Shown here in pieces: positions 1 through 64,000 of a stretch of DNA of 64,000 nucleotides (the first letter of the stretch is position 1; every line of letters begins with the position of its first letter). The translations under genes and the position numbers were made by a program. Source of the DNA: Actinomycetes bacterium (GTDB lineage: Bacteria; Actinomycetota; Acidimicrobiia; Acidimicrobiales; RAAP-2); contig JAJYNX010000002.1 in NCBI GenBank assembly GCA_021786095.1, positions 1-64,000 of the forward strand, written 5' to 3'. The notes under the pieces are model-generated. The model had not been told where the DNA came from. It searched no databases and was given only the letters and a program-made list of their open reading frames with translations.

Positions 1-1
1 C

Positions 2-547
2 CCCACGAAGGCCGACCCGTTCCAGACCCAATGGATCTGCCCGGGTAAGGCGGGCAAGCTCAAGTGCGAACTCTGCCCACTGTCCGAGCACTACCCGGCG
101 GACCGACCGGTGGTCGAGAATCCCGGACCGCTCGCCACCGCCCCCAAGTGCTGCCGGCAGGCGACGATCGTCATCCCCGGACCCGTGCTGGCGAAGCTTC
201 GTCAGCGAGACCAGTGGGGATCGCAAAAATGGATCGACTCTTTCGCTCGGCGCAGCGCCATCGAGGGGATCTTCGGGAACCTGCGCAGTCAGAGTACCCA
301 GAACATCAAGCGTGGTTTCTGCCGCGTGGTCGGTCTCGTCAAGACGAGCCTGATGCTCACGTTCGAGGTGGTGGCGGCCAACATCCGCCTGGTGCGCAAG
401 TGGGCCAAGCGCACGAGCCTGACCACTGACCCCCTGTGTGTAGAGTTTCCGCCCGACCACGGGTTCGAGGAACTCGACGAGAACGGTGAGATCTGCCTCG
501 CGGAGCTGTTCTGCTTCGACGACCCACCGGACGATCTCGCCGCGTAG
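2..547 (+). CDS. Transposase-like protein, C-terminal part (5' end outside window)
   Basis: The frame is open from the first bases of the window, so the N-terminus is missing and about 181 residues remain. The fragment begins with a cysteine-containing region (C-P near residue 13, C-E-L-C near residues 22-25, CC near 49). It then has an R-R-S-A-I-E-G-I-F-G-N-L-R stretch, which resembles the last part of DDE transposases where the catalytic Glu lies on a helix, and ends with an acidic tail. This is a family-level resemblance, not a firm match; no particular IS family can be named. A perfect 12-bp hairpin follows the stop codon. It could instead be a domesticated or degenerate copy, because the 5' half cannot be seen. 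Confidence 0.5.
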   Translation, partial: PTKADPFQTQWICPGKAGKLKCELCPLSEHYPADRPVVENPGPLATAPKCCRQATIVIPGPVLAKLRQRDQWGSQKWIDSFARRSAIEGIFGNLRSQSTQNIKRGFCRVVGLVKTSLMLTFEVVAANIRLVRKWAKRTSLTTDPLCVEFPPDHGFEELDENGEICLAELFCFDDPPDDLAA

Positions 548-571
548 GCGAGCAGTCTCCTCCAGTTAGTC

Positions 572-600
572 GCCCTCGGGACGAGCCACGTCCCGAGGGC
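572..600 (+). terminator. Hairpin after the transposase-like gene
   Basis: Perfect 12-bp inverted repeat (arms start GCCCTCGGGACG and end CGTCCCGAGGGC) with a 5-base loop, 24 bases after the stop codon. There is no real T-run, as is common for terminators in GC-rich actinobacteria. Confidence 0.6.
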
Positions 601-715
601 TACTTTCGCTGCACCCGGTGCCCCGGGGGGCGGTGCGCACGTCTTTTCAACCGCGGTTGGGGTGCTCGGGAACAGGCTTCGTCCCTCTCGGCCGACTTCG
701 GGCTGCCCGACCCGG

Positions 716-748
716 ACTTTCGTAAGCAGATGGGGTCCACTTTCGTAA
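716..748. repeat. Two direct copies of ACTTTCGTAA
   Basis: The 10-mer ACTTTCGTAA occurs at 716-725 and again at 739-748, between the transposase-like gene and tRNA-Ser. It may mark the end of a former mobile element or be an element-end sequence; it is otherwise unexplained. Confidence 0.4.
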
Positions 749-756
749 ACACCCCG

Positions 757-844
757 TGGCGGAGGAGGTGGGATTTGAACCCACGGTAGGTTGCCCTACA
801 CACGATTTCCAATCGTGCCGATTCGGCCGCTCTCGCACTCCTCC
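757..844 (-). tRNA. tRNA-Ser (anticodon GGA)
   Basis: A class II tRNA with a long variable arm. The acceptor stem GGAGGAG pairs with CTCCTCC, followed by discriminator G and an encoded CCA. The anticodon arm has a CACGA/TCGTG stem around loop TTGGAAA (anticodon GGA), and the T-arm carries GGTTCAAATCC. Neighbouring the SRP RNA and dnaX is a common actinobacterial arrangement. Confidence 0.95.
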
Positions 845-872
845 GAGATGATCCCCGGTGGGATCAATGGGC

Positions 873-918
873 AAGGCTACCCGAGTCGGACGGGGTCTCC
901 GTGTGGCGCGGTAGCCTT
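873..918. other. Inverted repeat between tRNA-Ser and the SRP RNA
   Basis: AAGGCTACC (873-881) and GGTAGCCTT (910-918) form a perfect 9-bp stem around a 28-base loop, just before the SRP RNA. It could belong to the SRP RNA transcript leader or to the upstream region of the divergent tRNA-Ser; its role is unknown. Confidence 0.4.
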
Positions 919-920
919 GA

Positions 921-1057
921 GGAGCCGAGGTTGAAAGCGGTGGTCGGGTCCCGTGCGACGGCCGTTCGTGAACCGAGTCAGGGGTGGAAGCCAGCAGCTC
1001 TCAGCGGATTGCGCCGGGTGCCACGGATCGCCTGACCATCGCTTTGGATCTCGGCCT
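921..1057 (+). ncRNA. ffs: Signal recognition particle RNA (small bacterial type)
   Basis: The core carries the conserved SRP apical domain: GTCAGG, then GGAAG, AGCAGC, a GCGGATTGCGCCGGGTGCC segment, and a closing GCCTGAC. This matches the symmetric and asymmetric loops and tetraloop region that bind Ffh. Outer pairing is visible between GCCGAG at 924-929 and CTCGGC at 1050-1055, and between AAAGCG at 934-939 and CGCTTT at 1039-1044. The exact ends are estimated from this pairing. The location directly before dnaX is typical. Confidence 0.85.
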
Positions 1058-1072
1058 GCGTCACCCCACCGT

Positions 1073-1078
1073 TAGCAT
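1073..1078 (+). promoter_or_regulatory. -10 box TAGCAT, leaderless start of dnaX
   Basis: TAGCAT lies 6 bases before the ATG of dnaX, with no Shine-Dalgarno sequence. This is the pattern expected for a leaderless mRNA. Confidence 0.5.
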
Positions 1079-1084
1079 GCGTGC

Positions 1085-2797
1085 ATGAGTGACGAGAGTT
1101 CCGTGGCCACCTCGCATGAGGCGGCGTCCCTCTACCGGCGATTCCGACCGGGCCGCTTCGCGGAGCTACGGGGCCAGGATCACGTTGTGCGGGCCTTGCG
1201 CTCGGCGACGTCGAGCGGTCGCGTGGTTCACGCGTACCTTTTCTCGGGTCCTCGCGGCACGGGCAAGACCACGGCGGCGCGGATCCTCGCCAAGGCGCTC
1301 AACTGCGAGCACCCGGTGGAGGGTGACGCGTGCGACGTGTGTGACAGTTGTCGGGCGATCACGCGCGGCGCCTCGCTCGACGTCATCGAGCTCGACGCGG
1401 CGTCGAACAACGGGGTCGACGACATCCGCGAGATCACGGCGGGGGCGTGGCACGGCACCCCGGGTCGCTGGAAGGTCTACATTGTCGACGAGGTCCACCA
1501 ACTGTCGCGGGCCGCGTCGGCGGCGCTGCTTAAGACCCTGGAGGAGCCCCCGGCGCACGTCGTGTTCGTCCTGGCGACGACCGATCCGCACAAGGTCCTG
1601 CCAACGATCCGCTCGCGCACCCAGCATCTGGAGTTTCGCCTCCTCGCGGGGGACACGCTCGGGGATCTCTTGCGTGACGTGCGCGAGCGCGCCGGACTGC
1701 CGGTGGATGACGCCGTGCTCGACGCCGCGGTGCGCCTCGGGCGGGGCTCGGCGCGCGACGCACTCAGCGCGCTCGACCAGATGGTGGCGACCGGCGACCT
1801 CGGCGACGCTCGACCCTCGTTCGATGGACTCTTCGACGCCCTGTCACGGTCCGACGCGTCTGCTGCCCTGGGCGCGGTGGCCGCGATGGTGCGCGACGGC
1901 TGGGACCCGGAGCAGTTGACCGAGGGGTTCGTGGCCGAGATCCGTCAGGCGTTTCTCCTCCTCGTCGCCCCCGAGGTCGCCGACGCGGTCGACACCGATC
2001 GGGCCCGACTGGCCGCGTGGGGCGAGCAACTGGGACTCGCGCGCACTGTTCGTATCCTCGAGTCCTTGGGTCGGGCACTGCGTGAGATGAAGAGTGCGGT
2101 GGAGCGTCTTGTGACTCTCGAAGTGGTGTTGGTGCGACTCGCGCGCCCCGACATGGACAACTCGCTGGAAGCGCTGGAGGAGCGGGTGAGCGCCCTCGAG
2201 CGGGCAGAGCGCACGGCTCCCGTTCCTCCCGTGGCACCGCAGGCACCGCGAGCACCCATCGGGTCTCGCCCGGCGGCGGCGGCGAGCGCTCCATCGACAC
2301 CGCGACCGACGGTGGAGGCGACGTCGAGTGCGATCGCCGCAACGGCGCCGGTGACGTCCACGCCACCCGCCGCGGCTGACCTGGACGACGTCCGACGGCG
2401 CTTCGAGGAGCGCGTCGTACCGCGCACGGCACGGTCGGCTCAGCTGCTGCTGCGCGGCGCGCGGGTGCACGCGCTCGACGACCAGCGGCTCACCCTGGCC
2501 GTCGCCAACGAGGAGCTGCGCCAACACGCCGACGTGATCCTCCCGGGACTGCGCAGCGCTCTGGAACACGAGTTCAAGACTTCCTTCGTGGTCGAGGTCA
2601 TCGTCGACCCCACGGCCGTGCCCCCGGCGTCGGCGCCGTCGCTCAACTCGACGCCACGACGAGCCCCGGCGCGGGTCGAGGCGGACGTGGGCGACGACGT
2701 GGGCGATGGTGAGGACGGTGCCGATCCCGGCGTCGTGGTCGAGTCGGTGGCGGAGCACTTGATTGCTGAGGTGTTCCCAGGAGCCCAGGAGCTCTGA
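1085..2797 (+). CDS. dnaX: DNA polymerase III subunit gamma/tau
   Basis: This is the clamp-loader ATPase subunit of the replicative DNA polymerase, 570 aa. The Walker A motif GPRGTGKT is at residues 55-62. The zinc module has cysteines 74, 83, 86 and 89, followed by a D-A-A-S-N-N sensor region and a Walker B segment IVDEVHQLS. The C-terminal third is Ala/Pro-rich (linker, about residues 370-425) and then forms a tau-like region. I saw no A-rich slippery site, so a programmed gamma frameshift is not supported. The stop codon overlaps the ATG of recR by one base (TGATG), indicating translational coupling. The start has a -10 box 6 bases upstream instead of an RBS. Confidence 0.97.
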   Translation: MSDESSVATSHEAASLYRRFRPGRFAELRGQDHVVRALRSATSSGRVVHAYLFSGPRGTGKTTAARILAKALNCEHPVEGDACDVCDSCRAITRGASLDVIELDAASNNGVDDIREITAGAWHGTPGRWKVYIVDEVHQLSRAASAALLKTLEEPPAHVVFVLATTDPHKVLPTIRSRTQHLEFRLLAGDTLGDLLRDVRERAGLPVDDAVLDAAVRLGRGSARDALSALDQMVATGDLGDARPSFDGLFDALSRSDASAALGAVAAMVRDGWDPEQLTEGFVAEIRQAFLLLVAPEVADAVDTDRARLAAWGEQLGLARTVRILESLGRALREMKSAVERLVTLEVVLVRLARPDMDNSLEALEERVSALERAERTAPVPPVAPQAPRAPIGSRPAAAASAPSTPRPTVEATSSAIAATAPVTSTPPAAADLDDVRRRFEERVVPRTARSAQLLLRGARVHALDDQRLTLAVANEELRQHADVILPGLRSALEHEFKTSFVVEVIVDPTAVPPASAPSLNSTPRRAPARVEADVGDDVGDGEDGADPGVVVESVAEHLIAEVFPGAQEL

Positions 2798-3399
2798 TGA
2801 ACTACCCCCCAGCGCTGCAGGCCGTGATCGACGAGCTCGGGCGCTTCCCCGGCGTGGGTCCCAAGTCCGCACAACGCATTGCGTTCTGGCTGATGCGCCA
2901 GCCCTCCCAGGACGTCACTCGACTCGCCGAGTCGCTGGAGGCGATGACCACGCACCTCTCGTTCTGCGAGCGGTGCTGCAACATCGCCGAGACGGGCGGT
3001 CTGTGCCCGATCTGCGCCGACGCTCGACGCGACGAGACGGTGGTCTGCGTCGTGGAGAGCGCCCCTGACGTCGTCGCGGTGGAGCGATCGGGAGTCTTCC
3101 ACGGCACGTATCACGTACTGCACGGACTGTTGAACCCGCTCGAGGGCGTGACGCCAGACCGCCTGCGCATCCAGGAGCTGCTGCAGCGACTGCGCGGGCC
3201 GGTCAAGGAGGTCATCCTCTGCTTCAACTCCAACGTGGAGGGCGAGGCCACCGCCATGTACCTCAGTCGCCTCTTGCAGGTGCCGGGCCTGGTGGTGTCT
3301 CAACCGGCCAGCGGGTTGCCGGTGGGTGGGGACTTGGAGTTCGCCGACGACCTGACGCTCGGTCGGGCGATCGACGGGCGCCGGGTGCTCTCCGACTAG
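2797..3399 (+). CDS. recR: Recombination mediator protein RecR
   Basis: This is the 200-aa partner of RecO/RecF in loading RecA at single-strand gaps. It has an N-terminal helix-hairpin-helix (F-P-G-V-G-P-K-S-A-Q-R near residues 17-27), a C4 zinc finger (C57, C60, C70, C73), and a Toprim domain with VVESAPD and the V-E-G-E-A-T-A signature near residues 148-154. It directly overlaps dnaX; the YbaB/EbfC gene that usually sits between dnaX and recR is absent here. Its TAG stop shares a CTAG with the stop codon of the convergent uppP. Confidence 0.96.
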   Translation: MNYPPALQAVIDELGRFPGVGPKSAQRIAFWLMRQPSQDVTRLAESLEAMTTHLSFCERCCNIAETGGLCPICADARRDETVVCVVESAPDVVAVERSGVFHGTYHVLHGLLNPLEGVTPDRLRIQELLQRLRGPVKEVILCFNSNVEGEATAMYLSRLLQVPGLVVSQPASGLPVGGDLEFADDLTLGRAIDGRRVLSD

Positions 3400-4295
3400 G
3401 CGAAGCGCACGACGCAGATGAGCCCCAGCACGATCGAGTAGATCCCGAAGGGTGTCAGGGTGCGCGTGGTGAACCAGCGCACCAGGAACCTCACCGACGC
3501 GTAGGCCGTCACGAGCGCGCACACCGCGCCGATCAGGGTCTGCAACCGCACGCCGTGACCGAGGGGTCCGGCGAGTTCGGGCAGCTTGTAGAGTCCCGCA
3601 AGGAGGATCACCGGCGTGGCGAGCAGGAAGGAGAAGTTCGCGGCGTCCTCGTGGTCCAGCCCCTCGAGCAGGCCCGCCGTCATGGCGGTTCCGCTGCGCG
3701 AGAAGCCGGCGAAGAGGGCGAGGATCTGGGCGGAGCCGATTGCGAACGCCCCCCGTGAGGTCACCTGAGCCAACGGCGTGGTGCGGGCGTGACGTCCGAG
3801 GGAGCGGCGCCAGTACTCGGCGAAGAGCAGGACTAGGCCATTGAGGGTGAGGAAGATCGCCGCCGCCAGTGGCTTGGCGAACAGCACCCGCAGGGTCTTG
3901 TCGAACACCAGACCGGCGAGACCGACGGGGATGGTGGCCACGACGAGCATGAACAGCAACCGGTAGTGACGATCCGTCGACGGGTCGCGTACCCGCCACA
4001 GCGCGGCCACGCCCTCGCGGCGCGCGAGGCTCAGTTGGCGCCACAGAGCGCCGAGGAGGTCACCCCACGTTCGCCGGTAGAAGACGATCAGGCCGACGGC
4101 GGTGCCCACGTGCAGGCCGACGACGAAGACGAGGAAGAACGACTGGGTGGCCGACTGGCTGCTCACCAGGTTGTGCCAGCCCAGCAGCGCGGGGATGAGA
4201 ACGCTGTGGCCCAGGCTGGAGACCGGGAACAGCTCGGACACGCCCTGGAGGAGCCCCATCACCACGGCCTGGAAGTACGTCAGCGTCGCGTGCAT
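3396..4295 (-). CDS. uppP: Undecaprenyl-diphosphate phosphatase (UppP/BacA family)
   Basis: This integral membrane enzyme dephosphorylates C55-PP to recycle the lipid carrier of cell-wall synthesis; overproduction gives bacitracin resistance in other bacteria. The 299 aa contain the family's Q17-x3-E21 and P-V-S-S-x-G-H30 motif near the N-terminus and G-F-S-R-S-G-T around residues 197-203 (Arg200 matches the catalytic Arg). About eight hydrophobic segments are visible. It is divergent from sixA and convergent with recR, sharing a CTAG stop overlap. The start has a TAACGT box exactly 6 bases upstream and no RBS, suggesting a leaderless transcript. Confidence 0.95.
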   Translation of the reverse strand: MHATLTYFQAVVMGLLQGVSELFPVSSLGHSVLIPALLGWHNLVSSQSATQSFFLVFVVGLHVGTAVGLIVFYRRTWGDLLGALWRQLSLARREGVAALWRVRDPSTDRHYRLLFMLVVATIPVGLAGLVFDKTLRVLFAKPLAAAIFLTLNGLVLLFAEYWRRSLGRHARTTPLAQVTSRGAFAIGSAQILALFAGFSRSGTAMTAGLLEGLDHEDAANFSFLLATPVILLAGLYKLPELAGPLGHGVRLQTLIGAVCALVTAYASVRFLVRWFTTRTLTPFGIYSIVLGLICVVRFA

Positions 4296-4301
4296 CCTTG
4301 A

Positions 4302-4307
4302 ACGTTA
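4302..4307 (-). promoter_or_regulatory. -10 box TAACGT, leaderless start of uppP
   Basis: On the minus strand TAACGT is followed by 6 bases and the ATG of uppP. It lies back to back with the sixA promoter. Confidence 0.45.
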
Positions 4308-4335
4308 AACCACCGCTGCAACTCCCACGGTGCGC

Positions 4336-4341
4336 CAGACT
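4336..4341 (+). promoter_or_regulatory. -10-like box CAGACT before sixA
   Basis: CAGACT lies 6 bases before the GTG at 4348, which supports that start over the upstream GTG at 4330. Confidence 0.4.
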
Positions 4342-4347
4342 GGAGGC

Positions 4348-4872
4348 GTGCGGTACCTGACCATCGTGCGCCACGCCAAGGCGACGCCGGCGACGGCGGG
4401 GGGCGACGACCTCGAGAGGCCGCTGAGCGGTCGGGGACGCGAGCAGTGCCGCCGGCTGCGCGAGTGGGCGCGCGACCCCGAGGCGCTGGGCCGCTTCGGA
4501 CCGACGGTGGCGTTGGTCAGCGCGGCGCGGCGCACCACGGAGACCTTCGAGCGGGCCTTCGCGGGGACGTCCTTCGTGTCGAGCGTCACCTTCAGTGCGG
4601 CCATCTACAACGGGCGTCGGGCCGTGGACGCCGACGACCTGTTGGCGCAACTCGCAGCGCTGGACCCCGGGTCTTCGTCGCTGCTCGTGGTGGCGCACAA
4701 CCCGACCGTGCTCGAGTGCGTCTTGAGCCTGACGACGCGGATCCCCACGTCCTTGCGCGAGGGCCACTTCCCTCTGGGCGGCGCCTACGTGCTGGAGGTG
4801 CCCGACGATCGAGTCGTGGGCCAGGGCCCCTACCCCCTGGTGGCGAGCTACCTGCCCGACCAGTCGCGGTGA
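4348..4872 (+). CDS. sixA: SixA-type phosphohistidine phosphatase (histidine phosphatase superfamily)
   Basis: This is a small (174 aa) branch-2-like phosphatase. It opens with V-R-Y-L-T-I-V-R-H-A-K, where RH carries the phospho-accepting His of the superfamily. It also has S-A-A-R-R-T-T-E-T and a second catalytic-type His in L-L-V-V-A-H-N-P. SixA proteins remove phosphate from phosphohistidine in HPt or PTS proteins; the substrate here cannot be deduced. The start at this GTG rather than the one 18 bases earlier follows from homology and from the -10-like box 6 bases upstream. It is convergent with the downstream thiolase gene, with a gap of only 11 bases. Confidence 0.85.
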   Translation: MRYLTIVRHAKATPATAGGDDLERPLSGRGREQCRRLREWARDPEALGRFGPTVALVSAARRTTETFERAFAGTSFVSSVTFSAAIYNGRRAVDADDLLAQLAALDPGSSSLLVVAHNPTVLECVLSLTTRIPTSLREGHFPLGGAYVLEVPDDRVVGQGPYPLVASYLPDQSR

Positions 4873-4883
4873 GTGGCCCGTGT

Positions 4884-6062
4884 CTAGAGGGTTCGCAGGA
4901 TGGCGGCGTCGCCCTGACCGCCACCGCCGCACAGTGCGACGGCGGCCGTCCCCCCGCCGCGGCGCCGCAACTCGGTGAGGGCCGTGAGGGCGAGGCGGGT
5001 GCCCGACATGCCGATCGGGTGACCCAGCGCGACCGCCCCCCCGTTCACGTTGAGCAGGCTCTCGTCGATGCCCAGGTCGTCCGCCGACGCCAGGGCGACG
5101 GCGGCGAAGGCCTCGTTGATCTCGTAGAGGTCCAGGCGGCGAGGGTCGAGGTCGGCCTTGGCGGTCGCCTGGGCGATGGCGTGCGCCGGCTGGAGCAGTA
5201 GGGATGTGTCGGGTCCGGCCACCTGGCCGTAGCTGACGAGCTCGCCCAGGGGGACCAGGCCGAGGTCGGCGGCGCGCTCCGCGGACATGACCAGTAGGGC
5301 CGCGCCGCCGTCGGAGATCTGCGAGGAGCTTCCGGCGGTGATCGTGCCGTCACCCTGGAACGCCGGGCGCAGGCCCGCCAGGGACGTCGCCGTGGTGTCC
5401 TCGCGCACCCCTTCGTCCGTGTCCACCACGCGCGGGTCGCCCTTGCGCTGGGGGACCGCGACGGGGACGATCTCCTGTGCGAAGCGTCCCTGCGCGATCG
5501 CCGCGGCCGCCAGCTGGTGCGAGCGCGCGGAGAACTCGTCCTGGCGCTGGCGGGTGATGCGCCCGGCGTTGTAGCGCTCAGTGGACAGGCCCATCGCGCA
5601 CAGGTCGAAGGCGCAGGTCAGACCGTCGAACATCATCGAGTCGATCACGCTCTGGTCGCCCAGTCGGTAGCCGGCGCGGGCTCCCGGTAGGAGGTAGGGC
5701 GCGTTGGTCATGGATTCCATGCCCCCGGCCACGATGATGTCCGCCTCGCCCGCGCGGATCATCAGGTCGGCCAGGTACAGCGTCTGCAGACCCGAGAGAC
5801 AGACCTTGTTGATGGTCGTCGCGTGCACGGTCATCGGGACGCCGGCCTTCACTGCGGCCTGGCGCGCCGTGATCTGGCCCTGACCCGCCTGGATGACCTG
5901 GCCCATCAGGACGGCGTTGACGCTGGCTGGATCGATACCGGTGCGCTCGAGGATGGCGCGGATGGCGGCGCCCCCCAGGTCCTGGGCGCTCAGCGGGGCG
6001 AGCGCTCCCGCGAGCTTGCCGATCGGGGTGCGCGCTCCGGCGACGATGACACTGCGCGACAT
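4884..6062 (-). CDS. Acetyl-CoA C-acetyltransferase (thiolase)
   Basis: This 392-aa thiolase condenses two acetyl-CoA to acetoacetyl-CoA (or runs in the reverse, degradative direction). The nucleophile is Cys88 in N-K-V-C-L-S-G. His348 lies in G-H-P-I-G-M-S-G and Cys378 in C-G-G-G-G-Q-G, so the active site is complete. The ATG was chosen because AGGAGG lies 7 bases upstream; an in-frame upstream extension of 15 codons has no such support. It is divergent from ccr with a shared regulatory region, so it probably supplies the first step of the ethylmalonyl-CoA route encoded next door. A role in polyhydroxyalkanoate or beta-oxidation metabolism is also possible. Confidence 0.93.
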   Translation of the reverse strand: MSRSVIVAGARTPIGKLAGALAPLSAQDLGGAAIRAILERTGIDPASVNAVLMGQVIQAGQGQITARQAAVKAGVPMTVHATTINKVCLSGLQTLYLADLMIRAGEADIIVAGGMESMTNAPYLLPGARAGYRLGDQSVIDSMMFDGLTCAFDLCAMGLSTERYNAGRITRQRQDEFSARSHQLAAAAIAQGRFAQEIVPVAVPQRKGDPRVVDTDEGVREDTTATSLAGLRPAFQGDGTITAGSSSQISDGGAALLVMSAERAADLGLVPLGELVSYGQVAGPDTSLLLQPAHAIAQATAKADLDPRRLDLYEINEAFAAVALASADDLGIDESLLNVNGGAVALGHPIGMSGTRLALTALTELRRRGGGTAAVALCGGGGQGDAAILRTL

Positions 6063-6075
6063 GGTCTGTCCTCCT

Positions 6076-6091
6076 ACACGTTGACACGTTG
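6076..6091. repeat. Tandem ACACGTTG repeat in the thiolase-ccr divergent region
   Basis: The octamer ACACGTTG occurs twice head to tail, immediately upstream of the thiolase RBS and beside a palindrome. It is a possible regulator half-site array. Confidence 0.4.
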
Positions 6092-6108
6092 CGTGACTAC
6101 TGGTCACG
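6092..6108. promoter_or_regulatory. Palindromic operator candidate between thiolase and ccr
   Basis: CGTGAC-N5-GTCACG is a perfect 6-bp inverted repeat lying between two divergent acyl-CoA genes. TGAC-spacer-GTCA palindromes are typical of TetR- and GntR-family regulators of acyl-CoA metabolism. No such regulator gene is adjacent. Confidence 0.5.
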
Positions 6109-6169
6109 ATAGACCGTTCCGTCCGTACGTCCCGGGGTCAGTCCCCGGCGCCACGGGCGGTCGGCACAG

Positions 6170-6175
6170 TATCCT
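6170..6175 (+). promoter_or_regulatory. -10 box TATCCT, leaderless start of ccr
   Basis: TATCCT lies 6 bases before the ATG of ccr and there is no Shine-Dalgarno sequence. Confidence 0.55.
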
Positions 6176-6181
6176 CTCGAG

Positions 6182-7528
6182 ATGAGTGAGATTCTCGAGG
6201 CGGTACGTGCCGGCGCGTCGGGTGAGGTGTTGGCGGCGACGCCGCTGCCCGCGACCACGCGCGCGGTAGTGGTACGACGCGACGAGCAGACCATCTTCGA
6301 GGGGATGGCCTCGCGCGACAAGGACCCTCGACGCAGCCTGCACCTCCAGGAGGTTCCACTGCCGGAGATGGCGCCCGACGAGGTGCTGGTGGTGGTGATG
6401 GCGTCGTCGATCAACTTCAACACGGTCTGGACCAGCATCTTCGAGCCGGTGTCCACCTTCTCCTTCCTGGATCGTCTGGGGCGCGAGTCCTACTGGGGGG
6501 CTCGCCACGCGCTCGACTATCAGGTGATCGGCTCGGACGCCGCGGGCGTCGTGGTGCGCGCCGGCTCGGCGGTGCGAGGCTGGAAAGTGGGCGACGAGGT
6601 CACGGTCCACTGCAACCACGTCGACGACCAGGACCCCAGCAGCCACGATGACTCCATGCGCGCGAGCAACCAGCGCATCTGGGGCTTCGAGACGAACTTC
6701 GGGGGCCTGGCCGACATCGCGCTGGTGAAGGCGAACCAACTGATGCCCAAGGCGGCTCACCTCACGTGGGAGGAGGCGGCGGTGAACGCGTTGTGCAACT
6801 CCACCGCCTACCGGATGCTGGTGTCGCGCAACGGCGCCCCGGTCACCCAGGGGGACCGGGTGCTGATCTGGGGGGCCTCGGGCGGGATCGGGTCCTTCGC
6901 GGTGCAGCACGTGCTCAACTCGGGTGCCATCCCCATCGGGGTTGTCTCGAGCGCCGCCAAGGTGGAGACGCTGCACGAGCTGGGCTGCGAGCACGTGATC
7001 GATCGCCAGGAGAAGGACTATCGCTTCTGGCGCGACGAGCACACCCAGGACGAGTCCGAGTGGCGCCGGCTGGGCAAGGACATCCGTGCGCTGGTCGGTG
7101 ACGATCCCGACATCGTGTTCGAGCATCCGGGTCGTGCCACCATGGGGGCCAGTGTGTTCGTCGCCAAGCGAGCCGGGACGATCGTCACGTGCGCGGCGAC
7201 CAGTGGGTACATGATCGAGTACGACAATCGGCACCTGTGGATGAAGCTCAAGACGATCAAGGGGTCGCACTTCTCGAACTACCGCGAGGCGTGGGACGCC
7301 AATCAGACCCTGATCGACGCCAAGGTCGTGCCCCCGCTCTCGGCGGTGTTCCCCCTGGAGCGCACCGGTGAGGCCGCGTACGAGGTGCACCACAACCGCC
7401 ACGAGGGCAAGATCGGGATTCTCTGCGCCGCCGAGCGCGAGGGGCTGGGCGTGAGTGATCCCGTGACGCGCGCGCGGGTGGGCGAGCGCCGTCTGACCAT
7501 CTTTCGACGCCACGACCGGGAGGGCTGA
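6182..7528 (+). CDS. ccr: Crotonyl-CoA carboxylase/reductase
   Basis: This is the key enzyme of the ethylmalonyl-CoA pathway: crotonyl-CoA + CO2 + NADPH gives (2S)-ethylmalonyl-CoA. The protein (448 aa) is a medium-chain reductase with a GroES-like N-terminal part and a Rossmann fold (W-G-A-S-G-G-I-G at 230-237). The four CO2-pocket residues described for the Kitasatospora enzyme are all recognisable: Asn80 in S-I-N-F-N, Phe169-Glu170 in G-F-E-T-N-F-G-G, and His363 in G-S-H-F. This favours a true carboxylase over a plain crotonyl-CoA reductase. The stop overlaps the ATG of the epimerase gene (TGATG). The promoter region is shared with the divergent thiolase. Confidence 0.96.
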   Translation: MSEILEAVRAGASGEVLAATPLPATTRAVVVRRDEQTIFEGMASRDKDPRRSLHLQEVPLPEMAPDEVLVVVMASSINFNTVWTSIFEPVSTFSFLDRLGRESYWGARHALDYQVIGSDAAGVVVRAGSAVRGWKVGDEVTVHCNHVDDQDPSSHDDSMRASNQRIWGFETNFGGLADIALVKANQLMPKAAHLTWEEAAVNALCNSTAYRMLVSRNGAPVTQGDRVLIWGASGGIGSFAVQHVLNSGAIPIGVVSSAAKVETLHELGCEHVIDRQEKDYRFWRDEHTQDESEWRRLGKDIRALVGDDPDIVFEHPGRATMGASVFVAKRAGTIVTCAATSGYMIEYDNRHLWMKLKTIKGSHFSNYREAWDANQTLIDAKVVPPLSAVFPLERTGEAAYEVHHNRHEGKIGILCAAEREGLGVSDPVTRARVGERRLTIFRRHDREG

Positions 7529-7938
7529 TGGAGCACCTGACCGAGATCGACCACGTGGCGATTGCCGTGCGTGACCTCGACGCGGCCGTCGCCTGGTACG
7601 CCGAGGTCTTCGACGCGGCCGTGGTCCACCGCGAGGAGGTGGCGAGCGACGGCGTGGCCGAGGCGCTGGTGCGCGTGGCCGACTCCTACGTGCAGCTCCT
7701 GACGCCCCTGCACGACCAGTCACCGGTGGCGAGGTTCCTCGAGCGCCGCGGCGAGGGCCTACACCACGTGGGCTACCGCGTCGCCGACTGCGCGGCGGCC
7801 CTCGAGGCGGTGCGCGCCGCGGGCGGACGTCTGATCGACGAGGTCCCGCGTCCGGGCTCGCGGGGCACGACGGTGGCCTTCGTCCACCCGTCGAGCTCCT
7901 TCGGGACCCTGATCGAGCTGGTGCAGGAGTCGCGCTGA
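7528..7938 (+). CDS. mce: Methylmalonyl-CoA/ethylmalonyl-CoA epimerase
   Basis: This 136-aa protein is a VOC-fold epimerase. Metal-ligand positions typical of methylmalonyl-CoA epimerases are present: His9 in I-D-H-V-A-I-A-V, the Gln in Y-V-Q-L-L-T-P, the His in L-H-H-V-G-Y-R-V and the Glu in L-I-E-L-V. In the ethylmalonyl-CoA pathway one epimerase serves both ethylmalonyl- and methylmalonyl-CoA, which fits its one-base overlap with ccr. Because VOC proteins are diverse, the assignment leans on both the motifs and the context. Confidence 0.9.
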   Translation: MEHLTEIDHVAIAVRDLDAAVAWYAEVFDAAVVHREEVASDGVAEALVRVADSYVQLLTPLHDQSPVARFLERRGEGLHHVGYRVADCAAALEAVRAAGGRLIDEVPRPGSRGTTVAFVHPSSSFGTLIELVQESR

Positions 7939-7973
7939 CGGCCGGCCCGCGGCGCGGTGCCGCCGGGCTTGGG

Positions 7974-7979
7974 TAGCCT
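7974..7979 (+). promoter_or_regulatory. -10 box TAGCCT, leaderless start of the carboxylase gene
   Basis: TAGCCT is followed by 6 bases and the ATG. It could give the carboxylase genes their own transcript in addition to read-through from ccr. Confidence 0.5.
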
Positions 7980-7985
7980 TCTGGC

Positions 7986-9542
7986 ATGGAGCACACGATG
8001 GCGCAACGGTTGGCCGAGCTGCAGGCTCGCAAGGCGGAGGCGCTCGTCGCGGGCGGTGAGGAAGCCATCGCCCGGCACCGCTCGCGGGGCAAGCTGACCG
8101 CTCGCGACCGGATTGAGTACTTGCTCGACGAGGGCTCCTTCCAGGAGCTCGACATGCTCAGCCGCCACGTGGCCTCGGGCATGGGGCTGGAGGACACGCG
8201 CCCCCCGACCGACGGCGTGATCACGGGCTTCGGCACGATCGACGGTCGGCGCGTGTGCGTCTACTCTCAGGACTTCACGGTCTTCGGGGGGGCCTTGGGC
8301 GAGACCCACGGGGGCAAGATCCACAAGATCATGGACCTCGCGCTCACGATGGGCCTGCCGATCATCGGGCTCAACGACGGTGCGGGGGCCCGCATCCAGG
8401 AGGGGGTGGCCGGGCTCAACGCCTACGGGGGCATCTTCTACCGCAACGCCCTGGCGTCGGGGGTGGTGCCCCAGATCTCGGTGATCCTGGGCCCGTGCGC
8501 CGGGGGCGCGGTGTACTCGCCCGCCCTGACCGACTTCATCGTCATGGTCAAGGACACCAGCCACATGTTCATCACGGGCCCCGACGTCGTGAAGATGGTG
8601 ACCGGCGAGGACGTGACGCTCGAGGAGCTCGGTGGAGCACTGACCCACGCGACGCGCTCCGGGGTGGCCAACTTCGTCATGCCCGACGAGAAGAGCGCGC
8701 TCGACGAGGTCCGCTACCTCCTCTCGTTCCTGCCGTCGAACAACACCGAGGAGCCGCCGCGCATCCTGACCGGTGACGATCCGGCGCGGTCGTGCGAGGA
8801 GTTGCGCGACCTCCTGCCCCCTTCCTCCAACCAGCCCTACGACATGAAGCGCGTGATCACGTCGGTGGTCGACGGCGGCGACTACATGGAGGTGCACGCC
8901 ACCTACGCCCAGCAGGTCACCTGCGGCTTCGCGCGCGTCGACGGGCACGCCGTAGGGATCGTGGCCAACCAGCCGGCCACCCTCGCGGGGGTGCTGGACA
9001 TCGCCTCGAGCGAGAAGGCGGCGCGCTTCGTGCGCACGTGCGACGCCTTCAACGTGCCGATCATCACCTTCGTCGACGTGCCGGGCTTCATGCCGGGCGT
9101 GGAGCAGGAGTACGGGGGGATCATCCGCCACGGGGCCAAGCTCCTCTACGCCTTCTGCGAGGCGACGGTGCCGAGGATCTCGGTCATCACGCGCAAGGCC
9201 TACGGCGGGGCCTACGTCGTGATGAACTCCAAGTCCATCGGCGCCGACCTCGTCTACGCCTGGCCGACCGCCGAGCTCGCCGTGATGGGGGCGTCGGGCG
9301 CGGTGGAGATCGTCCACCGGCGAGAGCTGCTGGGGGCGGCGGACCCGGCGGCGCTGCGCGAGTCGCTCATCGCGGACTACGAGGAGCGCTACGCGACGCC
9401 CTACATCGCGGCCGAGCGCGGCTTCGTCGACGACGTGATCGACCCGGCGGACACGCGACGGGCACTCTCGAGGGCGCTGGATCTCCTGCGGTCCAAGCGC
9501 GAGGACCTGCCCAAGCGCAAGCACGGGAACGTGCCGCTGTGA
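7986..9542 (+). CDS. Acyl-CoA (propionyl-CoA) carboxylase, beta (carboxyltransferase) subunit
   Basis: This 518-aa carboxyltransferase subunit transfers CO2 from carboxybiotin to propionyl- or another acyl-CoA. It has the two crotonase-like halves: an N-terminal one with G-A-R-I-Q-E-G and G-G-A-V-Y-S-P, and a C-terminal one with [10 protein letters not shown] and A-Y-G-G-A-Y-V-V-M. The biotin carboxylase/BCCP alpha subunit is not in this window. The position between the epimerase and the mutase genes suggests it works on propionyl-CoA released at the end of the ethylmalonyl-CoA pathway. The final stop overlaps the GTG of a small epsilon-subunit gene (GTGA). Acetyl-CoA specificity cannot be excluded from sequence alone. 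Confidence 0.93.
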
Positions 9543-9724
9543 CCGGCGCGCTGGCGCCGCGGCCCGGGCCGCGGCCCGAGGAGGTGGCCGTGGTGGTGGC
9601 CGCCTACGAGCTGGTGCGCCGTCCGGACGCGGCGCCCGCCGCCGACCCCGCGTCCTCGTGGCGCTTCTCGGGCCGGTGGTTCAACGCGGGCCGCTTCACG
9701 CTGCGCCGCCCGCTGCGTCCGTAG
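9539..9724 (+). CDS. Acyl-CoA carboxylase epsilon subunit (AccE-like), 61 aa
   Basis: This short frame is translationally coupled to the carboxyltransferase gene (GTGA overlap). The 61 residues show the arrangement of actinobacterial AccE proteins: a Pro-rich start, a helix [13 protein letters not shown], a flexible Ala/Pro/Asp linker, then a Trp-containing end ([10 protein letters not shown]). Such subunits stabilise or activate acyl-CoA carboxylase holoenzymes in actinobacteria. Its 3' end overlaps the end of the convergent ecm gene by 29 bases. Assignment rests on size, layout and position; the sequence family is poorly conserved. Confidence 0.7.
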
Positions 9725-11675
9725 TCTCCTCGACGATGTCGAGCAGGTCGGCCATGATGGCGCGCAGCGAGTAGTCCTTGGGCGTGTAGATCGCGCGGAC
9801 CCCGGCGTCGAGCAGGGTACGTGCGTCCTGCTCGGGGACGATCCCGCCCACCACGACGGGGATCTCCAACCCGGCGGCGCGCAGCCCGTCGAGGATCCGC
9901 GGCACTAGTGCGCGGTGCGAACCCGAGAGGATGGACAGTCCGACGACGTCCACGTCCTCGGCGACCGCGGCTGCCACGATCTCCTCCGGCGTCAGGCGTA
10001 TTCCCTGGTAGACGACTTCGAAGCCGGCGTCGCGGGCGGCGACGGCGATCTGCTCGGCGCCGTTCGAGTGGCCGTCCAGGCCCGGCTTGGCGACCAGGAG
10101 CTTGGGCGGCGCACCGCGACGCGCGCTCAGCGCACGCGCACGCTCGACCAGCTCGGCGAAGTCGCCACCACGCCCGACCGGACCCGATCCGACGCCCGTG
10201 GACGCGCGGAACTCTCCGAAGACCTCACGCAGCGTGTCGGCCCACTCGCCGGTGGTGCCACCCGCGCGGGCGAGGGCGATCGTCGCCGCCATGATGTTGT
10301 CCCCGGGCCGCGGGTCGCGCGCCACCCGCGCCAGTTCGGCGCGAGCGGCCTCGACCGCGTCGGCGTCGCGCGCGGTGCGCCACGCGCGCACGTCGGCGGC
10401 CAGCTCGGCCTCGAGCGCCGGGTCGACGCTCATCACCGCGTCCACACCGCCGGTCAGTGGCGAGGGCTCGGTCTCGGTGAAGCGGTTGACGCCGACCACG
10501 ACCTGCTCGCCCGATTCGATGCGCGCGACGCGCGCGGCCTGGCTCGCCACCAGGCGTCGTTTGAGCTCGTCGACTGCGGCGAACGCTCCGCCACGCTCCA
10601 GCACGTCGTCGAGCTCGGCGCGCGCGGCCTCGGCGAGCTCGTGGACCTTGGCGTCCATGACCGTGGAGCCCGCGAAGAGGTCGGGGTACTCGAGCAGGTC
10701 GCTCTCGAAGGCGAGGATCTGCTGGGCGCGCAGGCTCCACTGCTGGTCCCAGGGGCGCGGCAGTCCGAGGGCCTCGTTCCACGCGGGTAGCTGCAGGGCG
10801 CGTGCACGGGCGTCAGCCGAGAGGGTCACGCCGAGCATCTCGAGCACGATGCGCACCACGTTGTTCTCGGGCTGTTGCTCGGTGAGGCCGAGAGAGTTCA
10901 CCTGCACGCCGTAGCGGAATCGGCGTAGCGCCGGGTCCTGGACGCCGTAGCGAGTGCGGCAGATCTCGTCCCACAGGGCGGTGAAGGTGCGCATCTTCGC
11001 GGCCTCCTCGACGAAGCGCACCCCGGCGTTGACGAAGAACGAGAGCCGCCCCACCACCTGGGGCATGCGCGCGGGATCGACCTGGCCCGAGTCGCGCACG
11101 GCGTCGAGGACGTCGATCGCCGTGGCCAGGGCGTAGGCGATCTCCTGGGCGGGAGTGGCGCCGGCTTCCTGGAGGTGGTAGCTGCAGACGTTGATGGGGT
11201 TCCAGCGCGGGACGTGGTCGAGCCCGTAGACGATCATGTCGACGATGAGCCGTCGCGACGGCGCCGGCGGGAAGATGTAGGTGCCGCGACTGAGGTACTC
11301 CTTGACGATGTCGTTCTGGGTGGTCCCCTGCAGGACCGCGGGGTCGACGCCGCGTTCCTCGGCCAGGGCCAGGTAGAGGCCCCAGAGCCACGCGGCCGGG
11401 GCGTTGATCGTCATCGAGGTGTTCATCTCCTCCAGGGGCAGGCCCTCGAAGAGCTGGCGCAGGTGGCCGAGGTGCGCGACCGGCACGCCGACTCGACCCA
11501 CCTCGCCCGCCGCCCGCGGGTCGTCGGGGTCGTAGCCCGTCTGGGTGGGCAGGTCGAAGGCGATGGACAGGCCGGTCTGGCCCTTGGCGAGGTTGGCGCG
11601 GTAGAGCGCGTTGGACGCTACTGCGGTGGAGTGCCCCGAGTAGGTGCGCATCACCCACGGCGCGCTGCGGGCCAT
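9696..11675 (-). CDS. ecm: Ethylmalonyl-CoA mutase (B12-dependent)
   Basis: This single-chain coenzyme-B12 mutase (659 aa) converts (2R)-ethylmalonyl-CoA to methylsuccinyl-CoA. It starts M-A-R-S-A-P-W-V-M-R-T-Y-S-G-H-S-T and continues G-Q-T-G-L-S-I-A-F-D-L-P-T-Q-T-G-Y-D, as in ethylmalonyl-CoA mutases. A C-terminal B12 domain carries the D-x-H-x-x-G motif in G-L-D-G-H-S-N-G-A-E-Q. Together with ccr this favours Ecm over methylmalonyl-CoA mutase, which is usually longer or heteromeric in actinobacteria. The ATG overlaps the stop of the upstream dehydrogenase gene by one base (TGATG). A longer upstream reading frame has no support. Confidence 0.92.
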   Translation of the reverse strand: MARSAPWVMRTYSGHSTAVASNALYRANLAKGQTGLSIAFDLPTQTGYDPDDPRAAGEVGRVGVPVAHLGHLRQLFEGLPLEEMNTSMTINAPAAWLWGLYLALAEERGVDPAVLQGTTQNDIVKEYLSRGTYIFPPAPSRRLIVDMIVYGLDHVPRWNPINVCSYHLQEAGATPAQEIAYALATAIDVLDAVRDSGQVDPARMPQVVGRLSFFVNAGVRFVEEAAKMRTFTALWDEICRTRYGVQDPALRRFRYGVQVNSLGLTEQQPENNVVRIVLEMLGVTLSADARARALQLPAWNEALGLPRPWDQQWSLRAQQILAFESDLLEYPDLFAGSTVMDAKVHELAEAARAELDDVLERGGAFAAVDELKRRLVASQAARVARIESGEQVVVGVNRFTETEPSPLTGGVDAVMSVDPALEAELAADVRAWRTARDADAVEAARAELARVARDPRPGDNIMAATIALARAGGTTGEWADTLREVFGEFRASTGVGSGPVGRGGDFAELVERARALSARRGAPPKLLVAKPGLDGHSNGAEQIAVAARDAGFEVVYQGIRLTPEEIVAAAVAEDVDVVGLSILSGSHRALVPRILDGLRAAGLEIPVVVGGIVPEQDARTLLDAGVRAIYTPKDYSLRAIMADLLDIVEETTDAAGGAA

Positions 11676-12538
11676 CACGTCTCCGCTCGGCGGTAGTCGT
11701 AGAAGCCCCGGCCTGCCTTGCGCCCGAGCAGACCCGCGCTCACCATGCGGCGCAGTCGGGGCACCGCCGCGTAGTGGGGGTCGGCGAACTCGGCGTAGAG
11801 GGCGTCCAGGATCGCCACCGAGGTGTCCAGGCCGATCAGATCGAGCAGGGCGAAGGGGCCCATGGGAAAGCCACAGCCACCGCGCATGGCGGCGTCGATG
11901 CCCTCGAGCGACGCGACGCCGGTCTCCAGGAGTCGCACGGCGTTGTTGAGGTAGGGGAAGAGCAGGGCGTTGACGACGAAGCCGGCCTGGTCCTTCACCT
12001 CGACCGGCTCCTTCGCGCAGTCGCGCACGAACTCGGTGACCGCCGCGATGGTCTCGTCGCTCGCGCTCAGCGGTCGTACCACCTCCACCAGGGACATGAC
12101 CGGCGCGGGGTTGAAGAAGTGGATGCCGCACACGCGCTCGGGTCGCGAGGTCTCCATCGCCAGGTCGATGACGGAGAGCGTCGAGGTGTTGGTGGCGAGG
12201 ATGGCGTCGTGGCGCACCACGCGGTCCAGCTCGTTGAAGAGGGACTTCTTCACGACGAGGTCTTCCAGGACCGACTCGATGACCAGGTCGCAGTCGGCCA
12301 GGTCGGTCAGTCTCGAGGTGACGGTGACCCGCTCGAGTACCGCATCGACCTCCTCGCGCGTGCGCGTCCCCTTGGTGACCTGGCGCGAGAGGGAGCGCTC
12401 GAGCACCGCCAGGAGGGCGTCGGCCGCCGCGGACGTGCGGCTGCGTACGACGACGCGCGCGCCACCCCCCGCGACGACCTCGGCGATGCCGCTGCCCATG
12501 ATGCCCGAGCCCAGGATCCCCACCTTCTCGAAGTGCAT
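11675..12538 (-). CDS. 3-hydroxybutyryl-CoA dehydrogenase
   Basis: This 287-aa NAD(P)-dependent dehydrogenase interconverts acetoacetyl-CoA and (S)-3-hydroxybutyryl-CoA. The nucleotide-binding motif G-S-G-I-M-G-S-G is near the N-terminus. The catalytic His is in C-G-I-H-F-F-N-P-A-P and the substrate-binding end has G-R-K-A-G-R-G-F-Y-D-Y. It is cotranscribed with ecm by a one-base overlap, so it supplies the second step of the ethylmalonyl-CoA route. The start was set at the ATG giving M-H-F-E-K-V-G-I-L-G-S-G; a TACAGT box lies exactly 6 bases before it. The reading frame continues upstream but without any homology. Confidence 0.93.
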   Translation of the reverse strand: MHFEKVGILGSGIMGSGIAEVVAGGGARVVVRSRTSAAADALLAVLERSLSRQVTKGTRTREEVDAVLERVTVTSRLTDLADCDLVIESVLEDLVVKKSLFNELDRVVRHDAILATNTSTLSVIDLAMETSRPERVCGIHFFNPAPVMSLVEVVRPLSASDETIAAVTEFVRDCAKEPVEVKDQAGFVVNALLFPYLNNAVRLLETGVASLEGIDAAMRGGCGFPMGPFALLDLIGLDTSVAILDALYAEFADPHYAAVPRLRRMVSAGLLGRKAGRGFYDYRRAET

Positions 12539-12544
12539 GCCCGA

Positions 12545-12550
12545 ACTGTA
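12545..12550 (-). promoter_or_regulatory. -10 box TACAGT, leaderless start of the dehydrogenase-ecm operon
   Basis: On the minus strand TACAGT precedes the ATG by 6 bases. It is back to back with the promoter of the next gene. Confidence 0.5.
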
Positions 12551-12577
12551 CCGGGCGCGGCGCCGCGGGGGTGGTGT

Positions 12578-12583
12578 CATAGT
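12578..12583 (+). promoter_or_regulatory. -10-like box CATAGT before the S51-like gene
   Basis: CATAGT lies 6 bases before the ATG, with no RBS. Confidence 0.45.
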
Positions 12584-12589
12584 GGGGCG

Positions 12590-13246
12590 ATGGTCGTCAC
12601 GGTTCTCGCGGGTTCGCTGGGCGCCCTCGCCGACGTCGTCGAGGACGGCCGCGTCGCGTCGGCACTGGGTGACCTCGAGGGCGCGCGGGTGGTCGTGGTG
12701 ACCACCCCGGCGGCCTTCACTGGTTCCGCGCGCGCGGCGCAGGACGTAGCCCGCGCACTGGCCCCGACCGGGGCGATCGTCGAGGAGCTCGCCGTCGACG
12801 ACCGCGCGCACGCGGCGCAGGCGACGCTGGCCCGTCGGGTGGACGAGGCCGACGCGGTGGTGGCGGTGGACGGGTCGGCCCTGCACGCGCGCTCCGTCTG
12901 GCGCGACACTGCGGTGGGGGCGGCCCTCGCGCGCGCCACGCGGCTGGTGGCGGTGGGCGAGACCGCCACGGTGCTGGGCTCGCTCATGATCGACCCGCGC
13001 GGTGGCGCGCCCGCACCGGGCCTGGGCTACCGGTCCGGACTCGTCGTCGGGGCGCCGGCTAGCGCGGCACAGCTCGCGCGCACCCGGACGCTCCTCGCCG
13101 CCGAACTCACCTTCGTGGTGCTGGGCCCCCGCGGCGTGCTCGTGGCGGTCGACGACCAGTGGCGGGTGCTGTGCGCCGACGACGTGACGGTGACGCGGGG
13201 CCGTGACGTCGTCGACGTCGTCGCCGGGGCGATCAGCTCTCGGTGA
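12590..13246 (+). CDS. Peptidase S51 / cyanophycinase-like protein, catalytic Ser not evident
   Basis: The 218-aa product has the general layout of the class I glutamine-amidotransferase-like fold used by cyanophycinase and peptidase E: a first strand region (V-V-V-V-T-T-P-A-A-F), then A-D-A-V-V-A-V-D-G-S-A-L-H, then L-V-A-V-G-E-T-A-T-V-L-G. At the last site active enzymes have G-T-S-A-G-A with the nucleophilic Ser; here it reads G-E-T-A-T, so the nucleophile appears lost. It may be a non-catalytic or ligand-binding homologue. The 3' end overlaps the convergent cyclophilin gene by 14 bases. The family assignment is tentative and no function is known. Confidence 0.55.
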   Translation: MVVTVLAGSLGALADVVEDGRVASALGDLEGARVVVVTTPAAFTGSARAAQDVARALAPTGAIVEELAVDDRAHAAQATLARRVDEADAVVAVDGSALHARSVWRDTAVGAALARATRLVAVGETATVLGSLMIDPRGGAPAPGLGYRSGLVVGAPASAAQLARTRTLLAAELTFVVLGPRGVLVAVDDQWRVLCADDVTVTRGRDVVDVVAGAISSR

Positions 13247-13781
13247 TCGTGACCGACTCGATGACGACGCGCTCGCGCGGCGCGCCGGACGGCGAGCCCA
13301 GGTCGTTGATGGCACTGACGACGTCGAGGCCCTTGACGACCTTGCCGAAGAGCGCGTAGAGGGGAGGCAAGCGCACGCCATCGGGCCCGGAGATCACGAA
13401 GAACTGCGAGCCGTTGGTGTTGGGGCCCGCGTTGGCCATGGCCAGGGAACCGAGTTCGTAGCGTCCGGGCTTGGGCAGCTCATCGGCGAAGCGGTAGCCC
13501 GGCCCGCCGGTGCCGGTGCCGGTGGGGTCACCCCCCTGGAGGACGAAGCCGGGGATGATCCGGTGGAAGACCACGTCGTCGAAGTAGTGCCAGCGCGCCA
13601 GGAACACGAAGTTGTTCACCGTCGTTGGCGCGGCCAGCGCGTCGAGGAAGAGCTCCATCGTGCCCTTGGAGGTCACCATGGTGGCCGTGTAGGAGCGCTC
13701 GGGGTCGATGATGGTCGGCGGCGGGCCGTCGAAGTGCTGACGCCGCTCGCTGGAGCCGTCGGGATTGGGGATGTCGCTCAC
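13233..13781 (-). CDS. Peptidyl-prolyl cis-trans isomerase, cyclophilin type (cytosolic)
   Basis: This cyclophilin (182 aa) has no signal or membrane segment. The core is recognisable by T-V-N-N-F-V-F-L-A-R, V-V-F-H-R-I-I-P-G-F-V-L-Q-G-G-D (catalytic Arg and binding Phe/Gln), and M-A-N-A-G-P-N-T-N-G-S-Q-F-F. It catalyses proline isomerisation during folding. It lies 7 bases downstream of a membrane-anchored paralogue with which it shares the last residues (S-V-T-I-T-E-S), so the two arose by tandem duplication and are probably one transcript. The start is the ATG giving M-S-D-I-P-N-P; the N-terminal 30 residues are variable. Confidence 0.93.
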   Translation of the reverse strand: MSDIPNPDGSSERRQHFDGPPPTIIDPERSYTATMVTSKGTMELFLDALAAPTTVNNFVFLARWHYFDDVVFHRIIPGFVLQGGDPTGTGTGGPGYRFADELPKPGRYELGSLAMANAGPNTNGSQFFVISGPDGVRLPPLYALFGKVVKGLDVVSAINDLGSPSGAPRERVVIESVTITES

Positions 13782-13788
13782 GGCACTC

Positions 13789-14631
13789 CTAGGACTCGGT
13801 GATGGTGACCGACAGCATACGGTGCGTCACGGTCGGGGGGACGCCGCTCGCGCTGCCGGCGTCATTGATGATCTGGACGACGTGCTGGCCGCTGACGACC
13901 TGGCCGAAGAGGGAGTACTGCGGCGGCAGGGCCTCGCCCTGCGCCCCGGTGACGATGAAGAACTGGCTGCCGCCCGTGTGCGGGGCGCCGGTGTTGGCCA
14001 TGGCCACCGAGTAGAGCGGGTAGGTGGGGTGGCCCGCCTTGGGGTACTCGTCGGCGATGGTGTAGCCCGGCCCGCCGGTGCCGGTGCCGGTGGGGTCGCC
14101 CCCCTGGACGACGAAGCCGGGGATGACGCGGTGGAAGATCACGCAGTTGTAGAAGCGGTGGCGTGCGAGGAACACGAAGTTGTTCACCGTGATCGGGGCG
14201 GTGGCCGCGTCCAGGCGGATCACGAAGGTGCCCGCGGTGGTCACCACGTGGGCGTCGTAGGTCTTGGCCGTGTTGATGGTCATCGGCGGCGGGCTCGACC
14301 AGTGCAGCGTGTTGACTCGCGTGGACGTCGAGGCCGGGCAGCCGGCTCGCACCGCGAGCGCGTTGGCCTGCGCCTGGGTGATCCCGCCCGTGGCCGACGC
14401 CGGCACGGTCGTCCCCGTGCTGGCCAGCGTCGTGGTCGTCGTCAGCGGCGCCGTCGTCTTCGAACTGCTCGACGAGCCGAACAGGTAGGCGGCGGACAGG
14501 ATGATGACCGCGGCCACCGCGACGACGATCACGGAGCGCTGGATGGTGCGCCGGCGCTTGGCCGCGCGCTGGGCGGCCTGCAGCTTGTGGCGTCGGGCCG
14601 CCTTTTGACGTTCGCGTTTCGCAGTTGCCAT
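13789..14631 (-). CDS. Membrane-anchored cyclophilin-type peptidyl-prolyl isomerase
   Basis: This protein (280 aa) has a highly basic N-terminus (about residues 1-32), one membrane segment (about 33-52), a Ser/Thr-rich linker, and a cyclophilin domain from about residue 118 containing F-H-R-V-I-P-G-F-V-V-Q-G-G-D and M-A-N-T-G-A-P-H-T-G-G-S-Q-F-F. The topology places the isomerase outside the membrane, assisting folding of exported proteins. It is tandem with a cytosolic copy and divergent from lysC. The ATG was chosen over an upstream in-frame start that would overlap the lysC promoter; a TAGTCT box lies 7 bases before it. Confidence 0.9.
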   Translation of the reverse strand: MATAKRERQKAARRHKLQAAQRAAKRRRTIQRSVIVVAVAAVIILSAAYLFGSSSSSKTTAPLTTTTTLASTGTTVPASATGGITQAQANALAVRAGCPASTSTRVNTLHWSSPPPMTINTAKTYDAHVVTTAGTFVIRLDAATAPITVNNFVFLARHRFYNCVIFHRVIPGFVVQGGDPTGTGTGGPGYTIADEYPKAGHPTYPLYSVAMANTGAPHTGGSQFFIVTGAQGEALPPQYSLFGQVVSGQHVVQIINDAGSASGVPPTVTHRMLSVTITES

Positions 14632-14638
14632 GGGTGCG

Positions 14639-14644
14639 AGACTA
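14639..14644 (-). promoter_or_regulatory. -10 box TAGTCT before the anchored cyclophilin gene
   Basis: On the minus strand TAGTCT lies 7 bases from the ATG; a probable near-leaderless start. Confidence 0.4.
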
Positions 14645-14677
14645 GTGGGCGTGGATGAGGGGGCCGTGGTCGTCCGG

Positions 14678-14683
14678 TAGTTT
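14678..14683 (+). promoter_or_regulatory. -10 box TAGTTT, leaderless start of lysC
   Basis: TAGTTT is followed by 6 bases and the ATG of the aspartate kinase gene. Confidence 0.5.
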
Positions 14684-14689
14684 TGGACC

Positions 14690-15910
14690 ATGTCCCTGGT
14701 GGTTCAGAAGTACGGTGGCACGTCGGTGGGAGACGCGGAGCGCATTCGCGCGGTGGCCGATCACGTGGCGCGCACCCGCGAGGCCGGCGACCAGGTCGTG
14801 GTCGTCGTGTCGGCGATGGGCAAGTTCACCGACGACCTCATCCGTCTGGCCGACGACGTGTCCCCCACGCGACCGCCTCGGGAGCTGGACATGCTGCTCA
14901 CCTCGGGTGAGCGCATCTCCATGGCCCTGGTCTGTATGGCCCTGGCTGCGCGCGGGGTGGAGTCGGCGTCCTTCACCGGCTCCCAGGCGGGCATCATCAC
15001 CGACACCGATCACACGCGAGCCAAGATCCTCGAGATCCGTCCGACGCGCATCGACGAGGCACTGGCGGAGGGGCTGGTGCCCGTGGTGGCGGGCTTCCAG
15101 GGTGTGTCGACGGATCGTGACATCACCACTCTGGGACGGGGCGGGTCGGACGTCACCGCGGTGGCGTTGGCCGCGGCCCTGTCGGCCGACGTGTGCGAGA
15201 TCTACACCGACGTGACGGGCGTCTTCTCGGCGGACCCCCGCGTGGTGAGCCGGGCCCGTCGCCTGCCGCGGGTCTCCTTCGACGAGATGATGGAGATCGC
15301 GGCGACCGGTGGGCGCGTGTTGATGCTGCGTTCGGTCGAACTCGCGCGTCGCCACCACGTGCCGCTGCACGTACGCTCGAGTTTCACCTGGGAACCCGGA
15401 ACCTGGATCGTGGAGGAGGACCCCACTATGGAGGAAGCGGTCGTGACGGCGATCACCGACGACACGTCGGAGGCGAAGATCACGGTGGGGGGCGTGCCGG
15501 ACCGTCCGGGGGTGGCGGCTCGCCTCTTTCGGGCGCTGGCCGATCGTGGGATCAACGTGGACATGATCGTCCAGAACACGGGCGCCAACGGGCTCACCGA
15601 CATCTCGTTCACCGTGGCGGCCACGGATCTCGACGCCGCCCACGACACCTGTCGCGAGGTGCAGGCGGAGATCGGGGCCGCGCAGGTCACCTCGGATGAC
15701 GGCATCGGTCGCGTCTCGATCGTGGGGGCGGGGATGAAGTCGAGCCCCGGGGTCACGGCGCTGATGTTCGAGACCCTCTCCGGGAACGGCATCAACATCG
15801 AGATGATCTCGACCAGCTCGATCCGCATCTCGTGCGTGGTGCGGGCGAGCCGCGTCGCCGAGTCGGTGCGTCTTCTGCACTCCGCCTTCGGCCTCGACGC
15901 CGCGTCCTCG

Positions 15911-15913
<3 letters not shown>
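14690..15913 (+). CDS. lysC: Aspartate kinase
   Basis: This is the first enzyme of the aspartate family (Lys, Thr, Met, diaminopimelate): L-aspartate + ATP to 4-phospho-aspartate. The protein is 407 aa. The kinase part begins [10 protein letters not shown], has F-T-G-S-Q-A-G and G-R-G-G-S-D-V-T-A, and is followed by two C-terminal ACT domains (about residues 260-400) that in homologues bind the feedback inhibitors. The ACT region may have its own internal start in some actinobacteria; I cannot decide that here. asd follows 9 bases later, and the stop codon TAG is the first half of the asd -10 box. Confidence 0.96.
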
Positions 15914-16948
<1,035 letters not shown>

Positions 16949-16959
16949 ACGGGACGGGC

Positions 16960-17634
16960 TCAGTCCGCCCCGTCGCGACCGATCTGGCGCCGGGCCAGAT
17001 TGACGCAGTGGTCGCCGAAACGCTCGTAGAAGCGCCCGACCAGCGCCACCTCCACGGCTACGGGCAGGGACATCGACCCCGAGGTGAGTTCCGCGGTCAG
17101 CGAGACGTGCAGATCGTCGAGCTCGTCGTCGATGTCCTCCATGAAGCCGGTGGCCTCGTGCTTGCCGTCGATGATGACATCGGTCGCCTCGCGCCAGATG
17201 GTCGACGCGACCTCTCCCATGCGCTCGATCAGGCCGCGGCTGCGCGGCGACATCTCGACGCCCAGACCGCGCGCACCGCGCCGGGCGATGTGCTCGGCGA
17301 GGTCGCCGTTGCGCTCGACCTCGGGCAGGATGCGCAGCAGGGTGAGCAGTTCGGCGCGCGCGGACGGGCTGAGCGACTCGTGTTCGAGCAGCTGGCGTTC
17401 GGCGCGCGCCACGATGTCGTTGATGAGCTCGTCGATCACGACGTCGTTGTCGACGACGTGCTTGGCGAGTTCGCGGTCGCCGGCCAGCAGGGCGTGCGTG
17501 GCCTCCACGACGGCCTCGCCGACCAGGGCGCACGCTCGGATCGTGAGGGGGCGCAGCTCGGGCAGGATGGGTGAGTGGGCGTCGTGAGCGGGCGCCGACG
17601 GCAGCCGCCCCGCGAGGTTCCAGCGTCGCACCAT
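16960..17634 (-). CDS. phoU: PhoU-family phosphate signalling protein
   Basis: This protein (224 aa) is all helical with the two PhoU repeats. Each repeat carries a metal-site type motif: E-R-N-G-D-L-A-E-H near residue 115 and E-R-F-G-D-H-C-V-N near the C-terminus. PhoU proteins connect the Pst phosphate transporter with the PhoR/PhoB sensor system, but no pst or pho genes are in the window. The N-terminus has a short extra basic segment before the first helix. The start ATG has TAACCT exactly 6 bases upstream and no RBS. It is divergent from rmuC. Confidence 0.9.
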   Translation of the reverse strand: MVRRWNLAGRLPSAPAHDAHSPILPELRPLTIRACALVGEAVVEATHALLAGDRELAKHVVDNDVVIDELINDIVARAERQLLEHESLSPSARAELLTLLRILPEVERNGDLAEHIARRGARGLGVEMSPRSRGLIERMGEVASTIWREATDVIIDGKHEATGFMEDIDDELDDLHVSLTAELTSGSMSLPVAVEVALVGRFYERFGDHCVNLARRQIGRDGAD

Positions 17635-17640
17635 GGGCGA

Positions 17641-17646
17641 AGGTTA
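17641..17646 (-). promoter_or_regulatory. -10 box TAACCT, leaderless start of phoU
   Basis: On the minus strand TAACCT is followed by 6 bases and the ATG of phoU. Confidence 0.45.
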
Positions 17647-17708
17647 GTGCGACGTGACGGGCACTACGTAGGGTGGGGGCCGGGGAGAGGGACGGAGAGC
17701 ACAGTGGG

Positions 17709-19097
17709 ATGCACGACATGGTGACGGTGATCGTGGGCGTGGTCGCTCTGGTGGTCGGTGCGCTGGTGTCGTGGCTGATCGCGTCGCGGGCCACCGCGAC
17801 GGTGCGCGCGAGCGCGGCGCAGGCGGCGACCGACCTGGCGGTGTGTCGCACCCAGCTGGATCAGGCGCGCGAGACGATCGACGCCGAACGCCGCGCGCAC
17901 GAGGCCGCCGTCGCCAGCCTGGAGTCGACGTTCGAGAACGTGTCGAACCGCGTGCTGGCCCAGACCGTCGAGCAGTTCTCCCAGACCCAGGAGCGCGTCG
18001 TGCGCGAGCGCGACGCCAAACTGGACCTCACGCTGAAGCCCCTCGAGTCGCTGCTGGAGCAGTACAAGACGAGCCTCTCGACCTTCGACCTCGAGCACCG
18101 CAGCGCGCTGAGCGACGTGCACCACCGCGCCAGCGAGCTGCTGGCCGCCCAGCAGCGCACGCAGGAGGAGACGCGCCGGTTGAACCAGCTCCTCGGCCGC
18201 TCCGACCATCGGGGGCACTGGGGCGAGGTGCAGTTGGCCAACGTCCTCGAGGCGTCGGGTCTACGCCGCGGCATCGACTACGACCTTCAGGTGACCGGCA
18301 CCGGCGACCAGGGCCGACAACTGCGACCCGACTGCGTGGTGCGCCTGCCCCGCGGCTCCAGTATCGCGGTGGACGCGAAGTTCCCGTTCGACCACTTCGA
18401 GGCGGCGCTGGCCAGCGAGGACCCCGACGAGCGCCGGGGTCTCTACGCCGAGCACGCGCGAGCCCTGCGCAGCCACGTGAAGACTCTCGCGGACAAGGCC
18501 TACTGGAACGCCATCCAGCCCGCGCCGGAGTTCGTCGTCTGCTTCGTGCCCAGCGACGTCGCCATCGCCGCGGCTCTGGAGGCGGATCCCTCGCTCTACG
18601 ACGGTGCGGCCAAGGGGCGCGTGCTCATCACGGGGCCCACCAACCTCCTCTCGCTGCTGTGGTCGGTGGTCATGGTCGTCAGCCAGCACGAGGCGGCGCG
18701 CAACGCGGAGGAGATCCTGTCCCTCGCCGAGTCGCTCGTGGATCGGATTCGCCTGGTGGCCGAGCCGATCGCGAAACTCGGGCGGTCGCTGGACGACAGC
18801 GTCGCCCAGTACAACCGGGCGGTGCGGTCCGTCGAGTCGCGCCTGCTCCCCGCGGCCCGGGGGCTGCGACGCCTGCGCGCGAAGCCGGGGACTAAGTCGC
18901 TGCCCGAGTTGAGCGAGCTCCACGAGGGGACCGACTCCCTGAACGAGCAGAAGTGGGGGATCACGGTGGGGGCGCTGTCGGACGCGTCGGAGAGTGCCGT
19001 CTCGGACATCTTGGACCTTGAGGAGATGGACGACGCCGGCGAGCTGGGCGAGGACTCCGACGGCGCCGCGCGGGAGGCGGGGAGCGCCCCCGAGTAA
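17709..19097 (+). CDS. rmuC: RmuC-family DNA recombination protein
   Basis: The product (462 aa) has an N-terminal membrane segment (about residues 4-25), a long coiled coil (about 30-150) and the RmuC nuclease-like domain (about 150-400) with G-H-W-G-E-V-Q-L, L-R-P-D-C-V-V-R-L-P and A-V-D-A-K-F-P, a PD-(D/E)xK-like arrangement. RmuC proteins limit recombination at inverted repeats. The C-terminal tail is acidic. The ATG here has GGAGAG upstream; the frame is open earlier, and an ATG three codons later is an alternative start. Confidence 0.9.
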   Translation: MHDMVTVIVGVVALVVGALVSWLIASRATATVRASAAQAATDLAVCRTQLDQARETIDAERRAHEAAVASLESTFENVSNRVLAQTVEQFSQTQERVVRERDAKLDLTLKPLESLLEQYKTSLSTFDLEHRSALSDVHHRASELLAAQQRTQEETRRLNQLLGRSDHRGHWGEVQLANVLEASGLRRGIDYDLQVTGTGDQGRQLRPDCVVRLPRGSSIAVDAKFPFDHFEAALASEDPDERRGLYAEHARALRSHVKTLADKAYWNAIQPAPEFVVCFVPSDVAIAAALEADPSLYDGAAKGRVLITGPTNLLSLLWSVVMVVSQHEAARNAEEILSLAESLVDRIRLVAEPIAKLGRSLDDSVAQYNRAVRSVESRLLPAARGLRRLRAKPGTKSLPELSELHEGTDSLNEQKWGITVGALSDASESAVSDILDLEEMDDAGELGEDSDGAAREAGSAPE

Positions 19098-19108
19098 GTT
19101 CTCTGGTC

Positions 19109-20098
19109 GTGGCCCGCTCTCGCGCCCGACGGCGCCGCTACTCCGTCCTGCTCGTCGTGGCCGTGGTTCTGACGGTGCTCGTTCTCGGCTTCGCCGAGGA
19201 CGTCAGCCGGGCCGCCCACCAGGCCGTCGGCCCGCGGCGAAGCGAGAACCGGAGCTTCGCCCAGCTGGCGAACGGCCTGGTCAGTCAGGAGAACCAGGTG
19301 GACGCCCGCTTCGTGTACCTGGTGACCCACGGGGGCTCGCTCAGTCGCCCGGTGTTCGCCGGCCGGCTCACCCAACTCGCCAACCAGTTGCCCCAGTGGT
19401 CGACCGAGGCGCAGTTGCTTCGTCGTCCGATCCTCGCCCATCACGTGAACCGCACGATCGCTCAGGTGACCGAGTCGCTCGTGGACGGCTACACCACGCT
19501 GTTCGCCGCCGTGGCGCACGCCCTAACCCTCCCGTGGCCCCCGTCGACGACCGGCTCCGCCAGCGCGGCGCAGGGGTCGCTGCGCGCGGCGGCGAGCCAG
19601 TGGAACGTGGCCCGATGGTCGCTGATTCACGAGCCGGGAACCGTGACGCTCGACGCCCTCGACACGGCGAGCGCCCGGCTGAGCCTCTCAGCGACCCTGG
19701 CCGCGCTGGCGTCGTCGCCCACCCTCGTGCTGCGCCGCGCGGTGAGCGTGGCCGCACTGCAGGTCGTCCCGGCGCCGCTGCCCTCGACGGTCGGCCGGCT
19801 CCTGCTGCCGTCGACGGGCGACCTACGCCTCGGGGTCGTGGCGCGCAACGAGGCGTACGTCGTCCAGCCCTGCGTCCTGTCGGTCTCCCTGGCCGCCGGT
19901 GCGGCGCCGGCGCAGAGGGAGGCCACTCGGCTGACTCTGGGACCCCTCGGCTCGTACGCCTGGGTGCCGACACCCCTGCGCGTGCACGCCGGGGAGCACG
20001 CGACGCTGACCGTGCGGGTCAGCGGCGCCGACGGGGGCGGCACGGCTACGCGAACCTACGCGGTCGTGGTCGCGCCGGCGGCGGCCCCAGCGGGGTGA
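19109..20098 (+). CDS. Unknown membrane-anchored, probably exported protein
   Basis: I do not recognise this protein. The 329 residues start with a strongly basic stretch (R-S-R-A-R-R-R-R), then a single hydrophobic segment (about residues 11-29), so it is probably an anchored extracytoplasmic protein. The middle is helical and Ala/Leu/Ser-rich. The last 100 residues alternate like beta strands (L-R-L-G-V-V-A-R-N-E through V-H-A-G-E-H-A-T-L-T-V-R-V), suggestive of an immunoglobulin-like or DUF-type beta domain. It starts with GTG, 11 bases after rmuC, so it is probably in the same transcript. No function can be assigned. Confidence 0.7.
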   Translation: MARSRARRRRYSVLLVVAVVLTVLVLGFAEDVSRAAHQAVGPRRSENRSFAQLANGLVSQENQVDARFVYLVTHGGSLSRPVFAGRLTQLANQLPQWSTEAQLLRRPILAHHVNRTIAQVTESLVDGYTTLFAAVAHALTLPWPPSTTGSASAAQGSLRAAASQWNVARWSLIHEPGTVTLDALDTASARLSLSATLAALASSPTLVLRRAVSVAALQVVPAPLPSTVGRLLLPSTGDLRLGVVARNEAYVVQPCVLSVSLAAGAAPAQREATRLTLGPLGSYAWVPTPLRVHAGEHATLTVRVSGADGGGTATRTYAVVVAPAAAPAG

Positions 20099-20141
20099 CG
20101 CCGTTGGCGGGCCCGGCGGTGGGGCTCGCTGACGATTGGTC

Positions 20142-20147
20142 TACGAT
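20142..20147 (+). promoter_or_regulatory. -10 box TACGAT of the citrate synthase gene
   Basis: A TSS about 7 bases downstream would give a short leader of about 25 bases carrying CGAGGA before the GTG at 20179. It would exclude the in-frame ATG at 20146, which lies inside this box. Confidence 0.4.
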
Positions 20148-20178
20148 GGCCTTAACCCCCACAATGAAGCGAGGAATC

Positions 20179-21450
<1,272 letters not shown>

Positions 21451-21933
21451 TCAGTCCCTCGACGCCGCGGCCTCCAACTGCTGGGCGTGCTCGCGCGGGT
21501 GGCTCGTGTAGACCTCGAGCCACCGCGCGAGTGTGTAGCGGCCGCTCTCGGAGTGCTCGCCGTAGCGGGCGAGGTCGTCATCGCTCAGGCGGCGCAGTAC
21601 GGCCGCGGATCGCGCGCGTACGGCCGCGATGAGGGCGAGCGCCGACGCGACGGGCTCGTCGCGGTAGCCCAGCGCCGCGCTGTCGGCCCAGGCGGCCTCG
21701 TCGAAGGCCTCGATGGTCGCACCGGCCGGTTCGGCGACCAGGCGGCGCAGGCGCACGTAGGACTGGGCCTCGGCGTCCGCGACGTGGTGAATGATCTGGC
21801 GCGCCGACCACTCGCCCGGCGCGTGCCGGTCGAGGCGGTCCTCGTGTACGGCGCGCGCCGCGTGCAGGAACACCGCGGTGGCGTCCTCGTAGGCGCCGAC
21901 CAGGACGGGCGCCAGGGGTCGGTCGGGCGTCAC
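21451..21933 (-). CDS. DinB-family (DUF664-like) putative metalloenzyme
   Basis: This 160-aa four-helix-bundle protein of the DinB superfamily has metal-ligand-type histidines in W-S-A-R-Q-I-I-H-H-V-A-D-A-E (near residues 48-50) and near the C-terminus in S-H-P-R-E-H-A-Q-Q-L. Family members include thiol-dependent transferases (mycothiol or bacillithiol dependent) and proteins of unknown role; the substrate here is unknown. Its ATG overlaps the tesB stop by four bases (ATGA), so both are one operon. The gene is immediately convergent with gltA. Confidence 0.82.
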   Translation of the reverse strand: MTPDRPLAPVLVGAYEDATAVFLHAARAVHEDRLDRHAPGEWSARQIIHHVADAEAQSYVRLRRLVAEPAGATIEAFDEAAWADSAALGYRDEPVASALALIAAVRARSAAVLRRLSDDDLARYGEHSESGRYTLARWLEVYTSHPREHAQQLEAAASRD

Positions 21934-22802
21934 GAGTCAGCCCCGTGGGGGTGGGTCGGGTCGAGGACGCGCACCAGGCCCTCCTGGACCATCGAGACGC
22001 AGAGCTCGCCGTCCCGGTTGAACAAGAAGCCGCGAGCCAGGCCCCGTCCGCCGTGGGCGATGGGCGAGTCGGTGTCGTAGAGGAGCCACTCGTCGGCGCG
22101 TAGGTCGCGGTGGAACCACATGCAGTGGTCCAGGCTCGCCCCCATGAACGTCCCGTCGTCCCAGCGCACGGTGTGCGGCGCCAGGATCGCGTCGAAGAGA
22201 CTCATGTCGCTGGCGTAGGTCACCACACAGGCGTGCAGGAGCGGGTCGTCGGCCAGGCTCCCGTCCGCGCGGATCCACAGCCGCTGGCGGGGTTCGCGGT
22301 TGCGTTGCGGGCTCCACGGCAGCTCTCCGATGAAGCGCTGGTCGATGGGGTGGGAGCGCTTGAACCACTCGTCGACGTCGCCCCACTCGCTGCGCACGCG
22401 TTCGAGGAGCGGCGCGATCGTCTCGGGATCGGGCACCTCGGGCATGGGGAACTGGTGCTCGAGGCTGACCTCGTCGGTGTGGAAGCTCGCCTGCATGTTG
22501 TAGATCGCCCGGCCGTGCTGGATCGCGACGACTCGCCGCGTGGTGAAACTGCGCCCGTCGCGGATGCGGTCGACCTCGTAGAGGATGGGGGTCGTGGGGT
22601 CACCCGGTCGCAGGAAGTAGGAGTGCAGCGAGTGGACGCGACCGCGTTCGACGGTGCGTCCCGCCGCCATGAGCGCCTGGGCGGCGACCTGGCCCCCGAA
22701 GGTGCGCTGGCGCTCCTCCTCGGGGTGCTGTCCGCGGTAGGTGTTGACCTCGATCGTCTCGAGGTCCAGCAGCTGTACGAGATTGTCCAGGGGGGTGGTC
22801 AC
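21930..22802 (-). CDS. tesB: Acyl-CoA thioesterase II
   Basis: This double-hotdog thioesterase (290 aa) hydrolyses acyl-CoAs to free acid and CoA. Conserved elements are E-E-E-R-Q-R-T-F-G-G-Q-V-A-A-Q-A-L near the N-terminus and, in the second hotdog, S-L-D-H-C-M-W-F-H (catalytic Asp), P-I-A-H-G-G-R-G-L and S-M-V-Q-E-G-L (catalytic Gln). The GTG giving V-T-T-P-L-D-N-L was chosen because CAGACT lies 6 bases before it; a start 8 codons upstream is possible. It is coupled to the dinB-like gene and divergent from gtrA. Confidence 0.92.
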   Translation of the reverse strand: MTTPLDNLVQLLDLETIEVNTYRGQHPEEERQRTFGGQVAAQALMAAGRTVERGRVHSLHSYFLRPGDPTTPILYEVDRIRDGRSFTTRRVVAIQHGRAIYNMQASFHTDEVSLEHQFPMPEVPDPETIAPLLERVRSEWGDVDEWFKRSHPIDQRFIGELPWSPQRNREPRQRLWIRADGSLADDPLLHACVVTYASDMSLFDAILAPHTVRWDDGTFMGASLDHCMWFHRDLRADEWLLYDTDSPIAHGGRGLARGFLFNRDGELCVSMVQEGLVRVLDPTHPHGADS

Positions 22803-22808
22803 GGTGAC

Positions 22809-22814
22809 AGTCTG
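22809..22814 (-). promoter_or_regulatory. -10-like box CAGACT before tesB
   Basis: On the minus strand CAGACT stands 6 bases before the chosen GTG, like the box before sixA. Confidence 0.4.
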
Positions 22815-22846
22815 CCAGCCGGCCACCGCCGCCGATGACGGGGGGG

Positions 22847-22852
22847 TAGACT
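22847..22852 (+). promoter_or_regulatory. -10 box TAGACT, leaderless start of gtrA
   Basis: TAGACT is followed by 5 bases and tandem GTG codons (22858 and 22861); there is no RBS. Confidence 0.55.
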
Positions 22853-22857
22853 CGCCT

Positions 22858-23370
22858 GTGGTGAAAGAGATCCCCGACGTTCATGACGTGATGGCGTGGG
22901 CCCACTCGCACCAGGGTCGCAAGTTGATCCGCTACTCGATGGTGTCGGTGATCTCGACGGGGGTGTCGTTCTCCGCGATCTGGATCCTCTACGGCTCACA
23001 CTTCGTCAAGGGCGTGATCTGGGCCACGCTGATCGGCAACGTGATCGCCGCGGTCCCCTCGTACTACCTGAACCGGTCGTGGGCCTGGGGCCGTCACGGC
23101 CGCAGCCACTTCACGAAGGAGGTCGTCCCCTTCTGGACGATGTCCTTCCTCGGCATCGCCTTCTCCATGATCGGTGCGGCGTTCGCCAAGGACCTGGTGA
23201 AGGACCACCACTGGTCGCACCTGACCAACACCGCCCTGGTCTCGTTCACCAACGTGCTGAGCTTCGGCGTCTTCTGGATCCTCAAGATCATCGTGTTCAA
23301 TCGGATCTTCCACGACCACACGCTCGAGGAGATCGACGAGGAGCTGCGCGTCGAAGAGGCGATGCGCTAG
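22858..23370 (+). CDS. GtrA-family membrane protein
   Basis: This is a small (170 aa) integral membrane protein with four hydrophobic segments (about residues 25-45, 50-68, 80-105 and 120-145 by eye) and the GtrA hallmark P-S-Y-Y-L-N-R-S-W-A-W-G after the second segment. GtrA proteins are thought to help move polyprenyl-linked sugars or to support cell-surface polysaccharide synthesis. No glycosyltransferase is directly linked, though an MptB-like gene lies 0.8 kb downstream. The start is the first GTG of a tandem pair. The stop shares CTAG with yajQ. Confidence 0.88.
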   Translation: MVKEIPDVHDVMAWAHSHQGRKLIRYSMVSVISTGVSFSAIWILYGSHFVKGVIWATLIGNVIAAVPSYYLNRSWAWGRHGRSHFTKEVVPFWTMSFLGIAFSMIGAAFAKDLVKDHHWSHLTNTALVSFTNVLSFGVFWILKIIVFNRIFHDHTLEEIDEELRVEEAMR

Positions 23371-23855
23371 TCGCGGAAGTTGGTGAACTGCAGGGGCACG
23401 ACCAGGTCGGCCTCCTTCAGTGCCGCGATGGCCCGCTGTAGATCGTCGCGCTGCTTGCCGGTGACGCGAACCTGATCACCCTGGATCGACGAGCTCAGGT
23501 TCTTCACGCCGAGATCCTTCACCACCTTGTTGATCTGCTTGCCCACGTCCTGGGTGATGCCCGCGCGCAGCGCGACGCGCTGGCGCGCCGAACCCTGACT
23601 GGCCTGCTCCACGCGTCCGGGGTCGAGGGTCTTGAGCGACACCGAGCGCTTGACCAACTTCTCCTCGAGGAGTTGGTAGAGCGCCCGTAGCCGGTCTTCG
23701 GTCGAGGCGCTGAGCGTGAGTTCCTTCTCGCCGAACTCCACCTGGGCGCCGGTGTTCTTGAAGTCGAAGCGGGTTCCCGCCTCGCGGTTGGTCTGGTCGA
23801 CCGCGTTGCGGACCTCCTGGAGGTCCACGTCGGAGACAACGTCGAAACTGGGCAT
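23367..23855 (-). CDS. YajQ-family nucleotide-binding protein
   Basis: This protein (162 aa, family length about 163) begins M-P-S-F-D-V-V-S-D-V-D-L-Q-E-V-R-N-A and contains R-F-D-F-K-N-T, K-E-L-T-L-S-A and V-K-D-L-G-V-K-N-L-S-S-S-I-Q-G-D-Q-V-R-V-T-G-K, all typical. YajQ proteins bind nucleotides; some bind cyclic di-GMP and act with transcription factors. A TACGAT box is 6 bases before the ATG. It is convergent with gtrA, sharing CTAG between the two stop codons. Confidence 0.94.
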   Translation of the reverse strand: MPSFDVVSDVDLQEVRNAVDQTNREAGTRFDFKNTGAQVEFGEKELTLSASTEDRLRALYQLLEEKLVKRSVSLKTLDPGRVEQASQGSARQRVALRAGITQDVGKQINKVVKDLGVKNLSSSIQGDQVRVTGKQRDDLQRAIAALKEADLVVPLQFTNFRD

Positions 23856-23861
23856 CCCTCG

Positions 23862-23867
23862 ATCGTA
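23862..23867 (-). promoter_or_regulatory. -10 box TACGAT, leaderless start of the yajQ-family gene
   Basis: On the minus strand TACGAT is followed by CGAGGG and the ATG; the last bases could also act as a weak Shine-Dalgarno. Confidence 0.45.
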
Positions 23868-23986
23868 GGCGCCGCTGCCGCGTGGCGTCGTCCTCTCACG
23901 TTGCTGACCCCACCCGCCCTCGCCTCGTGTCGGTCGTCCGGGGGGTCGGCTGGTGGTGGGTGGTCGTACCCGGTAGGCTGTCCGGC

Positions 23987-24068
23987 GGGTCGGTGCCCGA
24001 GCGGCCAATGGGATCTGGCTGTAAACCAGACGGCTTTGCCTACGGGGGTTCAAATCCCTCCCGGCCCA
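23987..24068 (+). tRNA. tRNA-Tyr (anticodon GTA)
   Basis: A class II tRNA. The acceptor GGGTCGG pairs with CCGGCCC (one G-U), discriminator A. The anticodon stem TCTGG/CCAGA surrounds loop CTGTAAA (GTA), with a long variable arm and a T-loop TTCAAAT. The CCA end is not encoded. A TAGGCT -10-like box lies 7 bases before the 5' end. Confidence 0.94.
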
Positions 24069-24070
24069 CC

Positions 24071-24100
24071 GGGTCAATCTCGCCGCGGCGGGGTTGACCC
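24071..24100 (+). terminator. Hairpin after tRNA-Tyr
   Basis: GGGTCAA pairs with TTGACCC around a GC-rich inner stem (CGCCGCGGCG). It sits 2 bases after the tRNA and has no T-run. Confidence 0.6.
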
Positions 24101-24155
24101 TGCCCGCCCGGACCGCTCCGGGCTACGGTGGCAGTGGCCGGATGAGAGGAGCGTC

Positions 24156-25817
24156 GTGGCGCGACCGATGTCGTGGGGGCGGGGCGTACACCACGCCTAC
24201 CTGCGCGCGGTGTCGCGGCTGGAGGCGGGCGTGTCGCTGCTCGAGCGGCGCTACACGCCTCTGGGGCGCTTCACGCCGGGACCCTTCGAGAGCTGGTCCT
24301 TCCTCTGGCAGCCGGCGCTGCTCGGCTTCGCGGCCCTGTGCATGATCCTCGGGGGCGGCTCGTTCACCAACTCGCCCTTCAAGTTCAACGCGACCGGCAC
24401 CTGGTTCTTCGGCGAGCCCTCGTCGAACCCGGTGGGCGCGCCGAGCGAGACCAAGCTCCTCCTGTCCATCGTCCTGGTGTACGGCGGACTGGTGCTGCTC
24501 ATGCGGGTGTGGCTGCGCCTGGCCGAGGTCATGAAGCTGCACCGCGACGCGCCGCTGCGCTCGCTGTGGTGGATGCTGGTTCTCTGGAGCCTGCCAATGA
24601 TCGTCGCGCCACCGCTCTTCTCGCGCGACGTCTTCAGCTACGCGGCCCAGGGTGAGATGACGAGCCATCACCTGAACCCGTACATCCTGGGTCCCTTCTC
24701 GCTGGGCTCGAGTCCCTACCTGCGCGGCGTCGATCCGCTCTGGGGCAACGCCCCGGCCCCCTACGGCCCCTTCTTCCTCTTCCTCGACGGCTGGATCGCG
24801 CGGCTCACCGGGCACAACCAGTTGGCGACGGTGGCGATTCTGCGCCTGCTCGAGGTGGCTGGCGTGGCCATGGTGGGCTGGGGCGTGTCGCGCCTGGCGC
24901 GGGGGCTCGGGCGCGATCCGGGCGAGGCGTTCGTGCTGAGCGTGCTCAACCCCCTGGTGCTGCTCACGCTGATCGGCGGGGCGCACAACGACGCGATCAT
25001 GGCGGGCTTCCTGGTCATTGGCATCGCGCTGGCCGTGCGCCACCGCCCCGTCTGGGGTCTGTTCTTCTGCGCGTGCGCGACCGCGCTCAAGGCTCCCGCC
25101 GCCTACGGCCTGGCCTTCGTGGCCTGGACGTGGCTCGGGCCGGCGGCGTCGATACGCCAGCGACTCAAGCCGATCCTGGTCGCGAGCGCGGTGGCCGGGG
25201 CCACGCTGGGCGTGTTCACCTGGCTGGCGGGCTTCGGCTTCGGCTGGGTCGCCAACCTCCTCTCCAACGGCACGGTGCGGTCGTGGGCGGCGCCGGCGAC
25301 GGCCCTCGGGCTCGGCATCTCGGACCTGGCCCACGCGGCGGGCGCCGCGTCGCTCAATACCGCGACGGTGCTCGCGGTCACCCGGTTCCTGGGCTTCGCC
25401 GTGGCCGGCGCCTTCGCCCTGTGGCTTCTGTGGCACGCCGAGCGGCGCGGGTGGGTCCGTTCCCTGGCCGTCGCGTTGCTGCTGATGGTGGTGCTGGGGC
25501 CGGTGGTGCAGCCCTGGTACCTCGCGTGGGGCCTGGTGCTGCTCGCGGCGAGCTACCAGGGGCGCGAGCACTTCTGGTTACTGGCGTTCTCGATCACGGG
25601 TCCGTTCATCGGGCTGCCCGGCGGACGGGTGCTGCTCGATGGCCTGATCCACAGCAATCCCTTGTTGATCGCCGTGGCCATCGCCGTGCTCGGCGGTGTC
25701 CTGGTGGCCCCGATGGGCCGCTGGACGCAGTGGTCTTGGCCCGAGGCGGCGACCGTCCTGGCGAGCGATGTGTCGGACCAGTCCAGCGACGTCTCGGGCC
25801 AGCCGAGCAACGCCTGA
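24156..25817 (+). CDS. Polyprenol-phosphate-mannose-dependent mannosyltransferase, MptB-like
   Basis: This is a large polytopic membrane protein (553 aa, about a dozen hydrophobic segments) of the GT-C fold. A catalytic-type Arg-Asp pair lies in the first large loop (S-R157-D158-V-F-S-Y-A-A-Q-G), followed by N-P-Y and A-P-Y-G-P-F, a pattern shared with MptA/MptB alpha-1,6-mannosyltransferases that extend lipomannan-type glycans in actinobacteria. The start GTG has GAGAGGAG five bases upstream. It lies just after tRNA-Tyr and is convergent with the CMD gene (TGATCA across the two stops). The donor and acceptor are inferred from the family. Confidence 0.82.
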   Translation: MARPMSWGRGVHHAYLRAVSRLEAGVSLLERRYTPLGRFTPGPFESWSFLWQPALLGFAALCMILGGGSFTNSPFKFNATGTWFFGEPSSNPVGAPSETKLLLSIVLVYGGLVLLMRVWLRLAEVMKLHRDAPLRSLWWMLVLWSLPMIVAPPLFSRDVFSYAAQGEMTSHHLNPYILGPFSLGSSPYLRGVDPLWGNAPAPYGPFFLFLDGWIARLTGHNQLATVAILRLLEVAGVAMVGWGVSRLARGLGRDPGEAFVLSVLNPLVLLTLIGGAHNDAIMAGFLVIGIALAVRHRPVWGLFFCACATALKAPAAYGLAFVAWTWLGPAASIRQRLKPILVASAVAGATLGVFTWLAGFGFGWVANLLSNGTVRSWAAPATALGLGISDLAHAAGAASLNTATVLAVTRFLGFAVAGAFALWLLWHAERRGWVRSLAVALLLMVVLGPVVQPWYLAWGLVLLAASYQGREHFWLLAFSITGPFIGLPGGRVLLDGLIHSNPLLIAVAIAVLGGVLVAPMGRWTQWSWPEAATVLASDVSDQSSDVSGQPSNA

Positions 25818-26201
25818 TCAGGCGCCGACGGCCTGTCGCTCGTTGACGAGGTCGAAGACCGGCTCGGCGTTGCCGAGGGTCTGGGTGGCGGTTGCGAAGC
25901 GTGCGATGTGGAAGGCCTCGAGCAGCGCGTCGGAGCCGATGTTCTGGGCCCGGGCCTTGTCCACCATGGCGCGGGTGCAGGCGTGGTTCGAAGTCGCCAG
26001 CGCCACGGCCAGGTAGATCAGGGTTCGCGTCGGGGCGTCGAGGGCTCCGTCGGGCGGCATCGCCCAGCCGCTCGAGCGGACCTGTTCGCGGACCATGGCG
26101 GGATCGGCGCTGACGGCCTTCTCGATGGCGCTCGGCACCTCGCCCATGCCGGCACGCATGCCGGCGACGAGGGACTCGATGGAGACGGTGGAATCGGACA
26201 T
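25818..26201 (-). CDS. Carboxymuconolactone decarboxylase / AhpD-like family protein
   Basis: This small all-alpha protein (127 aa) has the CMD-domain core T-R-T-L-I-Y-L-A-V-A-L-A-T-S-N-H-A-C-T-R-A-M-V-D-K-A, followed by L-L-E-A-F-H-I-A-R-F-A-T-A. True AhpD enzymes carry a C-x-x-C redox pair; only one Cys is here (position 75 or so), so a peroxidase-partner role is not supported by the sequence. A good Shine-Dalgarno (AAGGAGAG) precedes the ATG. The role is unknown; the family includes decarboxylases, disulfide reductases and many orphans. Confidence 0.8.
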   Translation of the reverse strand: MSDSTVSIESLVAGMRAGMGEVPSAIEKAVSADPAMVREQVRSSGWAMPPDGALDAPTRTLIYLAVALATSNHACTRAMVDKARAQNIGSDALLEAFHIARFATATQTLGNAEPVFDLVNERQAVGA

Positions 26202-26318
26202 GGTGACTCTCCTTGGTTGTGTGATGGACGGCGGTGAGTGGTGGACGGCGGTGAGTGCTGCGCTGCCGCGCGATCGACCGAGTGGCGTGCGGGTGGGCTC
26301 GCGGTGAGGGGTTCGTTC

Positions 26319-27452
26319 CTAGAGCTCACCGACACTGAGCGCGCGGATCGTGCGCGCCACGACGGTCAGCCAGAACAGTGCCAGCAGGACGAGCAGTCCC
26401 GCTCCGGTCCACGACAGCCAGCGCAGGCTCCAGGCCTGCGCGACGGCTACCGTGGCGACCGTGTAGGCCCCCAGGGGGAAGGTGAAGCCCCACCAGCCGA
26501 TGCCGTAGGGCAGAGATCCCACGCGCAGGTAACGCAGCAGGAGCACGACGGCGATGGTGAACCACCACGCGCCGAAGCCCCACAGGATCGTGGCGGCGAT
26601 CTTCGAGCCGAGCGCCACGCTCGGCCCGGCCGGCCCCTCGAGCGCGGCGCCGACGGCGGCCAACTTCAGCAGCGCCAGGGATCCCACGCCGATCGGGCCG
26701 AGGCCGATCCACAGCGACGGGGCGAGCGCCGCGTGGGGCAGCGCGTGCAGCGCCAGGCGGTGAAAGAGCATGGTGAGGATCACCAGGTAGAGCAGGACGC
26801 CCATCCCGAAGAAGCTGTAACCGACCACGAGCAGGGAGTTCGCGGCGGTCGGCGAGGCGTAGGGGATCAGCGGTGCGATCACCAGTGGCACCACGATGTT
26901 CACCACTGGCGGGATGAACCACCCTCCGTTGACCGACTCGGGCACCATTTCGGCCCGTACGAACAGCTCGTAGGCGAACAGCACGCTGATGGCGAAGGCC
27001 AGCGGGATGCCGATCCAGTCGAGCACCGCGACCAGGGTCTGCACTGTGGAGGAGGGCCACCAGGTGGGCCCCACGGCCGCCAGCGCGGCCGCGATGACCA
27101 GGATGCCGCCGGGGAGGGTCCCGTAGAGCGCGCCCGTCGTGGGGTCGGCCAGGTCCTCGGCGCTCTCGCGCGGGTAGCGCACGAAGCGGGCCAGGTAGGT
27201 CACCAGCAGCAGGGCGCCCAGGGCCAGTGCCGCGATGGTCATGGTCTGGGCCACGACGCGAGCGCTGGTGGCGAAGGCCGGGTCGGATCCGGGGTTGGTG
27301 ATGGCGATGATCCCGATGACCGCGGTGCCCATGACGGCGCCGAACCAGCCGGGGTGGAAGCCTCGCAGGCCTCGCGGGCGCTGCCCGGGTCCCGCGCTCG
27401 GTGGTGCGGCGACGCTCTCCTCGTCCGTCACGACTACTTCGACGATGTCCAT
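26319..27452 (-). CDS. TDT-family (TehA/SLAC1-like) transporter
   Basis: This is a ten-helix membrane protein (377 aa) of the tellurite-resistance/dicarboxylate transporter family. It has F-H-P-G-W-F-G-A-V-M-G-T before helix 1 and G-W-W-G-F-T-F-P-L-G-A-Y-T in the ninth segment, both characteristic. Members export or conduct anions (tellurite, sulfite, malate, nitrate); the substrate here is open. The ATG is preceded by GAGGAG. An exact palindrome matching one upstream of the arsR-like gene lies 41 bases before the start, so the transporter is very likely controlled by that metalloregulator-type repressor. Confidence 0.88.
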   Translation of the reverse strand: MDIVEVVVTDEESVAAPPSAGPGQRPRGLRGFHPGWFGAVMGTAVIGIIAITNPGSDPAFATSARVVAQTMTIAALALGALLLVTYLARFVRYPRESAEDLADPTTGALYGTLPGGILVIAAALAAVGPTWWPSSTVQTLVAVLDWIGIPLAFAISVLFAYELFVRAEMVPESVNGGWFIPPVVNIVVPLVIAPLIPYASPTAANSLLVVGYSFFGMGVLLYLVILTMLFHRLALHALPHAALAPSLWIGLGPIGVGSLALLKLAAVGAALEGPAGPSVALGSKIAATILWGFGAWWFTIAVVLLLRYLRVGSLPYGIGWWGFTFPLGAYTVATVAVAQAWSLRWLSWTGAGLLVLLALFWLTVVARTIRALSVGEL

Positions 27453-27492
27453 ACTGCTCCTCGACTCGGCCGGGACGCCCGGCGTGACTTCA

Positions 27493-27514
27493 TACATCAA
27501 TGAGTATTGATGTA
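27493..27514. promoter_or_regulatory. Palindromic operator upstream of the TehA-like gene
   Basis: Perfect 9-bp inverted repeat TACATCAAT / ATTGATGTA separated by 4 bases. The same half-site recurs before the arsR-like gene. It resembles the AT-rich imperfect palindromes bound by ArsR/SmtB repressors and contrasts with the GC-rich surroundings. Confidence 0.75.
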
Positions 27515-27567
27515 CAGCCGTACGTGGCGCCAGGGTCAATGGTCCCGAAGGTCGAGCCGCGGATCGG

Positions 27568-27954
27568 CTACGCCGACGGCGCCGGCATGGTGGCCCCCCG
27601 CGGATGGCACGCGGGAGCGAGCCCCACCCGACGCGTGGGGTTCAGCGCGGCGTCGAGGCCCGTCCACGCCTCGCGGAGCGCGTCGTGGTCGATGGTGACG
27701 TGCACCCAGCGCCCGTCGCCGGGCTCGCGGTGCTCGTCGAGCAGGCCCGCCTGGCGCAGCCGGCGCAGGTGGTGCGACACCAGGTTTTGGGGGAGGCCCA
27801 GGGTCGCCGCGAGCTCGCAGTTGCACGCCTCGGCGTCCAGCAGGTGCAGGAAGATCCGACGCCGGGTGGCGTCGCCCAGCAGCGTGAGCAGGGCGAGTGA
27901 CGCGGCGGGCAGGTCCTCTCCCGCGCGGATCGCGTCAGGGGAGATGGCAGTCAT
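27568..27954 (-). CDS. ArsR/SmtB-family transcriptional regulator with CxC motif
   Basis: This 128-aa winged-helix repressor includes L-G-D-A-T-R-R-R-I-F-L-H-L-L-D, then A-C44-N-C46-E-L-A-A, equivalent to the ELCVCDL metal/metalloid site of ArsR-type sensors, and the recognition helix N-L-V-S-H-H-L-R-R-L-R. A third Cys (116), next to His117, lies in a C-terminal tail. The CxC pair suggests sensing of a soft metal, metalloid or a redox signal. It precedes the TDT transporter gene on the same strand with 115 bases between, and both have the same palindrome upstream, implying autoregulation plus control of the transporter. Confidence 0.88.
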   Translation of the reverse strand: MTAISPDAIRAGEDLPAASLALLTLLGDATRRRIFLHLLDAEACNCELAATLGLPQNLVSHHLRRLRQAGLLDEHREPGDGRWVHVTIDHDALREAWTGLDAALNPTRRVGLAPACHPRGATMPAPSA

Positions 27955-27981
27955 GACGGCCTCGATTCGGGTTCGACGTAC

Positions 27982-28003
27982 TACATCAACGGTAGTTGAC
28001 TCA
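27982..28003. promoter_or_regulatory. Second copy of the operator, upstream of the arsR-like gene
   Basis: TACATCAAC, 4 bases, then GTTGACTCA: one half matches the perfect site at 27493-27514 in 8 of 9 bases, the other keeps the inner five. It lies 27 bases before the arsR-like ATG and reaches into the 3' end of the GNAT gene. Confidence 0.65.
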
Positions 28004-28549
28004 CCGCGTCACCGCGTCGTGGCGCCGGTCGGGTACGACGTACTGGAACTCCACGACGTCGAGCCACCGGCCGTGCTTGCGACCGACCTCGATCTCCGTT
28101 CCCACGAGGGTGTATCCGCACTTCTCGTGGAGGTGGATCGACCCCTCGTTGTCGGCGACGATGCGCGCGATGAGCGAGTGGAAGCCCGACTCGCGAGCGG
28201 TGGCGATCAGCTCGCGCAGGAGGCGTTCGCCGACGCCGCGACCCCGCGCCGCGCGGTGGACGTAGACCGAGTTCTCGACCGTGGTGGCGTAGGCGGGGCG
28301 GCTGCGGAAGGGTGAGACCAGGGCGAAGCCCAGGATCAGCTCGGCGCGCGCCCCGCGCGACCCCACGTCGTCGTCGTCGTTGACCGCGACCAGACAGGGG
28401 TAGGTGGTGCGGTGGTCGCGGATCCACGACTCCTGCTCGGCCAGGGTCCGCGGTACCAGGTCGAAGCTCACCGAGGTCTCGATCACCTCGGGGTTGTAGA
28501 TCTCCATGAGGGCCGACGCGTCCCCGAGCTCAACCAGGCGCGTCCTCAT
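28001..28549 (-). CDS. GNAT acetyltransferase, phosphinothricin N-acetyltransferase-like
   Basis: This protein (182 aa) resembles the Pat/Bar branch of GNAT enzymes: I-Y-N-P-E-V near residue 17, S-F-D-L-V-P-R-T, S-R-P-A-Y-A-T-T-V-E-N-S-V-Y-V, the acetyl-CoA loop R-G-R-G-V-G-E-R-L-L, N-E-G-S-I-H-L-H-E-K-C-G-Y and R-K-H-G-R-W-L-D-V-V. Family members acetylate methionine sulfoximine, phosphinothricin or related amino acids. The substrate here cannot be told. An acidic D-D-D-D insertion follows the first third. Its 3' end reaches the arsR operator. Confidence 0.85.
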   Translation of the reverse strand: MRTRLVELGDASALMEIYNPEVIETSVSFDLVPRTLAEQESWIRDHRTTYPCLVAVNDDDDVGSRGARAELILGFALVSPFRSRPAYATTVENSVYVHRAARGRGVGERLLRELIATARESGFHSLIARIVADNEGSIHLHEKCGYTLVGTEIEVGRKHGRWLDVVEFQYVVPDRRHDAVTR

Positions 28550-28574
28550 GACCGTCTAGGGTAGTGCCGGGCGG

Positions 28575-28604
28575 TTGGAAAGCGGGGGGCCGCTCGACTA
28601 AACT
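28575..28604 (+). promoter_or_regulatory. Promoter TTGGAA-N18-TAAACT of the tRNA-Thr/tRNA-Met/rpmG unit
   Basis: The -35 TTGGAA and -10 TAAACT are 18 bases apart and end 27 bases before the tRNA-Thr 5' end. It is the strongest sigma70-type promoter at the left end of the ribosomal block. Confidence 0.65.
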
Positions 28605-28631
28605 TCCGCGTCGCGTCGTTTTTGACGCCTC

Positions 28632-28703
<72 letters not shown>

Positions 28704-28708
28704 CGCCA

Positions 28709-28785
28709 GGCGGCGTAGCTCAGGTGGTTAGAGCACACGGCTCATAATCGTGGTGTCGCGGGTTCGACTCCCGCCGCCGCTACCA
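28709..28785 (+). tRNA. tRNA-Met (elongator, anticodon CAT)
   Basis: The acceptor GGCGGCG pairs with CGCCGCT, with G-U at the first pair, discriminator A and an encoded CCA. The loop CTCATAA gives anticodon CAT. The D-arm GTAGCTCAGGTGGTTAGAGC and the pairing at 1-72 point to the elongator, not the initiator; a lysidine-modified tRNA-Ile2 is less likely given the position next to tRNA-Thr. Confidence 0.9.
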
Positions 28786-28821
28786 GGCAGGGCCTCGGCC
28801 CGTAGGACAGAAGGAGATCAG

Positions 28822-28986
28822 ATGGCCAAGAACGAGAAGCGGGTGCAGGTGACCCTCGCCTGCGAGAAGTGCAAGCGCCGCAACTACATCACGACCAAGA
28901 GCAAGGTCAACGACCGCGAGCGGATCGAGATGTCCAAGTACTGCCGCTTCGACCGGGCGCACACGTTGCACAAGGAGACGCGCTAG
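28822..28986 (+). CDS. rpmG: 50S ribosomal protein L33
   Basis: This is a 54-aa ribosomal protein of the large-subunit surface. The start ATG has AAGGAG 7 bases upstream. The zinc-binding form has two C-x-x-C knuckles; here the first is intact (C14, C17), but the second reads C41-x-x-D44, leaving three Cys and an Asp in the fourth position. It may be an intermediate between the zinc and zinc-free forms, or Asp may act as ligand. It is located between tRNA-Met and tRNA-Trp as in most actinobacteria, upstream of secE-nusG. Confidence 0.95.
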
Positions 28987-29050
28987 AGGGTTCGCGCCCC
29001 GGGTGGTAGGATGGACGTTCCCTACGGCCCCGCGGCGGGTGAGGTCGCAG

Positions 29051-29123
29051 AGGGCAGTGGCTCAATTGGTAGAGCACCGGTCTCCAAAACCGGGGGTTGG
29101 GGGTTCGAGTCCCTCCTGCCCTG
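29051..29123 (+). tRNA. tRNA-Trp (anticodon CCA)
   Basis: The acceptor AGGGCAG pairs with CTGCCCT, discriminator G. The anticodon loop CTCCAAA gives CCA and the T-loop is TTCGAGT. The 3' CCA is not encoded. A TAGGAT -10-like box at 29007-29012 may serve it. Confidence 0.95.
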
Positions 29124-29174
29124 CTCGGAGCAGGCTTCGAACGTAGTACGGCAGCGATAAACGAGAGACGTGAC

Positions 29175-29471
29175 ATGAACCGCGAACAGAAGCGCATGAT
29201 GCAGCGACAGGGTCAGGTGGGCACCGAGGGTGCCGCGGGCCGTCGCACGTCGACGCAGGACCTGGCGCGCCGCCGTGGCTCCCAACGCACCAAGATCCGC
29301 CAGTTCTTCCGTGAGGTTCGTGAGGAGATGCGCCAGGTGGCGTGGCCCACGCGCCCCGAGGTCATCAACTACACCACCATCGTTCTGGTCGTGCTGATCT
29401 TCATGACGTTGCTCATCTTCGGATTGGGCTACGGCTTCTCGAAGTTCGTCACGTTCCTGTTCCAGAAGTGA
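29175..29471 (+). CDS. secE: Preprotein translocase subunit SecE
   Basis: This short SecE (98 aa) has a basic, Gln/Arg-rich N-terminal half, the conserved amphipathic helix F-F-R-E-V-R-E-E-M-R-Q-V-A-W-P-T-R, and one membrane segment (about residues 68-92). It stabilises SecY in the translocon. The ATG M-N-R-E-Q-K-R was chosen; the frame is open upstream through the tRNA-Trp gene and is not coding there. It is followed after 13 bases by nusG, the universal order. Confidence 0.95.
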   Translation: MNREQKRMMQRQGQVGTEGAAGRRTSTQDLARRRGSQRTKIRQFFREVREEMRQVAWPTRPEVINYTTIVLVVLIFMTLLIFGLGYGFSKFVTFLFQK

Positions 29472-29484
29472 GAAGGCGAATCCG

Positions 29485-30210
29485 GTGAGCGACACAGACA
29501 CGAGCGTGGGCGACAGTTCCAGCGGGCACGACGAGGAGATCCTCGACGTGACGATCCTGGCCGGTGCCGACGACGGCGGCCCGCAGGACCTGGAGGACCT
29601 GGAGGACCTGGACCCGGCGGACGAGGACGTCGCCGAGCCGGTCGTCGACAGCGCCTACGACCGTCCCGGGCGGTGGTACATCGTGCACACCTTCGCGGGC
29701 CACGAGCAGAAGGTGATTGGGGCGCTCAACAACATCATCAAGAGCCGCGAGCTGGGCGACGCCATCTACGAGATCTACCTGCCCGAGGAGGACGTCACCG
29801 AGTTCAAGGGCGGCAAAAAGGTCACGGTCTCCAAGCGGATGTTCCCCAGCTACCTCCTGATCCGCTGCGAACCCGACCCCGAGATCTTCTACGTCATCGG
29901 CTCGACCCCCGGCGTGACGGGCTTCGTGGGAGCCGAGAAGACCCGTCCCACGGCGCTGACGCGCCGCGAGGTCGACAACATCATCCGTCCCCACGTCGAG
30001 GGCGTGGAGTTGCCGGCGGCCAAGCGGCGCGGCCCCACCCACGAGTTCGAGGTCAACGACACCGTGCAGATCAAGACGGGTCCCTTCGCGACCTTCTCGG
30101 GCCACGTGGCGGAGATCAACGAGGACCAGCTCAAGGTGAAGGTGCTGGTCGACATTTTTGGGCGAGAGACCCCCGTGGAGTTGGACTTCGCGCAGGTCAC
30201 GAAGCTCTAG
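29485..30210 (+). CDS. nusG: Transcription antitermination/termination factor NusG
   Basis: This protein (241 aa) has an acidic N-terminal extension of about 60 residues (rich in D, E, L), then the NGN domain starting W-Y-I-V-H-T-F-A-G-H-E-Q-K-V, and the C-terminal KOW domain (V-Q-I-K-T-G-P-F-A-T-F-S-G). It binds RNA polymerase and links it with the ribosome and Rho. Such N-terminal acidic extensions are common in actinobacterial NusG. GTG start; 21 bases before rplK. Confidence 0.96.
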   Translation: MSDTDTSVGDSSSGHDEEILDVTILAGADDGGPQDLEDLEDLDPADEDVAEPVVDSAYDRPGRWYIVHTFAGHEQKVIGALNNIIKSRELGDAIYEIYLPEEDVTEFKGGKKVTVSKRMFPSYLLIRCEPDPEIFYVIGSTPGVTGFVGAEKTRPTALTRREVDNIIRPHVEGVELPAAKRRGPTHEFEVNDTVQIKTGPFATFSGHVAEINEDQLKVKVLVDIFGRETPVELDFAQVTKL

Positions 30211-30231
30211 GAACGGGTAGAAGGAGAGGCC

Positions 30232-30657
30232 ATGGCCAAGAAGATCACGGCAGTCGTCAAGATTCAACTTGACGCGGGCGCGGCGACGCCCGCCCCGCCG
30301 GTGGGCACCGCGCTGGGGCCGCACGGAATCCAGACGATGGAGTTCTGCAAGCAGTACAACGCGGCGACCGAGTCGATGAAGGGCACGGTGATCCCCGTCG
30401 AGATCTCGATCTACGAGGACCGGACCTTCACCTTCGTGCTGAAGACGCCACCGACGCCGGTGCTGCTGCGCCAGGCGGCGGGGGTCGCCAAGGGGGCGCA
30501 CCTCGCGGGGCGTGAGACCGTCGCCACGGTGACGATGGAGCAGGTCGAGGAGATCGCCAAGACCAAGATCAAGGATCTGAACACCGAGGATCTGGAGAGC
30601 GCGAAGCTGCAGGTGGCGGGCACGGCTCGCTCGATGGGCATCGCGGTAGCGGGCTAG
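30232..30657 (+). CDS. rplK: 50S ribosomal protein L11
   Basis: This 141-aa protein builds the GTPase-associated stalk base with 23S rRNA; it is the target site region of thiostrepton. It has an N-terminal domain with [15 protein letters not shown] and a C-terminal rRNA-binding domain ([17 protein letters not shown]). Start ATG with AGAAGGAGAGG upstream. The next gene, rplA, starts 11 bases after the stop, forming the classic L11-L1 pair. Confidence 0.97.
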
Positions 30658-30668
30658 GAGAAGAGACT

Positions 30669-31391
30669 GTGAAGCACGGAAAGAACTACCGCCGGGCCCT
30701 GGGCCAGGTGAATCGCGAGGAGTTGCTGGGCCTCATCGAGGCCGTGGACCGCGTGAAGGAGCTGGCGAGCGCCAAGTTCGACGAGACGGTCGAGTTGGCG
30801 GTGCGCCTCGGGGTGGACCCGCGGCGCGCCGAGCAGATCGTGCGCGGGACGCTGACGCTGCCCGCGGGAACGGGTAAGACCAACCGGGTGGCGGTCTTCG
30901 CCGCGGGAGAGGCCGCGCAGGCGGCCCGTGACGCGGGCGCCGACGTGGTCGGCGCGGACGATCTGGTGGCGCGCGTGGCCGGTGGGTTCCTCGACTTCGA
31001 CGTGGCCATCGCGACGCCCGACCTGATGGGCAAGGTTGGGGGGCTCGGGCGCGTGCTGGGGCCTCGTGGTCTGATGCCCAACCCCAAGACCGGGACGGTG
31101 ACGATGGACGTCGCCAAGGCCGTGACCGAGTTCAAGGGCGGGCGCGTCGAGTACCGCACCGACAAGGTGGGCAACGTGCAACTGCGCGTGGGCAAGGTGA
31201 GCTTCTCGCGTGAGGACCTGGTGCGCAACGTGCACGCGGTGCTCGACGAGATCGTGCGGGTCAAGCCCTCCAGCACCAAGGGTCGCTACGTGCTGAGCGT
31301 CACCCTCTCGTCGACGATGGGACCCGGGGTGAAGGTGGATCCGGCGCGGGCTCGCGACCGAGACGAGACGCTGGCGCCCGCCGGCGTTTGA
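30669..31391 (+). CDS. rplA: 50S ribosomal protein L1
   Basis: This protein (240 aa) forms the mobile L1 stalk and, in many bacteria, represses its own operon. Typical segments are [16 protein letters not shown] and [24 protein letters not shown] in the RNA-contact face. Start GTG, RBS AGGAG. The stop TGA lies within the TTGACG of the next promoter, which sets a new transcript for rplJ-rplL. Confidence 0.97.
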
Positions 31392-31417
31392 CGCGACCCC
31401 CGCGGGGTCGCTACGAT
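31388..31417 (+). promoter_or_regulatory. Promoter TTGACG-N18-TACGAT before rplJL
   Basis: TTGACG overlaps the rplA stop; TACGAT is 18 bases on. The spacer holds a perfect palindrome (31393-31411), so promoter and hairpin are superimposed. Confidence 0.65.
31393..31411. terminator. Perfect hairpin after rplA, inside the rplJ promoter spacer
   Basis: GCGACCCC and GGGGTCGC form an 8-bp stem with a 3-base loop, 2 bases after the rplA stop. It may end the rplK-rplA transcript or bind a regulator. Confidence 0.5.
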
Positions 31418-31439
31418 GAAACGCTCGCACGATGCGTCG

Positions 31440-31588
31440 TGCCACAGTTCGAAGAATCGCCGAAGACATCCGGTGTGGGTAACCACGTAAGGGCCGAGGG
31501 GCCCGCCTGACGAGGGGTTCGGGTCCGACGAGTCGGCCCGTTCGCTGGGTGTCCCGGCCCGTACCGGGCGGCATCCGGTGAAGGAGTC
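31440..31588 (+). ncRNA. Ribosomal L10 leader
   Basis: The leader before rplJ carries the actinobacterial L10-leader features: GCCGAAGAC-ATCCGGTG near 31457 and a matching CATCCGGTGA close to the start codon, with intervening GC-rich hairpins. L10-L12 binding to this RNA represses translation of the operon in other bacteria. The boundaries are estimated from these conserved segments. Confidence 0.7.
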
Positions 31589-31591
31589 ACA

Positions 31592-32278
31592 GTGAAGGTA
31601 CGTCCCGACAAGATTGCGACGGTCGACGACGTCCGGGCGCGGGTCACCACGAGCACCACTGCGGTCGTGACCGAGTACCGCGGCCTCACGGTGGCGGAGA
31701 TCTCGCGCCTGCGCCGCACACTGCGCACCCTGGGCGCCGACTACAAGGTCCTGAAGAACACGCTGGTGCGTCGCGCCATCGCCGGGACCGGCGCCGAGGC
31801 GATGGGTGCGTACCTGGAGGGCCCCACGGCCATCGCGTTCGTGGAGGGGGACGTGTCGGCGGTGGCCAAGGCCCTGCGCGACTTCGCGCGCGAGGCGCCC
31901 AGGCTGGTGGTCAAGGGTGGCGTGCTGGACGGCCGGCCGCTGTCGGTGGCCGACCTGAGCGCGCTGGCCGACCTGCCGAGCCACGAGGTGCTGCTGGCGC
32001 AGTTCGCCGGCGCGCTGGCCGCGCCGCTGCGCACGCTGGCCGGGCTCATGAAGGCCGTGCCCCAGAACCTCGCCTACGGCCTGTCGGCCCTGATCGACGC
32101 CCGCGGCGGCGCACCCGTCGCGGCGCCGACGGAGCCGCCGGCCGCCGAGACTCCGGCCGGGGTCGAGGACGCCGCACCCGCGGCGAGCGACGACGTCACC
32201 GACGAGGTGACGCCACCCGTCGCGACGACCGAGGGTGCCGCGGCGCCCGACGTCGCCGACGAGCAACCGGCCGACTAG
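31592..32278 (+). CDS. rplJ: 50S ribosomal protein L10 with a long acidic tail
   Basis: This is the stalk-base protein carrying L7/L12 dimers, 228 aa. Core features: [13 protein letters not shown]-x-L-R-R-x-L and [11 protein letters not shown] near residue 50. After about residue 170 the protein has an Ala/Pro/Asp/Glu-rich tail of over 50 residues not present in the usual L10 (about 170 aa). The tail replaces the simple helix end, and its role in L12 attachment is uncertain. GTG start with AAGGAG; autoregulation through the leader is expected. Confidence 0.95.
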
Positions 32279-32309
32279 TGCAGTACCCCACGAAGAGAGA
32301 GGAATGACC

Positions 32310-32699
32310 ATGGCCGCAAGCCTGACCAAAGAACAGATTCTGAACGGAATCGCCGAACTGTCCGTGATCGAGCTGAGCGAGCTCCTGAAGGAGTTCGAGG
32401 AGAAGTTCGGCGTGACCGCCGCGGCCCCGGTGGCCGTCGCGGCACCCGCCGGCGCCGGCGGAGCCGCGGAGACCGAGGTCGAGGAGAAGAGTGACTACGA
32501 CGTCATCCTCGTCAGCGGCGGCGAGAAGAAGATCCAGGTGATCAAGGAGGTTCGTACGCTGACCAACCTGGGTCTGAAGGAAGCCAAGGACCTGGTGGAT
32601 GGCGCCCCCAAGCCCGTGCTCGAGAAGGTGTCCAAGGCGGACGCCGACAAGGCCAAGGCATCCCTCGAGGCGGCCGGGGCGACCGTCGAGCTCAAGTAG
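32310..32699 (+). CDS. rplL: 50S ribosomal protein L7/L12
   Basis: This stalk protein (129 aa) recruits translational GTPases. It has an N-terminal dimerisation helix ([15 protein letters not shown]), an Ala/Gly/Pro-rich hinge (about residues 37-56), and the conserved C-terminal domain with [21 protein letters not shown] chose the second ATG because AGAGGA lies 6 bases before it; the ATG two codons earlier is too close. It is followed by a strong hairpin that separates it from rpoB. Confidence 0.96.
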
Positions 32700-32706
32700 T
32701 GCCACG

Positions 32707-32735
32707 GCCCGCCCCGCGCTCGGCGCGGGGCGGGC
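32707..32735 (+). terminator. Strong hairpin between rplL and rpoB
   Basis: A perfect 13-bp GC-only stem with a 3-base loop, starting 7 bases after the rplL stop. It may be an attenuator, since in many bacteria only part of the rplJL transcription reads into rpoBC. Confidence 0.75.
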
Positions 32736-32744
32736 ACCAGGTAC

Positions 32745-32773
32745 TTGACCCCGGGGAGATTTCTGCCTAGGGT
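32745..32773 (+). promoter_or_regulatory. rpoB promoter 1, TTGACC-N17-TAGGGT
   Basis: Both hexamers are close to consensus and the spacing is exact; it follows the hairpin directly, giving rpoBC an independent transcript. Confidence 0.65.
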
Positions 32774-32817
32774 GAGGCAACCGCTTCGGCGGCCGCGCCT
32801 CCTGGGGGATGCGTCGC

Positions 32818-32847
32818 TTGCGCATTCTCGCGCGCAGCGACTAGAGT
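32818..32847 (+). promoter_or_regulatory. rpoB promoter 2, TTGCGC-N18-TAGAGT
   Basis: A second sigma70-like promoter, with a leader of about 100 bases to the rpoB start. Confidence 0.55.
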
Positions 32848-32953
32848 TGAAAGACCGTGCTCCTGCCCCTCACTTCGTCGTCCCTCGTCGCCGTCGCCGC
32901 CCAGACACGGGTTTCGTTCGTCTCACCCACCCACCTACACGGAGGATTGACCG

Positions 32954-35900
32954 TTGACGCCTCGGTCCGTTAGTCCCGAACGCTTTAACTTTTCGGCTCT
33001 GGGTGAAGCGTACCCCCTGCCGAACCTCCTCGAGATCCAGCGCGACAGCTTCGATCAGTTCATGAAGCAGGGTCTGCGCGACGCCTTCGAGGCGATCTCG
33101 CCGATCAGCGACTTCACGGGCCGGCTGTCGCTCGAGTTGGAGTTCGACCCCGACGACCCCGACCTCAAGAGCCCGCCCAAGTTCACGGTGGAGGAGTGCC
33201 GCCAGCGCGCGACCACCTACTCCCAGCCGGTGTTCGTACGCGCCCGATTCCTCAACTCCGACACCGGTGAGATCAAGGAGCAGACGGTCTTCATGGGGGA
33301 CTTCCCCATCATGACCGAGCAAGGGACCTTCATCATCAACGGGACCGAGCGCGTGGTCGTCAGCCAGCTCGTTCGCTCGCCGGGGGTCCTCTTCCAGCCG
33401 GGCAAGGACGAGAAGGTGGCCTTCGAGGGCACCATCCATCCCAGTCGCGGCGAGTGGCTCCAGGTCGACCTCGAGGAGCGCAAGAACAAGCCCGCCAACG
33501 CCGGCGCGCGTATCGCGCGCAAGCGTCGCGTCTCGATCTTCACGCTGCTGCGCGCCCTGGACCCGTCGATGGACGAGGCGTTCTTCGAGCGCTTCGTGGC
33601 CCACTTCGACTTCCTCGAGGACCAGTTCCACGCGGACTGGAAGAAGGCGCGACAGGAGATCACGCGCCACATGGAGCGCTACAGCCTGGAGGACACGCCG
33701 GCGAGCCTGGCGCGCGCCAGCCAGGAGACCGCCTGGCTCGAGATCTACCGCCGGGCGCGTCCCGGCGAGGTGCAGACCGTGGAGGCCGCGCGCCAGTACT
33801 TCGAGGGGGCGTTCTTCTCCGAGAAGCGCTACGACCTGAGCCGCGTCGGGCGCTACAAGCTGGATCGCAAGCTGGGCGAGGAGGTGCGCAAGAACGTCGA
33901 GTTGTTCGGCGATCTGCTGGAGCGTCCCACGTCGGACCTGCACGTGCTGTCCAAAGCCGAGGTCCTCGCCGCCGCCACCTACCTGCTCAACCTGGCGCAC
34001 GACCGCACCGCCAAGGAGACGACCTACCACATCGACGACCAGGACCACTTCGCCAACCGGCGGATCCGCAGCGTGGGCGAGTTGATCCAGAACGCTCTGC
34101 GCACGGGTCTGTCGCGTATGGAGCGAGTGGTGCGCGAGCGCATGAACACCCAGGACGTCGAGGCCATCGCGCCCCAGACGCTGATCAACATCCGTCCCGT
34201 CATGTCGGCGATCAAGGAGTTCTTCGCGACCTCCCAGCTCAGCCAGTTCATGGACCAGAACAACCCGCTGTCGGGCCTGACCCACAAGCGGCGCCTGTCC
34301 GCGCTCGGGCCGGGGGGCCTGTCGCGCGAGCGAGCCGGGCTCGAGGTGCGCGACGTGCACTCCTCGCACTACGGGCGCATGTGTCCCATCGAGACGCCCG
34401 AGGGCCCCAACGTGGGCCTGATCGGCTACCTGGCCAACTACGCGCGCATCAACGAGTACGGCTTCATCGAGACGCCCTACCGCGTCGTGAAGGACGGCCG
34501 GGTCACCGGCGAGGTCACCTACTTCACTGCCGACGAGGAGGAGCGCTACGTCATCGCCCAGGCCAACACCGAGCTCGACGAGAACGGCCTGATCAAGGCC
34601 GACCGCGTCCTGGTGCGTCGCGGCCCGATCGGGACGGGGCTGCGCGTGGGCGCGTCCAACCGCTCCTCGTCTACGACCTCGGAGATCGACTTCGTGCGGC
34701 CCGAGGAGGTGGAGCTGATGGACGTGTCCACCAAGCAGGTCATCTCGGTGGCGACGTCCCTGATCCCCTTCGTCGAGCACGACGACGCCCAGCGGGCGCT
34801 CATGGGCGCCAACATGCAGAAGCAGGCCGTGCCGCTGATCATGCCCGAGGCCCCGTTCGTGGGCACCGGCATGGAGGCGCGAGCCGCGCTGGACTCGGGC
34901 GACGTGCTCATCGCCGAGGGCACGGGCGTGGTGCGCTCGGTCTCGGGCGACCGGATCGTGGTCGAGTACGACAAGAACGTCACGGACCGCTACGGCGCGC
35001 CCCTGGGTCGCAAGCAGTACAACCTGAACAAGTTCCGCCGCTCGAACCAGGACACCTCGATCAACCAGAAGCCGCTCGTGGTGGGGGGCGAGACCCTGCA
35101 GCGCGGCGACCTCCTGGCCGACGGCACGAGCACCTCACACGGCGAGCTGGCCCTGGGCAAGAACCTCCTGGTGGCCTACATGCCGTGGGAGGGCTTCAAC
35201 TACGAGGACGCGATCATCCTCAACGAGCGGCTCGTGCGTGACGATGTCCTGACGTCGATTCACGTCAAGGAGTACGAGATCGACGCCCGCGACACCAAGC
35301 TGGGCGCCGAGGAGATCACGCGCGACATCCCGAACCTCCCCGACGACATCCTGGCGGACCTCGACGACCGCGGCATCGTGCGCATCGGCGCCGAGGTCGA
35401 GCCCGGCGACATCCTGGTCGGCAAGGTCACGCCCAAGGGCGAGACCGAGCAGTCGCCCGAGGAGCGGCTGCTGCGCGCGATCTTCGGTGAGAAGGCGCGC
35501 GAGGTGCGCGACACGTCGCTCAAGGTGCCCCACGGTGAGTCCGGCAAGGTCATTGACGTCAAGGTGTACAGCCGTGACGAGGACCACGAGATGCAGCCCG
35601 GCGTGAACCAGCTGGTCAAGGTCTACGTGGCCCAGCGCCGCAAGATCAGCGAGGGTGACAAGCTCGCCGGCCGTCACGGCAACAAGGGCGTCATCTCGAA
35701 GATCCTGCTCGAGGAGGACATGCCGTTCCTGGCCGACGGGACACCGGTGGACATCATCCTGAGTCCGCTCGGCGTGCCGAGTCGCATGAACGTGGGCCAG
35801 GTGCTCGAGAGCCACCTGGGCTACGCCGCGCGCCACGGCTGGGCCGGCGTCGAGGTGAACCCCACCGTGGGTACCTCGGGCCACGACGACCAGAGTGACC

Positions 35901-36633
35901 CCGCCCACCGCCCCTACCGCAAGACGCGTCCGCGCACGGAGCCCGCGGTGTACGTGGCGACGCCGTCCTTCGACGGCGCGCACTGGGACGAGACGGAGCG
36001 GGCCAAGGACAAGCCGACGATCCAGCACACCTTCGCCACCTTGAACGTCGACGGCGCCAACGGGCAGCGCCTGCTGGCCGGCGACAACGACGGGAAGGTC
36101 ACGCTGTACAACGGTCGCACCGGTGAGCCCTACGACAACCCGATCTCGGTGGGCTACGCGTACATCTTGAAGCTGGCCCACATGGTCGACGACAAGATCC
36201 ACGCCCGCTCGACGGGCCCGTACTCGATGATCACCGCCCAGCCGCTCGGCGGCAAGGCCCAGTTCGGTGGCCAGCGCTTCGGCGAGATGGAGGTGTGGGC
36301 CCTCGAGGCCTACGGCGCCGCCTACGCGCTCCAGGAGCTGTTGACCGTGAAGTCGGACGATATGAAGGGCCGTGAACGCGCCTACGAGGCGATCGTCAAG
36401 GGCCAGAACCTGCCCGAGCCGGGAATCCCGGAGTCGTTCAAGGTGCTGATCAAGGAGATGCAGTCGCTGTGTCTCAACGTCGTGGTGCGCGACAAGGTCG
36501 GCGCCCACGTAGACCTGGCCGACACCGACGAGGACTTCTTCTCGGTCACGCGCGAACTGGGCATCGACATCAGTCGGCCCGAGCGCGGCAGTGACGAGGA
36601 GGACGCCCGTCGCGCCGCCGAAAGGAAGTTGTC

Positions 36634-36637
<4 letters not shown>
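32954..36637 (+). CDS. rpoB: DNA-directed RNA polymerase subunit beta
   Basis: This catalytic beta subunit (1227 aa) starts with TTG, 8 bases after GGAGG. The rifampicin region reads [22 protein letters not shown] (about residues 423-444) with the usual sensitive-type residues. Near the C-terminus are [15 protein letters not shown] and the catalytic-core contact segments. The last four bases overlap rpoC (ATGA). It is expressed from two promoters and from read-through past the rplL hairpin. Confidence 0.98.
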
Positions 36638-40674
<4,037 letters not shown>

Positions 40675-40696
40675 CGATCCGGGGCCGCGCCGGCTC

Positions 40697-40722
40697 GCCG
40701 TGGCGGGCTTGCCGTGGCGGGC
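40697..40722. repeat. Direct repeat GCCGTGGCGGGC before rpsL
   Basis: Two perfect 12-mers start 14 bases apart and overlap the -35 element of the rpsL promoter. This could be replication slippage or a regulator site. Confidence 0.5.
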
Positions 40723-40738
40723 CGACGTGCCCTAGAAT
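40709..40738 (+). promoter_or_regulatory. str operon promoter TTGCCG-N18-TAGAAT
   Basis: -35 TTGCCG and -10 TAGAAT (near-consensus) are 18 bases apart; the leader to the rpsL GTG is about 55 bases. It drives rpsL-rpsG-fusA-tuf-rpsJ. Confidence 0.65.
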
Positions 40739-40798
40739 AGATAGTCCGTGCGTCGGAAGTCGCGGCGCCTAACGAAGTTCACCGAGAAGAGGTTTCGC

Positions 40799-41170
40799 GT
40801 GCCCACCATTGCCCAGTTGGTCCGAAAGGGCCGACAGGAGAAGATCGCCAAGACCAAGACGCCGGCTCTGAAGGGGGCCCCGCAGCGTCGCGGCGTGTGC
40901 ACCCGCGTGCACACGGTCACGCCCAAGAAGCCGAACTCGGCGCTGCGCAAGGTGGCGCGCGTGCGCCTGACCTCGGGCGTCGAGGTCACCGCGTACATCC
41001 CTGGCGTGGGCCACAACCTCCAGGAGCACTCGATCGTCCTGGTGCGTGGCGGGCGCGTCAAGGACCTGCCGGGCGTGCGCTACAAGATCATTCGCGGCGC
41101 CCTGGACACCTCGGGCGTGCGCGACCGCAAGCAGGCCCGTAGTCGCTACGGCGCCAAGAAGGAGAGCTGA
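40799..41170 (+). CDS. rpsL: 30S ribosomal protein S12
   Basis: This decoding-site protein (123 aa) includes [11 protein letters not shown], the streptomycin-relevant region [15 protein letters not shown] (Lys at the usual position 43) and [14 protein letters not shown] (Lys88 region); both are wild-type. The GTG after AGAGG (6-base spacing) gives the family start V-P-T-I; upstream in-frame codons are leader. Its stop overlaps the rpsG start by one base. Confidence 0.97.
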
Positions 41171-41640
41171 TGCCGCGCAAGGGACCCGCCGAACGCCGTG
41201 AACTGGTGCCGGACCCGATCTACAAGTCGGTGCTGGTGACCCAGGTCACGAACAAGATCCTCGAGCGCGGCAAGCGCACGATCGCCGAGCGGATTGTCTA
41301 CGGCGCCCTCGAGCAGGTGGAGCAGAAGACCGGGGCGGACCCCGTGGCCGCGCTGAAGCGCGCCCTGGAGAACGTGCGCCCCGAGCTCGAGGTGCGAAGC
41401 CGCCGCGTCGGGGGAACCACCTACCAGGTCCCCGTCGAGGTCCGTCCGCGGCGCTCGACCACGCTGGCGATCCGCTGGCTGACCGACTTCGCCCAGAAGC
41501 GCCGCGAGAAGACCATGGCCGAGCGACTGGCCAACGAGATCATCGACGCCAGCAACGGCGTGGGCGCCTCGGTGAAGCGCCGCGACGACATGGCCAAGAT
41601 GGCCGAATCCAACAAGGCCTTCGCGCACTACCGCTGGTAA
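41170..41640 (+). CDS. rpsG: 30S ribosomal protein S7
   Basis: This 156-aa protein nucleates the 3' major domain of 16S rRNA (the head). It begins [10 protein letters not shown] and contains [18 protein letters not shown], the K-R-A-L-E-N-V-R-P segment and R-W-L-T-D-F-A. In other bacteria it represses its operon. The gene overlaps rpsL (TGATG); fusA follows after 26 bases. Confidence 0.97.
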
Positions 41641-41666
41641 GCAGAGAAAGCACCGTACGACACGAC

Positions 41667-43757
<2,091 letters not shown>

Positions 43758-43818
43758 GGGCTGGGCAACCAGCACCACCAAGGTCCAAACCGTCGTCGGG
43801 GAGGGCCGAAACCAACAC

Positions 43819-43840
43819 GACGGCTCCGCGAGGAGCCGTC
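43819..43840 (+). other. Hairpin between fusA and tuf
   Basis: GACGGCTCC and GGAGCCGTC form a perfect 9-bp stem with a 4-base loop (GCGA, GNRA-type tetraloop). It lies 27 bases before the tuf start and could be an attenuator or an mRNA-processing/stability element. Confidence 0.6.
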
Positions 43841-43866
43841 ACGAGAGAGAAAGTTAGTCCCCGACA

Positions 43867-45054
43867 ATGGCAAAGCAAAAGTTCGAGCGCACCAAGCCGC
43901 ACGTGAACATCGGCACGATGGGTCACATCGACCACGGCAAGACCACCCTGACCGCGGCCATCACCAAGGTCCTGTCCGAGCGCGTGCCCGGCACCTCCTT
44001 CACGCCCTTCGACCAGATCGACAAGGCCCCCGAGGAGCGCCAGCGCGGCATCACCATCTCGATCGCCCACGTGGAGTACGAGACCGCGAACCGCCACTAC
44101 GCCCACGTGGACATGCCGGGCCACGCCGACTACGTGAAGAACATGATCACCGGCGCCGCCCAGGTGGACGGCGCGATCCTGGTCGTCTCGGCCACCGATG
44201 GTCCCATGCCCCAGACCCGCGAGCACGTGCTGCTGGCGCGCCAGGTGGGTGTGCCCTACATCGTGGTCGCCCTCAACAAGGCGGACATGGTCGACGACGA
44301 GGAGCTGCTCGAGTTGGTCGAGATGGAGGTTCGCGACCTGCTGAACAGCTACGGCTTCCCCGGTGACGACACCCCGATCGTGCGCGTCTCGGCGTTGAAG
44401 GCCCTGGAGGGCGACGCCGCCTGGGGCGACAAGATCATGGAGCTGATGGACGCCGTCGACAGCTACATCCCCGAGCCCGAGCGGCCCACGGACAAGCCGT
44501 TCCTGATGTCCATCGAGGACGTGATGTCGATCACCGGCCGCGGCACCGTGGTCACCGGCAAGGTCGAGCAGGGCGTCATCAAGGTCGGCGACGAGGTGGA
44601 GATCGTGGGCCTTCGTCCCACCACCAAGACCGTGGTCACGGGCATCGAGATGTTCCGCAAGCTCCTGGACGAGGGGCGCGCCGGGGACAACCTCGGCGCC
44701 CTGCTGCGCGGGACCAAGAAGGAGGACGTGGAGCGCGGCCAGGTGCTGTGCAAGCCCGGCTCGATCACGCCCCACACCAACTTCGAGGCGGCGGTCTACG
44801 TGCTCACCAAGGAGGAGGGGGGCCGTCACAAGCCGTTCTTCGCGAACTACCGTCCCCAGTTCTACTTCCGCACCACCGACGTGACCGGTACGATCGAGCT
44901 GCCGGCGGGCACTGAGATGGTGATGCCCGGTGACAACACCGAGATGACCGTGACCCTGGGCAAGCCGATCGCGATGGAGGAGGGCCTCACCTTCTCGATT
45001 CGCGAGGGCGGGCGCACCGTGGGCTCCGGCCGCGTCACCAAGATCCTGAAGTAG
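43867..45054 (+). CDS. tuf: Elongation factor Tu
   Basis: This GTPase (395 aa) delivers aminoacyl-tRNA to the ribosome. It shows G-H-I-D-H-G-K-T-T (P-loop), D-M-P-G-H-A-D-Y (switch II), N-K-A-D-M and domains II-III ending [13 protein letters not shown]. It is preceded by a hairpin; only a weak GAGAGA-type RBS is seen. rpsJ starts 5 bases after its stop, so the two are tightly linked. Confidence 0.98.
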
Positions 45055-45059
45055 GGACC

Positions 45060-45383
45060 GTGGCTGACAATCGCCAGATGATCCGCATCCGCCTGAAGGC
45101 CTTCGATCACGGGATCCTGGATCAGTCCACGGCCAAGATCGTCCAGACGGTGGAGCGGACCAACGCACGGGTCCAGGGACCCGTGCCGCTGCCGACCGAG
45201 AAGCACCGCTACACGGTGGTGCGCGGTCCCCACAAGCACAAGGACAGTCGCGAGCACTTCGAGATGCGGGTGCACAAGCGGCTGCTCGACATCGTGGACC
45301 ACACCTCCAAGACGGTCGACTCGCTCCAGCGACTCGACCTCCCGGCGGGCGTGGACATCGAGATCAAGATCCGCCAGGGGTAG
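45060..45383 (+). CDS. rpsJ: 30S ribosomal protein S10
   Basis: This 107-aa protein is part of the 30S head and also the NusE partner of NusB in antitermination. It contains [18 protein letters not shown] and R-H-K-R-L-L-D-I. It starts with GTG 5 bases after tuf, so it belongs to the str operon. It is cut off from rplC by 219 bases with a promoter and structured leader. In most actinobacteria it heads the S10 operon instead. Confidence 0.97.
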
Positions 45384-45390
45384 CCCGCCT

Positions 45391-45420
45391 TTGCGCGGGA
45401 CCACCCCGGTGGTGTACGGT
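45391..45420 (+). promoter_or_regulatory. Promoter of the rplC operon, TTGCGC-N18-TACGGT
   Basis: The -35 TTGCGC and -10 TACGGT are 18 bases apart, 8 bases after the rpsJ stop codon. The spacer includes CCACC-CCGG-TGG, a short inverted repeat. Confidence 0.6.
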
Positions 45421-45445
45421 TAGTAGCCCTGCCGTTCGCGGTGGG

Positions 45446-45555
45446 GTCGCGACTTCGGTCGTGACGCACAAGTGACGTGCCCAGTTGCCTCAGGTGAGGG
45501 ACGCTGGGCCGAACCAGTCGAGCGCTCCGTTCGGGTCTTACGGCCCGACGGAGCG
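45446..45555 (+). promoter_or_regulatory. Structured leader RNA of the rplC operon
   Basis: Hairpin one is an 8-bp stem with a UUCG tetraloop (45446-45465). Hairpin two is a long stem (45523-45555) pairing CGCTCCGT and the following CGGGTC-like bases with GGCCCGACGGAGCG. Such leaders often mediate autoregulation by a ribosomal protein (L4 in Gammaproteobacteria); the effector here is unknown. Confidence 0.6.
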
Positions 45556-45602
45556 TCTGTGTGTCGGACTCCGACGCACGGAACGTATAGAGAGAGGCAG
45601 AC

Positions 45603-46262
45603 GTGGCGACCAAAGCGATCGTCGGTGAGAAGGTGGGCATGACCCAGGTCTGGGACGACCAGAACCGGGCCATCCCCGTCACGGTGGTGCGCGTCAGCCC
45701 CGTGCGCGTCGTGCAGGTGAAGACCCCCGAGAAGGAGGGCTACAGCGCCGTGCAGGTGACCTGGGGCACGCGCCGGGCCTCGACGCTCACCAAGCCGGAG
45801 AGTGGCCACTACGAGAAGGCTGGCGTGGCCCCGGGCGTCAAGCTGGTGGAGCTGCGCCTCGACGACGTGGCCGGCTACGTGGTCGGTCAGGAGATCCTGG
45901 CCGACAGCTTCGAGGCGGGTGAGCGCATCGACGCGACCGCGATCGCCAAGGGCAAGGGCTTCACCGGTGGCATGAAGCGTCACAACTTCTCGGGCCAGGG
46001 GGCCGCGCACGGCAACCACAAGCACCACCGCGCGCCGGGCTCCATTGGGGCCTGCGCCACGCCCGGTCGGGTGTTCAAGGGGACGCGGATGGCTGGTCGC
46101 TACGGCGGCGGGCAGGTCACGACCACGAATCTCCAGGTGGTGAGCGTGGACGCGCCGCGCAACCTGGTCCTGGTCAAGGGAGCGGTTCCCGGCCCGCGCG
46201 GCGGTGTGGTGGTGCTGCGCACGTCGGTCAAGAACCCGATGAAGGCGGGAGGTGCCCGATGA
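45603..46262 (+). CDS. rplC: 50S ribosomal protein L3
   Basis: This protein (219 aa) enters the peptidyl-transferase region with its loop G-M-K-R-H-N-F-S-G-Q-G-A-A-H-G-N-H-K-H-H and the G-A-C-A-T-P-G-R-V-F-K-G motif. The start is a GTG 8 bases after GAGAGAGG, giving V-A-T-K-A-I-V-G-E-K-V-G-M-T-Q-V. It is the first gene after the structured leader and hence the actual head of this S10-type operon. The stop overlaps rplD (ATGA). Confidence 0.97.
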   Translation: MATKAIVGEKVGMTQVWDDQNRAIPVTVVRVSPVRVVQVKTPEKEGYSAVQVTWGTRRASTLTKPESGHYEKAGVAPGVKLVELRLDDVAGYVVGQEILADSFEAGERIDATAIAKGKGFTGGMKRHNFSGQGAAHGNHKHHRAPGSIGACATPGRVFKGTRMAGRYGGGQVTTTNLQVVSVDAPRNLVLVKGAVPGPRGGVVVLRTSVKNPMKAGGAR

Positions 46263-46939
46263 GCGAGGTCTACACGCTGCGCGGTCCGGTGAAGAAGGAC
46301 CGGCCCGCGCCCGCGACGCGCACCGTCGAGCGCCGTGCCCTGGACGGCTCGGTCCTGGGCGAGGTGACCCTGGCGCCGTCGATCTTCGGGATCGAGCCGC
46401 ACGTCGCCGTGATGCACCAGGTCGTCACGGCCCAGCTGGCCGCACGTCGTGCTGGCACCCAGTCGACCAAGACGCGCGCCGAGGTGCGCGGTGGCGGCAA
46501 GAAGCCCTTTCGCCAGAAGGGGACGGGCGGCGCCCGCCAGGGCACGATCCGGGCCCCGCAGTACCCCGGCGGCGGCATCGCGCTCGGGCCCAAGCCGCGC
46601 CACTACGACCAGCGCACGCCCAAGAAGATGATTCGCCTGGCCCTGCGCTCGGCGCTGTCGGACCGCGCGGCCCTGGGCCGCGTGGCGCTGGTGGACTCCT
46701 TCGCCGCCTGGGAGACCCCGCGGACCAAGTCCGCGCTGGCCGCCCTGGGGGCACTGGGACTGGAGGGCAAGGTCCTGGTGGTGCTGTCGCGCGACGACCA
46801 GGTGGCCGTGCGCTCGTTCGCCAACCTGGTCGGGGTGCGCACGATCGACGCCGGCGAGCTCAACGCCTATGACGTGCTCGACGCGGAGTGGGTGCTGTTC
46901 AGCGACGCCACGCTGCCCGTGGCCAAGGAGGACGAGTAA
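46259..46939 (+). CDS. rplD: 50S ribosomal protein L4
   Basis: This exit-tunnel protein (226 aa) has the long loop T-R-A-E-V-R-G-G-G-K-K-P-F-R-Q-K-G-T-G-G-A-R-Q-G near residues 77-100 and the Rossmann-like fold with R-L-A-L-R-S-A-L-S. L4 autoregulates the S10 operon in some bacteria, which would fit the leader upstream. The N-terminus is about 15 residues longer than minimal forms. The TAA stop overlaps the rplW start by one base (TAATG). Confidence 0.96.
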   Translation: MSEVYTLRGPVKKDRPAPATRTVERRALDGSVLGEVTLAPSIFGIEPHVAVMHQVVTAQLAARRAGTQSTKTRAEVRGGGKKPFRQKGTGGARQGTIRAPQYPGGGIALGPKPRHYDQRTPKKMIRLALRSALSDRAALGRVALVDSFAAWETPRTKSALAALGALGLEGKVLVVLSRDDQVAVRSFANLVGVRTIDAGELNAYDVLDAEWVLFSDATLPVAKEDE

Positions 46940-47229
46940 TGCGCGACGCGATGAGCATCCTGATCCGTCCCGTGGTGTCGGAGAAGACCTACGCCCTGAT
47001 GGACGCGGGCACCTACGTCTTCGTGGTCGACCCCCGCGCGACCAAGGTCGACGTGCGCAACGCCGTCGAGCAGGCCTTCAACGTGAAGGTGGTCAACGTC
47101 AACACGCTGAACCGCAAGGGCAAGTCGACGCGCAACGCCCGTACCGGCGTCGTGGGCTCGCGGCCCGGCACCAAGCGCGCCATCGTCACCCTGCGTCAGG
47201 GTGACTCGATCAATCTGTTCGAGAGCTGA
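46939..47229 (+). CDS. rplW: 50S ribosomal protein L23
   Basis: This 96-aa protein sits at the tunnel exit and docks trigger factor and SRP. It contains [12 protein letters not shown] and the [13 protein letters not shown] extended loop. The ATG overlaps the rplD stop; the frame is also open before it but within rplD. rplB follows after 8 bases. Confidence 0.96.
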
Positions 47230-47237
47230 GGACGGTC

Positions 47238-48071
47238 ATGGCCCTTCGTCACCGCAAACCCACGAGTCCCGGTCGCCGCTTCCAGACGGTGTCGGACTTC
47301 GCCGAGATCACCAAGAGCACGCCGGAGAAGTCGCTGCTCGAGCCCAAGAGCGGCACCGGCGGCCGCAACAACTACGGGCGCAAGACGTCGCGCCACCGCG
47401 GTGGCGGCCACAAGCAGCAGTACCGCGTGGTGGACTTTCGCCGGACGAAGGATGGCGTGCCGGCACGCGTCGCCGCGATCGAGTACGACCCCAACCGGAC
47501 CTGTCGCATCGCGCTGCTGCACTACCGCGACGGCGAGAAGCGCTACATCCTGGCGCCCCAGGGATTGCGGGTCGGCGACACGGTCGAGTCGGGTCCCAAG
47601 GCCGACATCCGCACGGGCAACGCGCTGCCGATGCGCTTCATCCCGACGGGTTCGACGGTGCACAACGTCGAGTTGCGTCCCGGCGGGGGCGGCAAGATGG
47701 CGCGTAGCGCCGGCATGAGCGTGCAGCTGGTGGCCAAGGACGGCGGATTCGCGACGCTGCGCCTGCCCTCGACCGAGATGCGCCGCGTGCCGATCGACTG
47801 CCGGGCGACGCTCGGAACCGTCGGCAACTCCGAGCACGAGCTGATCAAGGTCGGCAAAGCTGGGCGCAGCCGCTGGGCCGGCGTGCGTCCCCAGACGCGT
47901 GGTGTGGCGATGAACCCGGTGGACCACCCGCTGGGCGGGGGCGAGGGCAAGACCTCCGGTGGACGCCACCCGGTCTCGCCGTGGGGCCAGCCCGAGGGGC
48001 GCACGCGTCTGCCCAAGACGTCCGACGCCCTCATCATTCGACGCCGCCGCGGACGCGGCTCACGGAGGTAG
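47238..48071 (+). CDS. rplB: 50S ribosomal protein L2
   Basis: This universally conserved protein (277 aa) is required for subunit association and peptidyl transfer. Conserved parts are [22 protein letters not shown], and the C-terminal [12 protein letters not shown] with the catalytically relevant His in the G-G-G-E-G vicinity. Spacing to rpsS is 7 bases. Confidence 0.98.
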
Positions 48072-48078
48072 GTAGACC

Positions 48079-48357
48079 ATGTCACGCAGTCTGAAGAAGG
48101 GCCCGTTCATCGACGCCCACCTGTTGAAGAAGGTGGACGCCCTGAACGCGGCCAACGAGAAGCGGGTCATCAAGACCTGGAGTCGCCGCTCGACGGTCAT
48201 TCCCGACATGGTGGGCCACACCTTCGCGGTGCACGACGGGCGCCGTCACGTGCCGGTGTTCGTGAACGAGTCGATGGTGGGCCACAAGCTCGGCGAGTTC
48301 GCCCCGACGCGGACCTTCAAGTTCCACGCGGGCCAGGAGAAGGTGGGTAGGCGCTGA
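48079..48357 (+). CDS. rpsS: 30S ribosomal protein S19
   Basis: This 92-aa protein binds with S13 in the 30S head. It begins [12 protein letters not shown] and contains [21 protein letters not shown] and the end [15 protein letters not shown] is the upstream RBS-like element. It overlaps rplV by one base (TGATG). Confidence 0.97.
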
Positions 48358-49064
48358 TGACCGGTCCCAAGACCAACGAGCGGCCCGGCACCCGGGCGGT
48401 ACTGCGCGGCTACCACATGTCGGCGAGCAAGGCGCGCGTCGTGCTGGACCTCATTCGCGGCGAGGACGTGAACAGCGCGCGCGAGATCCTGGCGCTGACC
48501 ACTCGCGAGGCTGCAGGGGTCATTGGCAAGGTGCTGGCGTCGGCGGTGGCCAACGCCGTGAACAACGACGGGCTCTCGGCCGACGAGCTGTACGTGTCGG
48601 CGGCCTACGCCGACGAGGGCGTGACGCTCAAGCGCTTCTCACCGCGCGCGCGCGGGCGCGCCGGCAAGATCCGCAAGCGCTCCTGTCACATCACCGTGGT
48701 CGTGTCGCGACTCGACGACGAGCGCCTCGAGGTCGTGCGCGCCGCGCGCAGCGCCCAGGCGAGTGCCTCACGCGCGCGCCGGGTGTCGTCGTCGCGGCGC
48801 CGGGCCGACCAGCAGGCCAGTCTGAACCAGCGCACCGCGCGCGCCGCGCAGGCGGCGACTCAGGCCGAGGAGCTCGGGGAGACCGAAGTCGACGAAGGGG
48901 TCGAGGCGATCGATGGCGTCGGCGTCGACGGCACCTTCGTTCCGGCGCAGCCCGTCGAGGTCGAGGAGTTCGCCACCGAGGTCACCGCGGAGGCGGAGCT
49001 CGGCGAGCCCACGACGGGGGACGACACGCCATCCACGCAAACCACCGAGGAGACGGACAAGTAA
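48357..49064 (+). CDS. rplV: 50S ribosomal protein L22 with a long acidic C-terminal tail
   Basis: The L22 core (about residues 10-120) is canonical: [23 protein letters not shown], and the tunnel loop [23 protein letters not shown]. The total of 235 aa is about twice the usual length: after a basic, Ala/Arg/Ser-rich stretch, the last 65 residues are strongly acidic (E, D, T, A). This tail would lie on the ribosome surface; its function is unknown. It ends with a one-base overlap with rpsC. Confidence 0.95.
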
Positions 49065-50071
49065 TGGGTCAGAAGGTTAATCCCTACGGATTCCGCCTCG
49101 GCATCACGACGGACTGGAAGTCGCGGTGGTTCCGCGAGCGCGGTTACAAGGAGCTGGTGATCGAGGATTGGAAGATCCGCGACTACCTGACGCGCCAGCT
49201 GGAGAGTGCCGCAGTGAGCCGTATTGAGATCGAGCGCAGTTCGGACCGCGTGCGCGTCGACATCCACACGGCCCGTCCGGGCATCGTCATCGGTCGCCGC
49301 GGGGCGGAGGCCGAGCGCCTGAAGAAGGAACTCGAGCGCATCACGGGCCAGAAGAACCGGATCTCGCTCAACATCCAGGAGATCAAGCAGCCCGAGTTGG
49401 ACGCCGCCCTGATCGCTCAGGGCATCTGTGACCAGCTGCTGCGTCGCGTGGCGTTTCGTCGGGCGATGAAGCGGGGGATCCAGACGGTGCAGAAGGCCGG
49501 GGCGCTGGGTGTGCGCATCCAGGCGTCGGGCCGACTCGGCGGCGCGGAGATGTCGCGGCGCGAGTCGTACCGCGAGGGTCGCGTGCCCCTGCACACGCTG
49601 CGCGCGGACATCGACTACGGCTTCCGTGAGGCTCGCACGTCGACCGGGCGCATCGGCGTGAAGGTGTGGATCTACAAGGGCGACATCCTGCCCTACCAGC
49701 TGAACAACGCGGAGAAGATCGTGCGCGAGGCGGCGATGGCCGCGGGCGACGCGGTGCCCGCCACGCCCGGCGGTCCGGCCAAGGGTGTCGTGCGCGCGGG
49801 TGGCGGTCGCCGCCGCGTCGAGACGCCCGTCGAGGCTCCCGTGGTGGCTCCCGCTTCCACCGAGGCGGTGGTGACGGCGGTGCTGGCCGAGACCGAGTTC
49901 GAGGTGGCCGTGGCCGCGCAAGCCGAGATGGCGGCGACCGAGGTTCTGGCCGCCGACCTGCTCAACGTGGCCGACGAGGTGGAGCGCCAGTTGAGCGTCG
50001 AGGAGGAGATCGAGCGTCGCACGGCGAGCGATCACACCGACACGCCGCACTTTCGAAAGGACGTGGAGTAG
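49064..50071 (+). CDS. rpsC: 30S ribosomal protein S3 with a long C-terminal tail
   Basis: This mRNA-entry-channel protein (335 aa) has the KH domain with [16 protein letters not shown] and the C-terminal S3 domain [23 protein letters not shown]. After residue about 225 it continues with over 100 residues rich in Ala, Val, Glu and Pro, partly predicted helical ([15 protein letters not shown]), compared with 210-270 aa in most bacteria. The tail parallels those on L22 and L10 in the same locus. Confidence 0.95.
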
Positions 50072-50073
50072 TC

Positions 50074-50511
50074 ATGTTGATGCCCCGCAAGGTACGCCAC
50101 CGCAAGCAGCAGCGTGGCCGCATGCCCGGCATGGCCAAGGGCGGCACGGAGCTCGCCTTCGGCGACTTCGGCATCCAGGCCATGGAGCGCGGCTGGATCA
50201 CGGCACGTCAGATCGAGGCGGCCCGTATCGCGATGACTCGCCACGTCCGTCGAGGTGGCAAGGTCTGGATCCGCGTGTTCCCCGACAAGCCGGTGACGCA
50301 GAAGCCGGCGGAGACCCGCATGGGCTCGGGCAAGGGCAACCCGGAGTTCTGGGTGGCCGTGGTCAAGCCCGGCCGCGTGATGTTCGAGTTGGGCGGCGTC
50401 GATGAGGCGCTGGCGCGTGCCGCGATGGAGCGCGCCATCCAGAAGCTTCCGATCAAGGCGAAGTTCGTGGTGCGTCCCGGGACGCACGGGACACCGGAGG
50501 TGACGATCTGA
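50074..50511 (+). CDS. rplP: 50S ribosomal protein L16
   Basis: This protein of the A-site finger region (145 aa) begins [16 protein letters not shown] and contains [27 protein letters not shown] and [13 protein letters not shown]. The start ATG lies 2 bases after the rpsC stop with GGAG upstream. The TGA overlaps rpmC by one base. Confidence 0.97.
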
Positions 50512-50747
50512 TGGCCAGGACCCGAGAGCGTGTGGCGGAGATGCGCCTGCTCGGCGACCAGGAGCTCGTGGAGCACCTGAGCGAGAGCCGCCGCGAGTTG
50601 TTCAACCTGCGTTTCCAGTTGGCCACCGGCCAGCTGGACAACTCGGCCCGACTCGGGGAGGTGCGCCGCGACATCGCTCGTCTGGCCACGTTCCTGCGCG
50701 AGCGAGAGATTGCGGCCGCCGAGGCCGCGCAAGAAGGTGAGTCATGA
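50511..50747 (+). CDS. rpmC: 50S ribosomal protein L29
   Basis: This short helical hairpin (78 aa) next to the tunnel exit has [22 protein letters not shown] and [13 protein letters not shown] short acidic extension ends it. It overlaps rplP (one base) and rpsQ (ATGA). Confidence 0.96.
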
Positions 50748-51022
50748 GTGATGCCAGCAACGAGACGGCCCGCGAGAACCCGCGCAAGGTGCGTGAGGGA
50801 GTCGTGGTGTCGGACAAGATGGCCTCGACCCTGGTCGTGGCCGTCAACGAGCGGGTGAGCCACCCGCGCTACGGCAAGACCGTCCAGCGCACCAAGAAGC
50901 TCTACGTGCACGACGCGGACAACGAGGCGCGCGTGGGCGACCGCGTCCGCGTCGTCGAGACGCGTCCGCTGTCGAAGCTGAAGCGCTGGCGTCTGACCGA
51001 GATCGTGGAGCGGGCGCGATGA
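50744..51022 (+). CDS. rpsQ: 30S ribosomal protein S17
   Basis: This early-assembly OB-fold protein (92 aa) has [21 protein letters not shown] and [15 protein letters not shown], with the end [11 protein letters not shown]. It starts within the last codons of rpmC and overlaps rplN in the same way (ATGA), so the run from rplC is strongly coupled. Confidence 0.96.
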
Positions 51023-51387
51023 TCCAGCAGGAGTCCCGACTCAAGGTGGCCGACAACAGCGGCGCCAAGGAAGTGCTCTGCATCCGCGTGCTGGGCGGAT
51101 CGCGCCGTCGCTACGCCTCGATCGGTGACGTCTTCATCGCCACCGTCAAGGACGCGATTCCCGGTGCCGCGGTGAAGAAGGGCGACGTGGTTCGCTGCGT
51201 GGTCGTGCGCACGGCCAAGGAGAAGCGGCGCCCGGACGGGTCGTACATCAAGTTCGACGAGAACGCCGCCGTGCTGATCAACGACCAGCTCCAGCCGCGC
51301 GGGACGCGCATCTTCGGTCCCGTGGGCCGCGAGCTGCGCGACAAGAAGTTCATGCGCATTATTTCGCTGGCGCCGGAGGTGCTGTGA
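51019..51387 (+). CDS. rplN: 50S ribosomal protein L14
   Basis: This interface protein (122 aa, standard length) begins [18 protein letters not shown] and carries [17 protein letters not shown] and [14 protein letters not shown]. It is four bases overlapped with rpsQ. It also contacts the ribosomal silencing factor RsfS in other species. Confidence 0.97.
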
Positions 51388-51692
51388 TGAGGATCCGTAA
51401 GGGTGACGAGGTGCTGGTGATCGCCGGCAAGTTCCGCGGCGAGCGCTCGCGGGTTGAGGAGGCGCTACCCCAGCGCGACATGGTGGTGCTCGACGGCCTC
51501 AACATCGCCAAGCGTCACACCAAGCTGGCGGGCGCCAACATGCAGGCGGGAATCATCGACAAGGTGATGCCGATGCACGTCTCGAACGTCAGCCTCTGGT
51601 GCGCGGGCCACAAGGGCCCGGCCAAGGTGGGCTACCGACTGGTGGACGGCACCAAGGTGCGCGTGTGCCGCAAGTGTGGGGAGGCGTTGTGA
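51387..51692 (+). CDS. rplX: 50S ribosomal protein L24
   Basis: This assembly initiator (101 aa) has a KOW motif [19 protein letters not shown] and later [11 protein letters not shown] zinc-like end C-A-G-H and V-C-R-K-C-G is seen. I chose the ATG rather than the GTG three bases before because GGAGG has a better distance (7 bases). It overlaps the rplN stop by one base and rplE by four bases. Confidence 0.95.
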
Positions 51693-52246
51693 GCGTGCGA
51701 CCGCGTCTGAAGGTTCGCTACGACGAGGAGATTCGCGAGGCGTTGCGCGTCGAGCTGGGCCTCGAGAACATCATGCAGGTGCCGCGCCTGGAGAAGATCG
51801 TCCTGAACTCGGGCGTGGGCCGCGCCACTCAGCAGGCCTCGCTGCTCGAGGGGGCCCAGCGTGACCTGGAGATGATCACCGGCCAGAAGCCCGTGGTGAC
51901 GCGGGCCACGCAGTCGATCGCGAGCTTCAAGCTGCGCGAGGGCCAGCCCATCGGCGTCAAGGTGACGCTGCGCGGCACCCGCGCGTGGGAGTTCCTCGAC
52001 CGCCTGATCAGCCTGGCCATCCCGCGCATCCGCGACTTCCGGGGTCTGTCGCCCAAGTCCTTCGACGGTCACGGCAACTACACCTTCGGCGTCAACGATC
52101 AGTTGATCTTCCCCGAGATCGACTACGACAAGATCGACGCGCCGCGAGGGTTCGACATCACGATCGTGACCACGGCGACCAACGACGAGCAGGGCCGCGC
52201 GTTCCTTCGCGCGTACGGCTTCCCCTTCAAGCAGGAGAATCGATAG
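51689..52246 (+). CDS. rplE: 50S ribosomal protein L5
   Basis: This 185-aa 5S-rRNA-binding protein has [49 protein letters not shown] and [11 protein letters not shown]. Start GTG overlapping the rplX stop (GTGA) with GGGAGG upstream; a second in-frame GTG is two codons later. rpsN begins 2 bases after its stop. Confidence 0.96.
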
Positions 52247-52248
52247 TT

Positions 52249-52434
52249 ATGGCGAAGAAAGCCCTTCGGATCAAGCAGCAGCGGACCCCCAAGTTCTCGA
52301 CGCGCGCGTACACGCGCTGCGAGCGCTGCGGGCGACCCCGCTCGGTGTACCGCAAGTTCGGCCTGTGCCGCATCTGCCTGCGCGAGATGGTGCACGCGGG
52401 CGAGGTGCCGGGCGTGACCAAGGCGAGTTGGTAG
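52249..52434 (+). CDS. rpsN: 30S ribosomal protein S14, zinc-binding (type Z)
   Basis: This 61-aa zinc form of S14 has the four Cys of the C-x-x-C...C-x-x-C ribbon at 24, 27, 40 and 43 and the R[11 protein letters not shown] start. Actinobacteria often keep an additional zinc-free paralogue elsewhere under Zur control; none is in the window. It lies in frame with a longer open stretch through rplE that is not coding. Confidence 0.96.
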
Positions 52435-52444
52435 GAGAGCCGCG

Positions 52445-52849
52445 ATGACCATGACCGACCCCATCGCCGACATGCTGACGCGCATCCGCAACGCCAACGC
52501 CGCCGCGTTCGACAACGTCTCGATGCCCAGCTCGAAGCTCAAGGAGAACCTGGCCCGCCTGCTCGAGCGCGAGGGCTTCATCGCGGGCTTTCGCGTGACG
52601 GCGAACGCCGACAAGCCGGGCGCCACGCTGAAGATCGACCTCAAGTACGCCGAGGACCGACGCAAGTCGATCATCGGGATCAAGCGCGTGTCCAAGCCCG
52701 GTCTGCGCATCTACAAGAAGTCCGACCAGATGCCCAAGGTGCTGGGCGGCGTGGGCGTCGCCGTCGTGTCGACCAGCCGGGGGCTGATGACCGACCGCGA
52801 GGCCCGCAAGGCCCGTCTGGGCGGCGAGGTGCTCTGCTATGTCTGGTAA
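52445..52849 (+). CDS. rpsH: 30S ribosomal protein S8
   Basis: This central-domain 16S rRNA binder (134 aa) starts [18 protein letters not shown] and includes [12 protein letters not shown] and [15 protein letters not shown]8 controls the spc operon translationally in E. coli. The first ATG follows GGAGAG at normal distance; the other ATG two codons on is possible. Confidence 0.97.
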
Positions 52850-52876
52850 CGCTGCGACGAGAAAGGAAGTGCGCTG

Positions 52877-53416
52877 ATGTCGCGTATCGGTCGAAACCCG
52901 ATCACGGTGCCCGCGGCCGTCACGGTGAGCGTGTCCGACAGCGTGGTCACGGTCACGGGGCCCCAGGCCACCCTGAGCCGCCCGCTGCCCGAGGGCATCA
53001 CGCTCTCCCAGGAGGGCGACGTGCTGAGCGTCGAGCGCGCGAGCGACGAGACGCGCCACCGCGCGCTGCACGGCCTGACGCGGACCCTGGTCGCCAACAT
53101 GGTCACCGGCGTGACCAGCGGCTGGACCAAGGAGCTGGAGATCATCGGCGTGGGCTACCGCGCCGCGACCTCCGCGCCCGCGGTGCTCGACCTGGCGCTG
53201 GGGTTCTCGCACCCGGTGCAGTTCCGCGCCCCCGAGGGCGTGACCTTCGACGTGCCCACCCCCACGCGCGTCGTGGTCAAGGGCCCCGACAAGGAGGTCG
53301 TCGGCCAGGTGGCCGCGTCCATCCGCAAGCTCCGCAAGCCCGAGCCCTACAAGGGCAAGGGGGTGCGCTACCTCGGTGAGCGGGTGGCGCGCAAGGCAGG
53401 AAAGGCAGCGAAGTAA
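52877..53416 (+). CDS. rplF: 50S ribosomal protein L6
   Basis: This two-domain protein (179 aa) near the GTPase centre begins M-S-R-I-G-R-N-P-I and has H-G-L-T-R-T-L-V-A-N-M-V-T-G-V, then G-V-G-Y-R-A and the C-terminal P-E-P-Y-K-G-K-G-V-R-Y. Start ATG with AAAGGAAG before it. The next gene starts at the base following its stop. Confidence 0.97.
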   Translation: MSRIGRNPITVPAAVTVSVSDSVVTVTGPQATLSRPLPEGITLSQEGDVLSVERASDETRHRALHGLTRTLVANMVTGVTSGWTKELEIIGVGYRAATSAPAVLDLALGFSHPVQFRAPEGVTFDVPTPTRVVVKGPDKEVVGQVAASIRKLRKPEPYKGKGVRYLGERVARKAGKAAK

Positions 53417-53773
53417 ATGGCCCGCACCACTCGTGAACTGCGTCAACGGCGTCACGCGCGCATCCGGCGCCGCCTGGCGGGTACCGCGGGGCGACCCCGC
53501 GTCGCGCTCAGCCGTTCCCACAAGCACATCTCCGCGCAGATCATCGACGACGACGCCGGGCGCACCCTGGCGGCCGCCTCGTCGGTGGAGCCGGCGCTGC
53601 GCGCGGTCTCCGGCGGCAACATCGCCGGGGCCAAGGCCGTCGCGGCCCTGCTCAGCGAGCGGGCTCGCGCCGCCGGCATCACCACCGTGGTCTTCGACCG
53701 CGGCGGCTACGACTACCACGGCCGCGTCGCCGCCTTCGCCGACGAGCTGCGCGCCGGAGGACTGGAGTTCTAA
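53417..53773 (+). CDS. rplR: 50S ribosomal protein L18
   Basis: This 5S rRNA-binding protein (118 aa) has a basic N-terminus ([15 protein letters not shown]), [13 protein letters not shown] and the end [20 protein letters not shown] immediately after rplF; its stop overlaps rpsE by one base (TAATG). Confidence 0.96.
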
Positions 53774-54330
53774 TGAGCGATCTCGAACAGTACGAGGAGC
53801 GCACGATCAAGGTCAACCGCGTGTCCAAGGTGGTGAAGGGCGGGCGACGCTTCTCCTTCACGGCGCTGATGGTCATCGGGGACGGCAAGGGTCGCGTCGG
53901 CCTGGGCTACGGCAAGGCCAAAGAGGCCGGTCTGGCGGTCCAGAAGGGGATCGAGGAGGCGCGTAAGAACCTCTTCGACGTGCCGCTGGCGGGGTCGACG
54001 ATCGTCTACCCGGTGATCGGGTCCTCGGGCGCCGGCCGGGTGCTCATGAAGCCCGCGGCTCCGGGCACCGGGGTCATCGCCGGTGGGGCCGCGCGGGCGA
54101 TCCTGGAGATGGCCGGGGTGAAGGACATCATCGCCAAGTCGCTGGGCTCGTCCAACGGCATCAACGTCGCCCACGCCACCATCGAGGGCCTGAAGCAGCT
54201 GCGCCGTCCCGAGGAGATCGCCTCCTCGCGCGGGCACGCCATCGATCACGTGATCCCCTCGGGGACGCTGCGGGCCTACCGCGAGCGCCAGCGCGAGGGC
54301 GATCTCTTCAAGACGGAAGGGGTGTCATGA
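53773..54330 (+). CDS. rpsE: 30S ribosomal protein S5
   Basis: This accuracy and mRNA-helicase protein (185 aa) includes [24 protein letters not shown], the [18 protein letters not shown] region and [11 protein letters not shown]. The usual spectinomycin-relevant loop is unaltered as far as can be seen. It overlaps rpmD by four bases (ATGA). Confidence 0.97.
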
Positions 54331-54512
54331 ACCGCGTGAAGGTCACTCAGGTTCGATCGTCGATCGGCACCAAGCCCAAGCACCGCGGGACCCTGCGCGC
54401 GCTGGGGCTGCGCGGGATCGGCCAGTCCAACGTGCTGGCCGATCGCCCGGAGATACGGGGCATGATCGCCCGGGTGCCGCACCTGATCACCGTCGAGGAG
54501 GTGGCTGAATGA
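54327..54512 (+). CDS. rpmD: 50S ribosomal protein L30
   Basis: This 61-aa protein has [25 protein letters not shown] and [10 protein letters not shown]. It is coupled at both ends (ATGA with rpsE, ATGA with rplO). The size and content are normal for actinobacterial L30. Confidence 0.95.
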
Positions 54513-54994
54513 AGTTGCACGAGCTGAAGGCGCCACGCGGCGCCACTCATCGCAAGAAGGTCGTGGGCCGCGGTATCGCTGGTAAGGGCGGCAAGACCGC
54601 CGGGCGCGGCACCAAGGGCCAGAAGGCCCGCCGCCAGATCCCGGCGGGCTTCGAGGGCGGGCAGTTGCCACTCATGCAGCGCATCCCGAAGCTGAAGGGG
54701 TTCACGAACCCGTTCCGCGTCGCGTACACCCCCGTGAACCTCGACGCCCTGGCGGCGCTCGGGGTCACCGACGTCACCCACGAGGTGCTGGTCGAGCGGG
54801 GCCTGGCGCGACGCCGCGACCTGGTCAAGGTCCTCGGTCGCGGCTCGCTGGACGTCGCGTTGCACGTCCAGGCCCACGCGTTCTCGGCCTCGGCGCTCGC
54901 CGCGATCGAGGCGGCGGGCGGCTCCGCGCACGTGCTCGACAAGCCCTTCGCCGTGCGCCCGCCGGCGGCGGGCAACCAGCACCAGAACCGGTAG
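54509..54994 (+). CDS. rplO: 50S ribosomal protein L15
   Basis: This protein (161 aa) is late in assembly. It begins [23 protein letters not shown] and carries G-R-G-T-K-G-Q-K-A-R and G-F-E-G-G-Q-L-P-L-M-Q-R-I-P-K. The C-terminal domain with H-V-Q-A-H-A-F-S-A-S-A-L shows the usual fold. secY starts with GTG 4 bases after its stop. Confidence 0.96.
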   Translation: MKLHELKAPRGATHRKKVVGRGIAGKGGKTAGRGTKGQKARRQIPAGFEGGQLPLMQRIPKLKGFTNPFRVAYTPVNLDALAALGVTDVTHEVLVERGLARRRDLVKVLGRGSLDVALHVQAHAFSASALAAIEAAGGSAHVLDKPFAVRPPAAGNQHQNR

Positions 54995-54998
54995 CCCC

Positions 54999-56288
54999 GT
55001 GCTGACGCGACTCGCCAACATCTTCCGGGTCCCGGACCTTCGCAACAAGGTCCTGTTCACCGTGGCGATCATCGGCCTGTATCAGCTGGGCGCCAACCTG
55101 CCGATCCCCGGGGTCAGCTGGTCCCAGGTGCAGCTGCTCCAGTCCAAGGCGGGGGCCAGCGGCGTGCTGGGCTTCCTCAACCTGTTCTCGGGCGGCGCGC
55201 TGACGCGCCTGGCCGTCTTCGGACTGGGCGTGATGCCCTACATCACGAGCTCGATCGTCATCCAGCTGCTGACCACGGTGATCCCCAAGTTGACCGAGTG
55301 GCGCGATCAGGGTCCGGTGGGCGAGAAGAAGATCACCCAGACGACCCGCTACCTGACGATCGGCCTGGCGCTGCTGCAGTCGACCGGGCTCATCTACGCC
55401 TTCCACGGCCACGATCAGGCGCTGCTGGGCTTCAACATCGACCTGATCCCCAAGTTCACGATCTGGCTCGGCCTGTTCATGGTGCTGGTGATGACCGCGG
55501 GGACGGCCTTCGTGATGTGGCTGGCCGAGCTCATCACCCAGCGCGGCGTCGGTCAGGGCATGAGCCTGCTGATCTTCGCCAACGTCGTCGCCGGCATCCC
55601 CTCGGGCGGTGAGGCGGTCTACGCCGAGGGCGGCGTCTTCAAGTTCGTCATCATCCTGGTGGTGTCGATCGCCCTGCTCGTCCTGATCGTGTTCATGGAC
55701 AACGGGCAGCGCCGCATTCCCGTGACCTTCGCGCGTCGGGTGGTGGGGCGCCGTGAGATGGGCGGCAACTCGACCTACATCCCGCTCAAGGTCAACCAGT
55801 CGGGCGTGATCCCCATCATCTTCGCCTCGTCGGTGCTCTACATCCCGGTGCTGCTGTCCAACGTGGTGCCGTGGGCGAGCTTCCAGAGCTTCGTGAACTC
55901 GTCGCTGCATCCGACCAGCTTCTTCTACATCCTCTCGGACTTCGTTCTGATCCTGGCCTTCACGTTCTTCTACGTCTACATCGCCTTCGAGCCCCACCAG
56001 CAGGCCGAGCTGCTGCGCCAGCAGGGTGGCTTCGTGCCCGGCATCCGACCGGGTCTGCCCACCGAGCGCTACTTCGCCAAGATGCTGAGTCGCATCACCA
56101 CCGTCGGTGCGCTCTTCCTGGCGTCGGTCGCGGTGATCCCGAGCATCCTGATGGCGCTGTGGAACATCAACCGCTTCCCCTACTACGGCGTGACGCTGCT
56201 GATCGCGGTCGGCGTGGCCCTGGAGACGATGCGCCAGATCGACAGCCAGCTCATGATGCGCAACTACGAAGGCTTCCTGAAGAGGTAG
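54999..56288 (+). CDS. secY: Preprotein translocase subunit SecY
   Basis: This is the ten-helix channel of the Sec translocon (429 aa). It begins with the cytosolic helix L-T-R-L-A-N-I-F-R-V-P-D-L-R-N-K, then P-I-P-G-V and L-F-S-G-G-A-L near the plug, T-S-S-I-V-I-Q-L-L, and T-Q-R-G-V-G-Q-G-M-S-L-L. The C-terminus G-G-F-V-P-G-I-R-P-G is followed by the last two helices and M-R-Q-I-D-S-Q-L-M-M-R-N-Y-E-G-F. It is followed 2 bases later by adk. Confidence 0.97.
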   Translation: MLTRLANIFRVPDLRNKVLFTVAIIGLYQLGANLPIPGVSWSQVQLLQSKAGASGVLGFLNLFSGGALTRLAVFGLGVMPYITSSIVIQLLTTVIPKLTEWRDQGPVGEKKITQTTRYLTIGLALLQSTGLIYAFHGHDQALLGFNIDLIPKFTIWLGLFMVLVMTAGTAFVMWLAELITQRGVGQGMSLLIFANVVAGIPSGGEAVYAEGGVFKFVIILVVSIALLVLIVFMDNGQRRIPVTFARRVVGRREMGGNSTYIPLKVNQSGVIPIIFASSVLYIPVLLSNVVPWASFQSFVNSSLHPTSFFYILSDFVLILAFTFFYVYIAFEPHQQAELLRQQGGFVPGIRPGLPTERYFAKMLSRITTVGALFLASVAVIPSILMALWNINRFPYYGVTLLIAVGVALETMRQIDSQLMMRNYEGFLKR

Positions 56289-56290
56289 CC

Positions 56291-56947
56291 GTGGCGCGAC
56301 TCTTCCTGGTGGTACTGGGCAAGCAGGGGGCCGGCAAGGGCACGCAGTGCGACCGGCTGTCGGCGCGCCACGGGGTGCCCCACGTGTCGACGGGGGACAT
56401 CCTGCGCGCCGCGGTCCAGGCGGGCACGCCGCTCGGCCGCGACGTGGCGGCGGTGCTCGAGGCCGGTGCGCTGGTCTCCGACGACCTCGTGAACCAGCTG
56501 GTCGCCGAGCGCCTGGCGGCGCCCGACGCGGCCCGCGGCGCGCTGTTCGACGGGTATCCGCGCACGCTGGATCAGGCGCGCTCGCTGGACGCCCAGCTCG
56601 GCGACGACGGCGTCAAGCTCTGCGTCAATCTCGACATCCCCACCGCCCTGGTGAGCGAGCGGCTCTCCTCGCGGCGCGTCTGCGAGGGGTGCGGGGCCAC
56701 CTACACCGCCACCGACCCCGACGCGCTGGCCGAACTCTGCCACGCCTGTGGTGGGCGCGTGGTCCAGCGCGCCGATGACCGTCCCGAGGCTATCGCGGCG
56801 CGCCTGGCGGCCTACGAGCGCGACACCGCGCCCCTGCTCGACTACTACGCCACCCGCGGACTGCTGGTGCGCGTGGACGGCTCGGGCACCCCGGACGAGG
56901 TGACCGCCTCACTCGAGGCGGCGCTCGCCGAGCGGGGCCTCGAGTGA
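56291..56947 (+). CDS. adk: Adenylate kinase
   Basis: This nucleotide-balance enzyme (218 aa, long LID form) has the P-loop G-K-Q-G-A-G-K-G-T-Q (residues 10-19) where most homologues read G-P-P-G. It also has S-T-G-D-I-L-R and F-D-G-Y-P-R-T. A zinc-type LID is formed by Cys131, 134, 150 and 153, unusual among actinobacteria, many of which have a short LID. Start GTG. The stop overlaps the map start (GTGA), so adk and map are coupled. Confidence 0.95.
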   Translation: MARLFLVVLGKQGAGKGTQCDRLSARHGVPHVSTGDILRAAVQAGTPLGRDVAAVLEAGALVSDDLVNQLVAERLAAPDAARGALFDGYPRTLDQARSLDAQLGDDGVKLCVNLDIPTALVSERLSSRRVCEGCGATYTATDPDALAELCHACGGRVVQRADDRPEAIAARLAAYERDTAPLLDYYATRGLLVRVDGSGTPDEVTASLEAALAERGLE

Positions 56948-57684
56948 GGCGGTCGCGCGAGGAGCTCGACAAGATGCGCCGGGCCGGGCGGGTCGTCGCC
57001 GAGATGCACGAGGCCACCCGGGCCGCGATCCGTCCCGGGGTGACCACCGCCCGGCTCAACGAGGTGGCGGCGCAGGTGCTCGAGCGGCGCGGGGCGCGTT
57101 CCAACTTCCTGAACTATCACGGCTTCCCTGCGGTGATCTGCACCAGCCCCAACGACATGATCGTGCACGGTATACCGGGCGATCGCGTGCTGGAGGAGGG
57201 TGACATCATCTCGGTCGACTGCGGGGCGATCGTCGAGGGCTATCACGGCGACGCCGCCTACACCGCCCCAGTGGGTGAGGTGAGCGACGAGGCGCGCCGC
57301 CTGATTGAGGTGACCGAGCGATCGCTGTGGGCGGGCATCGACCACCTGGTGGTCGGCGAGCGTCTCCACGAGGTGGGCCGCGCGGTGCAGCGCGTGGCCG
57401 AGGCCGCCGGGTACTCGGTGGTGCGTGAGTACGTCGGCCACGCGATCGGCACGGCCATGCACGAGAGTCCCCAGGTCCCGAACTACTGGCCGGGGACGCC
57501 GGGCCCGACGCTGAAGACGGGCATGGTCTTCGCGGTGGAGCCGATGGTCAACGTCGGTGGCTACGACACCTACGTACTCGAGGACGGGTGGAGCGTTCTG
57601 ACCGCCGACGGATCGCTCTCGGCCCACTTCGAGCACACGATCGCGGTGACCGACGAGGGGCCCGAGGTCTTCACGCGGCTCTAG
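56944..57684 (+). CDS. map: Methionine aminopeptidase, type I
   Basis: This enzyme (246 aa) removes the N-terminal Met of nascent proteins. All five metal ligands are visible: Asp92 and Asp103 (S-V-D-C-G...Y-H-G-D-A-A), His166 (G-H-A-I-G-T), Glu199 (V-E-P-M) and Glu230 (F-E-H-T-I-A-V-T). No N-terminal SH3-like or zinc-finger extension is present. It ends the ribosomal block: after it the next gene is convergent. infA, rpmJ and the rpsM-rplQ run, which normally follow, are absent. Confidence 0.97.
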   Translation: MRRSREELDKMRRAGRVVAEMHEATRAAIRPGVTTARLNEVAAQVLERRGARSNFLNYHGFPAVICTSPNDMIVHGIPGDRVLEEGDIISVDCGAIVEGYHGDAAYTAPVGEVSDEARRLIEVTERSLWAGIDHLVVGERLHEVGRAVQRVAEAAGYSVVREYVGHAIGTAMHESPQVPNYWPGTPGPTLKTGMVFAVEPMVNVGGYDTYVLEDGWSVLTADGSLSAHFEHTIAVTDEGPEVFTRL

Positions 57685-57696
57685 TCGGCGCGACCA

Positions 57697-58338
57697 CTAC
57701 TCGAGGTGATGGCGGGCCGCCTGGCGCTGCGCGAAGAGTGCGGCCTCGGTGCGCCGCTGGAAGCCGAGCTTGGCCAGCAGGTTCGAGACGTAGTTCTTCA
57801 CCGTCTTCTCGGCGAGGAACATCACGCTGGCGATCTCGCGGTTGGAGAGGCCCTCGCTCAACAGCTCCAGGATCCGTCGCTCCTGGCCGCTCAGGCTCTC
57901 CAGGCGCACGTCCTCGCTGATCTGACGGCGCAGGCGTTCGCGGGCTCGCTCGATCTGCTCGGACGTGAGCAGGGTGTCGCCCTCGGCGACCCGGCGGATG
58001 GCGTCCACCAGCTCCTCGCCGTGCACGTTCTTCAGCACGTAGCCCCGCGCGCCGGCCAGCACTGCGGCGTTCATGGCCTCGTTGTCGGCGAAGGAGGTCA
58101 GCATCAGGCACGCCAGGCCCGGGTGGCGCTCGCGCAACGTGCGGCACAGGTCGACTCCGCTGCCGTCGGGCAGGCGTACGTCGAGCACCGCGACGTCGAG
58201 CGCACGGACGTCGACGGCCTCGGCCTCGGCCAGCGAGCCCGCCTCGGCCACCACCCGCAGGTCCTCGTTCATCTCCAGCAGGTCGCGCAGCCCGCGACGC
58301 ACGATCTCGTGATCGTCGACCAGGAGGATACGAATCAC
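57697..58338 (-). CDS. Response regulator, NarL/DevR type
   Basis: This two-domain response regulator (213 aa) has a receiver with L-L-V-D8-D9-H-E-I-V and the phospho-acceptor Asp53 in V-A-V-L-D-V-R-L-P-D-G-S-G. A C-terminal LuxR-type HTH (about residues 148-205) includes I-L-E-L-L-S-E-G-L-S-N-R-E-I-A and E-K-T-V-K-N-Y-V-S-N-L-L-A-K-L-G. It starts with GTG 1 base after the sensor kinase stop, so they form one unit. By family resemblance it may control a hypoxia or redox response like DevR/DosR; no target sites were searched. Confidence 0.93.
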   Translation of the reverse strand: MIRILLVDDHEIVRRGLRDLLEMNEDLRVVAEAGSLAEAEAVDVRALDVAVLDVRLPDGSGVDLCRTLRERHPGLACLMLTSFADNEAMNAAVLAGARGYVLKNVHGEELVDAIRRVAEGDTLLTSEQIERARERLRRQISEDVRLESLSGQERRILELLSEGLSNREIASVMFLAEKTVKNYVSNLLAKLGFQRRTEAALFAQRQAARHHLE

Positions 58339-58339
58339 G

Positions 58340-59476
58340 TCAGTCCAACCGGTACGCGGTCCACGTCACCAGTGTGCCACGCCCCGGGGCGGAGTCGATC
58401 ACGCACTCGCCGCCGAGCTCGCGGGCGCGCGAAGTGAGGTTGCGCAGCCCCCGCCCGACCCCCGGAGGGCCGGCGAAGCCCACGCCATCGTCGCGCACGC
58501 TGAGCGTCACCCGATCCTCGTCGACGCTGACGCGCACTCGCGCCTCGTTTGCCGCGGCGTGTCGCGCCACGTTGGAGAGCATCTCGCGCAGCGCCTGGAC
58601 GACGTGGTTGCCCACGTGCTTGCCCACCTGGTGATCCAGGCCGGGAGCGATCTCCAGCTCCACCTTGATGCCCAGGCGAGCCGCGACCTCCCCCGACAGG
58701 GTGGTCAGACGCTCCTCCAGGCTGGCGCCGTCGAAGTCGTCCTGGTCGATCTCGAAGATCGTCGTGCGGATCTCGTGGATCGTCGCGTCCAGCTCGTGGA
58801 GCGCGGCCTCCACGCGCGTGCGGGTGTCGTCGTCGAGGTCGCGCGAGACGGCCAACTGCAGGGAGAGCCCGACGCCGAAGAGCCGTTGGATGACGGTGTC
58901 GTGTAGGTCGCGGGCCAGGCGTTCGCGTTCCTCGCTTAGCGTCAGCTCGCGCAGGTTGCGCCGCACGCGGGCCTGGTCGATGACCAGTCCGGCCGCGCGG
59001 CCGAAGGCCTCGACCAGGGCCTCGTCGTCGTCGTCGAAGGGCTGGCCGTCGCGCCGGTCGGTCAAGTAGAGGTTGCCGTAGACGCGGCCGTCGCCGGTGG
59101 TGATTGGCACGCCAAGGAATCGCTCCATGACGGGGTGGTGGGGCGGGAAGCCGGAGGAGCCCTCATGGTGGGTGAGGTCGTCCACCCGCACCGAGGTGGC
59201 GGTGCGGATCGTCTCGCCGAGCACGCCGTGGCCGTGGGGCGCGTGGCCGATGGCCGATCGCGTGGCGTCGTCCACGCCGTAGGTGACGAACCGTGACAGG
59301 GTCTGGCCGTCACTGGCGACGACGCCCAGGGCGCCGTAGCGCGCGCCCACCAGCTCGCTGGCGGCCTCCACGATCGCGCGCAGCAGGTCGTTCAGGTGGG
59401 CCGGGGTCTCGATCAGCAGCATGGCGTCGATCAGGGCGTGCAGTCGGGCCGGCTCGGTGATGCGGTGATACGTCAC
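58340..59476 (-). CDS. GAF-domain sensor histidine kinase (DevS/HisKA_3 type)
   Basis: The protein (378 aa) has one GAF domain (about residues 17-170, with G-F-P-P-H-H-P-V-M-E-R-F-L-G-V-P-I and G-N-L-Y-L-T-D) and a HisKA_3 dimerisation helix with the phospho-accepting His192 in L-A-R-D-L-H-D-T-V-I-Q-R-L-F. A C-terminal HATPase domain contains N-V-A-R-H-A-A-A-N and G-V-G-F-A. The GAF resembles the haem-binding GAF-A of DevS/DosT, but haem ligation is inference. The GTG used has an AAAACT box 6 bases upstream; an alternative GTG lies 18 bases earlier. It is coupled to the response regulator. Confidence 0.88.
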   Translation of the reverse strand: MTYHRITEPARLHALIDAMLLIETPAHLNDLLRAIVEAASELVGARYGALGVVASDGQTLSRFVTYGVDDATRSAIGHAPHGHGVLGETIRTATSVRVDDLTHHEGSSGFPPHHPVMERFLGVPITTGDGRVYGNLYLTDRRDGQPFDDDDEALVEAFGRAAGLVIDQARVRRNLRELTLSEERERLARDLHDTVIQRLFGVGLSLQLAVSRDLDDDTRTRVEAALHELDATIHEIRTTIFEIDQDDFDGASLEERLTTLSGEVAARLGIKVELEIAPGLDHQVGKHVGNHVVQALREMLSNVARHAAANEARVRVSVDEDRVTLSVRDDGVGFAGPPGVGRGLRNLTSRARELGGECVIDSAPGRGTLVTWTAYRLD

Positions 59477-59515
59477 GCCCGTAGTTTTCCACACCCCGGC
59501 GGGGGTGCCGACGGG

Positions 59516-59911
59516 CTAGCCCACGCGCTCGCCGACGACCACCGACAGCGGCAGGGCGATGAGGGCCGCGCCGCCGGCTACGGCCGCGCGCAGCGACGCG
59601 GAGAGCGACTCGTCGGACTCGGCCACGGCAGCGATGCCCGAGGCCATCACCGACCACGTGGCACCGTCGTCCTCGAGTCCGTCGATCTGCACCGAGAGCA
59701 CGTCCCCGCGGCGCGCGGCGGCCAGCACCGCGTCCTCGGTGCTCGCCAGCACCAGCCGGTGGTCGCCGACCACGTCGATGCGCGCCGGCAGCGCCGCGGG
59801 CAGGCAGCGCACCGAGATCACCACGCGCGCGTAGGCGGCCTCGCGCAGCAGCGCTAGACAGGTCGCACGCGCCAGCGTCGCGCGGGTCACTGGCTCCCCC
59901 GGTACATCCAT
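59516..59911 (-). CDS. Small PPOX (pyridoxamine 5'-phosphate oxidase)-like split-barrel protein
   Basis: This 131-aa protein shows the alternating strands of FMN/F420-binding split barrels (A-Y-A-R-V-V-I-S-V-R-C-L-P-A-A-L-P-A-R-I-D-V-V, then V-L-S-V-Q-I-D-G-L-E-D-D-G-A-T-W-S-V-M-A-S-G). Homologues near DevR/DevS systems in actinobacteria are frequently part of the dormancy-type regulon. No enzyme activity can be assigned. It is upstream of the sensor kinase on the same strand (39 bases between coding regions) and likely in the same operon. Confidence 0.55.
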   Translation of the reverse strand: MDVPGEPVTRATLARATCLALLREAAYARVVISVRCLPAALPARIDVVGDHRLVLASTEDAVLAAARRGDVLSVQIDGLEDDGATWSVMASGIAAVAESDESLSASLRAAVAGGAALIALPLSVVVGERVG

Positions 59912-60022
59912 CCGTCCAGCATGGCGGCGCCGCGGCGCGCGGACCTAGGGACTCCAGTCACAATTTGGCCCTGCGGCCCCGCGCGGGCCGCAACGGGTTC
60001 GTCGTCACCGGCTCTTTATCAC

Positions 60023-60028
60023 TAAATT
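60023..60028 (+). promoter_or_regulatory. -10 box TAAATT before the B12-photoreceptor gene
   Basis: TAAATT lies in an AT-rich patch (TTTATCACTAAATTAT) that stands out from the GC-rich surroundings. It is 6 bases before an in-frame GTG at 60035 and directly before the ATG at 60029. The patch may also contain the autoregulatory operator. Confidence 0.45.
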
Positions 60029-60874
60029 ATGGGCGTGTCCCGCCCCGAGCGCGTGAGCCTGCACGACGCCGCCGAGCGTCTCGGCGTGCACTACATGACC
60101 GTCTACCACTACGTGCGCACGGGTCGCCTGCCCGCGCAGCGTCACGGAGCGACGTGGTCGGTGGCGCTGGACGATCTCGAGGCCTTGCGCGCTCGCGCGC
60201 CGGGTGGCCGCGCCCGCCCGGCGGTGCCGCGGCCGTCGCGGCTGGCCGACCGGCTGGTGGCGGGGGATGAGGGGGGCGCGTGGCGCGTGGTCGAGGACGC
60301 GATGGCCTCGGGTCGCGATCCCGCGGCGGTGCACACCGAGATCGTGGTGCCGGCCCTGCGCCAGATCGGGGACCGCTGGGCGCGCGGCGAGCTCTCGATC
60401 GCGGACGAGCATCGCGCCAGCGTGATCGCGGCGCGATTGGTGGGGCGCCTCGGCCCGCGCTTCGCTCGGCGCGGGCGCCACCGCGGCACGGTGGTGCTGG
60501 GCGCGGTCGCCGGCGAGCGCCACGCCCTGCCCGGCGCGATCCTGGCGGACCTGCTGCGCGGGCGGGGCTTCGAGGTGCTCGACCTGGGCGTCGACACGCC
60601 CGCCGCGTCCTTCGTCGAGACGGCGCACACGGCGGACCGCCTGGTTGCCGTCCTGGTCGGCGCCACGAGCACGGGCCACGACGCGGCCCTGCGCGAGGTG
60701 GTGGAACTCCTCCACGAGGCCGGGACCGGGGCCAGAGTGCTCGTCGGCGGTCGCGCGGTAGACGACCTCGAGGCCGCGCGACGTCTCGGTGCGGACGCCT
60801 GGAGTGGTGCCTCCGCGGCCGACGCCCTCGCGGCCGTGGAGCGCCTGGCGCGCGAGCCGGCGAGCGGCGCCTAG
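60029..60874 (+). CDS. B12-dependent photoreceptor-type transcriptional regulator (LitR/CarH class)
   Basis: The protein (281 aa) has an N-terminal HTH of the MerR/excisionase type (about residues 8-55, L-H-D-A-A-E-R-L-G-V-H-Y-M-T-V-Y-H-Y-V). A four-helix cap domain (about 68-145) contains the CarH signature W117-x9-E127-H128 exactly. The cobalamin domain has E163-x-H165-x-x-G, where His165 is the expected lower axial ligand. CarH uses adenosylcobalamin as a light sensor: dark tetramers bind DNA and light releases them. It is convergent with a lipid-modification operon (shared CTAG across stops), the classical neighbourhood of LitR. Which start is used (ATG 60029 or GTG 60035) is open. Confidence 0.9.
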   Translation: MGVSRPERVSLHDAAERLGVHYMTVYHYVRTGRLPAQRHGATWSVALDDLEALRARAPGGRARPAVPRPSRLADRLVAGDEGGAWRVVEDAMASGRDPAAVHTEIVVPALRQIGDRWARGELSIADEHRASVIAARLVGRLGPRFARRGRHRGTVVLGAVAGERHALPGAILADLLRGRGFEVLDLGVDTPAASFVETAHTADRLVAVLVGATSTGHDAALREVVELLHEAGTGARVLVGGRAVDDLEAARRLGADAWSGASAADALAAVERLAREPASGA

Positions 60875-62079
60875 GTCCGCGCGCCGGCGCGCAGCGGCGC
60901 GCGCCACTCGCCCCGTGTGAGGACCAGCTGGACGTCGCTGACGTGGCGCTCGAGGAAGGCCCCCTCGCAGTAGCAGAGGTACAGGTGCCAGAGCCGGCGA
61001 AACCGTTCACCAAGACCGAGGGCGATCACGGCGTCGGCGTGAGCGGCGAGGTTGGCGCGCCAGCGCGCCAGGGTCTCGGCGTAGTGGCGGCCGATGTCCT
61101 CCAGGTCGACGACACGCAGGTCGCTCGACGCGGTGGCCGATCGGATCATCGACTCGATCGAGGGCAGGAAGCCCCCGGGGAAGATCAGGGCCTTGATGAA
61201 GTCCTGGTGGGTCGCGGCGCGCTCGTAGCTGCGATCGTCGATGACGATGGCCTGCAGGGCCATCACGCCATCGGGGCGCAGGAGTCGCGCGCAGGTCGAG
61301 AAGAAGGTGTCCTGCTGGCGCCAGCCGATGGCCTCGATCATCTCGATCGACACCAGCTTGTCGAACACGCCCTCCAGCTCGCGGTAGTCGTGGTGTAGGA
61401 CTCGCACACGGTCCTCGAGGCCCGCGTCGTGCACGCGGCGTCGGGCGTACTCGTACTGGGCGTCGGAGATGGTGGTGGTCGTGACCCGCGCGCCGTAGCG
61501 CGTCGCCGCGTGCACCGCGAAGCCACCCCACCCGGTGCCGATCTCGAGCAGGTGATCGTCGGCTCCGAGCTCGATCTTGCGGCAGAGCCGGTCCATCTTG
61601 GCCGTGGACGCCGCGGCCAGCGACTGCGAGGGGTCCTCGAAGACCGCACAGGAGTACATCATGGTCTCGTCCAGCATGAGCGCGAAGAACTCGTTGGAGA
61701 GGTCGTAGTGCGCGCGCACGTTGGCGCGGTCGCGCGCGAGATCGCGCCGGTCCAGGTGTCGCCAGGGGGCCCGTACGGGGGCGAGGGTGCGGGCGCCGCG
61801 GTCGAGGCGCTGTCGCCAGGGGGCCGTCGCCCGCACCAGGATCTGGATCAGCGCGGTCAGGTCGTCGCAGTCCCACCACCCGTCGGCGTAGGACTCGGCG
61901 AGTCCCACCGAGCCCCGTCGCAGGACCGCGGCGAAGCACTGCGGGTCGTGGACCTCGACCCGTACCACCGGTTGGGTCAGGCCGAAGCGACGCGTGTGGC
62001 CATCCTCGGCCAACAGCACCGTTCCTGACGGGAGCCGGCTCAGCAACTGGTGGGCGACGCGCCGCGCGACGGATCTCAC
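60871..62079 (-). CDS. Cyclopropane-fatty-acyl-phospholipid synthase family methyltransferase
   Basis: This SAM-dependent enzyme (402 aa) of the CFA synthase family has a long N-terminal lipid-binding region with G-L-A-E-S-Y-A-D-G-W-W-D-C-D-D-L, the N-V-R-A-H-Y-D-L-S-N-E-F-F segment, and the SAM site L-L-E-I-G-T-G-W-G-G-F-A-V-H-A-A-T. Q-A-I-V-I-D-D and F-I-K-A-L-I-F-P-G-G-F-L-P carry further family residues. It methylates unsaturated phospholipid chains; the product could be cyclopropane, methylated or a furan-acid precursor. The GTG overlaps the DUF1365 stop (GTGA), forming one operon. Confidence 0.92.
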   Translation of the reverse strand: MRSVARRVAHQLLSRLPSGTVLLAEDGHTRRFGLTQPVVRVEVHDPQCFAAVLRRGSVGLAESYADGWWDCDDLTALIQILVRATAPWRQRLDRGARTLAPVRAPWRHLDRRDLARDRANVRAHYDLSNEFFALMLDETMMYSCAVFEDPSQSLAAASTAKMDRLCRKIELGADDHLLEIGTGWGGFAVHAATRYGARVTTTTISDAQYEYARRRVHDAGLEDRVRVLHHDYRELEGVFDKLVSIEMIEAIGWRQQDTFFSTCARLLRPDGVMALQAIVIDDRSYERAATHQDFIKALIFPGGFLPSIESMIRSATASSDLRVVDLEDIGRHYAETLARWRANLAAHADAVIALGLGERFRRLWHLYLCYCEGAFLERHVSDVQLVLTRGEWRAPLRAGART

Positions 62080-62873
62080 GAGGCGGGCGGCGTCGGAATG
62101 GGTACGGTCGACACGGGCGCGCGGGCCGCGTCCACGACGCGACGGGGGTGGAAGGGGGCGCCGCGGCGCCACAGCGTCAGGGCCTCGCGGTAGATCCCCG
62201 CCGAGACCGCGTAGGTTCGCAGTGGTCGGCGCCAGACGAGGCGGGCCATCTCGGCGCGCGTCGGCTCGCGGCGTGTCAGGGTCAGGCCGGCGTCGAAGAG
62301 CCGGGTCGCGCCCTGGTGATTGACGAGGTGGACGGCGACCGCCGCCGCCGGGACCGTCCAGCGCATCTCGTACTCGTGGTCCATGCCGAGGAAGGGCGAC
62401 ACGTGCATCGCCTTGGCGAAGCGGGCGTGGTGGTCGCGTCCGTCGACGACGTAGACGTGGCGCTCGTGCCAGGGCGTGCTCGTCACCTCCAGGACGACCG
62501 CCTCGACGCGCGTGACGTCCTCGTCGTAGCAGTAGTAGAGCGTCAGCGGGTTGAACAGCCAGCCCCAGGTGCGCAACTGGCCGAGCATCGCTACGGGTCC
62601 GCGCGGGCGTACGCCGAGCCGCTCGGCGACGACGTCGCGCACCGCGTCGTCCAGCGGCGTGGCCGGGTCCCCGAGGTAGTCGCGGCGACGAAAGAGCACC
62701 GGTCGCCACCGCGTCGCGGACCACAGGGGGTGGCGCGCCACGAGCTCGTCGACCTCGTCCAGGAAGAGGTAGGCCATCGTGACGCGTCGGGTGAAGGCGT
62801 GGGCGACGTGGCCCGTCGCGGGCGTCGCGTGGCGACGGTGGGTGACGACGCCCTCGTAGATCGCGCTCCTCAC
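62076..62873 (-). CDS. DUF1365 family protein
   Basis: This protein (265 aa) begins V-R-S-A-I-Y-E-G-V-V-T-H-R-R-H and contains H-A-F-T-R-R-V-T-M-A-Y-L-F-L-D-E, G-W-L-F-N-P-L-T-L-Y-Y-C-Y-D and H-V-S-P-F-L-G-M-D-H-E-Y, all diagnostic of DUF1365. Its biochemical role is not settled; it is nearly always next to CFA-like methyltransferases and FAD amine oxidases, including in light- or singlet-oxygen-regulated clusters of Proteobacteria. It overlaps both neighbours by GTGA. Confidence 0.93.
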   Translation of the reverse strand: MRSAIYEGVVTHRRHATPATGHVAHAFTRRVTMAYLFLDEVDELVARHPLWSATRWRPVLFRRRDYLGDPATPLDDAVRDVVAERLGVRPRGPVAMLGQLRTWGWLFNPLTLYYCYDEDVTRVEAVVLEVTSTPWHERHVYVVDGRDHHARFAKAMHVSPFLGMDHEYEMRWTVPAAAVAVHLVNHQGATRLFDAGLTLTRREPTRAEMARLVWRRPLRTYAVSAGIYREALTLWRRGAPFHPRRVVDAARAPVSTVPIPTPPAS

Positions 62874-64000
62874 GCCGGGGCCCCGATCGCGCCCACCGCC
62901 TCGTTCGCCGACATCGTGCTCGCCGCAGCCGTGCTCGAGGAGACCGTACTCGCGTCGAGGGCGTCGCACACCACCATCGCGCTGCGCGCGCCGTCCTCGT
63001 GGAAGCCGTAGCCCCAGTACGCGCCGGCGAAGGAGAGGCCATCGCGCCCGCTGATCTCGTGGTGACGTCGCTGGGCCCTCATTGCCGCCGCGTCGAAGAC
63101 GGGGTGCCAGTAGGTGCGCGACCAGATCACCGCCTCGGGAGCGACCGCGTCCGGTGCGTTCAGAGTCAGGCACACCGGCGTGGAGGTGGCGAGCCCCTGC
63201 AGGCGGCTGAGGTCGTAGGTCAGCGTCGGCGCCGATTCCGCGGTTCCGAGACGGCGGTGCCAGTTCCAGCTGGCCCGCGCGCGCTCGCGGCGCGCCAGGA
63301 GGGACGGGTCAGTGTGCAATGTGGCCACGTTGGCACGGTAGCGAATCGCCGAGAGGATCTCGCGCTCGGCCCTCGTGGGCTCGCTCAGCAGTCGTAGAGC
63401 CTGGTCGGAGTGGGTGGCCAGCACGACGTGGTCGAAGTCCCCGGTCTCGCCCTGAGTGGTGGTGAGTCGTACGCCCCCCGCGTGACGCGACACCGACGCG
63501 ACGGCGACGCCCAGGCGCACGCGATCGCCGAGGGGGTCCAGCACGGCGCGCACGTAGCGCTGGGAGCCCCCGACGATCGTGCGCCACTCGGGGCGTCCCC
63601 CGAGTCCCAGCAGCCCGTGATTGTGGAAGAACCGGGCGAACGCGTGCGCCGGGAACTCCGTGAACACCGAGGGGTCGGCGGACCAGATGGCCGCACCCAT
63701 CGGGATGAGGTACCAGTCGCGGAACCCCGACGACCAACGACCACGCGCGAGGAACTCCTCGAGGGTCAGGTCCGCGTCGTCCGGGCCCTCGAGGAGTGCC
63801 CGGGCCGCGCGGTTGAAGCGCACCACGTCGCTCAGCATGCGCACGAAGGCCGGGCGCGCGAGGTTACGGGGCTGGGCGAAGATGGAGGCCGGCGACGACC
63901 CGCTCCACTCGATCCCCACCCGGTCGTCCGAGACGGCGAAGCTCATGTCGCTCGGCCGCGACGCGACGCCGAGCTCGTCCAGGAGTCGCGAGAAGATCGG
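62870..64000 (-). CDS. FAD-dependent amine oxidase-like oxidoreductase (5' end outside window)
   Basis: The last 376 residues are seen; the FAD-binding N-terminus lies beyond the right edge, as the frame is open to the last base. The seen part contains P-S-D-M-S-F-A-V-S-D, F-F-H-N-H-G-L-L-G-L-G-G-R-P-E-W, F-D-H-V-V-L-A-T-H-S-D-Q-A-L and the C-terminal G-L-S-F-A-G-A-Y-W-G-Y-G-F-H-E-D-G. These are hallmarks of flavin oxidoreductases that accompany DUF1365 and CFA-like genes. An internal ATG at 63946 is part of this conserved region and not the start. It is the first gene seen of a three-gene operon. Confidence 0.92.
   Translation of the reverse strand, partial: PIFSRLLDELGVASRPSDMSFAVSDDRVGIEWSGSSPASIFAQPRNLARPAFVRMLSDVVRFNRAARALLEGPDDADLTLEEFLARGRWSSGFRDWYLIPMGAAIWSADPSVFTEFPAHAFARFFHNHGLLGLGGRPEWRTIVGGSQRYVRAVLDPLGDRVRLGVAVASVSRHAGGVRLTTTQGETGDFDHVVLATHSDQALRLLSEPTRAEREILSAIRYRANVATLHTDPSLLARRERARASWNWHRRLGTAESAPTLTYDLSRLQGLATSTPVCLTLNAPDAVAPEAVIWSRTYWHPVFDAAAMRAQRRHHEISGRDGLSFAGAYWGYGFHEDGARSAMVVCDALDASTVSSSTAAASTMSANEAVGAIGAPA

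Follow-up and report, generated by a model that had tools for sequence, protein, structure and literature searches.

An inserted arsR-TDT-CMD cassette with an ArsR-type operator and a DosR-type box ahead of its transporter gene in an actinobacterial genome

The 64-kb stretch of DNA analysed here (64,000 nucleotides, hereafter the window) carries an ArsR-family repressor gene, a TDT/SLAC1-family transporter gene and a CMD/AhpD-like gene, which, judged from gene order, are one cassette inserted between core genes that are adjacent in relatives. On balance we favour a reading in which ArsR would repress the cassette until released by a metalloid, a DosR-type regulator would activate it, and the transporter would move an arsenic-related anion. 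The arrangement is a variation on the ars theme. The earlier note on this DNA, which paired the regulator with the transporter through a shared palindromic operator and suggested an oxyanion or metalloid efflux circuit, was right in direction and incomplete; it named regulator and transporter alone, and the CMD gene also belongs to the cassette. The gene families, the sites, their conservation in three genomes, the insertion, the linkage to arsenic genes and the promoter spacing are all established from sequence.

Gene content and insertion of the cassette

The features of the region, in window coordinates, are as follows.

23901..25817, plus strand: MptB-like mannosyltransferase ORF, one core flank, outside the cassette
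26201-25818, minus strand: CMD/AhpD-like protein, 127 aa, final gene of the cassette
27452-26319, minus strand: TDT/SLAC1-family membrane protein, 377 aa, ATG at 27452 with AGGAG ahead
27493..27514, no strand: putative operator O1, perfect palindrome TACATCAAT-N4-ATTGATGTA with an ATCAA-N6-TTGAT core, between arsR and the TDT gene
27503..27508, minus strand: candidate -10 hexamer AATACT, predicted, inside O1
27530..27546, minus strand: DosR/DevR-type box GGGACCATTGACCCTGG, starting 32 nt before O1
27954-27568, minus strand: ArsR/SmtB-family repressor, 128 aa, with CxC (C44/C46) and a conserved C116
27982..28003, no strand: operator-like O2, imperfect copy ahead of arsR, 6/9 arm pairs
28001..28549, minus strand: GNAT acetyltransferase, the core neighbour outside the cassette, with an ArsN1-like score below cut-off

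The gene order GNAT-ArsR-TDT-CMD is the same in all three genomes compared, and in the window arsR, TDT and CMD fill exactly the gap between the GNAT and MptB genes. At 28 of 29 other GNAT loci (the best-scoring ones, all of the same genus; L118 has no MptB match) an MptB-like gene lies beyond GNAT, mostly within about 150 bp as measured by alignment ends, and none of the 29 has ArsR, TDT or CMD between the two. The acetyltransferase is present in 52 of 61 genomes, its own included; because it is this widespread and flanks MptB without the cassette in relatives, it is a neighbour rather than a part of the cassette. It falls short of the ArsN1 model (128.9 bits, cut-off 210), and a role as arsinothricin-resistance partner was rejected on that score, on its wide occurrence and on its place outside the insertion. 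In many loci of the same genus this PAT/ArsN1-like acetyltransferase (28001-28549) is found near secE-nusG.

The TDT protein passes PF03595 (SLAC1/TDT) over its full length (230.5 bits against a cut-off of 27.9, E 4e-68), lies under the NCBIfam TDT cut-off (TIGR00816; 196.5 vs 237.25) and fails the TehA equivalog PRK10764 (28 vs 342). No solved structure was found to be similar to it by sequence, and its predicted structure is poor (mean pLDDT 47). Plasmid records yielded 111 TDT proteins, all below 60% identity, and no close ArsR homologue (6 records, the best 47% over half of the query); the neighbourhoods viewed were those of two of the 111 TDT records and of one ArsR record. Outside the window the same genome has another TDT gene, a distant one that belongs to the non-arsenic group (G000:C29:118300-119364). 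The CMD protein scores 31.1 bits against PF02627 (cut-off 23) and has no match in NCBIfam. By eye, it has one Cys at the place of the AhpD motif, which is CxxC.

The repressor has a clear HTH_5 domain (E 3e-13; 49.7 bits, cut-off 22) and passes the NCBIfam metalloregulator model NF033788 (70.7 bits, cut-off 55); its match to the CmtR model, at 36.9 bits, is far under the cut-off of 150, and the BigR model is absent from its matches. A close orthologue was present in one of 99 other genomes in the first search of relatives (G049, 80% identity), and three genomes are comparable for orthologues: the window, L033 and L032. C44, C46 and C116 are invariant in all three. The ACNCEL metal site named in the earlier note is correct and corresponds to C44/C46. 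The C-terminal Cys-His that it also named stands in the window as C116-H117, and across the orthologues only the Cys is conserved, the pair reading CH in one and CR in two. In the predicted ArsR structure, of low confidence (mean pLDDT 58), CxC falls at a helix start; for both ArsR and TDT the predictions were given no weight past topology. The position of CxC, where the recognition-helix region starts, points to an As(III)-type ArsR, with C116 perhaps as a predicted third ligand.

The putative operator and its imperfect copy

O1 reads TACATCAAT-GAGT-ATTGATGTA, so that the perfect 9-bp palindrome with a 4-base spacer reported ahead of the transporter gene is indeed found at 27493-27514. It also stands out in the GC-rich DNA (69% GC in the window) as had been described: seven of its nine arm bases are A/T, against 0-4 in the other perfect 9-bp repeats, and it is the sole AT-rich perfect 9-bp inverted repeat (spacer 0-10 nt) in the 64 kb. 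The window has a single match to O1 even at three or fewer mismatches, and none of 100 dinucleotide shuffles has one; these shuffles, together with its uniqueness among the AT-rich inverted repeats, rule out a chance palindrome. A search of the genome (2.1 Mb) for further copies found the core ATCAAN6TTGAT once, at O1, and no match to the reversed control pattern.

An ATCAA-N6-TTGAT core near a promoter marks ArsR operators, and O1 carries it exactly. The available text of PMC9137774 gives this ArsR core, and that of PMC4585019 describes it as a footprinted Synechocystis site. The arm pairs of O1 are kept in both other genomes with an orthologue (9/9 in the window, 9/9 in L033 and 7/9 in L032, or 8/9 in the last if the spacer is 6), so the palindrome is not the unconserved one that would have told against the earlier proposal. 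FNR half-sites are TTGAT-N4-ATCAA; their order is opposite to that of O1, and an FNR site was rejected for this reason.

The second site had been described as an imperfect copy before the regulator gene. Such a copy is present in the window as TACATCAAC-GGTA-GTTGACTCA, with six of nine arm pairs, and only a single arm is kept in the other two genomes: L033 and L032 both read TGATGCAAC-TACG-GTTGATGTA, with 5/9 pairs each. Across the three genomes (6, 5 and 5 pairs) the GTTGATGTA arm is thus invariant and the other varies. O2 has no exact match to the ATCAA-N6-TTGAT core, and it shares bases with the stop codon of the acetyltransferase gene that precedes arsR, so that coding may add constraint to it.

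The wider 22-bp frame of O1, TAN-ATNNA-N6-TNNAT-NTA, was found 18 times in the 755 kb of sequence retrieved; 16 of these matches lie no more than 300 bp ahead of an ArsR or clade-TDT domain, a zone that makes up 3.5% of that sequence. Without the source loci the count is 8 of 10, and with three already-seen sites dropped as well it is 5 of 7; redundant loci were removed beforehand here and in the box-pair counts below. Frame matches lie at the ArsR-arsenate-reductase-type fusions of L004 and L027 (identified by eye) and in the ArsR/acr3 intergenic regions of L110 and L171, and none lies at the host's own acr3 locus. The best DosR-type box score is 9-11 of 15 at 11 ArsR-side sites outside the window, compared with 12-15 at TDT promoters, which argues against the 22-mer being part of a DosR-type promoter alone. 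An operator ahead of the transporter gene, as first proposed, gains from these results: O1 has the ArsR core, is conserved, and has its 22-bp frame before other ArsR genes.

The DosR-type box and the TDT promoter

DosR boxes lie near -42.5 of their promoters. The window box GGGACCATTGACCCTGG agrees with GGGACTTNNGNCCCT at 10 of 12 specified positions, and that of L098 at all 12; GGGACTTNNGNCCCT is the stringent DosR consensus in the accessible part of PMC6448022, and OsdR sites such as CGGGACCTTCGGCCCT are given in that of PMC5069765. Of the 17 clade loci scanned, 10 have a box like GGGACCTTCGACCCTAG ahead of the TDT gene; it is followed by a 22-bp element, TACATY-N10-GATGTA in form, whose distance from the start of the box is 31 nt, or 32 nt in the orthologous trio. 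The place of the candidate -10 reads TAnnnT in seven promoters outside the trio, and if this is the -10, the centre of the box would be at about -42.5.

In 752 kb, the strict pairing of box and element at 31-32 bp occurs at clade TDT promoters only, with motif scores derived from the very promoters scanned; the scan was kept strict, loose thresholds yielding many random pairs. Its extra pairs are one in L102 with a spacing of 17 and a second one in L111 with a spacing of 23. The earlier note does not name the DosR-type box, whose place before the operator implies that arsenic may not be the sole input.

When up to one mismatch is allowed, GGGACNWTNGNCCCTR is matched 24 times in the window's own genome (one place being counted twice, on both strands) and its reversed control five times, which suggests a hypoxia-type regulon in this organism. 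Pfam assigns six box-downstream products, chosen by eye, as a nitroreductase, a cytochrome bd subunit I, a P-type ATPase, two phosphoribosyltransferases and an isocitrate dehydrogenase; several other boxes precede unrelated genes or fall inside genes. In the same genome DosR-type boxes are seen ahead of genes in L145, L150, L159, L163 and L167.

The TDT clade and its arsenic-gene linkage

With a profile built from five TDT sequences (threshold E 1e-60), the clade of the window protein was found in 3 genomes out of 396 for the phylum, 9 out of 395 for the class and 11 out of 99 for the genus; each count includes its own genome. The clade set comprises all 18 loci from these searches, including L098 and L114, which are 99.99% identical over 10.8 kb. 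In the tree the clade, together with a Chlorohelix plasmid protein, is supported at 96/93, with long branches flagged, L102 and Chlorohelix among them.

Of the 18 clade-TDT loci, 13 have an ArsR gene no more than about 3.1 kb away, compared with none of 18 other TDT loci of the same order (Fisher 7e-6, or 3e-5 with near-duplicates merged), the latter being 18 of 22 non-clade matches, some near contig ends, and the excluded four having 1.5-kb flanks. A second, independently constructed ArsR profile gave the same linkage, the first having drawn in part on clade loci. Two of the excluded loci, L053 and L054, have weak ArsR-profile matches (E 1.5e-4 and 2e-5), which are larger winged-helix regulators of another kind and, by eye, lack CxC in the region. 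These regulators beside non-clade TDT genes (L053:2498-3361, L054:2418-3299) show, again by eye, HxCPF near the C-terminus. Among the five clade loci without ArsR, the contigs of L060, L086 and L097 stop just downstream, and L096 and L102 have full context with no ArsR within about 4.6-5.6 kb. No annotated ArsR lies within 5 kb of the Chlorohelix member (L080).

Genes of the Acr3, ArsC, ArsP or ArsA type are near 7 of 18 clade loci and none of the 18 others, and CMD adjoins TDT at 8 clade loci and at none of the others (18 loci each; Fisher 0.003). Curated cut-offs are passed by Acr3 and ArsD in L098 (ArsA-ArsD-ArsR-ArsR-Acr3 and CMD-TDT) and by ArsP_1 and an ArsE-type thioredoxin in L101, where the order is ArsR-TDT-ArsP-ArsE. 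L100 has ArsR and TDT with an Acr3-like protein (125 bits, below the NCBIfam cut-off and above that of Pfam). L087 has ArsR-TDT with ArsC-type and ArsR-ArsC-type proteins; its ArsC-like proteins are under the NCBIfam cut-offs and over those of Pfam, and its fusion of ArsR to an LMW-phosphatase/ArsC-type domain is over the Pfam cut-offs. The ArsC profile held part of an Acr3 frame, so that its Acr3 matches are artefacts; ArsC beside Acr3 was confirmed in G647, G840 and G000.

Taking one linked ArsR per locus, CxC stands in the same column in 12 of 12, and those outside the trio have 26-36% identity to the trio ArsR; so uniform a motif at such identity suggests that the pairing arose several times and was not inherited once. 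CxC is absent from the second ArsR of L098 and from the L087 fusion. In L061, L098/L114, L110 and L111 ArsR lies 1-3 kb off and mostly faces acr3, so that part of the linkage could reflect shared genomic islands, and some clade members have UspA or P-type ATPase genes as neighbours in place of ars genes. The metalloid link first read into the pairing is nonetheless supported by this comparison of arsR-transporter neighbourhoods, with ArsR near 13 of 18 clade loci as against 0 of 18.

Several neighbouring genes deserve mention in their own right. Small membrane proteins without a Pfam match, similar to each other by eye, adjoin the clade TDT in L098 (3814-4488) and L111 (4533-5096) and are possibly a further partner. 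L098:630-1364 encodes an ArsD-AhpD-type fusion (NCBIfam ArsD 116 bits, ahpD_dom 29.3 bits, both over cut-off). ArsR is fused to an arsenate-reductase-type phosphatase domain in L004:1489-2217, L027:1435-2289 and L087:4270-5238 (Pfam-checked in L087). Upstream of TDT in G020 there is an apparent IS30-like transposase remnant, recognized by eye (L060:1580-1999).

Proposed mechanism and alternative readings

An ArsR dimer on O1 would cover the presumed -10 of the TDT gene and repress its promoter, and the dimer would probably also bind O2 and so shut down its own promoter; we consider repression by ArsR likely. Its release would come from a trivalent metalloid, As(III) or Sb(III) most likely, on CxC, perhaps with C116, and we consider a metalloid the probable inducer. 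That a DosR-type response regulator activates the TDT promoter from the upstream box is plausible, and we incline towards it. Under such dual control full TDT expression would need arsenic together with low oxygen or a similar stress. The TDT protein would serve as an anion channel or exporter, for an arsenical anion or for another anion needed in arsenic stress, with CMD as an accessory thiol/redox protein. Arsenite is mostly uncharged in the cell and an odd cargo for an anion channel, which makes an anionic arsenical or a companion anion likelier than arsenite itself; an arsenical as the TDT substrate may be put forward tentatively, at somewhat less than even confidence.

The host has its own arsR, arsD, arsA, acr3 and arsC together on another contig, without the palindrome (L194, G000:C66:1-10000). 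With this complete ars locus the cassette is an addition, and the main defence lies elsewhere. Acr3 is found in all ten clade-bearing genomes tested. The same ten gave 14 ArsB-family matches (19-34 bits, 12 over the Pfam cut-off); these are assumed to be other transporters of the same superfamily.

The regulation could be as described and the TDT protein still carry a non-arsenic anion (sulfite, a C4-dicarboxylate, nitrite or formate) in a hypoxia or sulfur response, with ArsR sensing reactive sulfur species or merely borrowing the promoter. The DosR-type box and the UspA and P-type ATPase neighbours fit this, as do the molybdopterin oxidoreductase and cytochrome c genes beside a distant Deinococcus TDT, the TusA and rhodanese genes within 5 kb of the Chlorohelix member and a TauE/SafE gene near L087. 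However, all 12 linked ArsRs have CxC in the As/Cd/Pb position, 7 of 18 loci have arsenic-type genes nearby, and the BigR matches that would suggest sulfur sensing reach only 39.5 bits (L101 ArsR) and 31.9 bits (L087 fusion) for a cut-off of 155; we regard such a cargo as unlikely, while giving it real weight.

The two remaining alternatives concern what the 22-bp element and its repressor are. The fixed spacing of 31-32 bp from the box, the TAnnnT in the middle and the presence of the element at L060 and L086, where ArsR is not seen, would suit an element that is mainly the -10 region of a DosR-type core promoter and no ArsR site. This is improbable, as the frame is also found at ArsR/acr3 and ArsR-ArsC-type promoters with weak boxes (9-11/15), the contigs of L060 and L086 stop right after TDT or CMD and may have cut off an ArsR gene, and the window element is perfect and holds the ArsR core. 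ArsR might instead sense a divalent metal (Cd, Pb or Zn), the association of TDT with arsenic genes then being coincidental; CxC is found in CadC-type sensors too, the CmtR model does match the window ArsR, albeit at 36.9 bits for a cut-off of 150, and P-type ATPases stand beside TDT at L096, L098 and L100 (by eye; by Pfam for L098). Against this, several of the linked efflux and reduction genes are of arsenic type and the six window proteins scanned include no metal pump, and a divalent metal as the signal seems improbable as well.

Relation to known systems and significance

The metalloid-responsive cassette that we prefer shares with canonical ars operons (arsR with acr3 or arsB, and arsC) a CxC ArsR, an ATCAA-N6-TTGAT operator and a regulated membrane transporter, and differs in that its transporter is of the SLAC1/TDT family. 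An arsR-arsP-thioredoxin (ArsE-type) cluster encloses the clade TDT of L101, whereas the window cassette has neither ArsP nor thioredoxin. With the DosR/DevR and OsdR hypoxia regulons it would share a GGGACTTNNGNCCCT-like box before the gene, but its promoter adds an ArsR-type operator. PF03595 over the full length is common to TehA/SLAC1/TDT proteins; from TehA the cassette TDT is far removed, under the NCBIfam TDT cut-off and in a separate clade.

Among 717 transporters from 685 ars operons, a 2015 survey leaves 8 unclassified and, in its accessible text, does not name TDT/SLAC1 (PMC4435449); the consulted sections of a 2018 survey of ars distribution do not mention TDT, SLAC or TehA (PMC6205960). 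TehA is counted in some Frankia genomes, according to an extract of PMC4531530. The open literature, with few subscription journals, yielded no description of a TDT, TehA or SLAC1 protein paired with ArsR or arsenic, and partial literature listings none of a DosR-type box and an ArsR-type operator in one promoter. The linkage of this TDT clade to arsenic genes appears to be new, as does the fixed spacing of box and 22-bp element at its promoters.

To our knowledge, a substrate has been assigned to few of the bacterial SLAC1/TDT proteins. More speculatively, and less likely than not, the clade might represent a new type of transporter for arsenic detoxification, present in this actinobacterial order and its relatives and joined time and again to different CxC ArsRs. 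It would then be driven from a two-input promoter that combines a hypoxia-type activator with arsenic-triggered release of ArsR, and would export an anionic arsenical (thiolated, methylated or pentavalent, for example) formed at low oxygen. A TDT clade tied to arsenic gives a testable substrate and would enlarge the ars repertoire by one transporter family. The fixed layout of box and operator over the presumed -10 would tie arsenic defence to oxygen status, which is where arsenic chemistry changes.
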